Made by a program: the position numbers and the translations under genes. A stretch of DNA of 38,287 nt, from IMG/VR virus record IMGVR_UViG_3300036817_000312, positions 1-38,287 of that record; one strand, written 5' to 3'. Below are positions 1-38,287 of the stretch, in pieces (position 1 is the first letter of the stretch; each line of letters opens with the position of its first letter). Below the pieces are notes generated by a model that saw nothing but the letters and a program-made list of their open reading frames with translations, made no database searches and was not told the origin of the DNA. Origin of the DNA: a virus.

Positions 1-2
1 AT

Positions 3-320
3 GCCCGGCGACTGGTCCTAAGATCGAAGTCCTTGCGTTACTGCGAAGGCTACGCTCTTGGCACCCAGATGCCGTTCCCATTCGAGCACGCCTGGGCTCT
101 GGACCCGAAGGGGCGCGTGATCGATCCCACGCTTCGGGGCCCTGAAGATTACCAGTTCTTCGGCCTGTGCCTGGACCGGGAGTGGCTCAAACGCCAGTGG
201 CGTTATACCGGTGTGTTGCGCAATGAGTTTACTCTCCGGCCCGAGGTCCTGGCCGCTCTCGCCCCAGAGTGGTACCAGCGCGTTCTAGCTCCTCTCATTG
301 CAGCTTGCACCCGATCCTGA
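3..320 (+). CDS. Conserved phage hypothetical protein, 5'-truncated
   Basis: The reading frame is open to the left window edge and the visible 105 codons end at TGA (318-320). The TTG at 33 is unlikely to be the true start, because the residues before it (RSKSLRYCEGYA) read naturally into the conserved YCEGYA stretch. The segment YCEGYA...PFEHAWALDPKGRVIDPT resembles a small family of uncharacterised phage proteins. That resemblance is from memory, not from a search. No catalytic motif was recognised. Its 3' end overlaps the 3' end of the convergent minus-strand gene 295-549 by 26 nt. Confidence 0.65.
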   Translation, partial: ARRLVLRSKSLRYCEGYALGTQMPFPFEHAWALDPKGRVIDPTLRGPEDYQFFGLCLDREWLKRQWRYTGVLRNEFTLRPEVLAALAPEWYQRVLAPLIAACTRS

Positions 321-549
321 TCGTGCGCGGATCATCCGCTCTGCCAGCTGTCGTGCACGCTACCCTGATCCCGCACAACTCGCACTGGACGGTGTAGTGC
401 CCGATCCGTCGCGCCGGGTACGGCAGCTTCACCTCGCACGCCGGTAACTTCCCACCCGAGATATCCAGATCGATCCCGGTCGGGTACGCCGGGTCCGGCT
501 TCTCCCTCGGCTCTAAGCCGCTATCGTGCCACTGGATCCGGTGTGCCAT
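295..549 (-). CDS. Small phage protein with C-terminal Cys cluster
   Basis: This is an 84-aa protein starting at ATG 549. The N-terminus (MAHRIQWHDSGLEPREKPDP) leads to a C-terminal block with CELC followed by two further cysteines (spacing CxxCx4C...C), which suggests a small metal-binding ribbon. It has the look of a short conserved phage protein, but its function is unknown. It is the last gene of a minus-strand run (987 to 790, 774 to 568, 549 to 295) with gaps of only 15-18 nt, so the three are probably co-transcribed. It converges on and overlaps the partial gene at the left edge. Confidence 0.7.
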   Translation of the reverse strand: MAHRIQWHDSGLEPREKPDPAYPTGIDLDISGGKLPACEVKLPYPARRIGHYTVQCELCGIRVACTTAGRADDPRTIRIGCKLQ

Positions 550-567
550 CCGCGTTACGCTAGCCCC

Positions 568-774
568 TCACTCTACCACTTCCATTTCGGTGAGCGGATC
601 GACTATCGCCATCTCGTGAAACTTCGGCGCAGCCACATACCGGTTAGCTCGTTTCACAATCCTGCGCGCTTCGGTCTCACTGTAGCGCCCTGCACCCAAA
701 AGCGATCGCGTGTAGCCAGCCCCGCCAGCTCTCCACCATGCCCCGTGCTCCTCGCTCCAGATCACGTAGCTCAT
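568..774 (-). CDS. Small conserved phage protein (MSYVIWSEEHGAWW type)
   Basis: This is a 68-aa soluble protein. The N-terminus MSYVIWSEEHGAWWR followed by GYTRSLLGAGRYSETEARRIVKRANRY resembles a frequently seen uncharacterised phage protein in which a Trp-rich start precedes an amphipathic helix. No enzymatic motif was seen. It lies between the minus-strand genes at 790-987 and 295-549 with very short gaps, which supports an operon. The overlapping plus-strand frames in this stretch are low-complexity shadows. Confidence 0.7.
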   Translation of the reverse strand: MSYVIWSEEHGAWWRAGGAGYTRSLLGAGRYSETEARRIVKRANRYVAAPKFHEMAIVDPLTEMEVVE

Positions 775-789
775 AAGCTCTAGCGCTAT

Positions 790-987
790 TCATCCGCTGA
801 TTATCCGCTTCAACCGCAGCGCTTCTATGTGCCGCTTCCGGTTCCATTTTTCCCCATACCACCCTACCCCCTTCTCGCGCCTAAACGCCCGCGCTAACAT
901 CACATCTACCCCAGCACAATGCAGCTCCTCTTCCACCTTCCGCTTTACCAGCGCCCAGTCTTTATCCGATACCATCAATATCTTCAT
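790..987 (-). CDS. Small basic hypothetical protein
   Basis: This is a 65-aa protein, MKILMVSDKDWALVKRKVEEELH..., with a start at ATG 987 and a second possible ATG four codons later. The composition is basic (many K and R) and mostly helical, and no family was recognised. It is the first gene of the minus-strand trio. Just upstream of the start lies a 19-bp element (991-1009) that recurs at 1201-1219 after the divergent RHH gene, so it may be regulated by that protein. Confidence 0.55.
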   Translation of the reverse strand: MKILMVSDKDWALVKRKVEEELHCAGVDVMLARAFRREKGVGWYGEKWNRKRHIEALRLKRIISG

Positions 988-990
988 AAC

Positions 991-1219
991 GTTATTGGTA
1001 ACACCACCCTCGACAGCTATAAAGACCCCTATGCGTGATGACCCCTATACCACCGCCAGCTTTTCCTTGCCAGTCTCCATGAAGCTAGCCTTGGATAAAC
1101 GTGCCGCTAGCCTCAGGCTATCCCGTTCCGATTATCTCAAACTCCTTATCCGCGCCGACCTCGATAAAGCCGATCGCCTCTGCCCATACTGTGGCCGTGC
1201 GTTATAGGTAACACCACCC
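991..1219 (+). repeat. 19-bp direct repeat flanking the RHH gene
   Basis: The element GTTATTGGTAACACCACCC at 991-1009 recurs at 1201-1219 with one mismatch (A for T at position 6). The two copies bracket the 58-aa RHH gene at 1031-1207. A shorter related copy, GGTACCACCACCC, is seen near 1613-1625 upstream of the minus gene 1228-1524. RHH proteins commonly autoregulate by binding short direct repeats, so these are candidate operators; that role is inference. Confidence 0.5.
1031..1207 (+). CDS. Ribbon-helix-helix protein with CPYCG tail
   Basis: This is a 58-aa protein starting at ATG 1031. Residues 8-48 (ASFSLPVSMKLALDKRAA..LSRSDYLKLLIRADLD) fit a CopG/Arc-type RHH DNA-binding domain: a beta strand, then two helices. 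The C-terminus adds CPYCG, a single knuckle that could bind zinc, perhaps as a dimer. A longer in-frame reading upstream (from 827) is low-complexity antisense of the minus-strand gene and was rejected. The gene is divergent from 790-987 and is flanked by the 19-bp repeats. It is probably a small transcriptional regulator. Confidence 0.7.
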   Translation: MRDDPYTTASFSLPVSMKLALDKRAASLRLSRSDYLKLLIRADLDKADRLCPYCGRAL

Positions 1220-1227
1220 CAGAAAAC

Positions 1228-1524
1228 TCATAGCCGCATCAGAAGCAACGCCCACTTGAGCTGACGCAGCGCCCCCTCTAGCTCTTCAACATCGCCTTCA
1301 GTCTGGCCCCAGATGTCCTCCAATGGCTTCCCCATATGCTCCTCAGCGCGCCCTAACGCCTCACTTATCCTTACCAGATAGCCCGCTACCCGCTTCCCGT
1401 TCGCTCTCCCAGCATCCAGCCGTTTACAGAGCGCCTTCCACCTCAGCCCGATTATCGCTTCCTCTAAATGCGTCACCCGTTGCGTTAGCTCGTCGATTCT
1501 TCGATCCGTTTCATTGCTGTGCAT
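1228..1524 (-). CDS. Coiled-coil hypothetical protein
   Basis: This is a 98-aa helical protein. Residues 1-30 (DRRIDELTQRVTHLEEAIIGLRW) have a heptad pattern typical of a short coiled coil, and the rest is also helical and acidic near the C-terminus. No family was recognised. The start at ATG 1524 lies about 30 nt downstream of a plausible promoter (minus strand TTGACA at 1562-1557, 17-nt spacer, TCTAAG). It is isolated from other minus-strand genes by the repeat-rich gap at 1525-2003. Confidence 0.6.
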   Translation of the reverse strand: MHSNETDRRIDELTQRVTHLEEAIIGLRWKALCKRLDAGRANGKRVAGYLVRISEALGRAEEHMGKPLEDIWGQTEGDVEELEGALRQLKWALLLMRL

Positions 1525-1533
1525 CGATTGAAC

Positions 1534-1562
1534 TTAGAGCCCTCTTGTCCCATATTGTCAAA
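1534..1562 (-). promoter_or_regulatory. Candidate sigma-70 promoter
   Basis: On the minus strand TTGACA (1562-1557), a perfect -35 hexamer, is followed after 17 nt by TCTAAG (1539-1534), which has four matches to TATAAT. Transcription would begin a few nucleotides before the ATG at 1524, leaving a very short leader. Confidence 0.45.
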
Positions 1563-2003
1563 CAAGATTTCCGATGTAAGTCGTTGATAATAAAGTTGAT
1601 ATAAATATTTGCGGTACCACCACCCTTCCAGAATCTTGGGGCCAGCACTTGTGGGGGTGGGCCAATGCTTCCACCTCCTCTTGCAGCGGGCAATACCCCC
1701 CAGGTAATGCCGCGTAACGCTGGGAGGGTGACCCTCTCCAGGCCGGGCGCGGGCCGCGTAACGCGGGCGCTGGCACCCTCGCAGGGTGTACGCTCCCGAG
1801 GAGAGCGGCCCGCGCTATCACGCTCTAGCGCACCCTTCTATCACGCTTCGCCCTCGGGCTCCTTACTGACATGACATCAAGCGCACTTGTTGCCATGTCA
1901 TGGCCATGCGCAACGCTTGGGCTCGGCATTCTGCCGATGCGCAACGCTAGCGCGATGCGTTACGCGCAGGCAGCTAGCGATGGGCCCGGTCTCAGGAACT
2001 GCG
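1563..2003. other. Non-coding, repeat-rich GC region
   Basis: No credible gene was found in this gap of about 440 bp. It contains several GCGTAACGC/GCGTTACGC words (near 1710, 1755, 1956 and 2001) and two copies of ATGCGCAACGCT (1906, 1937), the second preceded by the dyad CGGCATTCTGCCG. There is also an inverted repeat, ATGACAT (1871-1877) with ATGTCAT (1895-1901). The density of short dyads would suit a replication, packaging or regulatory region, but nothing in the sequence proves which. Confidence 0.4.
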
Positions 2004-2231
2004 TTACGCAGCGTGACGAAGGCCAGAGGTGACTAGCTCGGCGTAAACTTCGGGATTCAACTGCGCGAATTCGCGCTGACAGTGGGCGGCGTATTCGCGC
2101 ATGAAGCGGTGATAGCAGGGCTTAGAGCAAAAGGTAGAAGCGCGGCGTTTGAGTTCAGCGCGGTTGCGCTTAACCGGCCTACGGCATTGCAGACACTTGA
2201 GGTAGACAGCTGGTTGGCCTTTACCTGCCAT
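2004..2231 (-). CDS. Small zinc-finger-like protein
   Basis: This is a 75-aa basic protein with CLQC (residues 13-16) and FCSKPCYH (34-41), a CxxC...CxxxC arrangement followed by histidine. It suggests a treble-clef-like zinc site, such as those in MYM-type or HNH-like small phage proteins. The histidine/asparagine residues expected of an HNH nuclease are missing, so a binding role is more likely. It is the most distal gene of the minus-strand group 3238-2004. Confidence 0.6.
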   Translation of the reverse strand: MAGKGQPAVYLKCLQCRRPVKRNRAELKRRASTFCSKPCYHRFMREYAAHCQREFAQLNPEVYAELVTSGLRHAA

Positions 2232-2246
2232 GGTTGCGAGCTTAGC

Positions 2247-2351
2247 CTATTGGTTGCGGAGTGTCACGCCCGGTGGCATGCGCTGGATTTGGCTGCGCCA
2301 TTCGCGCTTGCGCACCTCGTTGATGTGCCAGCCTCGGTAGTGCTTGAGCAC
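2247..2351 (-). CDS. Overlapping 34-aa ORF or frameshifted C-terminus
   Basis: In the frame adjacent to gene 2264-2527, a GTG at 2351 opens a 34-aa reading frame, LKHYRGWHINEVRKREWRSQ followed by IQRMPPGVTLRNQ, ending at TAG (2249-2247). Its composition is far more protein-like than the in-frame C-terminus of the overlapping gene, which is Ser/Ala/Cys-rich. It could be a separate overlapping gene, or the genuine end of the upstream protein reached by a frameshift (programmed or a sequence error). There is no clear ribosome-binding site. Confidence 0.4.
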   Translation of the reverse strand: MLKHYRGWHINEVRKREWRSQIQRMPPGVTLRNQ

Positions 2352-2527
2352 ACCCGATGGCAAGCGCCACAGTAGCCTTCGCGCACGTCATTGGGGTTGT
2401 GGCTGGTGCGGCCACAGCGCGGGCAAGTGTATTGCGGTACTTCGAGCATCTCAACCAGCGGACGGGAGCTGGGCTTTTCCTTCATCCGGCCGGTTGCCGG
2501 ATCGTAAACGTAGATCTGGCCCTTCAC
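2264..2527 (-). CDS. Zinc-ribbon protein
   Basis: From a GTG at 2527 this frame gives 87 aa: MKGQIYVYDPATGRMKEKP..., then YTCPRCGRTSHNPNDVREGYCGACH. The two CxxC knuckles (CPRC and CGAC, about 20 residues apart) form a rubredoxin-like zinc ribbon common in small phage proteins. An upstream extension to 2629 is possible but reads as low-quality sequence. After the second knuckle the sequence degrades (VCSSTTEAGTSTR...), and a better protein continues in another frame (2247-2351). The C-terminal boundary is therefore uncertain. Confidence 0.55.
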   Translation of the reverse strand: MKGQIYVYDPATGRMKEKPSSRPLVEMLEVPQYTCPRCGRTSHNPNDVREGYCGACHRVCSSTTEAGTSTRCASANGAAKSSACHRA

Positions 2528-2668
2528 TATTTTAGCTTGGCCAGAATCTGGCGAGTAGGAAGCTGGAAGCGAAAGCTGGGATGAACGCCAAAGCCTTGTA
2601 GGGCCACGGTGTGGCCAACAGAAACCCAAGGCCGCAGATCCAACCGCTAGCCAGAATGACGGTCATCC

Positions 2669-2974
2669 TCATAGCCGTGCGTTTGGTTTCGGGTTCCATT
2701 CTGGCAGCTGGCTGAACGGCTCAAGATCGTTGCCCTGGAGCTTAGCCATGGTCCACCATTTGCTTCCTCCATGGGTTTCAGCCATGAGCATATGGATTGG
2801 CTCAGAGCCTGTGGGAGCCCAGTAGTATCGGTCGAGACTGAAGCGGTGAAAGTCTGGATCGCTCTGAATCCCTTGCAGGAACTCGAGCGCCCCTAGCTCG
2901 GCTACCGAGTTGACCTCGCCCTCGTAGTTCTCGAAGCCCTCGAAAAACGCAGGCCGATATTGGCGGATCTTCAT
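2669..2974 (-). CDS. Hypothetical protein
   Basis: This is a 101-aa soluble protein, MKIRQYRPAFFEGFENYEGEVNSVAELGALEFLQGI..., with an aromatic-rich middle (DRYYWAP). Its start codon immediately follows the TGA of the upstream signal-peptide gene (2975-3238), so the two are translationally coupled. No family was recognised. The mixed charge and predicted alpha/beta pattern look like a small accessory phage protein. Confidence 0.65.
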   Translation of the reverse strand: MKIRQYRPAFFEGFENYEGEVNSVAELGALEFLQGIQSDPDFHRFSLDRYYWAPTGSEPIHMLMAETHGGSKWWTMAKLQGNDLEPFSQLPEWNPKPNARL

Positions 2975-3238
2975 TCAGTAGCTGGTGTCAGGCACTGCAT
3001 GCATGAGGCCGTCGCTTCCCAGCTCGCCGCGCATTCGGCCAAGGTCCAGCGGCGCAAAGTCACGGATCGAGTGCTGGTGGCCGGGATCGGACACGAGGTG
3101 GCTGTGATGGGGCCAGTCGCGGTTGTAGCTGGGCAGCTCGGTGACACTGAGCGTGTGCGTCTCAGCTTGGGCGCGCTTGGGCAGGAAGGCCGCTGCGATG
3201 GCGCTGGCGGCGAGAGCGAAAAAGCTGCGCCGGTTCAT
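2975..3238 (-). CDS. Exported protein with Tat-like signal and collar-like motif
   Basis: This is an 87-aa protein starting at ATG 3238 (a TTG three codons upstream is less likely). The N-terminus MNRRSFFALAASAIAAAFLPKRAQA has a twin-arginine RRSFF motif, a hydrophobic core and an AQA cleavage-like end, and so looks like a Tat signal peptide. The mature part, THTLSVTELPSYNRDWPHHSH.., DPGHQHS, resembles the His-rich tail-collar/tail-fibre-tip motif (HTLT..ELPSHTH..DPGHxH). The fusion implies a periplasmic or secreted host-interaction factor rather than a virion fibre. That function is inference. Confidence 0.65.
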   Translation of the reverse strand: MNRRSFFALAASAIAAAFLPKRAQAETHTLSVTELPSYNRDWPHHSHLVSDPGHQHSIRDFAPLDLGRMRGELGSDGLMHAVPDTSY

Positions 3239-3286
3239 GGCGCTCAAAGTAGCGCGAGAGGCTACCCTTTGCCAAGCGGCGAATTA

Positions 3287-3315
3287 GTGGACACCGGTTC
3301 CTGGACAGTGTCCAC
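3287..3315. promoter_or_regulatory. 8-bp inverted repeat at array edge
   Basis: GTGGACAC (3287-3294) and GTGTCCAC (3308-3315) form a perfect inverted repeat with a 13-nt loop, ending 6 nt before the first array repeat. If the array is read on the minus strand, as tas is, the hairpin would end the array transcript. If it is read on the plus strand, the hairpin lies in the leader. No T-tract supports a classical terminator. Confidence 0.45.
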
Positions 3316-3321
3316 CAATTG

Positions 3322-3881
3322 TGGCTCGCTCTCTAAATATGGTTGACTCTTGCCTATTGGCTCGCTCACAACTTCTTGGGTTACTCACGGTTTCTGACTC
3401 GCTCACTTGGTGTGGGGGGTTACTCTTCGAGGGTGGCTCGCTCTTCCAATTTGGGTTACTCGTTCAAGCTGGCTCGCTCCTGGCTCCGTGGGTGATTCTT
3501 AGTTGATGGCTCGCTCCATCTTCATGGGTTTCTCGCTTACCTGGGCTCGCTCTTCTGTCATGGTGGCTGCTCCCTATTAATGGCTCCGCTCGCGATACAT
3601 GGTTGACTCCTTTTTGATGGCTCGCTCCTTTCTCGCGGTTGATTCCCGATGCGTGGCTCGCTCCTTTTATTTGGTTGACTCTCTTTTGCTGGCTCGCTCG
3701 CGGTGGGTGGTTGACTCTCTTCAGTGGGCTCGCTCAGTTTACCTTGGTTGACTCCAAGTATTTGGCTCGCTCCTCTCGCATGGTTAACTTCGAGGGTCGT
3801 GGCTCGCTCGCGTCACATGGGTGGACTCCAACATAATTGGCTCGCTCCTAATCGATGGTTGACTCTTGTCTGTTGGCTCAC
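3322..3881. repeat. TIGR-like array: alternating 10-nt repeats with mostly 8-9-nt spacers
   Basis: Plus-strand TGGCTCGCTC-type repeats start at 3322, 3358, 3395, 3434, 3470, 3507, 3543, 3581, 3618, 3654, 3690, 3726, 3763, 3800 and 3838, with a degenerate end at 3874. They alternate with TGGTTGACTC-type repeats at 3340, 3377, 3416, 3452, 3489, 3525, 3561, 3600, 3636, 3672, 3708, 3745, 3781, 3818 and 3856. Thirty intervening spacers, mostly 8 and sometimes 9 nt (one 11), are all different, for example TCTAAATA, GCGATACA, CTAATCGA. The unit is 36-38 bp with two repeats and two spacers, the published layout of tandem interspaced guide RNA (TIGR) arrays and unlike CRISPR. No frame stays open across it. 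It abuts the tas-like gene, whose TGA lies in the last repeat. The transcribed strand is not determined. Confidence 0.85.
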
Positions 3882-4675
3882 GAGTCTTGCGGCCCAATAA
3901 TGCCGTCATGGCCCAGGACCGTTTCTACATAGGGTCCGCGTACATCTAAACCCTGGGCCGAGCGGCCCTTCTGCCAGTAGTGCACCAGGAAGATTTTTAC
4001 CGCCCGCCGTTTCGCTCTGGCATGCAAATGGGCATCACTTAACTTGCCTTCCAGTAACCGTTTCTTGGTGGCGTTATCGGTCTTAAATTTCTTGTTGGCC
4101 AGTTCGCGCTTAGCCTGCTCTACGTACAAGCCGTTCTCGTTCCGGCTTACCTCGTCAGCCTTGAATTGGGCATACAGCTTGCCATAGGTGGCACCTTCTT
4201 TGCCGCTGACCTTGACGAATGATTCGCCGACTTTCCAACAGAGAACCTTTAGCCGGGAATTATAGGGAAGCTTTTCCCCCTTGGTCTTACGATCAAAGCC
4301 CGGAGCCAGCCCGGCAAATTTCCATACCGCTGAAGGGCTAACCGCTTTAACTGGATCGATATGCGCAGCGAGCCCAGCAGCCAGAATCGGCCCGATCCCG
4401 ATCTGGTCATAAGCCCATTTTGCTTCCGCCGGACTACGCTTGCTTGCGACCCACTGTTTGAGCTTCGCGGCGATAACGCGCTCCCCCAGCAGGAGCCACT
4501 TACTAAACCATTCGGTCAGCTCACGCGGCGATTCGGTGCGCTCCTTGTTGGCGTGCATGATGCGTAGCTCTTGCGCGTCGTAATAGAGTTCCACCGCATC
4601 AGCGACATCGGCGGTTTCAAGCTCGTAAGCTTTGATGATTTTATCAATCAACTCGTTCCGGGTTTCGCTTATCAT
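3878..4675 (-). CDS. Tas-like protein: Nop/IS110-C-like RNA-guided protein, no nuclease
   Basis: This is a 265-aa protein starting at ATG 4675. Residues 1-90 are helical. A helix-hairpin-helix-like QIGIGPILAAGLAAHID (about 91-107) and WKFAGLAP (118-125) match the C-terminal Transposase_20 core of IS110 transposases. SRLKVLCWKVGESFVKVSG (140-158) and SDAHLHARAKRRAVKIFLVHYW (213-234) complete a fold related to the Nop domain of box C/D snoRNP proteins. The RuvC-like DEDD domain of IS110 is absent, and no HNH or RuvC was seen. TIGR-Tas systems pair such Nop proteins with dual-spacer arrays, and the array here begins at this gene's stop codon. The best reading is a nuclease-less Tas (TasA-like). 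An isolated IS110-like remnant is less likely given the array. Upstream lies the dyad element shared with other early genes. Confidence 0.8.
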   Translation of the reverse strand: MISETRNELIDKIIKAYELETADVADAVELYYDAQELRIMHANKERTESPRELTEWFSKWLLLGERVIAAKLKQWVASKRSPAEAKWAYDQIGIGPILAAGLAAHIDPVKAVSPSAVWKFAGLAPGFDRKTKGEKLPYNSRLKVLCWKVGESFVKVSGKEGATYGKLYAQFKADEVSRNENGLYVEQAKRELANKKFKTDNATKKRLLEGKLSDAHLHARAKRRAVKIFLVHYWQKGRSAQGLDVRGPYVETVLGHDGIIGPQDS

Positions 4676-4685
4676 TGTGAGGGAG

Positions 4686-4716
4686 CATATCGGCTAAACG
4701 ACTTGAAACTTCAATG
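4686..4716 (-). promoter_or_regulatory. Shared dyad element before tas-like gene
   Basis: Read on the minus strand: CATTGAAGTTTCAAGTCG, then GCCGATAT about 17 nt after TTGAAG, then the ATG 11 nt on. It matches the elements before the genes at 5688, 7455, 8470 and 15865. The core dyad (ACTTGAA..TTCAAGT) overlaps a plausible -35/-10 pair, so a repressor or activator site over the promoter is likely. Confidence 0.6.
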
Positions 4717-4719
4717 GGA

Positions 4720-5688
4720 TTACTCCGGCCCACAGGCTTCGCCACTGAACGCCCCAGCTGGCAATTGCCAGTCTTCGACAAAGATCGGGCCATCCCAGTT
4801 GGCATCCTTGGCCTCAGCTACCAGCTCGGCGTTAGCGGTCTGGATGTGAGGGATACCGCTGGCAGCCTTGTCCTCGACTGCGATCTTATTGCGATCGATC
4901 GTTTTACCGAACTGGCGCTCGAAGGCGGCGATGCGCTCGACTCGGTCTGGGAAGATGCGCTTAGCGCTGGCCCATTGGCCTGCGCCACCGAAGATGCACA
5001 AGGCACAGGAAAGCCTGCCCCAGCCCAAGCGGTAAGCTGGCGCTGGGTTAACCTTGAACGCTTTGATGATGTCCCAGACCTGGGCTTCAGTCCAGGCGTG
5101 CACCGGGCGCAAGTTGTCCACGGTGCGGCTCTGGGTCGAAAGCGATTTATTGGACTCGAAGCTCGCATACTTGGCGCGAGCCGTTGATTCCTGGGCGCGC
5201 TCGCCCGAGATGATCAGCGTGCGCTTGCCACTGAAGCGGGGCTGGTTCGCGACCAGTCGGCGCATCACATCGATCTTGAGCGAGCTTGAGCACCAGCGGG
5301 TCGAGAGATCGGCCCCAACTTGCGGGAACTGGAGCCGGGTATTCTTCGGGCCCTTGCCGCCAGCGGTTCTGGTGCCTTCAGGCGTCTCGAAGATCGTGCG
5401 CGCCGTGGGACTATCGTTACGCAACATCTCGCGCAAGAACCCGCCTTCACGCCAGCTGAAGTAAATCTTGACTCCGAACGCGTCCGCGAACTTCCGGCAG
5501 TAAGCTGGGGTCGACGGCCAGTCCATGAAGCCAGCGCCCTCTTCGCGGCCATCGACATCATGATGATGCAGCTCGATCTTACTCAACGGCACACCGGCCT
5601 GGAGCAGGGCCAGGAAACTGGCAATGGAATCTTTGCCACCAGAAAAAGCTAACAGGTAAAAATCGTAAGTAAGATCGATCGCTTGCAT
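4720..5688 (-). CDS. PAPS-reductase-like PP-loop ATP pyrophosphatase
   Basis: This is a 322-aa protein with the PP-loop FSGGKDS at residues 15-21, the ATP-pyrophosphatase signature of the PAPS reductase/DndC/MesJ superfamily. Supporting features are a His/Asp-rich HHHDVDGRE segment (about 41-49) and SGERAQES (about 180-187). A Cys-containing WGRLSCALC block (about 246-254) resembles the C-terminal cysteines of phage PAPS-reductase-like proteins. Such genes are frequent in phages, and their substrate is usually unknown; roles in sulfur metabolism or nucleic-acid modification have been proposed. The gene lies 45 nt upstream of tas on the same strand and carries the same promoter dyad, so the two are likely co-regulated. 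Confidence 0.8.
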   Translation of the reverse strand: MQAIDLTYDFYLLAFSGGKDSIASFLALLQAGVPLSKIELHHHDVDGREEGAGFMDWPSTPAYCRKFADAFGVKIYFSWREGGFLREMLRNDSPTARTIFETPEGTRTAGGKGPKNTRLQFPQVGADLSTRWCSSSLKIDVMRRLVANQPRFSGKRTLIISGERAQESTARAKYASFESNKSLSTQSRTVDNLRPVHAWTEAQVWDIIKAFKVNPAPAYRLGWGRLSCALCIFGGAGQWASAKRIFPDRVERIAAFERQFGKTIDRNKIAVEDKAASGIPHIQTANAELVAEAKDANWDGPIFVEDWQLPAGAFSGEACGPE

Positions 5689-5743
5689 ACCTTATATATC
5701 GGCTATTCCACTTGAAACTTCAAGTGAATTTTCAAATATTTTG
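5689..5743 (-). promoter_or_regulatory. Shared dyad element before PAPS-reductase-like gene
   Basis: On the minus strand this reads TATTTGAAAATTC, then the perfect dyad ACTTGAAGTTTCAAGT (5725-5710), then CGATATAT and AAGGT directly before the ATG. TTGAAG to GATATA spacing is 17 nt. If these are -35 and -10, transcription would start at or within a few nt of the ATG, giving a leaderless message. Confidence 0.65.
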
Positions 5744-5804
5744 CGCTAGCCTGCGTTAGGCTGGGCTAAGAAAAATCCGCCGGCGTAAAAAGTGTTAGGT
5801 TTGC

Positions 5805-6269
5805 CTAGATCAGGCGCACGCGGCCTTGGCTGTAAAGCTCGAACATGGCCTCGATGTAGTCATGGTCGGTTGCGTAGAAACAAGCGGCGCGAGCGCAGCC
5901 GTTTCTGAGGCGCTTGGGCTCGAGAGAATCGGCTCGGTAAGCCAGGGCGGCGCGGGTGAGTCGTTCACGCTCGGTTTGGCGCTCGATCCAGTGTCGGCTC
6001 CAGTGGTCGATCGTTGGGTCGGGTGGCTGGGGCGGAGCTGGCAGCGCCAGATGTTTAGGTGGCTGGAGCGCTAGCTCGAGTCGGGCTGCGATCCGGCGAA
6101 ACATCCCGGCGTGAGCTGCGAGCCACCCAGCATGTGAACAGCCGGTCATGACCCGCCAGCTGAACTCGGCGTGACTGGTGCAATCGCGATAGTTGTCGGG
6201 ATCGATCAGGAAGTTCTCAAAGCCCGCTCCTCCGGTATTGATCCAGACACTCGATAGGCTCATTGCCAC
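5805..6269 (-). CDS. Hypothetical protein
   Basis: This is a 154-aa protein starting at GTG 6269 (MAMSLSSVW...) or at ATG 6263. It contains several Cys and His residues (DCTSHAEF, GCSHAGW, GCARAACFYATDHDY) and a helical middle with a proline-rich linker (LPAPPQPPDP). No family was recognised. It lies immediately downstream of the small-terminase-like gene, whose stop codon directly precedes it, so the two are co-translated. Confidence 0.6.
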   Translation of the reverse strand: MAMSLSSVWINTGGAGFENFLIDPDNYRDCTSHAEFSWRVMTGCSHAGWLAAHAGMFRRIAARLELALQPPKHLALPAPPQPPDPTIDHWSRHWIERQTERERLTRAALAYRADSLEPKRLRNGCARAACFYATDHDYIEAMFELYSQGRVRLI

Positions 6270-6851
6270 TTACTCCAGCGGGAGACTGTCCACGATCCGG
6301 TTAATCGATGGCATCTGTTGCTGAATCCAGACCAGCACATTGTTCGGGCCCGGGCCGCGTGATGGATCTGGTGGCGCGACTTGGCCGGTCAACTGTGCCC
6401 GGTGCTGGAGCGCGCGCAAGACCACATTAGCGCTCTTGTCATCGCCTTCCTTGGCCGCTGGCAGATGGCCTTGGATAATCGAATCGATCCGGCCCAGGTC
6501 CAGCTGGCGGTTGAGGTCAACGTTAGCTTTGAGATCCTCGTAGATGGCCTGATGCACTTCTCTCAACAGGGATTTCGCTAGCTCAATTGAAACCCCGAGC
6601 TGATGGGCCACATCGATGATCGGCATGCCGCTCAGGCGGGCGTTCCAGGCTTCTACGGCTCGCGTAGTCGGCTCTTGGCCCCAGTCGGCTATCATATCAG
6701 TTGTATGCGGCGCAGGCGCATCTGGAGCTAGTTGTGTGCGTGTGGCGATCTCCTGAGCGTTGGGCCGCACCTTGGCTGGGCTTTTGCGTTTGGGCTTAAC
6801 CGTCGCTCGTAGTTCCTCGACAATCGCATCCAGTTGTGGATCATCACTCAT
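6270..6851 (-). CDS. Terminase small subunit-like DNA-binding protein
   Basis: This is a 193-aa protein. Residues 60-95 (EAWNARLSGMPIIDVAHQLGVSIELAKSLLREVH) form a helix-turn-helix. It is followed by LDLGRIDSIIQGHLPAAKEGDDKSANVVLRALQHRAQLTG (about 116-155), the helical pattern seen in many phage small-terminase-like proteins (L..LD.L...A..GD..A...VL....RRA.L.G). This suggests pac/cos recognition for packaging. It lies about 12.5 kb from the large terminase and on the opposite strand, which is unusual. A general DNA-binding regulator is the main alternative. Confidence 0.55.
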   Translation of the reverse strand: MSDDPQLDAIVEELRATVKPKRKSPAKVRPNAQEIATRTQLAPDAPAPHTTDMIADWGQEPTTRAVEAWNARLSGMPIIDVAHQLGVSIELAKSLLREVHQAIYEDLKANVDLNRQLDLGRIDSIIQGHLPAAKEGDDKSANVVLRALQHRAQLTGQVAPPDPSRGPGPNNVLVWIQQQMPSINRIVDSLPLE

Positions 6852-6853
6852 AA

Positions 6854-7126
6854 ATGTCCGGGCTGCCCACTCATTGTCAGATCTGTTTATGCCCCACGCC
6901 GCACCATGCCGTCAACTGCCCGGTTTTCCTGGGTGCATCACAAGGCGGCGCGCTTCATTTCCACCCTAGCGGCCAGTACTACCAGCAGGATTACGAGCAG
7001 CCTCAAATGGGCGGTGGTGGGCTAGGAAGCGGTGGTGGGCTAGCTGACCATATGCGCATTGAACGCTTAGAGAAAGAGCTGGCGGCACTGGCTGCTCGTG
7101 TGGCAAAACTAGAGCGTGGACGATAA
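6854..7126 (+). CDS. Cys/His-rich protein with coiled-coil C-terminus
   Basis: This is a 90-aa protein. The N-terminus SGLPTHCQICLCPTPHHAVNC has a C..C.C....HH...C arrangement suggesting a zinc site. A Gly-rich linker (GGGGLGSGGG) leads to a heptad C-terminal helix (RIERLEKELAALAARVAKLE). It diverges from 6270-6851 with only 2 nt between the start codons, so its promoter must lie inside the divergent gene. No family was recognised. Confidence 0.6.
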   Translation: MSGLPTHCQICLCPTPHHAVNCPVFLGASQGGALHFHPSGQYYQQDYEQPQMGGGGLGSGGGLADHMRIERLEKELAALAARVAKLERGR

Positions 7127-7283
7127 GGATGCTGCTGCTCGTGTGGCTGCCAGCCAGCTCTCGGCTGCCCTGGCACCGATGGGTTGTTTGGTCGGCATCA
7201 TCCAGGCGCTGTTCTGGCTCGTCATGATTGGGCTAATCATCTTCTGCGCCTGGGTCTGGAGCCTGCCACCCATAACGCAGTAA
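7116..7283 (+). CDS. Small single-span membrane protein
   Basis: From GTG 7116 to TAA 7283 there is a 55-aa frame (MDDKDAAARVAASQLSAALA...) with a strongly hydrophobic segment, LVGIIQALFWLVMIGLIIFCAWVW (residues about 27-50), and a short tail. It overlaps the preceding gene by 11 nt, a typical coupled-translation arrangement. It is probably an inner-membrane protein. A holin-like role cannot be shown from the sequence. Confidence 0.55.
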   Translation: MDDKDAAARVAASQLSAALAPMGCLVGIIQALFWLVMIGLIIFCAWVWSLPPITQ

Positions 7284-7324
7284 CGCATTTAAGCCTCTCA
7301 CCGAGAGCCCTTTAAACGCATCGG

Positions 7325-7399
7325 ATGCGCAACGCTATTTTCGGCATAATGCCGATGCGCAACGCTAGGATCACGGCATAATGCCGATGCGCAACGCTT
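7325..7399. repeat. Three tandem ATGCGCAACGCT repeats with CGGCATAATGCCG dyads
   Basis: ATGCGCAACGCT(A/T) occurs at 7325, 7355 and 7387. The last two are preceded by the perfect dyad CGGCATAATGCCG (7342-7354, 7374-7386). The same composite occurs at 1906-1949, 12025-12037 and 21458-21501, always outside or at the very end of genes. It behaves like a REP/BIME-type or protein-binding repeat. Its function is unknown. Confidence 0.65.
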
Positions 7400-7400
7400 A

Positions 7401-7454
7401 AAAATACTTGAAAATTCACTTGCAGTTTCAAGTGAATGGGTCGATATATCTGGT
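7401..7454 (+). promoter_or_regulatory. Shared dyad element before gene at 7455
   Basis: AAAATACTTGAAAATTC is followed by ACTTGCAGTTTCAAGT (dyad with one mismatch), then TCGATATAT and CTGGT before ATG 7455. It is nearly identical in spacing to the elements at 5689 and 8415. A leaderless start is implied. Confidence 0.65.
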
Positions 7455-7658
7455 ATGCAAGCAACCCAAAAGTTAGCGACCTTCGATATCACCGGAATCA
7501 CTAAGACCGTCTACTGCGTCGAGCACAAGGGGAGTTTCTCGGGCGAATGGTACCCTGTTCTGGGATTCGAAACCCTGGAGCTGGCGCAAGCCTACGCCGA
7601 CAATGGCCCGGAACGGCGCGTCACCACCTTCGCCTTGATCCTTAGCCAGAAAGCCTAA
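7455..7658 (+). CDS. Small early hypothetical protein
   Basis: This is a 67-aa protein, MQATQKLATFDITGITKTVYCVEHKGSF..., with an alternating beta-strand pattern and the segment VYCVEHKGSFSGEWYPVLGFETLELAQAYAD. This looks like a small nucleic-acid- or protein-binding domain, but no family is assigned. It is driven by the shared dyad promoter and shares the opening ATGCAAGCAACC with the next gene, at 7666. It is the first gene of a short early operon. Confidence 0.65.
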   Translation: MQATQKLATFDITGITKTVYCVEHKGSFSGEWYPVLGFETLELAQAYADNGPERRVTTFALILSQKA

Positions 7659-7665
7659 TCCAGAC

Positions 7666-8106
7666 ATGCAAGCAACCGATCACAAATTCGCGACCATGGC
7701 CGACGCTAAGGCATTCGCGCTAGCCGGTCACGCTATCATCACGCTCCAGTCGCTGCGCACCGGCCAGCACTTCACCTACAAGATCCAACCGCCTAAGGAC
7801 GCCGACGACACCAAGGCGGTGCCCTACTTTGTCAAGGTGCTCGCAAACGGCTGCGCCGATGGCGGCGATTGGGTCTACCTGGGCATGATTCGCGACGGCG
7901 TTTTCAGCCTGACCAAGGCCAGTCGCCGGTTCGCTGAAAACCCGAGCTTTAAGGCCTTCAGCTTCTTCTGGCTCAGCGAAGAGCTGCACCCCGAGCTGGC
8001 CGTCCGGCACGAGGGGCACTGTGGCCGCTGTGGCCGTACGCTTACCCATCCTGAATCAATCGATCTGGGCATCGGCCCGGAATGCGCCACCAAGATGGCC
8101 GTCTAA
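7666..8106 (+). CDS. DUF6011-like zinc-ribbon protein
   Basis: This is a 146-aa protein. The first 110 residues form an alpha/beta region (IITLQSLRTGQHFTYKI..., VYLGMIRDG, SFFWLSEELHPE). The last 30 contain CGRCGRTLTHPESIDLGIGPEC, in which CxxC and a final GPEC knuckle form the compact zinc ribbon of DUF6011-type phage proteins. The function of that family is not established. It lies 7 nt downstream of 7455-7658 and is followed by a strong GC hairpin. Confidence 0.75.
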   Translation: MQATDHKFATMADAKAFALAGHAIITLQSLRTGQHFTYKIQPPKDADDTKAVPYFVKVLANGCADGGDWVYLGMIRDGVFSLTKASRRFAENPSFKAFSFFWLSEELHPELAVRHEGHCGRCGRTLTHPESIDLGIGPECATKMAV

Positions 8107-8115
8107 CTTCCACCT

Positions 8116-8138
8116 GGGCCCGGCAAAACGCCGGGCCC
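8116..8138 (+). terminator. Strong GC hairpin, no T-tract
   Basis: GGGCCCGGC (8116-8124) pairs perfectly with GCCGGGCCC (8130-8138) around an AAAAC loop, 10 nt after the stop of the DUF6011-like gene. There is no run of T after it, so it may be a pause, attenuator or mRNA-stabilising stem rather than an intrinsic terminator. Confidence 0.45.
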
Positions 8139-8160
8139 CACAACCCCAACGCAAGCAACT

Positions 8161-8403
8161 ATGAAAAAATCGACACCTAAGCATCTCCAGGGATTTGAGC
8201 GCAAGCTGTATCGCGAGATTAGAGACATCATCACCGAGCACTACAAGAGTATCTACGGAGAGCAGTGTGACAAACCGCCGCGCGCCGTCGTCCAAAGCGT
8301 CCTTGACGAAGTGTTCGTCACTCTGCCCAAGGGGGCCAGCCACCAGCAATTCACCGATGCGGTCATCCGAATCGCCCAGCGCGAAATGCCGGGCCTGAAC
8401 TAA
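8161..8403 (+). CDS. Small helical hypothetical protein
   Basis: This is an 80-aa protein, MKKSTPKHLQGFERKLYREIRDIITEHYKSIYG..., almost entirely helical and charged. No motif was recognised. The start is preceded by GCAAGCAACT, the same short word seen at several other starts in this genome (7455, 7666, 15865, 21250). It lies between the hairpin at 8116 and the next dyad promoter. Confidence 0.6.
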   Translation: MKKSTPKHLQGFERKLYREIRDIITEHYKSIYGEQCDKPPRAVVQSVLDEVFVTLPKGASHQQFTDAVIRIAQREMPGLN

Positions 8404-8414
8404 ACTTTTGAATC

Positions 8415-8469
8415 CAAAATACTTGAAAATTCCATTGAAGTTTCAAGTCGGATCGCCGATATATAGGGT
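8415..8469 (+). promoter_or_regulatory. Shared dyad element before gene at 8470
   Basis: AAAATACTTGAAAATTC is followed by CATTGAAGTTTCAAGTCG, then GCCGATATAT and AGGGT directly before ATG 8470. TTGAAG to GATATA spacing is 17 nt. This copy is closest to that of the tas-like gene (same CATTGAAGTTTCAAGTCG core). Confidence 0.65.
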
Positions 8470-8817
8470 ATGAACCTAGAAACACGAATCCAACTCGAAA
8501 AGCGCATCGCCCGCAAGGTGGTGCGCGCACTCCTGGCCGCTGGCTACGAGATCACTGTCAACAACGGCGGTGACCGGAACGAGATCCCTTACTCGACCGA
8601 CTTCAGCCAGATCGTCGGCGCAATGTTCGCGACCGATGAAGAGCATTTGATCACCCGCAAAGCCGATGCATTTAAGGACGGCGCACCGCTCAAAAGCTTC
8701 GTCTTCTTTGTTTATGGCAACTCCGGCTACGATGTCATCTGCGACTACGGCATGAGCCTGGAGCCGGTCCTGGCCCCAATCAACGAGTACTGCGATAAGG
8801 TCGAACTGCGCAGTTAG
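8470..8817 (+). CDS. Conserved-looking early hypothetical protein
   Basis: This is a 115-aa alpha/beta protein: MNLETRIQLEKRIARKVVRALLAAGYEITVNNGGD..., then a segment ending VFFVYGNSGYDVICDYG. It looks like a compact phage domain, but no function is assigned. It is under the shared dyad promoter, with a predicted leaderless start. It is followed after 2 nt by the gene at 8820. Confidence 0.65.
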   Translation: MNLETRIQLEKRIARKVVRALLAAGYEITVNNGGDRNEIPYSTDFSQIVGAMFATDEEHLITRKADAFKDGAPLKSFVFFVYGNSGYDVICDYGMSLEPVLAPINEYCDKVELRS

Positions 8818-8819
8818 CC

Positions 8820-9146
8820 ATGAAAATCGATCGCTCAAAAATTGGTGAACGTTGGCTCGAAAACTTCAAGGGCAAGCATCTCTTTGCCCTGGTGCTGGAG
8901 GTTGGTTCGCCCGCCCAGACACGCACTACGGGAATCAACGCTGCAGGCGAGCCAACCCATCTGTATCAGTCGGCCCGGCAAGCACACGGCAACTTCAACT
9001 ACTACAACCCAGGCGACTGGTACAACTACCCGCTGGGCGAGAAAGTCATCGCCGTTCATCTCTACCGGGAGGACGGCAAGGAATGGCACAAGCAGCCATT
9101 TCAAGCCAGCGAAGGCACGCTGGCGATCTTAAGAGGACGTAAATAG
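8820..9146 (+). CDS. Hypothetical protein
   Basis: This is a 108-aa protein, MKIDRSKIGERWLENFKGKHLFALVLEVGSPAQTR..., rich in aromatic residues (NFNYYNPGDWYNYPLGEKVIAVHLYRED) and predicted to be beta-rich. It is coupled to the gene at 8470 (2-nt gap). No family was recognised. The overlapping frames on both strands here are Ser/Thr/Arg-rich shadows. Confidence 0.6.
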   Translation: MKIDRSKIGERWLENFKGKHLFALVLEVGSPAQTRTTGINAAGEPTHLYQSARQAHGNFNYYNPGDWYNYPLGEKVIAVHLYREDGKEWHKQPFQASEGTLAILRGRK

Positions 9147-9150
9147 ATTG

Positions 9151-9183
9151 ATTCCCTCTGCTCAGTCACTGGCTGAGCGGAAT
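9151..9183 (+). promoter_or_regulatory. Hairpin just before start of gene at 9194
   Basis: ATTCC...GGAAT and GCTCAG...CTGAGC form a two-part stem around a 7-nt loop, ending about 10 nt before ATG 9194 and next to its GGAG. It may act as a terminator for the upstream operon or modulate translation of the downstream gene. Confidence 0.4.
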
Positions 9184-9193
9184 GGAGTTAATT

Positions 9194-9433
9194 ATGAGCA
9201 CTGAATCTGACAACGTCGACCCGATCGATGAATACGCTACCCGGCTGGAAGTGGCCAAGGATCTCGCGAGCCAGCACAGCTATCACGACGCCTACCTGAC
9301 CTTGGCCGCAGGCTCCGAGAAGCTGGTCCAAGAATACGATGAGGCCATCAACGAAGTCTTACGCCTACGCAAGGCGCTGACCGAAGAGGTCTACAACCGC
9401 AACCTTTGGAGAAAGAAAGCTACCGGCATATGA
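9194..9433 (+). CDS. Acidic helical hypothetical protein
   Basis: I chose ATG 9194, because GGAG lies 6 nt upstream of it; an in-frame ATG at 9182 would add four residues but has no ribosome-binding site. The result is 79 aa, MSTESDNVDPIDEYATRLEVAKDLASQHS..., acidic and helical with a C-terminal heptad-like stretch (EYDEAINEVLRLRKALTEEVYNR). No family was recognised. Its stop overlaps the start of the next gene (ATGA). Confidence 0.6.
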   Translation: MSTESDNVDPIDEYATRLEVAKDLASQHSYHDAYLTLAAGSEKLVQEYDEAINEVLRLRKALTEEVYNRNLWRKKATGI

Positions 9434-9717
9434 CCCTTCACCGATTCTGTCACCAGCTGGCCAAGGCCGGGCTCTGGGGTATGGCTATCCTGGCCGTGAT
9501 CGGCATGGTCGCAGGACTGGTCTGGGGCTTTTGCAAATTGCCTAAGCCTATCCAGCTGATCCTGCTGTTCGCCGCCTTCGGCTGGGGTGTCTGGACCTGG
9601 GCGAAAAGCACCCCAGCGGGCTTCGCAGCGCCGCCGGGCGACCTCGTGGCGGCGGAGGCGACCCCTGAGCCGATCGTCCGGCGCGCCACCTTAGTTAACC
9701 CGTATCCCAACCACTAA
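9430..9717 (+). CDS. Small membrane protein, two spans
   Basis: ATG 9430 overlaps the previous TGA. The 95-aa product has two hydrophobic segments: GMAILAVIGMVAGLVWGFC (residues about 16-34) and IQLILLFAAFGWGVWTWA (about 41-58). A proline/alanine-rich tail follows (AAPPGDLVAAEATPEP). It is probably an inner-membrane protein with a cytoplasmic or periplasmic tail. A holin/antiholin role is possible but unsupported by context. Confidence 0.6.
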   Translation: MTLHRFCHQLAKAGLWGMAILAVIGMVAGLVWGFCKLPKPIQLILLFAAFGWGVWTWAKSTPAGFAAPPGDLVAAEATPEPIVRRATLVNPYPNH

Positions 9718-9720
9718 CAA

Positions 9721-9735
9721 AAAAAGCATGCTTTT
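9721..9735 (+). repeat. GCATGC palindrome, copy 1
   Basis: AAAAAGCATGCTTTT is a near-perfect palindrome 11 nt before ATG 9747. Related copies occur at 10128-10140 and, doubled, at 18245-18272. The location before gene starts suggests an operator or an mRNA 5' stem. Confidence 0.5.
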
Positions 9736-9746
9736 AAATTCACTAT

Positions 9747-10127
9747 ATGAGTAACTGGCCAAAACAATTTGTCTACGAAGGCTATTCGATTGAACTGAAC
9801 CAGATGCCCCGGAGCGGCAAATGGCAGGTACTAGGCGCTCCTAACATTGGGGCGGATGTTCGGTTTGACACTGAAGAAGAGGCCCGGCAGGCGGCATGGG
9901 ACGACGTCGACCGGCTCTCTGAACCAAAAATCGAGGAGCTGAAAAAAGCGGTGTTCGCCTTGTGCGAGGCCGAGCCTGACCCGGAGCGCAAAGCCGAGCT
10001 GGACGGACTGCTGGAGAGCACATGGTTCGGCACGCCTGAGTCCCTGAAAGAATTCCTCCAACAGTTTCGCGGTGAGTCCAAAACAGTCGAGTGGCTCGCC
10101 AGCGAGTATGTGGAAATGGCGCTATGA
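9747..10127 (+). CDS. Hypothetical protein
   Basis: This is a 126-aa protein, MSNWPKQFVYEGYSIELNQMPRSGKWQVLG..., with a beta-rich first third and helical remainder (EEEARQAAWDDVDRLSEPKIEELKKAVFAL). The composition is ordinary for a phage gene and no family was recognised. It starts just after the first GCATGC palindrome and ends at a TGA directly before the second. Confidence 0.6.
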   Translation: MSNWPKQFVYEGYSIELNQMPRSGKWQVLGAPNIGADVRFDTEEEARQAAWDDVDRLSEPKIEELKKAVFALCEAEPDPERKAELDGLLESTWFGTPESLKEFLQQFRGESKTVEWLASEYVEMAL

Positions 10128-10140
10128 AAAAGCATGCTTT
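10128..10140 (+). repeat. GCATGC palindrome, copy 2
   Basis: AAAAGCATGCTTT lies between the stop of 9747-10127 and ATG 10141. It is the same dyad as at 9721-9735. Confidence 0.5.
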
Positions 10141-10542
10141 ATGAGAATGAAACGGCAACGCATCGTGATCGATAACCTGTTGCCAGATGGAATCAGCTTT
10201 GAGGTCTATCAAGAGCCCGACGAGGTCAAAGCCATGCTGGAAAAGGAAGGCTTCGGCGAGATGGCGCAACAGTTCCTCACCAGCGTGCTCGATGATATGC
10301 GAAAGGACCCGCTAGCCCATTGGCACCGATGGGAAGGTTACTTCCGTGACCTCGGGAAGGCTCAGCATTTAGTGGCCCTGGGCGCAGCCTTCTTCAATGG
10401 CACAATCTACGTGCGCGGGATGTTGTGCCGCGAGGTGCCGGAGGCTAAGGTCGAAGAGACTGAAAAAGCACTTGGTAATATGATGGACGAGTATTTAACT
10501 AAGTTGCGCTCCCAGAATCTGGAGAGCCAAAGTAACAACTAA
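10141..10542 (+). CDS. Helical hypothetical protein
   Basis: ATG 10141 or ATG 10147 starts a protein of about 130 aa, (MR)MKRQRIVIDNLLPDGISFEVYQEPDEVKAMLEKEGF..., mostly helical. The first 15 nt from 10147 (ATGAAACGGCAACGC) are identical to the opening of the gene at 15320, hinting at a shared translation-initiation region or ancestry. The longer frame from 10072 overlaps the previous gene and was rejected. No family was recognised. Confidence 0.55.
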   Translation: MRMKRQRIVIDNLLPDGISFEVYQEPDEVKAMLEKEGFGEMAQQFLTSVLDDMRKDPLAHWHRWEGYFRDLGKAQHLVALGAAFFNGTIYVRGMLCREVPEAKVEETEKALGNMMDEYLTKLRSQNLESQSNN

Positions 10543-10544
10543 CA

Positions 10545-10703
10545 ATGATTGATTTCCTGGCAGGGCTGTTACTGGGAGCTGGCCTAGCTTACTACATCGG
10601 GCGGCATCGTGGCTGGCGGCTCGGGAGAGCGTGTGGTAACTCGAGCGCGCTACTCTATGCCAAGCGCAAGGCGCAGGAGGCCGGGTGGCCCAAGCCAAAC
10701 TGA
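10545..10703 (+). CDS. Small membrane-anchored basic protein
   Basis: ATG 10545 to TGA 10703 gives 52 aa: MIDFLAGLLLGAGLAYYIG (one hydrophobic segment) followed by a basic tail, RHRGWRLGRACGNSSALLYAKR. The charge pattern favours a cytoplasmic tail. It lies 2 nt after the previous gene. No family was recognised. Confidence 0.5.
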   Translation: MIDFLAGLLLGAGLAYYIGRHRGWRLGRACGNSSALLYAKRKAQEAGWPKPN

Positions 10704-10716
10704 TCGTGATTAATTT

Positions 10717-11133
10717 ATGGGTAAACCGAAAGATAAAGCTACTGGATGGGGTGGGGCTCGGCCTGGGTCCGGGCCCAAGAAATCCGACTCTGACAAGGTG
10801 CAGGTCACTATATTCCTGCGCCGCGATACCGTTGAAGCGTTGCGCGCTGCCGCTGGCTCACCTTATTTCGGAAAGCTATTGCAAGCGCACTTGGACCGAC
10901 ACCCGGTCACTAGGATCAAGCCGCGCGAGCCTTCGCGTTACATCACACGCAAGCTGGGCCGTCCGGCCCTCACCCCAGAGGAACGCGAAAAGCGGCGGCT
11001 GGCTAAGATGAGCAAGGAAGAGCGCGCGTTTGAAAAGACGCTGGTTAAACTGACCCTGGCTGATACACGAGCCAAAGCCAAACCGGCCAAGAAAAAAGCC
11101 GCTCCCAAGGCCAAAGCAGCCGCTACGGCGTGA
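10717..11133 (+). CDS. DNA-binding protein with histone-H1-like Lys/Ala tail
   Basis: This is a 138-aa protein. The N-terminus GWGGARPGSGPKKSDSDKVQVTIFLRRDTVEALRAAA (about 11-47) matches phage/plasmid proteins in which a GARPGSGPKK motif precedes an RHH-like strand and helix. The middle is Arg/Lys-rich. The C-terminal 25 residues are AKAKPAKKKAAPKAKAAATA, an H1-like tail that would bind DNA non-specifically. It is probably a nucleoid-type or regulatory DNA-binding protein. Confidence 0.65.
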   Translation: MGKPKDKATGWGGARPGSGPKKSDSDKVQVTIFLRRDTVEALRAAAGSPYFGKLLQAHLDRHPVTRIKPREPSRYITRKLGRPALTPEEREKRRLAKMSKEERAFEKTLVKLTLADTRAKAKPAKKKAAPKAKAAATA

Positions 11134-11510
11134 CCTGTCTAGAAAAACTCTGTCGAGCCAACCGTTGGCGAATCCGGGCCAGTAACCCAGATCGCCCATC
11201 CAAAATAGCATCCACTGACGCTGACGGTTGGAACGGCCATTTTGTGGTACCGCTGGAGGGCGAGATGTGGTACGTCGTGCTCAATGACCAGCTGGGTTGG
11301 AAACATCTTTCGGTCGCTAACGCCCAAAAGAAAGTTGCCCCCAGCTGGAATATCATGTGCCGCCTCAAAGATCTCTTTTACGGCGATGACGAATGGGCCG
11401 TCCAATTTCATGCACCCAAAGATGAAAAGGGCATCTCGGACTTTCCCTACCGGCTCCATCTATGGGCCCCGTTAGAGGAGGCGTTGCCGGTGCCGGTAAT
11501 AGTTTTATGA
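11130..11510 (+). CDS. DUF7694-like phage protein
   Basis: GTG 11130 overlaps the previous TGA. The 126-aa product contains GWNGHFVVPLEGEMWYVVLNDQLGWKHLSVANAQKKVAPSW and ends HLWAPLEEALPVPVIVL. This pattern matches a conserved phage family (DUF7694-type, named from memory) of unknown function. It is tightly packed, and its TGA overlaps the next ATG. Confidence 0.6.
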   Translation: MTCLEKLCRANRWRIRASNPDRPSKIASTDADGWNGHFVVPLEGEMWYVVLNDQLGWKHLSVANAQKKVAPSWNIMCRLKDLFYGDDEWAVQFHAPKDEKGISDFPYRLHLWAPLEEALPVPVIVL

Positions 11511-11761
11511 ATAGCGACGAAGCTCGGCAGCTACCTTTGATCAAGCGCTTCATGCTGCGAGTCGCACCCCAGGTTGTCGAGTTCGAGCTAACCGGCATCA
11601 ACGATCCAACCGATTTTAGAGGCCTGCACGACCGGATCGCTTACCATACGTTAGGAATCGCTATGCACTTGGCGGCCAGCTACTCTCGCTGTTACGATTC
11701 GCTCCACAGTGAAGCGAACACCGCTGCGCCGGATCAGCAAAAAACGCCGGGCCCAAAATGA
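11507..11761 (+). CDS. Hypothetical protein
   Basis: ATG 11507 (ATGA overlap with the previous stop) gives 84 aa, MNSDEARQLPLIKRFMLRVAPQVVEFELTGINDPTDFRGLHDRIAYHTLGIAMHL.... It is helical, with no recognised family. The 3' end overlaps the HNH gene by about 50 nt in another frame. The longer frame from 11462 would overlap the previous gene and lacks a better start. Confidence 0.55.
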   Translation: MNSDEARQLPLIKRFMLRVAPQVVEFELTGINDPTDFRGLHDRIAYHTLGIAMHLAASYSRCYDSLHSEANTAAPDQQKTPGPK

Positions 11762-11972
11762 GACCTACGCCGGGTTGCGGCGGCAGTTTCTGTTAGATAA
11801 CCCCATCTGCAAGGTCTGCGGCTCGAACCTGTCCAGTCAGGTCCATCACCGCGATGGCCGAGAGAGCAACCGGCTCAACGATATCAGTGACTGGTTAGCT
11901 ACCTGCTCGCATTGCCACCGGCGCATACATCAACACCCAGGCTGGGCGCGATTAAGTGGATATATCGCATAA
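11709..11972 (+). CDS. HNH-like endonuclease/zinc protein
   Basis: GTG 11709 starts an 87-aa protein, MKRTPLRRISKKRRAQNETY..., basic at the N-terminus. It then has CKVCGSNLSSQVHHRDGRESNRLNDISDW and CSHCHRRIHQHPGW. The two CxxC pairs, the HH (about residues 46-47) and the later H/N residues fit a small HNH (beta-beta-alpha-Me) nuclease of the type common near phage recombination or packaging genes. DNA cleavage activity is inferred from the motif only. Confidence 0.75.
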   Translation: MKRTPLRRISKKRRAQNETYAGLRRQFLLDNPICKVCGSNLSSQVHHRDGRESNRLNDISDWLATCSHCHRRIHQHPGWARLSGYIA

Positions 11973-12024
11973 AGTGAAGGAAGTAGATTACGTAGCGCTT
12001 GAAGAAAAAAAAGATTACGAAGAT

Positions 12025-12037
12025 TAGCGTTGCGCAT
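12025..12037 (-). repeat. Single copy of the ATGCGCAACGCT repeat
   Basis: TAGCGTTGCGCAT is the reverse complement of the repeat at 7325 and lies in the gap between the HNH-like gene and the gene at 12086. Only the 13-bp core is present; the CGGCATAATGCCG dyad is missing here. Confidence 0.5.
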
Positions 12038-12085
12038 CCGGCTGGGCTCAGTTTATCCTCCCCGAGATTGAAGGGCCGGTAAGCT

Positions 12086-12442
12086 GTGATTACCTCTACC
12101 AACATCGACGCAACGGTTTTCTATAAGCATGATCCAGCGGAGATTGCGCCACTTTCAGAAGCCACTATTCCGCTGGCTGAGCAGATCCGGGCTAGTAGCG
12201 CTCAATTTGAGCGACAGGCCCTGCGACGGGTCTTACACGGTGAATACTTCCGGGCCGGGCACGCCGCAGTGATGCACACGATGCTCTTGCGCACCTGCAA
12301 ATATGCCCGGAGCCATTTGACCGACTATTTCCCGCTGATGCGTGAGGGCATCATTGCCGACGTCGAACGGCTGGAAGAGGCAACCGAAGCTTACTGGGAG
12401 ACCTTCCAAAAACTAGCAAGCCAATCAGTTCCGACCCCTTGA
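12086..12442 (+). CDS. Helical hypothetical protein
   Basis: GTG 12086 starts a 118-aa protein, MITSTNIDATVFYKHDPAEIAPLSEATIPLAEQIRASS..., with helical segments such as RQALRRVLHGEYFRAGHAAVMHTMLLRTCKYA. No family was recognised. It lies 7 nt before the coiled-coil gene and is probably the first gene of the recombination operon. Confidence 0.6.
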   Translation: MITSTNIDATVFYKHDPAEIAPLSEATIPLAEQIRASSAQFERQALRRVLHGEYFRAGHAAVMHTMLLRTCKYARSHLTDYFPLMREGIIADVERLEEATEAYWETFQKLASQSVPTP

Positions 12443-12449
12443 AATCGCT

Positions 12450-13280
12450 ATGGAAATCGTTCCGTTCTACGGCCAGGACTCGCTGGCAGTCAGCGAGGTT
12501 ATCGTTCGCGTTAATCCCGAAGACCGGGCCCGGGCAGTCGCCTTAGTCGAGCGCACCGGGCAGATCATAAAAGTCGAAGATGAGCAGGGCTTCCAAGCAG
12601 CTAAGCGCGCCGCTGGTGAGCTTAAAGGCATGATCAACGAGATCGAGGCCGCCAAGAAGAGCGCCAAGTTACCCTTCAGTGCTATCAGTGAAGCGATCAA
12701 TTCGCAGGCCAGTGATGTCGGCAGCCCAGTCGGGGCTGAACACCGGCGCGTGCTCGAGCTATTAAACCGCTACGTAGCGCGCCTGGAGGCCGCTAGAGAG
12801 GCTTCTGAGCGTGCCCGAAGGGAGGAACAGCGGCGGATTGAAGCGGACGCTCAGAAGCGAATTATGGAAGCCGAAGCCGCGCGGAAGAAGGCCGAAGAAG
12901 TTGCCCGAGCTGCTGTAGACGAAGCTGCGCGCCAGCGGGCCCTGACTGATGCCGCTAAGCACGAGGCCCAGGTCGCTCAGGAAGAGCTGGCCCGCGAGCT
13001 AGCGATGGAAGCTTCCATGGTCGGAGCCGAGAAGGACCAGCGCGGGCTCGTGGCCGGTGGCCGGGTCGATCATCACTACAAATTTAAACTGGTTAACCTG
13101 CGTGAATGTATTAATGCCGGTTGCATTAATCTGCTTCGCTGGGAGCTGGACCTGCGAGCCTGTCAATCGAGTGTGCGCTCCCAGTTAGATATCGATGAAA
13201 CTCGTGAGCCGCACCTGCCCGGTATCGAGATCACGCGCGAGTTGAATGTCAGTGTCAAAGCCGCCGCTCGGGTGGCCTGA
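12450..13280 (+). CDS. Coiled-coil protein upstream of RecT/Bet
   Basis: This is a 276-aa protein. Residues 50-75 (AAGELKGMINEIEAAKKSAKLPF) precede a long charged coiled coil from about 100 to 190 (LEAAREASERARREEQRRIEADAQKR...). A globular C-terminus follows (VDHHYKFKLVNLRECINAGCINLLRWELD). The order resembles the DUF1351-like proteins that sit next to RecT in many phages, where they may help load or handle DNA. That link is inference from shape and context. Its 3' end lies 7 nt before the RecT ATG. Confidence 0.6.
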   Translation: MEIVPFYGQDSLAVSEVIVRVNPEDRARAVALVERTGQIIKVEDEQGFQAAKRAAGELKGMINEIEAAKKSAKLPFSAISEAINSQASDVGSPVGAEHRRVLELLNRYVARLEAAREASERARREEQRRIEADAQKRIMEAEAARKKAEEVARAAVDEAARQRALTDAAKHEAQVAQEELARELAMEASMVGAEKDQRGLVAGGRVDHHYKFKLVNLRECINAGCINLLRWELDLRACQSSVRSQLDIDETREPHLPGIEITRELNVSVKAAARVA

Positions 13281-13287
13281 AGAACCC

Positions 13288-14412
13288 ATGAGTGCAAACC
13301 CCCAAATCCAATCCTACTATCAACAACCACCACCGATGCCGCCCTTTCTATCTGAAGAAGAGTGCGCGCTTCTGAAACGAACCCAGCTGTCCGCTTTCAA
13401 GGAAGACGAGCAGGAAACCTTCATTCGCATTTGTCAGCGCACCAAGCTGGACCCATTTACCAAACAGATCTATGCCACGCGCCGTTATAACAAGGTCAAA
13501 GATGAGCACGGCCAGACAAGGAAAGTGCCGACCTTAGTAGCCGTGACCGGCATCATGGGCCTGTGCGCCCTGGCCGAACGAACCCGCGACTATGACGGCT
13601 GCGAGATCAGTTGGTCAGCTAAAGACGGGGCCTGGAAAGGCGAATGGCTCGAAGATGGAGCGCCGGAGGCGGCTAAGTGCGTCGTCTACCATAAGCACCG
13701 GAGCCATCCCGAAGTCGGTATTGCCCGCTGGAGTTCCTATGTCGGCCAGCAATGGAACAATGAAGTTAAACAGTGGGAGATCACCGATTTCTGGGCCCGG
13801 ATGGGAGACTATATGCTAGCCAAGTGCGCCAAGGCTCAAGCGCTGCGGGGCGCGTTCCCTGACCAGCTTTCCAATGTCTACATCCGCGAAGAACTCGAGA
13901 GCGATATTACCGATTCGGAGACTGAGACTAGCCTGATTCCGCCCGAGGAACGCAAGATTATCGAGAACCGGCAACGGGAAGAAGAGATCAAAGCTAGCGG
14001 CAGATTTGCGGTAGTCGAGGAGAAGCCCTCAGTCGGACCAAAGCCGACCCCGGAACAGATGGCTGAACCGGCACTGGAGCAGGACAAGATCCCAGAAAAG
14101 CCACTGAGCCCGCCGCCGCCAGCGCCGGTCTTCGAGAGCTTGAACGGGCCCGAGTTGTCCAATCCCTCGACTGAGGTCAAAGGTGCGCCGCCGCCCTGGA
14201 AAGAGCACATCGTTCTGGGCGTAACCCATCCACGTTTCCATAAACGCAAGATGGGTGACCTCCAGCCGACCGAGCTGGCGATCATCGAGCGGCAATGGTT
14301 ACCGGCGATCCGCGAACAATGGGACGATGCCACTGATCTGCAGCGGGCTGATGCAGAGGCCTTCGAGCGGGCAATCGCTTTTCACAAAATGGAGAAACCG
14401 GAGGGCCTATGA
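13288..14412 (+). CDS. bet: RecT/Bet-family ssDNA-annealing protein
   Basis: ATG 13288 is preferred to the upstream in-frame start at 13246, which overlaps the previous gene. The 374-aa product has the family core ETFIRICQRTKLDPFTKQIYATRRYN (about residues 43-68), VPTLVAVTGIMGLCALAERT (about 80-99) and MGDYMLAKCAKAQALRGAFPDQLSNVYIREEL (about 172-203). It therefore belongs to the lambda Bet/RecT superfamily, which anneals complementary ssDNA. The C-terminal 170 residues are Pro/Glu-rich and then a small charged domain. It is followed by an ATGA overlap with the next gene. Confidence 0.85.
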   Translation: MSANPQIQSYYQQPPPMPPFLSEEECALLKRTQLSAFKEDEQETFIRICQRTKLDPFTKQIYATRRYNKVKDEHGQTRKVPTLVAVTGIMGLCALAERTRDYDGCEISWSAKDGAWKGEWLEDGAPEAAKCVVYHKHRSHPEVGIARWSSYVGQQWNNEVKQWEITDFWARMGDYMLAKCAKAQALRGAFPDQLSNVYIREELESDITDSETETSLIPPEERKIIENRQREEEIKASGRFAVVEEKPSVGPKPTPEQMAEPALEQDKIPEKPLSPPPPAPVFESLNGPELSNPSTEVKGAPPPWKEHIVLGVTHPRFHKRKMGDLQPTELAIIERQWLPAIREQWDDATDLQRADAEAFERAIAFHKMEKPEGL

Positions 14413-15323
14413 AAGAACTCGCAATTGACGGTGATGCGGCTCGGTTAGTGGCCCTGGAAGAATGCGAACAAAAGATCTTGAGCGCGTATCGGCGCGGGCT
14501 CGAGGCCACCTGTGATATGGCCAAACAGTTCCGCCGGATTCAGCAGTATGAACTTTATAAGGAACGTGGGTGCGGCAGCTTTGAAGAATATGCGGTTAAA
14601 CATTTGCGCGCTGATCTGCGCTCAGTTAACCGGACCCTAGAGGTCGCCGAGGTCATTGAGGTCCTGCGCCGGGCCAATCTGCCGATGCCAGCTAACGAGA
14701 CCCAGGCAGCTGAGCTTTCCAGGCTTGGAGCTGACCATCAGGCCGAGGTCTGGCAACGGCTCCTGAAAGCTGAGGAAGTCCATGAGTTGCCGCTCACCGC
14801 AGCAGCAGTTAAGAAGGCTGTTGATCTAGCCCGGGAAATAATCGAGGCCCAGGCTGAGCGACAGGACGTATTGAGCCCGAAAGGCGTCCAAACCGCGCTG
14901 GATATGGAGTCAGCCGATGGCGCTGGTACACCGAAAAAGATGACGGCAATTGACTCGCAGCCTAAGGTGCCGGAACGGGCGGTCAGGTATGATGAGAGCG
15001 GGGAAGCGGCACTGGAACGCATCAGTCGGCTCTGTGGCGCTGCGGTCGGTAAAGCTATCGAGAGCGGCAATCTGCCGATGACCCAGCGTGAGCTGATTAA
15101 ATGGGCCGAGGAAGGTGATGAGATGGTTGAGCGGCTGGCTCATTATGTTAACGATCTGCGCTGGAAGGTCGATAAAGCTATCCAGTTTGAGATGGCCGGA
15201 CTCGATGAAGCCACGACCTTAACCAAGGTGCGTGAGATGGCCCTGGCCCGAGGTGGCCGGATGAGCTTTACCCTGGCTGATATCAAGGTGGTGGTGGAGC
15301 ACCTCGCAACAGCAGCAGCATGA
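14409..15323 (+). CDS. KorB/ParB-like HTH protein, function uncertain
   Basis: This is a 304-aa protein. Residues 45-100 (QQYELYKERGCGSFEEYAVKHLRADLRSVNRTLEVAEVIEVLRR) read like a DNA-binding HTH of the type in plasmid/phage ParB- or KorB-like regulators. Further helices follow, and a C-terminal AIQFEMAGLDEATTLTKVREMAL block. It might regulate the recombination/replication operon in which it sits. The ParB N-terminal nuclease motif is absent. It is coupled to Bet (ATGA) and to the next gene. Confidence 0.5.
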   Translation: MKELAIDGDAARLVALEECEQKILSAYRRGLEATCDMAKQFRRIQQYELYKERGCGSFEEYAVKHLRADLRSVNRTLEVAEVIEVLRRANLPMPANETQAAELSRLGADHQAEVWQRLLKAEEVHELPLTAAAVKKAVDLAREIIEAQAERQDVLSPKGVQTALDMESADGAGTPKKMTAIDSQPKVPERAVRYDESGEAALERISRLCGAAVGKAIESGNLPMTQRELIKWAEEGDEMVERLAHYVNDLRWKVDKAIQFEMAGLDEATTLTKVREMALARGGRMSFTLADIKVVVEHLATAAA

Positions 15324-15640
15324 AACGGCAACGCCTTGAGATCGGTCATCCGCTGGCGATCGGTGTCCACTGGTATGATTACGTCTGCACCGAAATGCAG
15401 TTAGAAGATCGCGAGGGCGAGGTTGTCGGCTGGCGCGATAGTCAGGTCATTGTCCGGGTCAAGGGTTATGGTGTTTTACGTTTCTGGAAACATAGCGGCC
15501 TGGAGGTCGGTAACGGCGATCACGCCCGGCGCGGATTTAGAGTCGATCTGAAAGAACTCGAGCAAAGCCTACAACCAGCGCCTGGGGTCGAGGTCACCCT
15601 GGACGCAGTTGGCGAGGTCCAAGAGGTACAAAGCCCATGA
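15320..15640 (+). CDS. Small beta-rich hypothetical protein
   Basis: This is a 106-aa protein starting at ATG 15320 in an ATGA overlap: MKRQRLEIGHPLAIGVHWYDYVCTEMQLED..., then REGEVVGWRDSQVIVRVKGYGVLRFWKH. The alternating strands suggest an SH3-like or OB-like barrel. No family was assigned. It is part of the tight operon between the HTH gene and the small zinc protein. Confidence 0.6.
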   Translation: MKRQRLEIGHPLAIGVHWYDYVCTEMQLEDREGEVVGWRDSQVIVRVKGYGVLRFWKHSGLEVGNGDHARRGFRVDLKELEQSLQPAPGVEVTLDAVGEVQEVQSP

Positions 15641-15813
15641 GCCGGTGTCCTGCCTGCGGCAACATTTTGCCCGATGAATGGCTCAGGAGCGAGGGCGCAG
15701 CCCTCCTGGGCCGTAAAGGTGGCCAGAATAAGGCGCGAACCGGGGCCAAGGAAGCTGCCAGAGCCCGCTGGCGCGAGTCGCGAGCCAAGAAAAAAGAGCC
15801 GAAAAATACTTGA
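15637..15813 (+). CDS. Small zinc-knuckle basic protein
   Basis: ATG 15637 (ATGA overlap) to TGA 15813 gives 58 aa: MSRCPACGNILPDEWLRSEGAALLGRKGGQNKARTG, then an Ala/Arg-rich helix (KEAARARWRESRAKKK). One CPAC knuckle plus a basic helix suggests a nucleic-acid-binding protein common in phages. The stop codon lies inside the start of the dyad promoter for the helicase. Confidence 0.6.
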   Translation: MSRCPACGNILPDEWLRSEGAALLGRKGGQNKARTGAKEAARARWRESRAKKKEPKNT

Positions 15814-15864
15814 AAAATCCATTGCTTTTTCAAGCGGATCGACGAGGTTCTCCATTGCAAGCAA
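15801..15864 (+). promoter_or_regulatory. Shared dyad element before helicase, weak -10
   Basis: GAAAAATACTTGAAAAATC is followed by CATTGCTTTTTCAAGC and GGATCGACGAGG. The dyad region is recognisable but degenerate, and the CGATATAT box of the other copies is missing. The ATG follows GCAAGCAA. This copy may be weaker or differently regulated. Confidence 0.5.
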
Positions 15865-17466
15865 ATGAAAAAATTCCGACCTTATCAAAGCGAAGCCGCT
15901 AACGCGATTCTGGCTGCCTGGAAGGCAGGCCAGAACTGTATTACGGTGGTTGCGACCGGCGGTGGCAAAACCCTGATTGCGGCTGGCACAACTGCCAAGG
16001 CTAAAGCGATCGGTAATAGCGCTGGCCGGGTGCTCTTTTTAGCTAACCGTAACGAACTGTGTACCCAGCCGCTGGAAGCTTTCCGCGACCAGCTGGGTTA
16101 TGTACCGGCCTTAGAAAAGGGCGAATCGTTCGCACCGCTCTCAGCCGATGTCGTTATTGGCAGTGTCCAAACCCTCAGCCGCAAGAAACGCCTGGAGCGG
16201 TTCCCGCGCGATCATTTCCAATACATCTTCGCTGACGAGTGTCACATGAGCGTGGCGCAGAGTTGGAAACGGATCTTCGAACACTTCAGCTCGGCCAAGC
16301 GTTGCGGCATTACGGCTACTCCGTTCCGCAGCGATGGTAAGAAGTTAGCTGACCTCTTCGAGGTCGAAGCTTACCGGAAAGATCTGCTGGACCTAGTCGA
16401 TGACGGTTACCTTGTTAACCCCGATCATGTTGATAAGTTAAAGACCGCGATCAGCTTGGCCCAGGTCCGGGTCAAGCATACCACCAGCGGTCTGGACTAC
16501 GATGTTAACGATGCCGCTGACGCGATTGAGCCCTACTTCCGCGAGATCGCTAAAGAACTGGCTCAAAAGCATGCTTCTCGCAAGATCTTGGCTTTTCTAC
16601 CGCTGGTAGTCTCGAGCCAGAAATTCGTTGCCGCCTGCCGAGCTGAGGGTATCAACGCTGTCCATATCGATGGCGAAGACCCGGAGCGCGATCAGAAGCT
16701 GGAAGCATTCCGCCAGGGCCGGATCGCCTTACTATCCAATTCCAACTTGCTCCATACCGGTGTCGATCTGATCCCGTGCGATGCGACTCTGTGCCTGCGC
16801 CCGACCCGAAGCAAAGTTTTGTACCAGCAAGTAGTCGGACGGTCGACGCGGATTCTACCCGGGACCATTGACGGCATCGAGGACGGTGCTAGTCGCCGGG
16901 CCGCGATTGCGGCAAGCACTAAGCCGATGAGTTACATCATCGATCCGCTTTGGTTATCGAATGATTTCGATCTGTGCACGCCTTCCTTCCTTGTGGCTAA
17001 CAGCCAGGAGGAAGCTGTACAGATGACTAAGCGAGCTGGGCCCAGCTATTCGTTGCGTCAATTGCGTCGTCAAGTTCAACTCGAACGAGAGGAGGCAATA
17101 CGGCGGCGCTTAGAAGCGACCGCCAAATTTCGCGAAGGCCGAATCCCGGCAACGCTCCTGGCAGCGGGGCTCCACGACCACAGCCTGCTCAACTACACGC
17201 CGGTCTATGCTTGGGAAGCAGCCCCTCCCACACGGTTTTCCAGGCTCGTGCTCTCAAAAGCCGGGATCGACCCGGAGAGCGTCAAATCGGAAGGGCTCGC
17301 TCGGGAAATCATGCGGGCGATTGGCCGAAGGCGCTTTCAAGGTCTTGCTGAAATCAGGGCTCTTGGCGCTGCGGCAGATGCTGGGGTAGCTGATATCTGG
17401 GACCTGAGCAAGGAACAGGCGCGGGCTTACATGCATCAGCAGCTGGCCGTACGAGGCATGGTATGA
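15865..17466 (+). CDS. SF2 DEAD/DEAH-box helicase
   Basis: This is a 533-aa protein. It has a Q-like FRPYQSEAANAI (residues 4-15), motif I ATGGGKT (30-36), motif II DECH (124-127), motif III TATPF (150-154) and motif VI QVVGRSTR (about 328-335). This is a complete superfamily II helicase of the type used for phage replication or recombination. The C-terminal 150 residues include a charged coiled coil and a compact helical domain (AREIMRAIGRRRFQGLAEIRALGA). The preceding dyad suggests early expression. It overlaps the next gene by 4 nt. Confidence 0.9.
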   Translation: MKKFRPYQSEAANAILAAWKAGQNCITVVATGGGKTLIAAGTTAKAKAIGNSAGRVLFLANRNELCTQPLEAFRDQLGYVPALEKGESFAPLSADVVIGSVQTLSRKKRLERFPRDHFQYIFADECHMSVAQSWKRIFEHFSSAKRCGITATPFRSDGKKLADLFEVEAYRKDLLDLVDDGYLVNPDHVDKLKTAISLAQVRVKHTTSGLDYDVNDAADAIEPYFREIAKELAQKHASRKILAFLPLVVSSQKFVAACRAEGINAVHIDGEDPERDQKLEAFRQGRIALLSNSNLLHTGVDLIPCDATLCLRPTRSKVLYQQVVGRSTRILPGTIDGIEDGASRRAAIAASTKPMSYIIDPLWLSNDFDLCTPSFLVANSQEEAVQMTKRAGPSYSLRQLRRQVQLEREEAIRRRLEATAKFREGRIPATLLAAGLHDHSLLNYTPVYAWEAAPPTRFSRLVLSKAGIDPESVKSEGLAREIMRAIGRRRFQGLAEIRALGAAADAGVADIWDLSKEQARAYMHQQLAVRGMV

Positions 17467-17945
17467 CCGAGAAGGAACTCTACGAAGTGTATGCTCGCTG
17501 GAGCGGGGAACTCCACTTTTGGGTCACTAAACATCTGGGCCGCCATATCGATTGCGAGTTTTTCCCGGCCCCGGATTGGACGTTTAAACTGTATGGCGGC
17601 GAGGCCCAGCGCGGCCCGACCGAGTTTATCGAGGGCGAGCAAGGTTTTATTGGTATTTCCACCGTGCCTAAGCTGATCCGGCCCCCGGACGAACGCACTG
17701 AGACGATCTTTTTGCCTAGGCCCGAGGATGATCCCACCCAGCGGGACTTAGATGATGTCTTCCGCCTGCTGTGTCTGGCGGCTGCCCGCCTCTTGCGCGT
17801 CAAACTAGCCAAGCCAGTTTTAACTAGTGGCGATTCGACTCAAAGATTACCCGCATCTGCTCAAGCTGCTCCAGCCAGCAGACCTAAGAGAGTTCGGGCC
17901 CGGCATCCAGCCAAGCTTAGACAACCACCCCCAGCCAAAGACTGA
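17463..17945 (+). CDS. Hypothetical protein overlapping VRR-NUC gene
   Basis: This is a 160-aa frame starting ATGA-coupled at 17463. The first 115 residues (MTEKELYEVYARWSGELHFWVTKHLGRHIDCEF...) look real and alpha/beta. The final 40 (SGDSTQRLPASAQAAPASRPKRVRARHPAKLRQPP) lie over the start of the VRR-NUC gene and look like read-through in a second frame. The functional protein may therefore be mostly the N-terminal 120 residues. No family was recognised. Confidence 0.6.
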   Translation: MTEKELYEVYARWSGELHFWVTKHLGRHIDCEFFPAPDWTFKLYGGEAQRGPTEFIEGEQGFIGISTVPKLIRPPDERTETIFLPRPEDDPTQRDLDDVFRLLCLAAARLLRVKLAKPVLTSGDSTQRLPASAQAAPASRPKRVRARHPAKLRQPPPAKD

Positions 17946-18246
17946 CCGGCTCGAGCGCGATGAGCAGAAGCAGTTTGCTAACTGGTGTCTTTTGAAGGGT
18001 TACCCGTTTAGTTGGCATGCAACTCATACCCGAAGTAAAGCGACTCCAGGCACGCCCGATTTCTGGGTTGGTGTCGCCGGAGTGGGGCTCTGGATCGAGT
18101 TCAAGCGCGATTGCGAAAGCAAGCTATCGGCTGCTCAGGAACAGTTCGGTCGCCAGCTCGAGGAGCAGGGGATGCGGCTCTACGTTGTTTACTCAGCCGC
18201 TGAGGCTATCGCTTTGGTGCAGTTTTTTCTGCTGCGGCTGCCTTGA
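17827..18246 (+). CDS. VRR-NUC domain nuclease
   Basis: This is a 139-aa protein from GTG 17827. Residues 43-116 show the VRR-NUC/PD-(D/E)xK order: ERDEQKQFANWC with a catalytic-type Glu, then ATPGTPDFWVG with GxPD, then LWIEFKRD with ExK, then SAAQEQFGRQLEEQGMRLYVV. These nucleases are frequent in phage replication/recombination modules and may process branched DNA. The first 40 residues overlap the previous gene by 119 nt in another frame. A downstream start near 17960 is possible but would trim the N-terminus. Confidence 0.8.
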   Translation: MAIRLKDYPHLLKLLQPADLREFGPGIQPSLDNHPQPKTDRLERDEQKQFANWCLLKGYPFSWHATHTRSKATPGTPDFWVGVAGVGLWIEFKRDCESKLSAAQEQFGRQLEEQGMRLYVVYSAAEAIALVQFFLLRLP

Positions 18247-18272
18247 AAAAGCATGCTTAAGCATGCTTTTAA
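18245..18272 (+). repeat. Double GCATGC palindrome
   Basis: GAAAAAGCATGC TTAA GCATGCTTTTAAG is a doubled version of the dyad at 9721 and 10128. It begins at the stop codon of the VRR-NUC gene and could fold as one long hairpin, so it may act as a terminator or operator here. Confidence 0.5.
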
Positions 18273-18472
18273 GAAGAACCGGCTCCCGCCGGGGAACCCT
18301 TACTGCAGGCTCAGTCGCCGCCGGGCTCGCTGCCCTCCCGGGCAGAAGACCCCAGAACCCCACTGTGAAAGCTACAGGAACGAAGAGTAGGGGTTCAAAA
18401 TTTGGTGTCAAGCCTAAAAGCGAGATTATCGACAAAAAGACGATTAAGAACAGAAGCAAGCAAAAGGAGATT

Positions 18473-18973
18473 ATGTCGAAGAAAAAGAATTACGGACAAC
18501 TATGGATTCCGACAGTACAGCAGGCCGTGGAAGATTCTTTCGAAGAAAAACCCGCTGGCATGCCCTCGCTATCGGTCATTAAAGCTGAGGTGGCAAAGCT
18601 TGGTTTACTGGATAGTGACGCCGAGTACATCTATCACGCCTGGATGGCTAACGGGTTCAAGAACGCGCGAGGCCATAAGATTATCAGCTGGCATTCAGCC
18701 ATCCGCACTTGGGCCATCAACCGATTCTTCCCCAGCCAGAAAGAAGCATTGCGCGCAGCAACCCGGCCCAAGCCGCCGGAACCGCCCAGCTGGGTGCCCC
18801 CGACCAAAGAAGCTTTCCTGGCCTATTGCCAGGAAAAAAAGATGACCGGCTCCTATGGCCTGCGCCTGTACCGGTTCTTGGTGGCACGCAACTGGAAGTA
18901 CTTCGGGGTGCCGGTCACCAGCGACGAGCAATGGAAAGCGATCTGTCACACCCATGAGTTTAATGACCGATGA
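18473..18973 (+). CDS. Replication-initiator-like protein with duplicated module
   Basis: ATG 18473 has an AGGAG 5 nt upstream, so it is preferred to the long composite frame opening at 18017. The 166-aa product contains two similar helical modules. One is AEYIYHAWMANGFKNARGHKIISWHSAIRTWAINRF (residues about 50-86), the other FLAYCQEKKMTGSYGLRLYRFLVARNWKYFGVPVTSDEQWKAICHT (about 117-161). This Y..w.a.gW......i..W..a.rtW pattern is typical of phage replication proteins of the DnaT/gpO type, but the assignment is tentative. Confidence 0.6.
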   Translation: MSKKKNYGQLWIPTVQQAVEDSFEEKPAGMPSLSVIKAEVAKLGLLDSDAEYIYHAWMANGFKNARGHKIISWHSAIRTWAINRFFPSQKEALRAATRPKPPEPPSWVPPTKEAFLAYCQEKKMTGSYGLRLYRFLVARNWKYFGVPVTSDEQWKAICHTHEFNDR

Positions 18974-19293
18974 AAGCAGCTTACCTTTGCCGCAACCTGA
19001 AGCTCTCGATCGAGCGCCTGGATGAAACCTCCCAGATCCGTTTGTGTTTAAGAAACGATGTCAGTCTAGAGGAGGTCGATCTATGTTACGACGTAGGAGA
19101 GGGCACACTCGATCGGCGCTATCACCTGCGCGAAGCGATGGTGATAGGGATGCGCCGGTTAGTGAGCCTAGCAGTCGATGCCGGGCTGATCTCGGATTAC
19201 CCTGGAGAGCACACGAGTTTGAAGTCTGGCAACGGCAAGATGGGAGCGCCCGACCCACTTATCATGTGCTCGATCGACGAGGACTACTTGTAG
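18970..19293 (+). CDS. Hypothetical protein
   Basis: This is a 107-aa protein, MKAAYLCRNLKLSIERLDETSQIRLCLRNDVSLEEVDLCYDV..., starting in an ATGA overlap with the replication gene. Helical (YHLREAMVIGMRRLVSLAVDAGLISDYPG). No family was recognised. About 50 nt separate it from the large terminase gene. Confidence 0.6.
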   Translation: MKAAYLCRNLKLSIERLDETSQIRLCLRNDVSLEEVDLCYDVGEGTLDRRYHLREAMVIGMRRLVSLAVDAGLISDYPGEHTSLKSGNGKMGAPDPLIMCSIDEDYL

Positions 19294-19341
19294 CGATTTT
19301 TATGGATCTACAGATCGCTCGAGATGTGGCAACAATCATGA

Positions 19342-21153
19342 ATGGATCTAGCTAAATTCCGGCGCAGCTGCGGCGAGTGCTCTGATGAAGAACTAGTCAA
19401 AGCAGTCGCTGCGATCGACCCCAGTGTCGAGGTGCCTGATCAGGCCAAGACCTGGATCTGGGCCCTGGTTAAACGTCTCTTGGACACTGAGCGTTATGCG
19501 CTGGCCGGGATGGTGCTATGGGGCCCAGCGCTCTTTAACGCCGGGCCGAAGGCAGTCCAGCAGCTGCTCAAGTTCGTTCGCTCAACCCAGAACATGATCG
19601 TGCTGGGCGCAGCCGCTATGGGGAAGACCTACACGTTGATCTGTTACTGTCTCCTAGACTGGCTCCGGGATCCTGAATACACAGAGATTAAAATTATCAG
19701 TACGACCGGCGGCCACGCTAAGAGCCAATCCTTTTCTACGCTCCAGCGGCTGTATCAGGCGGCAATCATTCCGCTGCCGGGTTTAAGCATGGACGGTTTC
19801 GTTGGCCTGAACCCAAAGGATAGACACTCTGCGATCACACTAGTTGCCATTCCCCAAGGCGAGGACGGGCGAGGGGTCTTGCAAGGGTTTCACCCGGTCC
19901 CGCGCTCGCGACCTCATCCGATGTTCGGAGCGATGTCGCGGGTCCGGGCGCTCTTGGACGAGGCCGAAGAAATCCCGGTCGGGGTTTGGGAAGGCGTTTC
20001 CAACTTGCTCGCGAGCGCCTGGGGCGCAGAAGCAGTCAAGGTGGCCTGTGCTACTAACCCGCGTGATGTGACCTCGAAACTGGCCCAGCTGGCTGAACCG
20101 ACCAATGGCTGGACTACGCTCAACATGGACACTGACAAGGAGTGGGTTAGTGCTGAGCGCTGGAACGTGTTGCGCCTGGATGGGATCGAGTGTGAGAACG
20201 TGGCCCAGCGGGAGTTAATTTTTCCCGGTTTCTTGACATGGGACGGCTATCAGAAGTTCGCGTTGGAGCTGGGCGGCCAAAGCCCGAAGTACCTGACCTT
20301 TGGCCGCGCCATGTACCCACTTAGCGCGCTGCAGAATACGCTGATTCCCTACAGCCTGCTAGAGGCCGTGATCGGCCAGTTCATTTTTGATCAACGCACA
20401 GTCGGCTGTAGCGGGATCGATCTAGCCTTCGAGGGCGGAGATCGGATCATCGTATTCGTCGGCAAGTACGGGCGCGCGATCGGGTTTCAGCCCCTGAAAG
20501 GCCAGCCGGTCTTGTGGAAAAAGCCACGGTACTGTGTCCAGGCCGATCAGTACTATGAGATGCCCAAAGAGCGAACGATCGCGCTGGCTAGTTCAATCGA
20601 GATCCGGCTCAAGGGGCTCCAGATCCATCCTGATTGGACTACTTGCGACCGTACCGGGGTGGGCACCGGCGCGCATGACGCATTGTGCGAACAGTGGAGC
20701 CCGATGGTGCGCGGAGTTATGTGGGGCGCAGAGGCGGGTGCGTACAAGATCCTGGCTGATGATCACGATTACTCAGTCGAAATCTATGATGGGATTACCA
20801 CTGAGATGTACGCTCGGGTGCGGAAATTCTTGGAGTTCGGTTTTTTGGCTTTTCATCCGCAGATATTGACCGCGCAGCTCTTTAAAGAGCTTTCTGGCCG
20901 CCGGTATCAGCCTGCGCCTAAAGGACCCTCAGGCAAGCCCAGGATACGGCTCGAGCCAAAGAAGGAGTTTAAGAGACGCTTGGGCTGGTCGCCTGACATC
21001 GCCGATGCGCTTGTGATGCTGGTGCACGGCGCTGCTATCAACGGGCCGGAAAAAGCGACGATGCTGGGTAGTAACCGGCAAGCACCCAGGCCCGATTCCA
21101 ATATCGGTATTCGTGAGAAATGGGCTACGATCGACTTCAGCAGCGAAATCTAA
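19342..21153 (+). CDS. terL: Terminase large subunit
   Basis: This is a 603-aa protein. Walker A-like LGAAAMGKTYT is at about residues 88-98, and Walker B-like RVRALLDEAEEIP follows at about 200-212, for the packaging ATPase. The C-terminal half carries an RNase H-like nuclease: GIDLAFEGGDR (motif with a catalytic-type Asp), DRTGVGTGAHDALCEQW, and SPDIADALVMLVHG near the end. The order ATPase-nuclease and the length match phage TerL. The start ATG 19342 gives MDLAKFRRSC; no good Shine-Dalgarno is visible. Confidence 0.85.
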   Translation: MDLAKFRRSCGECSDEELVKAVAAIDPSVEVPDQAKTWIWALVKRLLDTERYALAGMVLWGPALFNAGPKAVQQLLKFVRSTQNMIVLGAAAMGKTYTLICYCLLDWLRDPEYTEIKIISTTGGHAKSQSFSTLQRLYQAAIIPLPGLSMDGFVGLNPKDRHSAITLVAIPQGEDGRGVLQGFHPVPRSRPHPMFGAMSRVRALLDEAEEIPVGVWEGVSNLLASAWGAEAVKVACATNPRDVTSKLAQLAEPTNGWTTLNMDTDKEWVSAERWNVLRLDGIECENVAQRELIFPGFLTWDGYQKFALELGGQSPKYLTFGRAMYPLSALQNTLIPYSLLEAVIGQFIFDQRTVGCSGIDLAFEGGDRIIVFVGKYGRAIGFQPLKGQPVLWKKPRYCVQADQYYEMPKERTIALASSIEIRLKGLQIHPDWTTCDRTGVGTGAHDALCEQWSPMVRGVMWGAEAGAYKILADDHDYSVEIYDGITTEMYARVRKFLEFGFLAFHPQILTAQLFKELSGRRYQPAPKGPSGKPRIRLEPKKEFKRRLGWSPDIADALVMLVHGAAINGPEKATMLGSNRQAPRPDSNIGIREKWATIDFSSEI

Positions 21154-21249
21154 AAACCCTGTCAAATTATTTTTTCTCTCCTCTGGGGATCGGCTTGAAA
21201 AGGGGCTTTACGGGCGATTTGCCATTTTGCGAAATGGTATATTACCCTC
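21154..21249 (+). promoter_or_regulatory. Promoter region with CCATTT...AAATGG dyad
   Basis: Between TerL and the gene at 21250 lies the dyad CCATTTTGCGAAATGG followed at once by TATATTACC and the ATG. The TATATT box would serve as a -10, and the dyad would overlap the spacer, a common repressor-site layout. The T-rich stretch near 21168-21178 may also end the terL transcript. Confidence 0.45.
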
Positions 21250-21477
21250 ATGCAAGCAAACAAATTAGTCTTCCATGAGAGCGGCACATTCTCGGTTCGG
21301 ATCAATGGTAGATGGCGCACCCGAGTTAGGAAACTCTACCCAGCTGAATACCTCGCGCTACCCTACCCTGACCGGGAACGGTTAGTCCGGGCCGAGTTCG
21401 AACGGAGCCGGTCACTGATCATTGGGCACAAGCCACTGGTGGTAAAGAACCGATCCAAGCGTTGCGCATCGGCATAA
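21250..21477 (+). CDS. Small basic protein
   Basis: This is a 75-aa protein, MQANKLVFHESGTFSVRINGRWRTRVRKLYPAEYL..., rich in Arg/Lys and predicted to be beta-rich, with a nucleic-acid-binding look. The last codons and the stop (KRCASA) are encoded within a copy of the ATGCGCAACGCT/CGGCATAATGCCG repeat. This shows the repeat has inserted at, or been adopted as, the gene end. The start again has ATGCAAGCAA. No family was recognised. Confidence 0.55.
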   Translation: MQANKLVFHESGTFSVRINGRWRTRVRKLYPAEYLALPYPDRERLVRAEFERSRSLIIGHKPLVVKNRSKRCASA

Positions 21478-21501
21478 TGCCGTGATGCTAGCGTTGCGCA
21501 T
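21458..21501 (-). repeat. Intergenic repeat pair with dyad
   Basis: The reverse complement of the 7325-type repeat occurs at 21458-21469, directly followed by CGGCATAATGCCG (21470-21482), and a second copy of the 13-bp core lies at 21489-21501. A further stem, GGGAGCG (21514-21520) with CGCTCCC (21540-21546), follows. The region separates the convergent genes 21250-21477 and 21613-22191 and may hold bidirectional terminators. Confidence 0.55.
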
Positions 21502-21612
21502 GAATAATTATGTGGGAGCGCCCGGATGGAAATTCGCGTCGCTCCCTGCGCAGGTTATTCGGGCCATGTTAGCAACCCGGCGACACTCGTGCGCTTGTCG
21601 CTAGCATGAGAA

Positions 21613-22191
21613 TTAACTATGCGGATTGAGCGGATTAACCTCTGGCGGCGGCACTGGCCCCGGCTGAGGCTTATCACTTTGCGGTGGGAAATACCCCCAG
21701 CCATAATCCGGGTGGTACCCCCAGCCGCCTTCGGGCGGCGGTGGTTTAGCTCCGCCATCAACTGGTGGCTCCGTTGGCGGCGGAGTCGGGATCACTATCG
21801 GGTGCGCCGGATGGCCGGGACTGGGCCAGATTCCGGGAGGCGCTCCACCAGGGGCAATCGGATGAGCCGGATGGCCGGGGGAAGGCCAGATCCCTGGCGG
21901 CGGTCCCCCTGGAGCAATCGGATGGCTCGGATAAACCGGCAGATAAATCGGATGTGACGGAACCCCCGGCGCAATCGCGTCCGGTGGAACGATAACAATC
22001 GGATGACTGGGCGCTCCCGGTCCAGGCCAGACCTCCGGCGGCGGGCCTCCCGGAGCGATGGGGTGGGCTGGATGGCCTGGACTGGGCCAGATCCCAACCG
22101 GGGGCTCAGTCGGAGGTTGGATGGGTCCGGGGCCAGCCCAGATATCGGGCGAGTAAATCTTGCCCACAATAACGGCGTCTAGCTGTGGCAT
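21613..22191 (-). CDS. Proline-rich repeat protein
   Basis: This is a 192-aa protein starting at ATG 22191. Residues 10-150 consist of about six imperfect repeats of GIWPSPGHPAHPIAPGGPPP type. It ends with an aromatic GGWGYHPDYGWGYFPP and a Pro-rich tail. The composition implies an extended, unstructured linker or filament, similar to low-complexity structural proteins near phage head or tail genes. The function is unknown. It is on the minus strand between two plus-strand blocks. Plus-strand frames here are Arg/Met-rich shadows. Confidence 0.65.
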   Translation of the reverse strand: MPQLDAVIVGKIYSPDIWAGPGPIQPPTEPPVGIWPSPGHPAHPIAPGGPPPEVWPGPGAPSHPIVIVPPDAIAPGVPSHPIYLPVYPSHPIAPGGPPPGIWPSPGHPAHPIAPGGAPPGIWPSPGHPAHPIVIPTPPPTEPPVDGGAKPPPPEGGWGYHPDYGWGYFPPQSDKPQPGPVPPPEVNPLNPHS

Positions 22192-22368
22192 ATATTTAAT
22201 CTTCTGTGTGGATTGTTAACTAACTTTGGTTTGTTAGTTTCGTTAGTTTTGTTAACTAGCTTTGCTTTGTTAACTGGTCGGCGTTGTTTAGGTTTACGGA
22301 GCGAGAGAGACAGGCTATAAGAGCCAGTTGGAAAGCGTTCCCTGTTCTCTCCTGTTTAAAAGCCATTC
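22192..22368. promoter_or_regulatory. Divergent AT-rich regulatory region
   Basis: The region holds several TTGTTAACT/TTAGTTTTGTTAACT words (22210-22280), an obvious direct-repeat cluster between the divergent genes at 22191 (minus) and 22369 (plus). It contrasts with the GC-rich coding sequence and probably carries the promoters for both. I could not assign individual boxes. Confidence 0.4.
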
Positions 22369-22632
22369 ATGCAATCAATTCCAGCATTTTCGAAAAAATC
22401 CTCTTCCGGGCCGACTGTCAGCGGGGGCGGCCAACGCAGTGGTTTTACCCAACATGTTAAGACCACCAGCGCAGGCAAAGGTAAAGCAGTCCCGCATATG
22501 GCAGCGACTTACCCGACCAAGAGTACCTCTGGCCATACCGGTGCCAAAGGCAAGATGAGCCACCCGGCGTTTAAGAGTCATTCCGGGCAGGCGGCAAAAA
22601 GCGTCCCAGCGTTCTCTAAGAAAAAAATCTAA
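22369..22632 (+). CDS. Basic Ser/Gly/Lys-rich small protein
   Basis: This is an 87-aa protein, MQSIPAFSKKSSSGPTVSGGGQRSGFTQHVKTTSAGKGK..., Lys-, Ser- and Gly-rich, with the PAFSKK motif near both ends (residues 5-10 and 80-85). No family was recognised. It is the first gene of the head module and directly precedes the Cys-rich gene at 22633, whose GTG follows its TAA at once. It may be disordered or DNA-binding. Confidence 0.6.
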   Translation: MQSIPAFSKKSSSGPTVSGGGQRSGFTQHVKTTSAGKGKAVPHMAATYPTKSTSGHTGAKGKMSHPAFKSHSGQAAKSVPAFSKKKI

Positions 22633-23271
22633 GTGGCAGTTGAGTTCGGCATCATCACTAGTGTGGTGCCTCCTGGCTCCTGGCATTACCCGCAACTTCT
22701 TTCCACTGGTCAGACAGTCAGGATCGCCTCACACTCTTTCGAGCAGCTGTTAGTCGACATGCTCGACTTCCGCCGCAGGCACCTCGAGCTATGTGGCGGA
22801 GCCGCCAGTGCTACGATCGAGGCTGTCCGAGCCGATCTGAAAAGCTACATCTGCAAACACTTCCGGCAGAACTGCGCCGATAGCCCGACCAGTGCTGCTA
22901 TCACTGCCCGGGTCGGAATTGGCATCACCAACTATCAGCGTCCGATCGACCGCGCTGCCGACTGGTTAGCTAGAATTGGCCATCTTAGCGTCCAAAAAGT
23001 AGACCCTGCACTAGCTAGCCACCGGGCCCAGATTTGTGCGCAGTGCCCGCAGAACGTCCATTGGCAGACACCCTGCGGGCCTTGTAATGACAACGTCCTT
23101 GTTCGCACCCAGAATGCAAAAGGGAGTTTGCACACTCCCTATGATCGTTCCCTTGGAGCCTGCCGGATCTACGGCCATCTTAATGAGGTAGCGGTCTGGC
23201 TTTCCGACACCCATTCAGCTAGCGAACAGAAACCTCCTCCAATCTGTTGGAAAGCTCAAAACAATGGCTAG
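22633..23271 (+). CDS. Cys-rich protein of the head module
   Basis: This is a 212-aa protein from GTG 22633. The C-terminal half contains CAQCPQNVHWQTPCGPC (about residues 135-151) and then ...RSLGACRIYGH and PPICW. The CxxC, CxxC and paired Cys form a probable metal-binding fold (zinc or Fe-S). The rest is helical. It overlaps the portal start by 8 nt, suggesting coupled expression. It has no known function; phage head-module companions of this kind are usually unannotated. Confidence 0.65.
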   Translation: MAVEFGIITSVVPPGSWHYPQLLSTGQTVRIASHSFEQLLVDMLDFRRRHLELCGGAASATIEAVRADLKSYICKHFRQNCADSPTSAAITARVGIGITNYQRPIDRAADWLARIGHLSVQKVDPALASHRAQICAQCPQNVHWQTPCGPCNDNVLVRTQNAKGSLHTPYDRSLGACRIYGHLNEVAVWLSDTHSASEQKPPPICWKAQNNG

Positions 23272-25762
23272 TGATTCCATGACCGCCAGCTTTGGCGGCG
23301 AACAGCTAGGCCGGTTTAACTCGCCGGAATTTGAAACTGGAACCACCCAGGTAACCAACAAACCGATCGCTTCCGCTTACCAAGCCTTTGAAGTCTTTAA
23401 GCGGCTCGAGCGCGATAATCAGGCCCGGGCCAACCGTAACAAACTCATTGCCGACGCTTACAATGGCGGCAATCCCTTTGATCAAAAAAAACTGGATTCC
23501 AACAGCGAGGGCTGGCGTGCGAACTTTTCTACCCTGGTGTTGGCTACCTTCGTCGACCGAGTCACTCCGAGGCTCACCGATGCTGTACACGCCATGAAGT
23601 ACCTCACGGCCAGCCAGCTGCCCGACAGCTTTGTCGATGCCACCAATAAAACTCAAAAGTTCCGCGAACGGACGACCGAGCAGATTCGCAGCTGGAATGG
23701 GTGGATCGATTACACCGAACAGGTCGCTACCGAAAACGTCCTGTACGGTTACACAGGTGCCGTTCAAATGGATGAATACGAATGGCGACCCCAAACCTTC
23801 AGGCAAGAAGATCTTCTCTTTGACGAACAAACTCCCCAGTTGGCCGAGAAAGTCCCGGTGTTTTGCGTTAAGGCAAATTACTACATCCATGAGGCGGTCG
23901 CCATCATCGAGGACGCCGATGCCGCCGAGGAAGCCGGTTATAATATCGCCAATATCAAGGCGGCCATCGAGAAAGCGGCTCCTCCGTACGACAGCTTCGT
24001 CTATAACCCCCGCCAGCTGTCGGACATGGTCCGAGAAGGCAACCTGTATTACAGCTTTCACCGCTCATCGAAAATGATCGAAACCGCTCACGTTTTCGTT
24101 AAGTGTTATGATAACACCGTCGATCACTGGTGGGTTAATCGTAATGGTTCGAAGCGCTCTAATCAACCTAAGAGTCGATCACAAGCTCACCGACCAGCCT
24201 CTGATTCAACCGGCGATGAGCCAAGACAAATGGATGAGGACCCCTATGAGTTATTTTATGGAGAAGCGGTTGCTGTCGCCATGGACGATGTGATCACGCT
24301 TTTCAGTTTCCAGGCCGGAAACAATCGGCTCTTCGGGTCCAAGGGAATCGGGCGATTGCTTTATAACATCTCGCTGGCCCTCGAAAAGACCAGGATGGCT
24401 TTTGTAGACGCGATGTGGATCAGCGGGATGTTGGTCGGCCAAGCCGAGGAAGCAATCATTGGAAGACTGCAACCTCACATCAGATCGCCCTTCATGATCA
24501 TTCCTGAGGGCTTCGCAGTTATGGCCCAGCAGTTCCGGGTCGATATTAACAACTGGCTAGGCCTGGATCAGAAACTTCTTAATACCGCCGAGGTTATTGC
24601 TGGAGCGTTCCTTCCCGACCAACAGCAGATCAGCAACAACGGCCAACAGATCCAGACCGCTACTCAGTCATCGATCGATGTCGTTAAAGAGGAAGAGGTC
24701 AAGCAAGGCATGATGAACCGGTGGTGGGTCCAGTTCACTAAAGGCGTTAGCTCGATGCAACGGCGCATCTATTCCAAGACCAACCTGCGCGCAGCCATGG
24801 ACCAACGTAAGGCGCGGCTTAAGGCCGCCGACAGTGGTAAAAGCATGATCAATCGCGACCTCTACGATGCTATGTACGAGGTCGATCGCGATACCGACAA
24901 AGCCTTTGTGCGCGCCCCGGATTTTGGCCAAGCCGATCAGGTCAGTGTTGAGACTATTATCAAACTCTTAGATGACGGGCTTTCGATTCAGGAGATCATT
25001 ATGCTAGCGCACGAGCCCGCAACGGAGTTCACTAGTCACGCTGGCCGGGATGACGACATGATGTTTTTGCAGTTTTACCAGATGGCCAAAAACAATCCTA
25101 ACTTTGATCAATCGCGACTCGATGAACAAGCCGGAAACCGACTCATCGGATTTAAGGCAACCAAGGAACTGTTCGTTCCTCAGCCCAGTCAGACCAGCGA
25201 TATTGAGGCACAGCGGGCTCAGCAACTTGAGTGGACTACCATGCTGGGTGGAATCGGTGTGCAAGTTAGTCAACGCGATCCGCACATGCAGCATTTCCAA
25301 ACGCTTGTCCCGGCTGTTGCGGATCATCTCAAGATAGGCATGCAGATGCCGCCGGTGCAGGTGCCTAAAGACTTGCTCCAGGCCTGCAAACTGGGCACGA
25401 CCCATTGTGAAGCGCACCTGCAGGCTATGATGCAGCAGGGTGCTAATAAACGCCAGCTCAAGCCTCAAATCCTTCAGCTCAAGGATTTGGAGAAGATGCA
25501 CAATGAGCTAAACACTAAAGTTACCCAGGCCGAGATGCAGGCCGCCCAGATGCAGCAGATGGCCGCGCAGAATGGCGGAATCGCTGGTATGGCGATGGGC
25601 GGCGGTGGTCCCGGCGGTCCCGGAGCTGGTCCTTCTGGGCCCATGGGCCTGCCGATGGGCGGTAACGCTGCCGGTATGGGTGGCCCTGGCGGCGGGGGTA
25701 TGCCTGGGCTTGGTCAGAACGGCCAGATGGCCGGAGCAATGGCTGGAGGTGGAGGTGGATAG
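23264..25762 (+). CDS. Portal protein
   Basis: This is an 832-aa protein. A large alpha/beta body (EQVATENVLYGYTGAVQMDEYEWRPQTFRQEDLLFDEQTPQ at about 155-195, and GSKGIGRLLYNISLALEKTRMAFVDAMWISGMLVG at about 362-396) is typical of podovirus-like portal (connector) proteins. Long helices follow (RIYSKTNLRAAMDQRKARLKAADSG). The C-terminal 60 residues are Gly/Met-rich (GGGGPGGPGAGPSGPMGLPMGG). Size and position downstream of TerL support the call. Confidence 0.75.
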   Translation: MASDSMTASFGGEQLGRFNSPEFETGTTQVTNKPIASAYQAFEVFKRLERDNQARANRNKLIADAYNGGNPFDQKKLDSNSEGWRANFSTLVLATFVDRVTPRLTDAVHAMKYLTASQLPDSFVDATNKTQKFRERTTEQIRSWNGWIDYTEQVATENVLYGYTGAVQMDEYEWRPQTFRQEDLLFDEQTPQLAEKVPVFCVKANYYIHEAVAIIEDADAAEEAGYNIANIKAAIEKAAPPYDSFVYNPRQLSDMVREGNLYYSFHRSSKMIETAHVFVKCYDNTVDHWWVNRNGSKRSNQPKSRSQAHRPASDSTGDEPRQMDEDPYELFYGEAVAVAMDDVITLFSFQAGNNRLFGSKGIGRLLYNISLALEKTRMAFVDAMWISGMLVGQAEEAIIGRLQPHIRSPFMIIPEGFAVMAQQFRVDINNWLGLDQKLLNTAEVIAGAFLPDQQQISNNGQQIQTATQSSIDVVKEEEVKQGMMNRWWVQFTKGVSSMQRRIYSKTNLRAAMDQRKARLKAADSGKSMINRDLYDAMYEVDRDTDKAFVRAPDFGQADQVSVETIIKLLDDGLSIQEIIMLAHEPATEFTSHAGRDDDMMFLQFYQMAKNNPNFDQSRLDEQAGNRLIGFKATKELFVPQPSQTSDIEAQRAQQLEWTTMLGGIGVQVSQRDPHMQHFQTLVPAVADHLKIGMQMPPVQVPKDLLQACKLGTTHCEAHLQAMMQQGANKRQLKPQILQLKDLEKMHNELNTKVTQAEMQAAQMQQMAAQNGGIAGMAMGGGGPGGPGAGPSGPMGLPMGGNAAGMGGPGGGGMPGLGQNGQMAGAMAGGGGG

Positions 25763-26023
25763 ATGACTAAACCCGGTATCGCATGGCAGCCCGGCGAAGC
25801 CGCTGCAATCAACGAATTCCTCAACAGTCCAGTGGGCCAGAAATGGCTGGACGTCCTGTTAACCCGTAAACCCAAGATCGATCTCTCCAACACCGAGCGG
25901 GCAGGGATCACCGGCGCGTTCGCGGCGGGCTATGAAAGCTTCTTTAGCGAGATAGCCGCAACCCGCTACACGAGCGTGCGCGATAGCGCTGCAACCAAAG
26001 GGATCGATCCTACGCGAGATTAG
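25763..26023 (+). CDS. Small head-module protein
   Basis: This is an 86-aa protein, MTKPGIAWQPGEAAAINEFLNSPVGQKWLDVLLTRKPKI..., helical, starting directly after the portal stop (TAG then ATG). It lies between the portal and the scaffold-like gene, where many podoviruses encode a small head-associated protein. No family was recognised. Confidence 0.6.
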   Translation: MTKPGIAWQPGEAAAINEFLNSPVGQKWLDVLLTRKPKIDLSNTERAGITGAFAAGYESFFSEIAATRYTSVRDSAATKGIDPTRD

Positions 26024-26025
26024 CT

Positions 26026-27357
26026 ATGGCCGATCAACCTCCAATTTCAACCGAAGTACCCGAGACTGTCACCGTCGATACCGGCGCTGATAGCAAAAGC
26101 CTGGGTGATCTCAACACTGAGTTTGCCGACTTCTGGAAAGAACAGGATAGCGGCACTGAGTCAGTTGAGCCAGCACCGGCGGCCCCAGGTGAACCTACCG
26201 CAGGCCCAGCTCAGCAAACCAAAGAAACCAAAGAAACCAAAGAACCGAGGCCTGAACCGGTCGAGACCAAACCGGTTCAGCCCATCGAACCCAAAGCGCC
26301 TGAGCCTAAGGAGATCACTGACGAAGAGATCAATCGGATGACGCTGCCGCCGGACGCGCACCCGCGTCTGGTCGATGACTTCAAGAACGTCAAGAATCTC
26401 TGGTTAAAGGATCGGGTCGCAATGAAGGCCGAGCGCGAGAAAGCGGCCAAGCTCGATGCCGAGCTAGCTGAGGCGCGCAAAAACTCGTGGACCCCGGAGC
26501 AAAAAGCCGACTACGAACATGCGGCCAGTATCCGGCGCAGATTCGATTTTGTCAGTGATCCAGAGTTCATCCAAAAATATCACGCGCCAGTCCGCTCCAA
26601 GTTTGAGGGTATTTTAAACGAGGCGATCCAGTCGCTGCCCGATAAGGAAGCCGCCGTCGCCTGGGCCAATCACATCGCCCAAAACTATCAGCCTGACCAA
26701 CTTTCCAGAGACTGGTGGCTGAACTCGGTCATCGCCAAGGTGCCCAATGAGCTGGACCGAGCCGCGCTCTTAAATAGCGTCACCGATCTGATCAAGACCC
26801 AGCGGGAGCGCGACACCGAAATCCATCGCCGAACCCAAGACAAAAGCTCTTTCGAGAACTGGATTACCGAGAAGACCAATACTACCGCTGCACGGGTCCA
26901 GGAAGAGATCATGAGCGAGATCGGCGAACAGGAAAAGCGCATCGGGGAGGTCCTCCCGCGCGATCCCGAGGCTGCCAAGACCGCTGAGGAACGTAGTGCG
27001 ATCGTGGCTCATAACGAACGCTTCACCAAGCTCAACAACCATTTCGTTGAGACAATGAAAGATATCAGTAGCCAGGGTCCGCGCGCCTGGGTCCGAGCTA
27101 GTGTCCAAGCCACTCGAGCGATGTATTTGGACATGCAGCTTTCCGAAGCCCAGGAAGAACTCAAAAGCCTCAGGGCCGAGCGCGACCAATACAAGAGTGA
27201 ACTGGATAAGATCGCCGGTGCCCGGCGGCGGATTTCGCATACGTCCGGTACCCCACCGGCCAGTAGCACACAAAAGAAAAATGGAAGCCTATCCATCAAG
27301 GATCTCGACGTGAGAAAGGCCCTTGATAACTACGACTGGGGAGACACTAACCGATGA
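26026..27357 (+). CDS. Scaffold-like structural protein
   Basis: This is a 443-aa protein. It has an acidic, Pro/Glu/Lys-rich N-terminus (residues 1-110, with TKETKETKEPRPEPVETK repeats). A helical middle (NLWLKDRVAMKAEREKAAKLDAELAEARKN at 123-153) and long coiled-coil-like helices to about 400 follow. Position after the portal, charge and coiled-coil content fit a scaffolding protein. The usual neighbour, the major capsid gene, is not found directly downstream, which lowers confidence. Confidence 0.55.
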   Translation: MADQPPISTEVPETVTVDTGADSKSLGDLNTEFADFWKEQDSGTESVEPAPAAPGEPTAGPAQQTKETKETKEPRPEPVETKPVQPIEPKAPEPKEITDEEINRMTLPPDAHPRLVDDFKNVKNLWLKDRVAMKAEREKAAKLDAELAEARKNSWTPEQKADYEHAASIRRRFDFVSDPEFIQKYHAPVRSKFEGILNEAIQSLPDKEAAVAWANHIAQNYQPDQLSRDWWLNSVIAKVPNELDRAALLNSVTDLIKTQRERDTEIHRRTQDKSSFENWITEKTNTTAARVQEEIMSEIGEQEKRIGEVLPRDPEAAKTAEERSAIVAHNERFTKLNNHFVETMKDISSQGPRAWVRASVQATRAMYLDMQLSEAQEELKSLRAERDQYKSELDKIAGARRRISHTSGTPPASSTQKKNGSLSIKDLDVRKALDNYDWGDTNR

Positions 27358-28757
27358 TCACTACAGATGCTGCCGCGATTGAGGCCCGGTACGGTAACCG
27401 AGCCCAACCGGTTCCTAATGATACGGGCGGAATGCCGGAGCTGTACGCGCCCGGTATGGGTATTTCGCCGCCAGCCGAGCGCCAGGGCCAGATCCCGAAG
27501 GGCCAACCCGTTCCCGAAGGGACTATGATCCAGCAGATTGTCGGGCGCGGCCAACCGGCCATTGCGGTCGTACCGCCCAAGCAGGAGGGCGGTCCTCCAG
27601 CTCCTCAGGTAGCGGTGGTGCCTCCGCAGCCGACGAACCGGACAACGATTGGCACCTTTGTCGAACGGCCTCAAGATCGGGTAACTCCAACCGTTTCCAA
27701 TCCACTCACGGCTACCCCGGCTCAGACGCCCACCGGGACGGTGCAGCCGCCAATCGAACAACCGCAGCCGGAAAAGAAGAAGAAGCTCGACCTCACCCAG
27801 CTGCTTTTGGATCACATGTTCGAGTTGGGCGGTGAGGATTCCGAGACGTGCCAGAAGTTCTATGACCGTTCGGCCTCTACCCTCAAAAATTGGTTCCGCA
27901 ATCCAGCGACGATTCCGCTGCAGGCGGTGCTGAAATTTCTGAATAAACGTCCGGGGGTGGTCGAGACCATAGCAGATCAGCTGGAGCCGCACTTTGCCGT
28001 GCACAATGGCAATGGAACGCAAAGCCTGCCCAACCGGGGCAAGACCAACGTAGTAATCTGTGCGCCGGTACTCGGCCAGCCGACCTTGCCTTTCATGTGG
28101 GCGCTGATCTATCTGGCCAAGAAGTACGAGTTGGGATTCGATATTCAATCCGACACAGTCGTTCATCGCAGCCGCAATATTTTAGCGCAACGTTTTTTGC
28201 AGAGCGGCGCGGCCTGGAGTCTCTGGCTGGATTCGGACATCGTGCCACCGATTACTAATCCCGATTGGTACCGCTGGATTACGGGCAGCCAGACTGTGCC
28301 TGATGAAGCCTGCCGCTACGATGTGCTCGAACGGTTAACTGGCCACAATAAAGCGGTCGTGGGCGGCGTCTATGCTTCGCGCCGCTGGCACGGCCAGTTG
28401 GTCATCCAGCCAGAGATCCGGCCCCGGAGCCATGAGGATAAGCTTCTCTGTAACGATATCCGTAAAGGTACTGCACGCGGACTTATCGATGTTAACTGGA
28501 TCGGTTTCGGTTGCGCCCTGGTGCATCGAGAAGTGTTCTTGGAAATCCAGCGCCGGTTTCCCGATCTCGCGCCGGTAGCTGAGATTGCGCCTTGGCGCTT
28601 TTTCCAGCCGCTGGGCGATGAGGGTGAGGACGAAGCTTTCTGCCAGCGGGTGAAAGCCTGCTCAATTCCGATCTGGCTGGATACCCAGCTGATCTGTGGC
28701 CACGTCGGCAATGTGGCCTTCATGCCGGAGCATACCGCGCCGGTAGCTGCCTATTAG
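27354..28757 (+). CDS. Glycosyltransferase with N-terminal Pro-rich and HTH-like region
   Basis: This is a 467-aa protein, ATGA-coupled to the scaffold-like gene. Residues 1-135 are Pro/Gln-rich and low complexity. Residues 140-205 (LDLTQLLLDHMFELGG..SETCQKFYDRSASTLKNWFRNPATIPLQAVLKFLNKRPG) look like a helix-turn-helix. The C-terminal half has GT-A-type features: VVICAPVLGQPTLPF, SLWLDSDIVPP with a DxD, and WIGFGCALVHREVF. A sugar-transferring role on virion or host structures is likely. The HTH-to-GT fusion is unusual. Confidence 0.7.
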   Translation: MITTDAAAIEARYGNRAQPVPNDTGGMPELYAPGMGISPPAERQGQIPKGQPVPEGTMIQQIVGRGQPAIAVVPPKQEGGPPAPQVAVVPPQPTNRTTIGTFVERPQDRVTPTVSNPLTATPAQTPTGTVQPPIEQPQPEKKKKLDLTQLLLDHMFELGGEDSETCQKFYDRSASTLKNWFRNPATIPLQAVLKFLNKRPGVVETIADQLEPHFAVHNGNGTQSLPNRGKTNVVICAPVLGQPTLPFMWALIYLAKKYELGFDIQSDTVVHRSRNILAQRFLQSGAAWSLWLDSDIVPPITNPDWYRWITGSQTVPDEACRYDVLERLTGHNKAVVGGVYASRRWHGQLVIQPEIRPRSHEDKLLCNDIRKGTARGLIDVNWIGFGCALVHREVFLEIQRRFPDLAPVAEIAPWRFFQPLGDEGEDEAFCQRVKACSIPIWLDTQLICGHVGNVAFMPEHTAPVAAY

Positions 28758-28771
28758 AGAAGGAAAAGAAA

Positions 28772-28963
28772 GTGGCGAAAGAAAAATGGATGCAAGACGC
28801 GTTCAAAAACGCGCGTGGCCAATTGCGCAAAAAACTCGGGGCCAAAGCTGGGAAGCCGATCGCGGCAGGGAAGTTGGAAAAGGCGACTCGAAGCGACAGC
28901 ACCAAAACCAAGCGACAAGCGGTCTTAGCGCAAACTGCGCGACGCGTAAATAAGGGAGGCTAA
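28772..28963 (+). CDS. Small basic protein
   Basis: GTG 28772 has AAGGAAAAG just upstream. The 63-aa product, MAKEKWMQDAFKNARGQLRKKLGAKAGKPIAAGKLEKATRSDSTKTKRQAVLAQTARRVNKGG, is Lys/Ala/Arg-rich and probably binds nucleic acid. Small proteins of this composition occur widely in phages without a defined role. It lies between the first glycosyltransferase and the small membrane protein gene. Confidence 0.6.
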   Translation: MAKEKWMQDAFKNARGQLRKKLGAKAGKPIAAGKLEKATRSDSTKTKRQAVLAQTARRVNKGG

Positions 28964-28965
28964 AA

Positions 28966-29136
28966 GTGAGCATCATTATCTTACTCATCATCCTGATCAG
29001 TCTGATCTGTCTTACGATCGGCCCCAGCTTCGGCGTACCGATCAGCCGAGGATTCTGGGTGGCGCTTTTCATCGCGCAACTCGTGGCGATCATCCTGGTA
29101 GTGATTCCATTGGTCGGAGGCCTAAAGACAAGCTGA
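28966..29136 (+). CDS. Two-span small membrane protein
   Basis: GTG 28966, preceded by GGGAGG, starts a 56-aa protein: SIIILLIILISLICLTIG (first span), a GFWVALFIAQLVAIILVVIPLVGG second span and a short KTS tail. Both segments are strongly hydrophobic with a tight turn. In a phage next to a lipoprotein gene this could be a holin or an inner-membrane partner, but no lysis gene confirms it. Confidence 0.6.
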   Translation: MSIIILLIILISLICLTIGPSFGVPISRGFWVALFIAQLVAIILVVIPLVGGLKTS

Positions 29137-29142
29137 CTCTAA

Positions 29143-29307
29143 ATGAAATGGGCAGTGTATCTGGGCTTCCTCTTGTTGGGCAGCTGCACTGTCATGATTC
29201 CCATTCATGTGAACCTCGAGCTGAATGCTATTCAGCACATGTACAGCAGCCAGATCGAGGATAAGGAACCAGACATCATACAACCGACGCCAACCCCACG
29301 ACAATGA
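29143..29307 (+). CDS. Small lipoprotein
   Basis: ATG 29143 to TGA 29307 gives 54 aa: MKWAVYLGFLLLGSC, a signal peptide with the lipobox LGSC (lipidated Cys at residue 15). A short mature part follows (TVMIPIHVNLELNAIQHMYSS...) and ends in Pro/Thr (QPTPTPRQ). The size and lipobox resemble outer-membrane spanin components (Rz1-like), and it directly follows a two-span membrane protein. The ATGA overlaps the next gene. Confidence 0.6.
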   Translation: MKWAVYLGFLLLGSCTVMIPIHVNLELNAIQHMYSSQIEDKEPDIIQPTPTPRQ

Positions 29308-30062
29308 ATCTGGAAGTTTTCTATGTTAGTTACCGGCGCGATCTGCATTGGCTAGCTTACTCGCTCCAGCTTCTGTTTAAGCACCTGCGCGGTTCCTACC
29401 ATGTCACTGTACACTTGGAAGAGAATTGCCGCGATGTAGTGAGCGAGTGGCGCGTGCCAGTTCATTACATCTTCGAAAAACGTATTTGGCCAGACGGCTA
29501 CCATTGGGCTATGTCGCGCAAGGCGCTGGCTGATACTTACGTTAAGGGCGATCCAATCATGCTCTTAGACAGTGATCATATGCTCATGGAACCGGCTTAT
29601 GTTGAGGATTTCATCGAGGACGGTTTTCCGACGATCCGTTATCGCGACTGGGACGAAGACCCCAACGATCAATCGCTGGTAGTCGGACGGGCCAAGTGGG
29701 GGCCTCCGACCGAGCGAGTCTTAGGAATCCCGCTCGATCGGGACTACATGATCGGGCCGCCCTTTGTCTTCCTGCGCGATACCTTCAGGGGCATGCGCCA
29801 GCGGATAGAGGAGATCACAGGATTGCCCTTTGCTGATGTGGTGCGCTCGGAGGTGCCTTTTGACTACAAGAGATTCTTGGATCACGAGATGCACTTCTGT
29901 GATTATGAGGCTCTTGGCCTGTACGCGGCCAAGTTCCAGCCGGAACGTTACATCCTCAAACATCACCCGCGCGGGACCCATTGGCCGTTCCGGGTCTATT
30001 GGAGCTGGGGCGACTGGAGCCCAGGCCTGCAGGCTAAACTGGATGATCTCTTAGCGGCATGA
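29304..30062 (+). CDS. Glycosyltransferase-like protein
   Basis: This is a 252-aa protein. It opens MNLEVFYVSYRRDLHWLAYSL, with an alternating strand-helix pattern. PIMLLDSDHMLMEPAYVEDF (residues about 82-101) carries a DSD motif of GT-A type, and EMHFCDYEALGLYAAKF and a WPFRVYWSWGDWSPG aromatic segment follow. It fits a nucleotide-sugar-dependent glycosyltransferase family. It is ATGA-coupled to the lipoprotein and to the next glycosyltransferase-like gene, so it belongs to a glycosylation cluster. Confidence 0.65.
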   Translation: MNLEVFYVSYRRDLHWLAYSLQLLFKHLRGSYHVTVHLEENCRDVVSEWRVPVHYIFEKRIWPDGYHWAMSRKALADTYVKGDPIMLLDSDHMLMEPAYVEDFIEDGFPTIRYRDWDEDPNDQSLVVGRAKWGPPTERVLGIPLDRDYMIGPPFVFLRDTFRGMRQRIEEITGLPFADVVRSEVPFDYKRFLDHEMHFCDYEALGLYAAKFQPERYILKHHPRGTHWPFRVYWSWGDWSPGLQAKLDDLLAA

Positions 30063-30817
30063 TCAGTCTTTGCCTTCAATGTTCGCCCCTGGACATGGAC
30101 GCTGCCATCGAGCTGATCCAGCTGATCTGTTGGACTGAGCCTAAGCGGAGAGAAGAGACAGAGTTTTTTCTGGTCTATCGGAAAGATTGCCCGCTCTGGT
30201 TAGGGCGGGAATTCGAGAAGTTAGCGAGTCGGTATTTTGGCCGGTGCTCAGCTCGGGTCGCGCGCAATCATGACACCGGCTGGCCTGCCGGTTGCAATAT
30301 GCTGGCTGCCAGTGCCTTTATCGAGATGTCAATCCTGCGCCGGGAAGGCCTTTGCCAAAACCCGGCATTTTTCCTTTTTGAGCCGGATTGTATTCCGCTG
30401 GCCCGGGATTGGATCGACCGACTCAGTGCGGAGTGGGACCGGGTCAGCGCTATAGGCAAAGAAGCCTTTGGACACTGGCACCAACTAGAAGCGCCGGATT
30501 CACTTCACATGAATGGCAATGCGGTCTTCGAGACGACCTTTTTCGACAAGCATCCGACATGGATCGTCGGCGCTGGCACCCAAGGCTGGGATTATTTTTT
30601 CCGCGACCGCTTCATTTCGATCTCAGTTGATTCGAACCTGATTTTCCAGCACTGGCAGCGGCACGGCTGCTCGCTGGAGGAACTCTCGGCTATTACCAAG
30701 AACGGAACACGGCCAGCCGTTTTTCATGGAATCAAAACTCCTGATGGACGGCTAGCCGCGCGCCAATTGCTTAGCTCATCTCCAGAGATGGTTGACGTAC
30801 ACCGCTGCGATGATTAA
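30059..30817 (+). CDS. Glycosyltransferase-like protein
   Basis: This is a 252-aa protein, MISLCLQCSPLDMDAAIELIQLICWTEPKRREETEFFLVYRK..., with GWPAGCNMLAASAFIEM, FFLFEPDCIPLARDWID (ExD in place of DxD, residues about 103-119) and HMNGNAVFETTFF. The layout is again GT-A-like. The EPD motif needs a check on whether the metal-binding Asp/Glu set is complete. It is the third glycosyltransferase-like gene in the cluster and overlaps the convergent minus-strand gene at 30776 by about 40 nt. Confidence 0.55.
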   Translation: MISLCLQCSPLDMDAAIELIQLICWTEPKRREETEFFLVYRKDCPLWLGREFEKLASRYFGRCSARVARNHDTGWPAGCNMLAASAFIEMSILRREGLCQNPAFFLFEPDCIPLARDWIDRLSAEWDRVSAIGKEAFGHWHQLEAPDSLHMNGNAVFETTFFDKHPTWIVGAGTQGWDYFFRDRFISISVDSNLIFQHWQRHGCSLEELSAITKNGTRPAVFHGIKTPDGRLAARQLLSSSPEMVDVHRCDD

Positions 30818-30985
30818 CGCGTAGGTGCCAAGAACCATCGCATAGATGCCGATAATCCAGCCCCGCTGTGCGCGTTCGCTGGCGATGATCTGTTGGGTGA
30901 TTCGCAACTCCAGGCCTGCAAGCTCAGCTTTCAGGTTTTCTCGAGTGACGAGCTTCTCGCTACCCTCAAGATCTTCAACTTTCAT
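30776..30985 (-). CDS. Small membrane-anchored coiled-coil protein
   Basis: From ATG 30985 the 69-aa product is MKVEDLEGSEKLVTRENLKAELAGLELRITQQIIASERAQRG, then the hydrophobic IIGIYAMVLGTYALIIAAVYV. A short coiled coil followed by one C-terminal span resembles small phage membrane proteins, some of which regulate lysis or superinfection. The function is unknown. The stop of the upstream HTH gene shares a base with this start, so the two are translationally coupled. Confidence 0.65.
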   Translation of the reverse strand: MKVEDLEGSEKLVTRENLKAELAGLELRITQQIIASERAQRGWIIGIYAMVLGTYALIIAAVYVNHLWR

Positions 30986-31299
30986 CAAGCATCAGTCGGA
31001 TTTGGTGCGCCCAACATCTTAGCCCACCATTGTTCAATTTTCTCCCTTTGGAATTCCCACCGGCAGCGCGCCGCTGGCCGGACGCCGCCAGGAATCCTCC
31101 CCTTTTTGGCCCAGTCCCGGAGTCGGGTCGCTGAGATTTCAGTTGCCTCAGCCACCTCCACTAATGTGACCATCATGTCGTTTCTTCCTGGAAACAATTT
31201 GGTTTCTCTGGGATGATTGATTTGTTCATCACGCTGGGGGTCGGGCTTAGGCTGCAACCGGCCCGACCTCCGCTTCTTCTGTTTGGGGTTAACTGGCAT
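30985..31299 (-). CDS. Excisionase-like HTH protein
   Basis: This is a 104-aa protein. Residues 43-93 (VTLVEVAEATEISATRLRDWAKKGRIPGGVRPAARCRWEFQREKIEQWW) match the MerR-like/HTH_17 fold of phage excisionases and small regulators. The basic N-terminus (NPKQKKRRSGRLQPKP) may add DNA contacts. A paralogous domain is found in the gene at 33218. The gene sits divergent from the integrase with 400 bp between, the usual place for a recombination directionality factor or a lysogeny regulator. Confidence 0.7.
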   Translation of the reverse strand: MPVNPKQKKRRSGRLQPKPDPQRDEQINHPRETKLFPGRNDMMVTLVEVAEATEISATRLRDWAKKGRIPGGVRPAARCRWEFQREKIEQWWAKMLGAPNPTDA

Positions 31300-31701
31300 A
31301 TTTGTGCATTTCGTGTTGCATTTATCCTTTATATCGTTTATCTACTTCTTGCAACTAGATTCCTTTATAAGTCGGCAAAGACGTGATAGCGAGTGTGATA
31401 AATCAAGAAAAAAGGGAAGGTTTCCCTCGGAAGACGTGCACCCCTTCAGGGTGTATTCATTCGTATTCGCCTTCTTCGCTTCATTGCGTTTCTGAGCAGG
31501 CCGGATGGCCGCGAATCGGCTTAGATAAAGGATTCACAAGCAAATCCGCGCAAGGTACAATATATGTGCTTTGCGCAACACTTTTAGTCCGTTTCCATCA
31601 TACATCCAAAAAGGCGTGATAGCTATCACATGCCGCAAAGTGGATAAAGTAGATGGACACGGTTAAGTGTATAAAGTAGATATCGAAGATCAGGCACAGT
31701 A
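31300..31701. promoter_or_regulatory. Intergenic region before integrase with direct repeats
   Basis: No gene was found in these 400 bp. The region is AT-rich and contains a 17-bp direct repeat with one mismatch, AAGTGGATAAAGTAGAT (31638-31654) and AAGTGTATAAAGTAGAT (31665-31681), with a 27-bp period just before the integrase ATG. GTGATAGC/GTGATA words occur near 31382, 31393 and 31615. The repeats could be integrase arm-type sites or operators. The att core cannot be fixed without a host genome. Confidence 0.55.
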
Positions 31702-32967
31702 ATGAATCCTTCCAAGTTTCCGAAAAATAAAACCGCACCTTGGCGCGTCATGGTTCCTCAGCGCTGGAGTCCCACTGGCAAGCGCTGGCCCCATTATTTC
31801 AAGACCGAAAAGTTGGCCGCTGAATTTTGCGCGAAGGTCAAACGGTTTGGCGTCAGCGCCTTTAATGACACCGAACGAGCCAAAGGCACAGCGCCGGTCT
31901 TAAGCGAGCAGGAAGAGGACCAGTTCCTCGCAGCCGCACGCTACGGCGCTCAAAAGCTGGGTGAAGTCAGCGCCCTTTACCGAGCTATCGACCACTGGTT
32001 CGCAACCCGGCTCAAGGTTACCCAGGGCACCATCGAAGAGGTCGTCAGCGCCTTCCACGAATCGCGCAAGCGTAACCCCAAGATCAAATGCAAAAGAGTT
32101 CTCAAAAACGACCATTCCAGACTCAAGAGCTTGACCAATTTTTTTGCCGGTAGGCAGTTGACCGACATTACCGAGTCGATGCTGCTGGAATATTTCGACG
32201 CTCTGACCGGTCATCACCGTTCGATTTATTCGACCGTTAACCTGTTCTTTGGCTGGGCCCGGAAGCGCAACTATCTAGTCGAAAATCCAATGAAGGATAT
32301 CGAGCCGGTCGGCGAGTGGGGCGTCAACAACGAGTATTATCTGATCGAAGATTTCCGGCGGATGTTGCAGATCGCTGCGGGCTTGCCCGACCCTAAAGGC
32401 GAGGTCGAAATCACTAGAAAATACGAAGACCTGTTGCCCTGGCTGGTTCTATCCGGTTTCGGTGGTTTCCGTTCCTGTGAAGTCTCCCGGGTCAAGGACC
32501 GCGATGCCCTGCGCTGGACCGACTTATGCTTTAATGCAAACCCACCGGGAATCAATGTCCGTAAAGAGGTGGGTAAAGGCTGGCGCTCTCGTCCATTCGA
32601 TAAGCCTTATGCGATCGAGGCAATCAGAGAATGGCTACCGCTGTTGCCTGCCAGAACCAACGAGTGGATCTGCTCATTGGGCAATCACAGCTTGGATGAT
32701 TTGAAAAAGCAATTCACCGAAGCCACCGGGATCAAATTCATCGAGAATGGGTTGAGGAATTCATGGGCTACCTACGCCCTGTCCTATGATACGCGCGAAG
32801 GCGCTGGCGCAATCGCCAAACAGATGGGCAATTCCGAGAAAGTGCTCTTGAGCAATTACGCGCAACTCCTGCCCACCGGCAGCGGTCTGGCATGGTTCAA
32901 CCTGCGGCCACAGTCACAAACGACGTTCACCGTAGTGGCAGCTGCCGCCGAAGAGAAAGCCGCCTGA
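31702..32967 (+). CDS. int: Tyrosine integrase/recombinase
   Basis: This is a 421-aa protein. The N-terminal 200 residues hold a core-binding SAM-like domain (HWFATRLKVTQGTIEEVVSAFH, and later HSRLKSLTNFFAGRQLTDITE). The catalytic part shows GGFRSCEVSR (first Arg of the RHRY set), NGLRNSWATYAL (HxLR-type motif with Asn where His is usual) and MGNSEKVLLSNYAQL (H/N plus nucleophilic Tyr). The substitutions at the His positions resemble Verrucomicrobiota/Planctomycetota-type phage integrases. Family membership is strong. Host inference is weak. Confidence 0.8.
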   Translation: MNPSKFPKNKTAPWRVMVPQRWSPTGKRWPHYFKTEKLAAEFCAKVKRFGVSAFNDTERAKGTAPVLSEQEEDQFLAAARYGAQKLGEVSALYRAIDHWFATRLKVTQGTIEEVVSAFHESRKRNPKIKCKRVLKNDHSRLKSLTNFFAGRQLTDITESMLLEYFDALTGHHRSIYSTVNLFFGWARKRNYLVENPMKDIEPVGEWGVNNEYYLIEDFRRMLQIAAGLPDPKGEVEITRKYEDLLPWLVLSGFGGFRSCEVSRVKDRDALRWTDLCFNANPPGINVRKEVGKGWRSRPFDKPYAIEAIREWLPLLPARTNEWICSLGNHSLDDLKKQFTEATGIKFIENGLRNSWATYALSYDTREGAGAIAKQMGNSEKVLLSNYAQLLPTGSGLAWFNLRPQSQTTFTVVAAAAEEKAA

Positions 32968-33217
32968 TTTCTGAATTCGGATAAATCATGGCATTATGCA
33001 ATCTCAAAATCTACGTAAGTGGCATTGCTGCAATCAATTTTGCGAGAAAATTGCCCCTTAGTACATATTGCTCCGGGTATTATATTTCTTACAATTGTTG
33101 CCCAAATGTAACCTCTAATACGTTGAGCCGAGCCCCCCCCTCCCTCCCGCCAGCGGCATTTCACATTAATCCTTTAACTTTATTAAGATTTCCCTCTTCA
33201 CTAAGGAACAAAGAAGC
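32968..33217. other. Non-coding gap with C-rich tract
   Basis: This gap of 250 bp follows the integrase stop. It is AT-rich with TTAATCCTTTAACTTTATTAAG upstream of the HTH gene at 33218, and a CCCCCCC tract near 33133-33140. An ATG-only shadow frame exists but no credible protein. It may contain the promoter of the HTH gene. Confidence 0.35.
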
Positions 33218-33436
33218 ATGAAGTATCAGCCCCTATTTACCCCGAACGATTACAGGAAAATCATCACCTTATCACAGCTCCAAGAGCTATCCGGCGTAAA
33301 GAAGTCCACATTAAGAATCTGGCTGAGGGACAGAAGGATTCCCGGCGCGTTTCGCGCCGGGAGAGGTACCCGGTGGCAGTTCAGACGAGAGGCCCTGGAA
33401 GAATGGTGGCGGGACATGCAAAATGGAGCGCAATAA
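33218..33436 (+). CDS. Excisionase-like HTH protein (paralogue of 30985-31299)
   Basis: This is a 72-aa protein. Residues 16-67 (ITLSQLQELSGVKKSTLRIWLRDRRIPGAFRAGRGTRWQFRREALEEWW) are clearly related in pattern to the HTH of 30985-31299 (same RIPG, RW.F.RE.(I/L)E.WW framework). AAAGAAGC just before the ATG gives a fair ribosome-binding site. It lies about 250 bp after the integrase. Two excisionase-type genes flanking one integrase are unusual. Confidence 0.75.
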   Translation: MKYQPLFTPNDYRKIITLSQLQELSGVKKSTLRIWLRDRRIPGAFRAGRGTRWQFRREALEEWWRDMQNGAQ

Positions 33437-33532
33437 TCCTAAATGCTGCCCCGTCTAAAGAGCTTGGCAGCATTGCACTTTGGTCCCATAGCAGTGTTCC
33501 AGTGACGTGCTCGAGAATGGCTACCCCCCCCT

Positions 33533-34144
33533 ATGCCCCCCTCTCGCAGACTTACCAAGCGCGAGCAGGAAGTCGCCGACCTCCTGATCCAAGGGATGAT
33601 GAATAAAGAGATCGGCGAGGCGCTGGGGCTTAGCCTGCGAAGCGTCAAAGGCCATCGAGCGAAGGTCTTTAAAAAATTTGGTGTTAGATCGGCGGTCGAA
33701 CTCGTTCATATTTCCGAAGCCGAACCTATGGGTTGGCAAACTGACGCAGCCGGTCTCACCACCGAAGTGGACGACAAGCTGGCCGAGTTTGTCGGTATAC
33801 CGAAGAACCAGCTCCTTGGCCATGACTGGATTGCTATCGTGCATCCGGAGCATCGCGAAATGATTTTACAGACATGGGAAAAATCTTTGCAGGGGAGATC
33901 TGCCCAAGCCCATCCGTATCGACTCAGACGCGCAGACGGCACTTACCACTGGGTATTTTCGGTCGCCATCCCGCGATTTCGCAGCGGTCGGTACATCGGT
34001 CATGTTGGATCGTTGTTTTTGATCGAGCCCTATCTGGAGCGCTGGCTCAAGCTGCTCTCCTCGCACCAAGAGCTATTGGTACTTGCCGCCAGCATTACCC
34101 TGCTTCTGGCTAGTATCTACGATAACGTCGCCCAAGCTGTTTAA
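33533..34144 (+). CDS. LuxR-type HTH plus PAS plus TM protein
   Basis: This is a 203-aa protein. Residues 6-58 (RLTKREQEVADLLIQGMMNKEIGEALGLSLRSVKGHRAKVFKKFGVRSAVELV) are a LuxR/FixJ HTH. Residues about 68-165 contain a PAS-like domain (GLTTEVDDKLAEFVGIPKNQLLGHDWIAIVHPEHREMILQTWEKSLQG...PYRLRRADGTYHWVFSVAIP) and a typical PAC segment. The C-terminus ends in a hydrophobic helix (QELLVLAASITLLLASIY). The HTH comes first and the PAS second, the reverse of most PAS-LuxR regulators. It may sense a signal at the membrane to control lysogeny genes. Confidence 0.7.
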   Translation: MPPSRRLTKREQEVADLLIQGMMNKEIGEALGLSLRSVKGHRAKVFKKFGVRSAVELVHISEAEPMGWQTDAAGLTTEVDDKLAEFVGIPKNQLLGHDWIAIVHPEHREMILQTWEKSLQGRSAQAHPYRLRRADGTYHWVFSVAIPRFRSGRYIGHVGSLFLIEPYLERWLKLLSSHQELLVLAASITLLLASIYDNVAQAV

Positions 34145-34527
34145 GTAAGGCCATGGCTCTCAGTTCCGGGCCGGGCCCCGGTGATAGTCCAGTTCTCAGC
34201 ACCAGCCCAAATAATTCCATCAATAGTGGCAACCGAGAACGGTCCCGCCGAGCTGGGGCCGCGAACCGTGAAACGACCGGCCTGGGTCGCCGTCATCAGG
34301 GTTCGAGTGGCCCGGGGAGGTCCCCATTTGGGCCCAGGGACACGCGGAATCACCCTGGGAACCTTATGGTATCGGTCGACGCACAAAAGCGCTCCTGGGG
34401 CGTTACGCTGGGCTGGCCAGACTATCCCCGGTGCCTTCTGGCAGGGTTCCTTCGCCCAACCGGTGAATTTTCCGCAGCCCGAGTACGGGCTCTGGTACAG
34501 AACGCTCTGGCGGTTTTCGCTGCTCAT
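34141..34527 (-). CDS. Hypothetical structural protein of the tail operon
   Basis: This is a 128-aa protein from ATG 34527 (ATGA overlap with the upstream stop; a TTG at 34536 is possible). Sequence: MSSENRQSVLYQSPYSGCGKFTGWAKEPCQKAPGIVWPAQRN..., ending TATQAGRFTVRGPSSAGPFSVATIDGIIWAGAENW. It is Gly/Pro-rich and likely beta. The plus-strand frames over the same region are Arg/Ser/Pro-rich shadows. It is the last gene of the minus-strand tail operon, with its end just touching the LuxR-PAS gene. Confidence 0.55.
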   Translation of the reverse strand: MSSENRQSVLYQSPYSGCGKFTGWAKEPCQKAPGIVWPAQRNAPGALLCVDRYHKVPRVIPRVPGPKWGPPRATRTLMTATQAGRFTVRGPSSAGPFSVATIDGIIWAGAENWTITGARPGTESHGLT

Positions 34528-34751
34528 AAGGGCCAAGTTTGTTGAGCTAAGAAAATATCGGTCTGGCTCACCGGCGGCGGCACCCAGGCCTCGCCAGGAC
34601 CCTGGGTCGGCGGCGGATACAAACTCGCGTAGGGCAACATCGCCCAGCAGCCTTCTTCAGGTTCCTGCTGGTAGAGGCTGGGACGCGTGATCGCAATGAC
34701 TTGTTGCTGATTCTGGCCGCAGTATGGCTCGACGACTTTTGGACCGTTCAT
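34524..34751 (-). CDS. Small Gln/Pro-rich hypothetical protein
   Basis: This is a 75-aa protein, MNGPKVVEPYCGQNQQQVIAITRPSLYQQEPEEGCWAMLPYASLYPPPTQGPGEAWVPPP..., Pro/Gln-rich with two Cys. It is coupled at both ends (4-nt overlaps) within the tail operon and shares the GQNQQQ motif with the gene at 35340. No family was recognised. Confidence 0.6.
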   Translation of the reverse strand: MNGPKVVEPYCGQNQQQVIAITRPSLYQQEPEEGCWAMLPYASLYPPPTQGPGEAWVPPPVSQTDIFLAQQTWPL

Positions 34752-35125
34752 TTGGTCGGGTTATAGACCGCTGGCTGTGGTACGAGCGCCCCTGCTCCAA
34801 TCGCGTAAGCAAGGCCTGAGTTGTTATCAAGGAAGTAGATATTGCCATCGGGCTCGACGTACACTCGGACCTGGGCGGGCGCGCCTGCAGCCGGGACTGT
34901 AACCTTGTTCCCGACACCGATTGTACCCTGGCCAACTGGCCCGTAGCCGTTACCGGTGGGGGCCTGAACGCCGACCGCCGAGATATTCGGATCAGCCGGG
35001 CCCGGCCCAAGCTCCCAGGGCGGCGCTGGCTGGGCTGTATTGATGTTGCTGGGTTGGTTATTACTGAAGGGCGGATACTTGCCCCAGCTCGGCGGTGGGG
35101 TGAACTTATCGGGTAGGGTCTGCAT
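34748..35125 (-). CDS. Pro-rich protein of the tail operon
   Basis: This is a 125-aa protein: MQTLPDKFTPPPSWGKYPPFSNNQPSNINTAQPAPPWELGPG (Pro-rich), then beta-rich VTVPAAGAPAQVRVYVEPDGNIYFLDNNSGLAYAIGAG. A few segments (TLPDK, NTAQP) echo the C-terminus of the gene at 35340. It may be a small virion protein. No family was recognised. Confidence 0.6.
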   Translation of the reverse strand: MQTLPDKFTPPPSWGKYPPFSNNQPSNINTAQPAPPWELGPGPADPNISAVGVQAPTGNGYGPVGQGTIGVGNKVTVPAAGAPAQVRVYVEPDGNIYFLDNNSGLAYAIGAGALVPQPAVYNPTK

Positions 35126-35127
35126 TT

Positions 35128-35331
35128 TTAGAATCCTCCAATCGTGCGAACTATCGTGGTTGGATTAATCACAGTGCCGGGAATACCCAAGGCCGCACCC
35201 GCTGGAAATGTCCGGCCCGGAGCGGGATTTCCAGGCAAAGGTCCATCTTCCCATTTGGTGATTGGAGCCCCCCCGCTAGGCGGTGGCCATGTCGGAAAAG
35301 GCGGGAGTGCAGTAGCTTGAACTTCTGCCAT
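35128..35331 (-). CDS. Small Pro-rich protein
   Basis: This is a 67-aa protein, MAEVQATALPPFPTWPPPSGGAPITKWEDGPLPGNPAPGR.... The stretch LPPFPTWPPPSGGAP also occurs near the start of the protein at 35340, showing a duplication. It is part of the tail operon, with its stop just before the ATG of 34748-35125. Function unknown. Confidence 0.6.
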   Translation of the reverse strand: MAEVQATALPPFPTWPPPSGGAPITKWEDGPLPGNPAPGRTFPAGAALGIPGTVINPTTIVRTIGGF

Positions 35332-35339
35332 AAATTCTC

Positions 35340-35660
35340 CTAAGGGATTTTGCTGATCGAAGGTGACGCTTTATCCGGCAACGTCGTCATCTTGGCTGGC
35401 CAGGGCCATGCCGGAAGACTCTGTTGCTGGTTCTGGCCGTTAAGCGGCGGCATCTCGTCAGGAAAGAACGTCGCGAGGTTAGGCGGCGAGGGCTGAGCCG
35501 TCGAGATATTGGCTGGCTGGGGTTTGCCGTACGGGTAGGGATTGAGGATGGGGCCCAGCTCGGGCTGGGTAACCGGCGCTCCGCCGCTGGGCGGTGGCCA
35601 CGTCGGGAAAGGCGGCAGACTAGCCGCTTGAATTTGGATTTGATTAGGTTCTGCACTCAT
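35340..35660 (-). CDS. Pro-rich protein, paralogue of 35128
   Basis: This is a 106-aa protein, MSAEPNQIQIQAASLPPFPTWPPPSGGAPVTQPELGP..., with a duplicated LPPFPTWPPPSGGAP region (residues 14-28). GQNQQQ (residues 75-80) is shared with the gene at 34524. It is coupled to 35657 by a 4-nt overlap. It may be a virion-associated linker protein. Confidence 0.6.
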   Translation of the reverse strand: MSAEPNQIQIQAASLPPFPTWPPPSGGAPVTQPELGPILNPYPYGKPQPANISTAQPSPPNLATFFPDEMPPLNGQNQQQSLPAWPWPAKMTTLPDKASPSISKIP

Positions 35661-35851
35661 AAGTTTTTATCAGCCAGTGTTCTAATGGTGGACTCGTTGA
35701 TTGGTAGCGCCAGCCATTTGCCGCCATTGAGTTCATAAACAACGCCAGCCGCCAAGGCGTACAAAAGGACTATTTCGCGCTGCTTACCGTTCTCAAGCGT
35801 CTCCGTGAAATGAATTACCTCGAACTGCGAAACTTTCGTGTTTTCAAGCAT
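35657..35851 (-). CDS. Small beta-rich hypothetical protein
   Basis: This is a 64-aa protein, MLENTKVSQFEVIHFTETLENGKQREIVLLYALAAGVVYELNGGKWLALPINES..., predicted beta sandwich or hairpins. It is immediately downstream of the collagen-like fibre gene (3-nt gap) and coupled to the Pro-rich genes. It may be a fibre-associated chaperone or small virion protein, by position only. Confidence 0.6.
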   Translation of the reverse strand: MLENTKVSQFEVIHFTETLENGKQREIVLLYALAAGVVYELNGGKWLALPINESTIRTLADKNL

Positions 35852-35854
35852 ATT

Positions 35855-37246
35855 TTACCAGCCGGTATCGGCCCGCCATTGGCCTAGAACCGGGTACCAT
35901 GTGGCTAAGGAATTAGCTGCAGTTGAGATTGAGCCAAAACCGGCTGAATTGAGTTGACCAACTGCACTGACGGCGATAGCGCCAATCCCGTCTGAAAAGA
36001 TCGAGTTGGCGGTACCGACATTATCATAAATAGTGACTGCTGGCACTTTGGCCATCTCGACCGGGAAACAAACAGCTGAACGAACGGCACCAGAATTAAT
36101 CCACTGGCCCATTCCGCGCCATTCGCCATTGGTCGGACTCGCGTTGCCATAGGCGTTAGACTTGGCAAAGTAGCGCTGGCAAGCCCGCAGATTGTCTTCA
36201 AAGGGCAGATCGATTAACTGAGTGCAGAGTGCGCCGGGTTCATGCTGGACAAAAGCGATGTCGAAAGTGGAATTAACCGGGGATGCGCTAAAGCTGCTCT
36301 GGCCTGCGGCTCCGACGAAATTGCCTGTCTGCCAAACATCGTTAGCCGGAACGGTGTAAGTAGAACCCGTCGATAAACTAATGCCAAGGCAGTAACCGGT
36401 AACCCCTGGAGTAATCGGGAAACCGCTCGGCCATACCGGTAGGGCTGGCAGCTGAAATAAGCTAAAGGTATTGGCAGCTCCCAACGTGCACAGTTTAGCC
36501 AATGAAGGTGAATAGGCAGTCGGATTCCCAGGTCCTCCTCGGACGATTAGCCCAAATTTAAGCCCAGCTACACTCGAACGGACAAGCACGCTGATCGAAT
36601 GGACGTCGCTGATAAGTTCCCTTAGAGGAGGTCCCTCGACGTACTGCACAATCCACATATAATCACCAGCCGCCAGGGTCGGTTCCTGGGCCGTCAGTGT
36701 TAAGCGGGCAAAGCTACGTGTAATGGCATAGTTCGTGTTCGGGACCAGTACCGGCGGAGAGGCTGTCGTCTGTTTTAGAGTGACCGTATGCGTACCGGCT
36801 CCTTCGACCTTCCAACGGTCTAACGCCAAACCAATGAAGCCGCTGGCACCCACTCCCACCGTCCGCTGGTCACATTCCATGTTCGGGTTGCCCACCGCAT
36901 TAAAGGAGCGTAGCCGGACGCTCCAAATGGTTGGTTGGAGCGCGGTTGCCAGAGATCCGCTATGATTGGTGCCATCGACAAAGTCAGCGGTCTTTCCCGA
37001 GACTTGGCGCAACAGTCCGTTCTGGGTGGTACTAGCCAGAGGAAGCTGCGGCACAAAGGCTAAGTTATCAGAACCGAGTACTGCGGTGTTGCCCGAATCG
37101 GTGCTGACGGAGTTAGGGCCAGCTGGGCCGGTTGCGCCCGTGGCTCCAGTTGCTCCTTGCGGCCCCTGATTTCCGGTTGGTCCGATCGGCCCAACTGGGC
37201 CTTTAACACCTTTGGCTCCACGGGTATTAAGAAGCAGCTTGTTCAT
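35855..37246 (-). CDS. Collagen-like tail fibre protein
   Basis: This is a 463-aa protein. Residues 9-45 are Gly-X-Y repeats (GAKGVKGPVGPIGPTG, GPQGATGATGATGPAGP), followed by SVSTDSGNTAVL and a long beta-rich body. The tail end, NLRACQRYFAKSNAYG and VEMAKVPAVTIYDN, is typical of phage receptor-binding fibre C-termini. The region from about residue 115 is similar to the protein at 37250. It is probably the host-recognition fibre. Confidence 0.75.
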   Translation of the reverse strand: MNKLLLNTRGAKGVKGPVGPIGPTGNQGPQGATGATGATGPAGPNSVSTDSGNTAVLGSDNLAFVPQLPLASTTQNGLLRQVSGKTADFVDGTNHSGSLATALQPTIWSVRLRSFNAVGNPNMECDQRTVGVGASGFIGLALDRWKVEGAGTHTVTLKQTTASPPVLVPNTNYAITRSFARLTLTAQEPTLAAGDYMWIVQYVEGPPLRELISDVHSISVLVRSSVAGLKFGLIVRGGPGNPTAYSPSLAKLCTLGAANTFSLFQLPALPVWPSGFPITPGVTGYCLGISLSTGSTYTVPANDVWQTGNFVGAAGQSSFSASPVNSTFDIAFVQHEPGALCTQLIDLPFEDNLRACQRYFAKSNAYGNASPTNGEWRGMGQWINSGAVRSAVCFPVEMAKVPAVTIYDNVGTANSIFSDGIGAIAVSAVGQLNSAGFGSISTAANSLATWYPVLGQWRADTGW

Positions 37247-37249
37247 ATT

Positions 37250-38287
37250 TTACCAACCCGTATCCGCCAACCAGTTACCCAAGACTGTGACGGGCGTCGT
37301 TTGCGCTGAAGCGCTGGCCAAAATGATGTTCTGGATTCCCGTTTTTAGGACATTTATAGTACTTACAGGGCTCTGACCGATATAATCGACATAGATGCTG
37401 TTACCGTTCCCAGCGTTATCATACACTGTCACCGTAGGCACCTTGGCCATCTCGACTGGAAAGGGGGCAAAAGAGCGCACCGTGGTACTGCTCGGAACCA
37501 AGGTACCTAAGTGTCTCCAGTTACCATCAGCCGCTGGAGTCGCGCTAGAGTAACCCCAAGATTTAGCGAGGTAGCGCTGGCAAGAACGTAGGTTAGGCCC
37601 AAAAGGCAAATCGATAAACTGGGTGCAGAGCGGCCCTGGCTCATGCTGGACAAAGGCAAGATCGAAAGTCGAGTTAACCGGAGCGATGGCCGCGAAATGA
37701 TCTTGACCAACAGCGCCATAGAAATTGCCCTGCTGCCAACTATCATTGGCCGGAGCCGTGTACGTGGTGCCGCAGTCAGGGGTGATCAAAATCTCGTACC
37801 CGTAAGTACCCGGTGCCGTATTCCAAGTCGTGCTTGAGTCAAAGAAAGGCAGGTTAGGTAATTGGATAACTGTCCAAACATTCGCCGTCGAGATAGTGGC
37901 GAGCTTGCAGAGCGAGCGCCATGTCTGCTGAGGCGCACTACCTCCGTCGCCTATGTTTCGGAGGGCTACCCCGAATTTTAAGGGCCCAACGCTGGATCGG
38001 ACCAAGAGGCCGATCGAGTGGACGTCGCTAATCAGTTCCCTTAAGCGATTGCCTTCGATGGTAGCATAAATCGTGATGTAATCGGCCGCCGCCATGGCGG
38101 CTTGTCCGGTCAGGGTGAACCGGAGATAGTTCCCGGTGATGGCGAAGCTCGTAGCTGGAATCAGAACCAGCCCAGACTGGCGAGCAAAGGTAAAGGTGAA
38201 GCTCCCAGGCATTGAGGACTTCCAGCGGTCAGTCACGAATGGTGCCCTAGAGGGAATCTGCTGAATTTCAAAATTGGCGTTGCCGAT
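37250..38287 (-). CDS. Tail fibre paralogue, 5'-truncated
   Basis: The frame is open to the right edge (GNANFEIQQIPSRAPFVTDRWKSS), and the GTG at 38236 is inside this domain, so the gene continues beyond the window. The visible 345 residues parallel the body of the fibre at 35855: TDRWKSS/LDRWKVE, LRELISDVHSI in both, AFVQHEPG, and NLR(S/A)CQRY(L/F)AKS. It is a tandem duplication of the fibre domain. The N-terminal part, including any collagen-like region, is missing. Confidence 0.75.
   Translation of the reverse strand: MGNANFEIQQIPSRAPFVTDRWKSSMPGSFTFTFARQSGLVLIPATSFAITGNYLRFTLTGQAAMAAADYITIYATIEGNRLRELISDVHSIGLLVRSSVGPLKFGVALRNIGDGGSAPQQTWRSLCKLATISTANVWTVIQLPNLPFFDSSTTWNTAPGTYGYEILITPDCGTTYTAPANDSWQQGNFYGAVGQDHFAAIAPVNSTFDLAFVQHEPGPLCTQFIDLPFGPNLRSCQRYLAKSWGYSSATPAADGNWRHLGTLVPSSTTVRSFAPFPVEMAKVPTVTVYDNAGNGNSIYVDYIGQSPVSTINVLKTGIQNIILASASAQTTPVTVLGNWLADTGW

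What the first reader, a model, noticed from the sequence alone, without database searches (positions are those of the whole stretch)
3322..4675. TIGR-Tas-like locus in a phage: dual-spacer array adjoining a Nop/IS110-C protein
Seen in the sequence: 31 short repeats of two alternating types (TGGCTCGCTC, TGGTTGACTC) separated by 30 unique spacers of mostly 8-9 nt, in 36-38 bp units, ending in the stop codon of a 265-aa protein with IS110-C/Nop-like motifs and no nuclease. From established knowledge: TIGR-Tas systems have short tandem repeats with paired spacers and a Nop-containing Tas protein, sometimes without a nuclease. Inference: this is a phage-borne, nuclease-less TIGR-Tas locus, possibly used for target binding or regulation.
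Basis: partly seen in the sequence, partly recalled or inferred. Interest (0 to 1): 0.95.

Follow-up and report, generated by a model that had tools for sequence, protein, structure and literature searches.

The report
Phage TIGR-TasA guide-RNA locus
This phage carries a small RNA-binding protein (TasA) next to a row of 15 paired guide sequences, a clear but ordinary new member of the recently described TIGR-Tas family of RNA-guided DNA-binding systems, whose natural targets are still unknown.

Summary
On the minus strand, 3322-3883 holds 31 alternating short repeats (16 edge GAGCGAGCCA, 15 loop GAGTCAACCA) and 30 spacers, mostly 8 nt (9 by the paper's convention), in 36-38 nt units. It scores 514, against at most 121 in shuffles. 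The array starts inside the stop codon of the 265-aa gene (3878-4675, same strand). That protein matches NCBIfam TIGR_Tas_endo over its curated cut-off (147.5 vs 100 bits) and PDB TasH and TasR. Its AlphaFold model matches only Tas structures in the PDB. It has no HNH or RuvC domain, so it is TasA, not an IS110 transposase. At least 259 viral loci encode relatives, and nearly all of the 80 kept carry such an array. In this phage group tasA is accessory: three records have it, four 74-78 kb relatives lack it. Searches for natural targets in the phage itself, in related phages and across 98 contigs gave nothing above control geometries. Verdict: a new member of a known kind. Its role remains open, as in the founding paper (PMC12045711). 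I favour guided, non-cleaving binding to rival mobile DNA, at moderate confidence.

The parts
3878..4675 (-). tasA: 265-aa solo Nop-domain Tas protein without a nuclease domain
   Evidence: NF052498 TIGR_Tas_endo 147.5 bits vs cut-off 100; PDB TasH E=3e-22, query residues 44-264 on TasH 96-304, and TasR 9mty E=1e-15; AlphaFold model matches only TasH/TasR structures, best E=3.9e-7
3322..3883 (-). TIGR array: 15 units of edge repeat GAGCGAGCCA - spacer A - loop repeat GAGTCAACCA - spacer B, closed by a 16th edge repeat; first edge repeat truncated and overlapping the tasA stop codon
   Evidence: score 514 vs shuffles at most 121; repeat conservation profile
3282..3320 (-). 15-bp hairpin directly after the last edge repeat (AAUUGGUGGACACUG / CGGUGUCCACUAAUU); candidate transcript end, but without a U-run
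   Evidence: -29.9 kcal/mol, z -3.47; the 8-bp inverted repeat occurs once in the window and not in the 19 other contigs tested
4720..5688 (-). PAPS-reductase-like gene 44 bp upstream of tasA on the same strand; possible co-transcription, not a conserved partner
   Evidence: PF01507 E=5e-9, phrog_424; not adjacent to tasA in relatives
19342..21153 (+). terminase large subunit (shows that the window is phage)
   Evidence: phrog_2; 75-87% identical relatives in 17 viral contigs
31702..32967 (+). integrase (suggests a temperate phage)
   Evidence: phrog_1 E=7.5e-14

Best explanation
A phage-borne TIGR-TasA locus. Inferred mechanism: tasA and the array are transcribed together on the minus strand, and the pre-tigRNA is trimmed at the edge repeats into about 15 RNAs of about 36 nt (edge half, spacer A, loop, spacer B, edge half). 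A TasA dimer holds each RNA by its box-C-like CCA and box-D-like AG motifs. The two spacers pair with opposite strands of a DNA site that reads 5'-B-(0-2 nt)-revcomp(A)-3'. With no nuclease, the complex bends and occupies the site and so blocks transcription or replication there. The most likely use is against rival mobile elements in the same host (about 45%); regulation of phage or host genes is about 20-25%, help to integration or partitioning about 5-10%, and the rest unknown. Shown here: family membership, array anatomy, absence of a nuclease domain, accessory distribution. Inferred: transcription, processing, DNA binding, biological purpose. The confidence given is for membership and for guided DNA binding without cutting, not for the purpose.
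For: Array anatomy. The Tas family model passes its cut-off. Sequence and fold match TasH and TasR, and nothing else convincingly in the PDB. Eleven relatives at 59-72% identity, and nearly all of the 80 loci kept, have such an array near the gene, most often with the same edge core AGCGAGCC. In the published work FpTasA with its array gave 36-nt RNAs, and TasR and TasH bind both target strands (PMC12045711). tasA is present in three and absent from four relatives on 74-78 kb contigs, as expected for cargo rather than a core function.
Against: No spacer pair has a convincing target in this phage, in 19 other phage contigs, or among 497 guides against 98 contigs, so the 'rival element' step has no direct support. 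No small-RNA data exist, and RNA processing and DNA binding cannot be tested here. Some loop repeats and a few units are irregular (for example near 3563-3601), so part of the array may be worn.
Confidence: 0.9

Rival explanations
1. Self or host gene regulation: TasA-tigRNA complexes bind sites in the phage's own genome or the host's to switch genes, for example between lysogeny and lysis.
For: No nuclease, so self-binding would not be lethal; the phage has an integrase.
Against: No own-genome site matches any of the 15 window guides in the published geometry with 2 or fewer mismatches. Related phages without tasA keep the rest of the genome. The host is unknown and was not searched.
Confidence: 0.2
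2. Help to phage DNA transactions: guided bending of DNA assists the integrase or partitioning, as the founding paper suggested for TasA.
For: TasR bends target DNA by nearly 180 degrees (PMC12045711); an integrase is in the window.
Against: About 10 to 61 different guides per array are far more than one attachment site needs. The integrase is not near tasA and was not found in the tasA-bearing relatives. No ParB-like gene was recognised next to tasA.
Confidence: 0.07
3. An IS110-family transposase remnant with unrelated tandem repeats.
For: The C-terminal region of IS110 transposases shares the Nop-like fold (PMC12045711); PHROG 4285 is labelled 'transposase'.
Against: IS110 model 12.7 bits vs cut-off 140, Tas model 147.5 vs 100. 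No DEDD domain. Arrays co-occur with the gene in nearly all relatives.
Confidence: 0.01
4. A low-complexity or protein-coding tandem repeat, or a CRISPR array.
For: Period near 36 bp.
Against: Stops in all six frames and frame-breaking unit lengths. Two alternating repeats of 9-10 nt with spacers of 8-9 nt are outside CRISPR dimensions. No Rfam family matched, and the adjoining protein matched no PADLOC defence model.
Confidence: 0.01

Closest known systems
TIGR-TasA of Flavonifractor plautii and other solo-Nop Tas loci (Faure et al. 2025, PMC12045711)
   Same: Solo Nop protein, dual-repeat array with edge and loop repeats, 36-nt unit, truncated first edge repeat, array adjoining the gene, mobile-element setting.
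   Different: Repeats AGCGAGCCA and AGTCAACCA, with box D 'AG' instead of the 'UG' of TasR arrays. FpTasA itself was not compared here by sequence. Targets unknown for both.
TIGR-TasH of Salicola phage CGphi29 (PDB 21kl, 9w04 and others)
   Same: About 33% identity over the Nop part; phage-borne; the CGphi29 region yields guides under the same edge pattern AGCGAGCC.
   Different: CGphi29 TasH has an N-terminal extension of about 90 residues (the published HNH nuclease), which the window protein lacks.
TasA loci L002/G001, L004, L044/G008 and L078-L086 from IMG/VR
   Same: 59-72% identical TasA, same edge repeat, same-strand arrays. G001 and G008 also share the phage backbone.
   Different: Array sizes of about 10 to 61 units; array upstream of tasA in G008, downstream in the window; different spacers and different loop repeats.
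IS110 RNA-guided transposases and box C/D snoRNP Nop56/58
   Same: Nop-type RNA-binding fold and dual-guide RNA with box C/D-like motifs (PMC12045711).
   Different: No DEDD part or fibrillarin link; IS110 model far below cut-off.

Membership tests
TIGR-Tas (Faure et al. 2025) | Nop-domain Tas protein of this family | tested here: met
   NF052498 147.5 bits vs cut-off 100; TasH/TasR in PDB by sequence and by fold
TIGR-Tas (Faure et al. 2025) | Array of two alternating 8-12-nt repeats with about 9-nt spacers, unit near 36 nt | tested here: met
   conservation per position
TIGR-Tas (Faure et al. [quoted passage not shown]
   TCGTGAGCCA at 3874-3883 overlapping the tasA stop
TIGR-Tas (Faure et al. 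2025) | Array followed by a rho-independent terminator | tested here: inconclusive
   Strong hairpin at 3282-3320 but no U-run; the terminator scan did not list it
TIGR-Tas (Faure et al. [quoted passage not shown]
   Both repeats read AG-NNNN-CCA; in several relatives the last base (CCA or CCG) differs in both repeats together
TIGR-Tas (Faure et al. 2025) | Array processed into 36-nt tigRNAs bound by Tas | not testable with these tools
   needs small-RNA sequencing
TIGR-Tas (Faure et al. 2025) | Tandem-spacer targeting of both DNA strands | tested here: inconclusive
   No natural target found above control geometries; absence from a small target set does not refute it
TasA subtype | No HNH or RuvC nuclease domain | tested here: met
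   265 aa; open frame at most 271 aa; alignment to TasH starts after its N-terminal extension; no Pfam match
IS110 transposase | DEDD domain and IS110 model above cut-off | tested here: not met
   12.7 bits vs cut-off 140
CRISPR-Cas | 25-36-nt repeats with similar-sized spacers and cas genes | tested here: not met
   9-10-nt repeats; no defence model for the adjoining protein

The most novel reading that the evidence does not exclude
The array is an evolving library of guides aimed at competing phages. It grows by copying single spacers into the same slot of nearby units (A to A, B to B) while the partner spacer changes, so each duplication makes a new pair. This would be a TIGR-specific way of diversifying guides without adaptation genes. 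The signal is seen in relatives, not in the window's own array, and a looser parser gave a noisier picture.
Probability: 0.12. Interest if true: 0.7.

Novelty: new member of a known kind. Interest (0 to 1): 0.35.

Why it matters
TIGR-Tas systems were described only in 2025, and both the role of nuclease-less TasA and the natural targets are open. This locus belongs to a set of related phages, some with and some without tasA, which gives a natural comparison. The negative target searches narrow where the targets can be: not in this phage's known sequence and not commonly in the close relatives sampled. As a single locus it adds one more member to a family with hundreds.

Tried and rejected
Target search: guides of four arrays against 20 contigs gave two apparent 17/18 matches at gap 0. 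One (G008 unit 11 in G019) was a parsing error that used repeat bases as spacer. The other (G001 guide TCATACATG/AGCCGGAGG; site AGCCGGAGGCATGTATGG in the locally identical contigs G010, G011, G013 and G016) has an expected count near 0.1 by my estimate and is not significant. With 497 guides on 2.04 Mb, the numbers of guides with a match of 1 or fewer mismatches were 5 in the published geometry and 4, 6 and 4 in three control geometries. Exact scans of three window guides in IMG/VR gave 44, 6 and 78 scattered hits, none in this phage group. The host was not identified: terminase and TasA scans of bacterial genomes found no relative. No tRNA gene and no Rfam match. A generic array parser over 47 loci produced overlapping units in some arrays (for example L147), so its duplication counts were not relied on. 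Rejected: IS110, CRISPR and coding repeat (see rivals).

Full report
Observation. On the minus strand, from 3883 down to 3322, the window holds 16 edge repeats (GAGCGAGCCA) and 15 loop repeats (GAGTCAACCA) in strict alternation, separated by 30 spacers: 24 of 8 nt, 4 of 9, one of 11 and one of 12 (most become 9 nt if the first G of each repeat is counted as spacer, as the paper's convention implies). A dynamic-programming parser scored the region 514.5, and the best of 30 shuffles scored 121. The array lies directly downstream of, and on the same strand as, the 265-aa gene at 3878-4675. Its first, truncated edge repeat contains the gene's TGA stop. It ends in a full edge repeat followed by a 15-bp hairpin at 3282-3320 (z = -3.47). 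That hairpin lacks a U-run, so it is only a candidate terminator. Stops in all six frames and unit lengths of 36-38 nt exclude a coding repeat.

The protein. Pfam has no match. NCBIfam's TIGR_Tas_endo model matches at 147.5 bits against a cut-off of 100, while the IS110 model reaches 12.7 against 140. Among PDB sequences, TasH matches at 3e-22 from query residue 44 (TasH residue 96 on), and TasR 9mty at 1e-15. An AlphaFold model built from four phage TasA sequences (mean pLDDT 71.5, pTM 0.73) matches 11 TasH or TasR chains in the PDB with Foldseek probability 1.00; the next match has probability 0.15. The open frame cannot be longer than 271 aa, so there is no room for a nuclease domain. This is TasA in the nomenclature of Faure et al. 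(PMC12045711).

Context. The window is a virus record from IMG/VR, with a terminase, RecT-like protein, integrase and helicase. Terminase relatives at 75-87% identity sit on 17 viral contigs, several of 68-78 kb, so the 38-kb window is probably part of a larger genome near 75 kb (inference). Three phages of this group carry tasA (window, G001, G008), and four contigs of 74-78 kb do not (G007, G013, G015, G019). In G001 and G008 tasA lies next to the conserved early genes that end at p11130 or p10717. In the window it lies about 6 kb away on the opposite strand from those genes. It therefore behaves as movable cargo. The gene upstream, a PAPS-reductase-like protein, is not a conserved neighbour.

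Relatives. A profile scan of IMG/VR found 259 loci encoding relatives. Of these 80 were kept, and nearly all have an array with 33-42 nt spacing near the gene. AGCGAGCC is the commonest edge core. Array size varies: about 10 units in L004, 15 in the window, about 35 in G001 and about 61 in G008, where the array lies upstream of tasA. The paper gives 5-15 as most frequent. A distant relative, L005, has a 281-aa TasA with an inserted Cys-rich segment and arrays on both sides with repeats TGCAAGCCA and TGAAACCCA.

Targets. From the published cut positions and 8-nt 3' overhangs I derived that a target reads 5'-B-(0-2)-revcomp(A)-3' (inference). Window guides have no match with 2 or fewer mismatches in their own contig. 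Guides of four arrays against 20 contigs, and 497 guides against 98 contigs, show no excess over three control geometries: 5 guides with matches of at most one mismatch, against 4, 6 and 4. Scans for three guides across IMG/VR returned scattered hits, none in this phage group. So the natural targets remain unknown, and frequent targeting of self or of the sampled close relatives is not supported.

Mechanism. By analogy with the solved TasR and TasH complexes and with FpTasA, a TasA dimer should carry single 36-nt tigRNAs and bind double-stranded DNA through two spacers on opposite strands, without cutting. Blocking transcription or replication of rival elements is the reading I favour. It rests on the accessory, variable nature of the locus and on the paper's argument, not on identified targets. 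Regulation of phage or host genes and help to DNA transactions remain possible.

Verdict. It is a new member of a known kind, one of hundreds, in a family whose biology is still open.

Noticed in passing
47 arrays in relatives, for example L002/G001, L140, L147: Within an array, identical or one-mismatch spacers recur in the same slot (A-A 19, B-B 13 pairs) far more than across slots (A-B 2, B-A 4; 3766 pairs each), mostly 1-5 units apart and usually with a different partner spacer. A looser parser gave a weaker, noisier signal.
   Followed up: partly
G008 (contig of L030/L085), about 17960-20700, minus strand: A TIGR array of about 61 units upstream of tasA, much longer than the 5-15 the founding paper calls most frequent.
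   Followed up: partly
L005 9500-11180: Distant TasA of 281 aa with a Cys-rich (CxxC...CxxC) insertion, flanked on both sides by arrays with TGCAAGCCA and TGAAACCCA repeats.
   Followed up: no
phrog_4285 (matched by window 3878-4675): The PHROG family labelled 'transposase' matches this TasA over nearly its whole length (E=1e-34) and probably consists of Tas proteins.
   Followed up: no
window 3287-3315: Inverted repeat GTGGACAC...GTGTCCAC right after the array, found once in the window and in none of the 19 other phage contigs tested.
   Followed up: partly
window 7324-7398 and 22209-22275: Two further short tandem repeats (periods 32 and 18 bp), not TIGR-like.
   Followed up: no
window 4720-5688: PAPS-reductase-like gene with partial similarity to DndC, SspD and BrxP models; its role next to tasA is unknown.
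   Followed up: no
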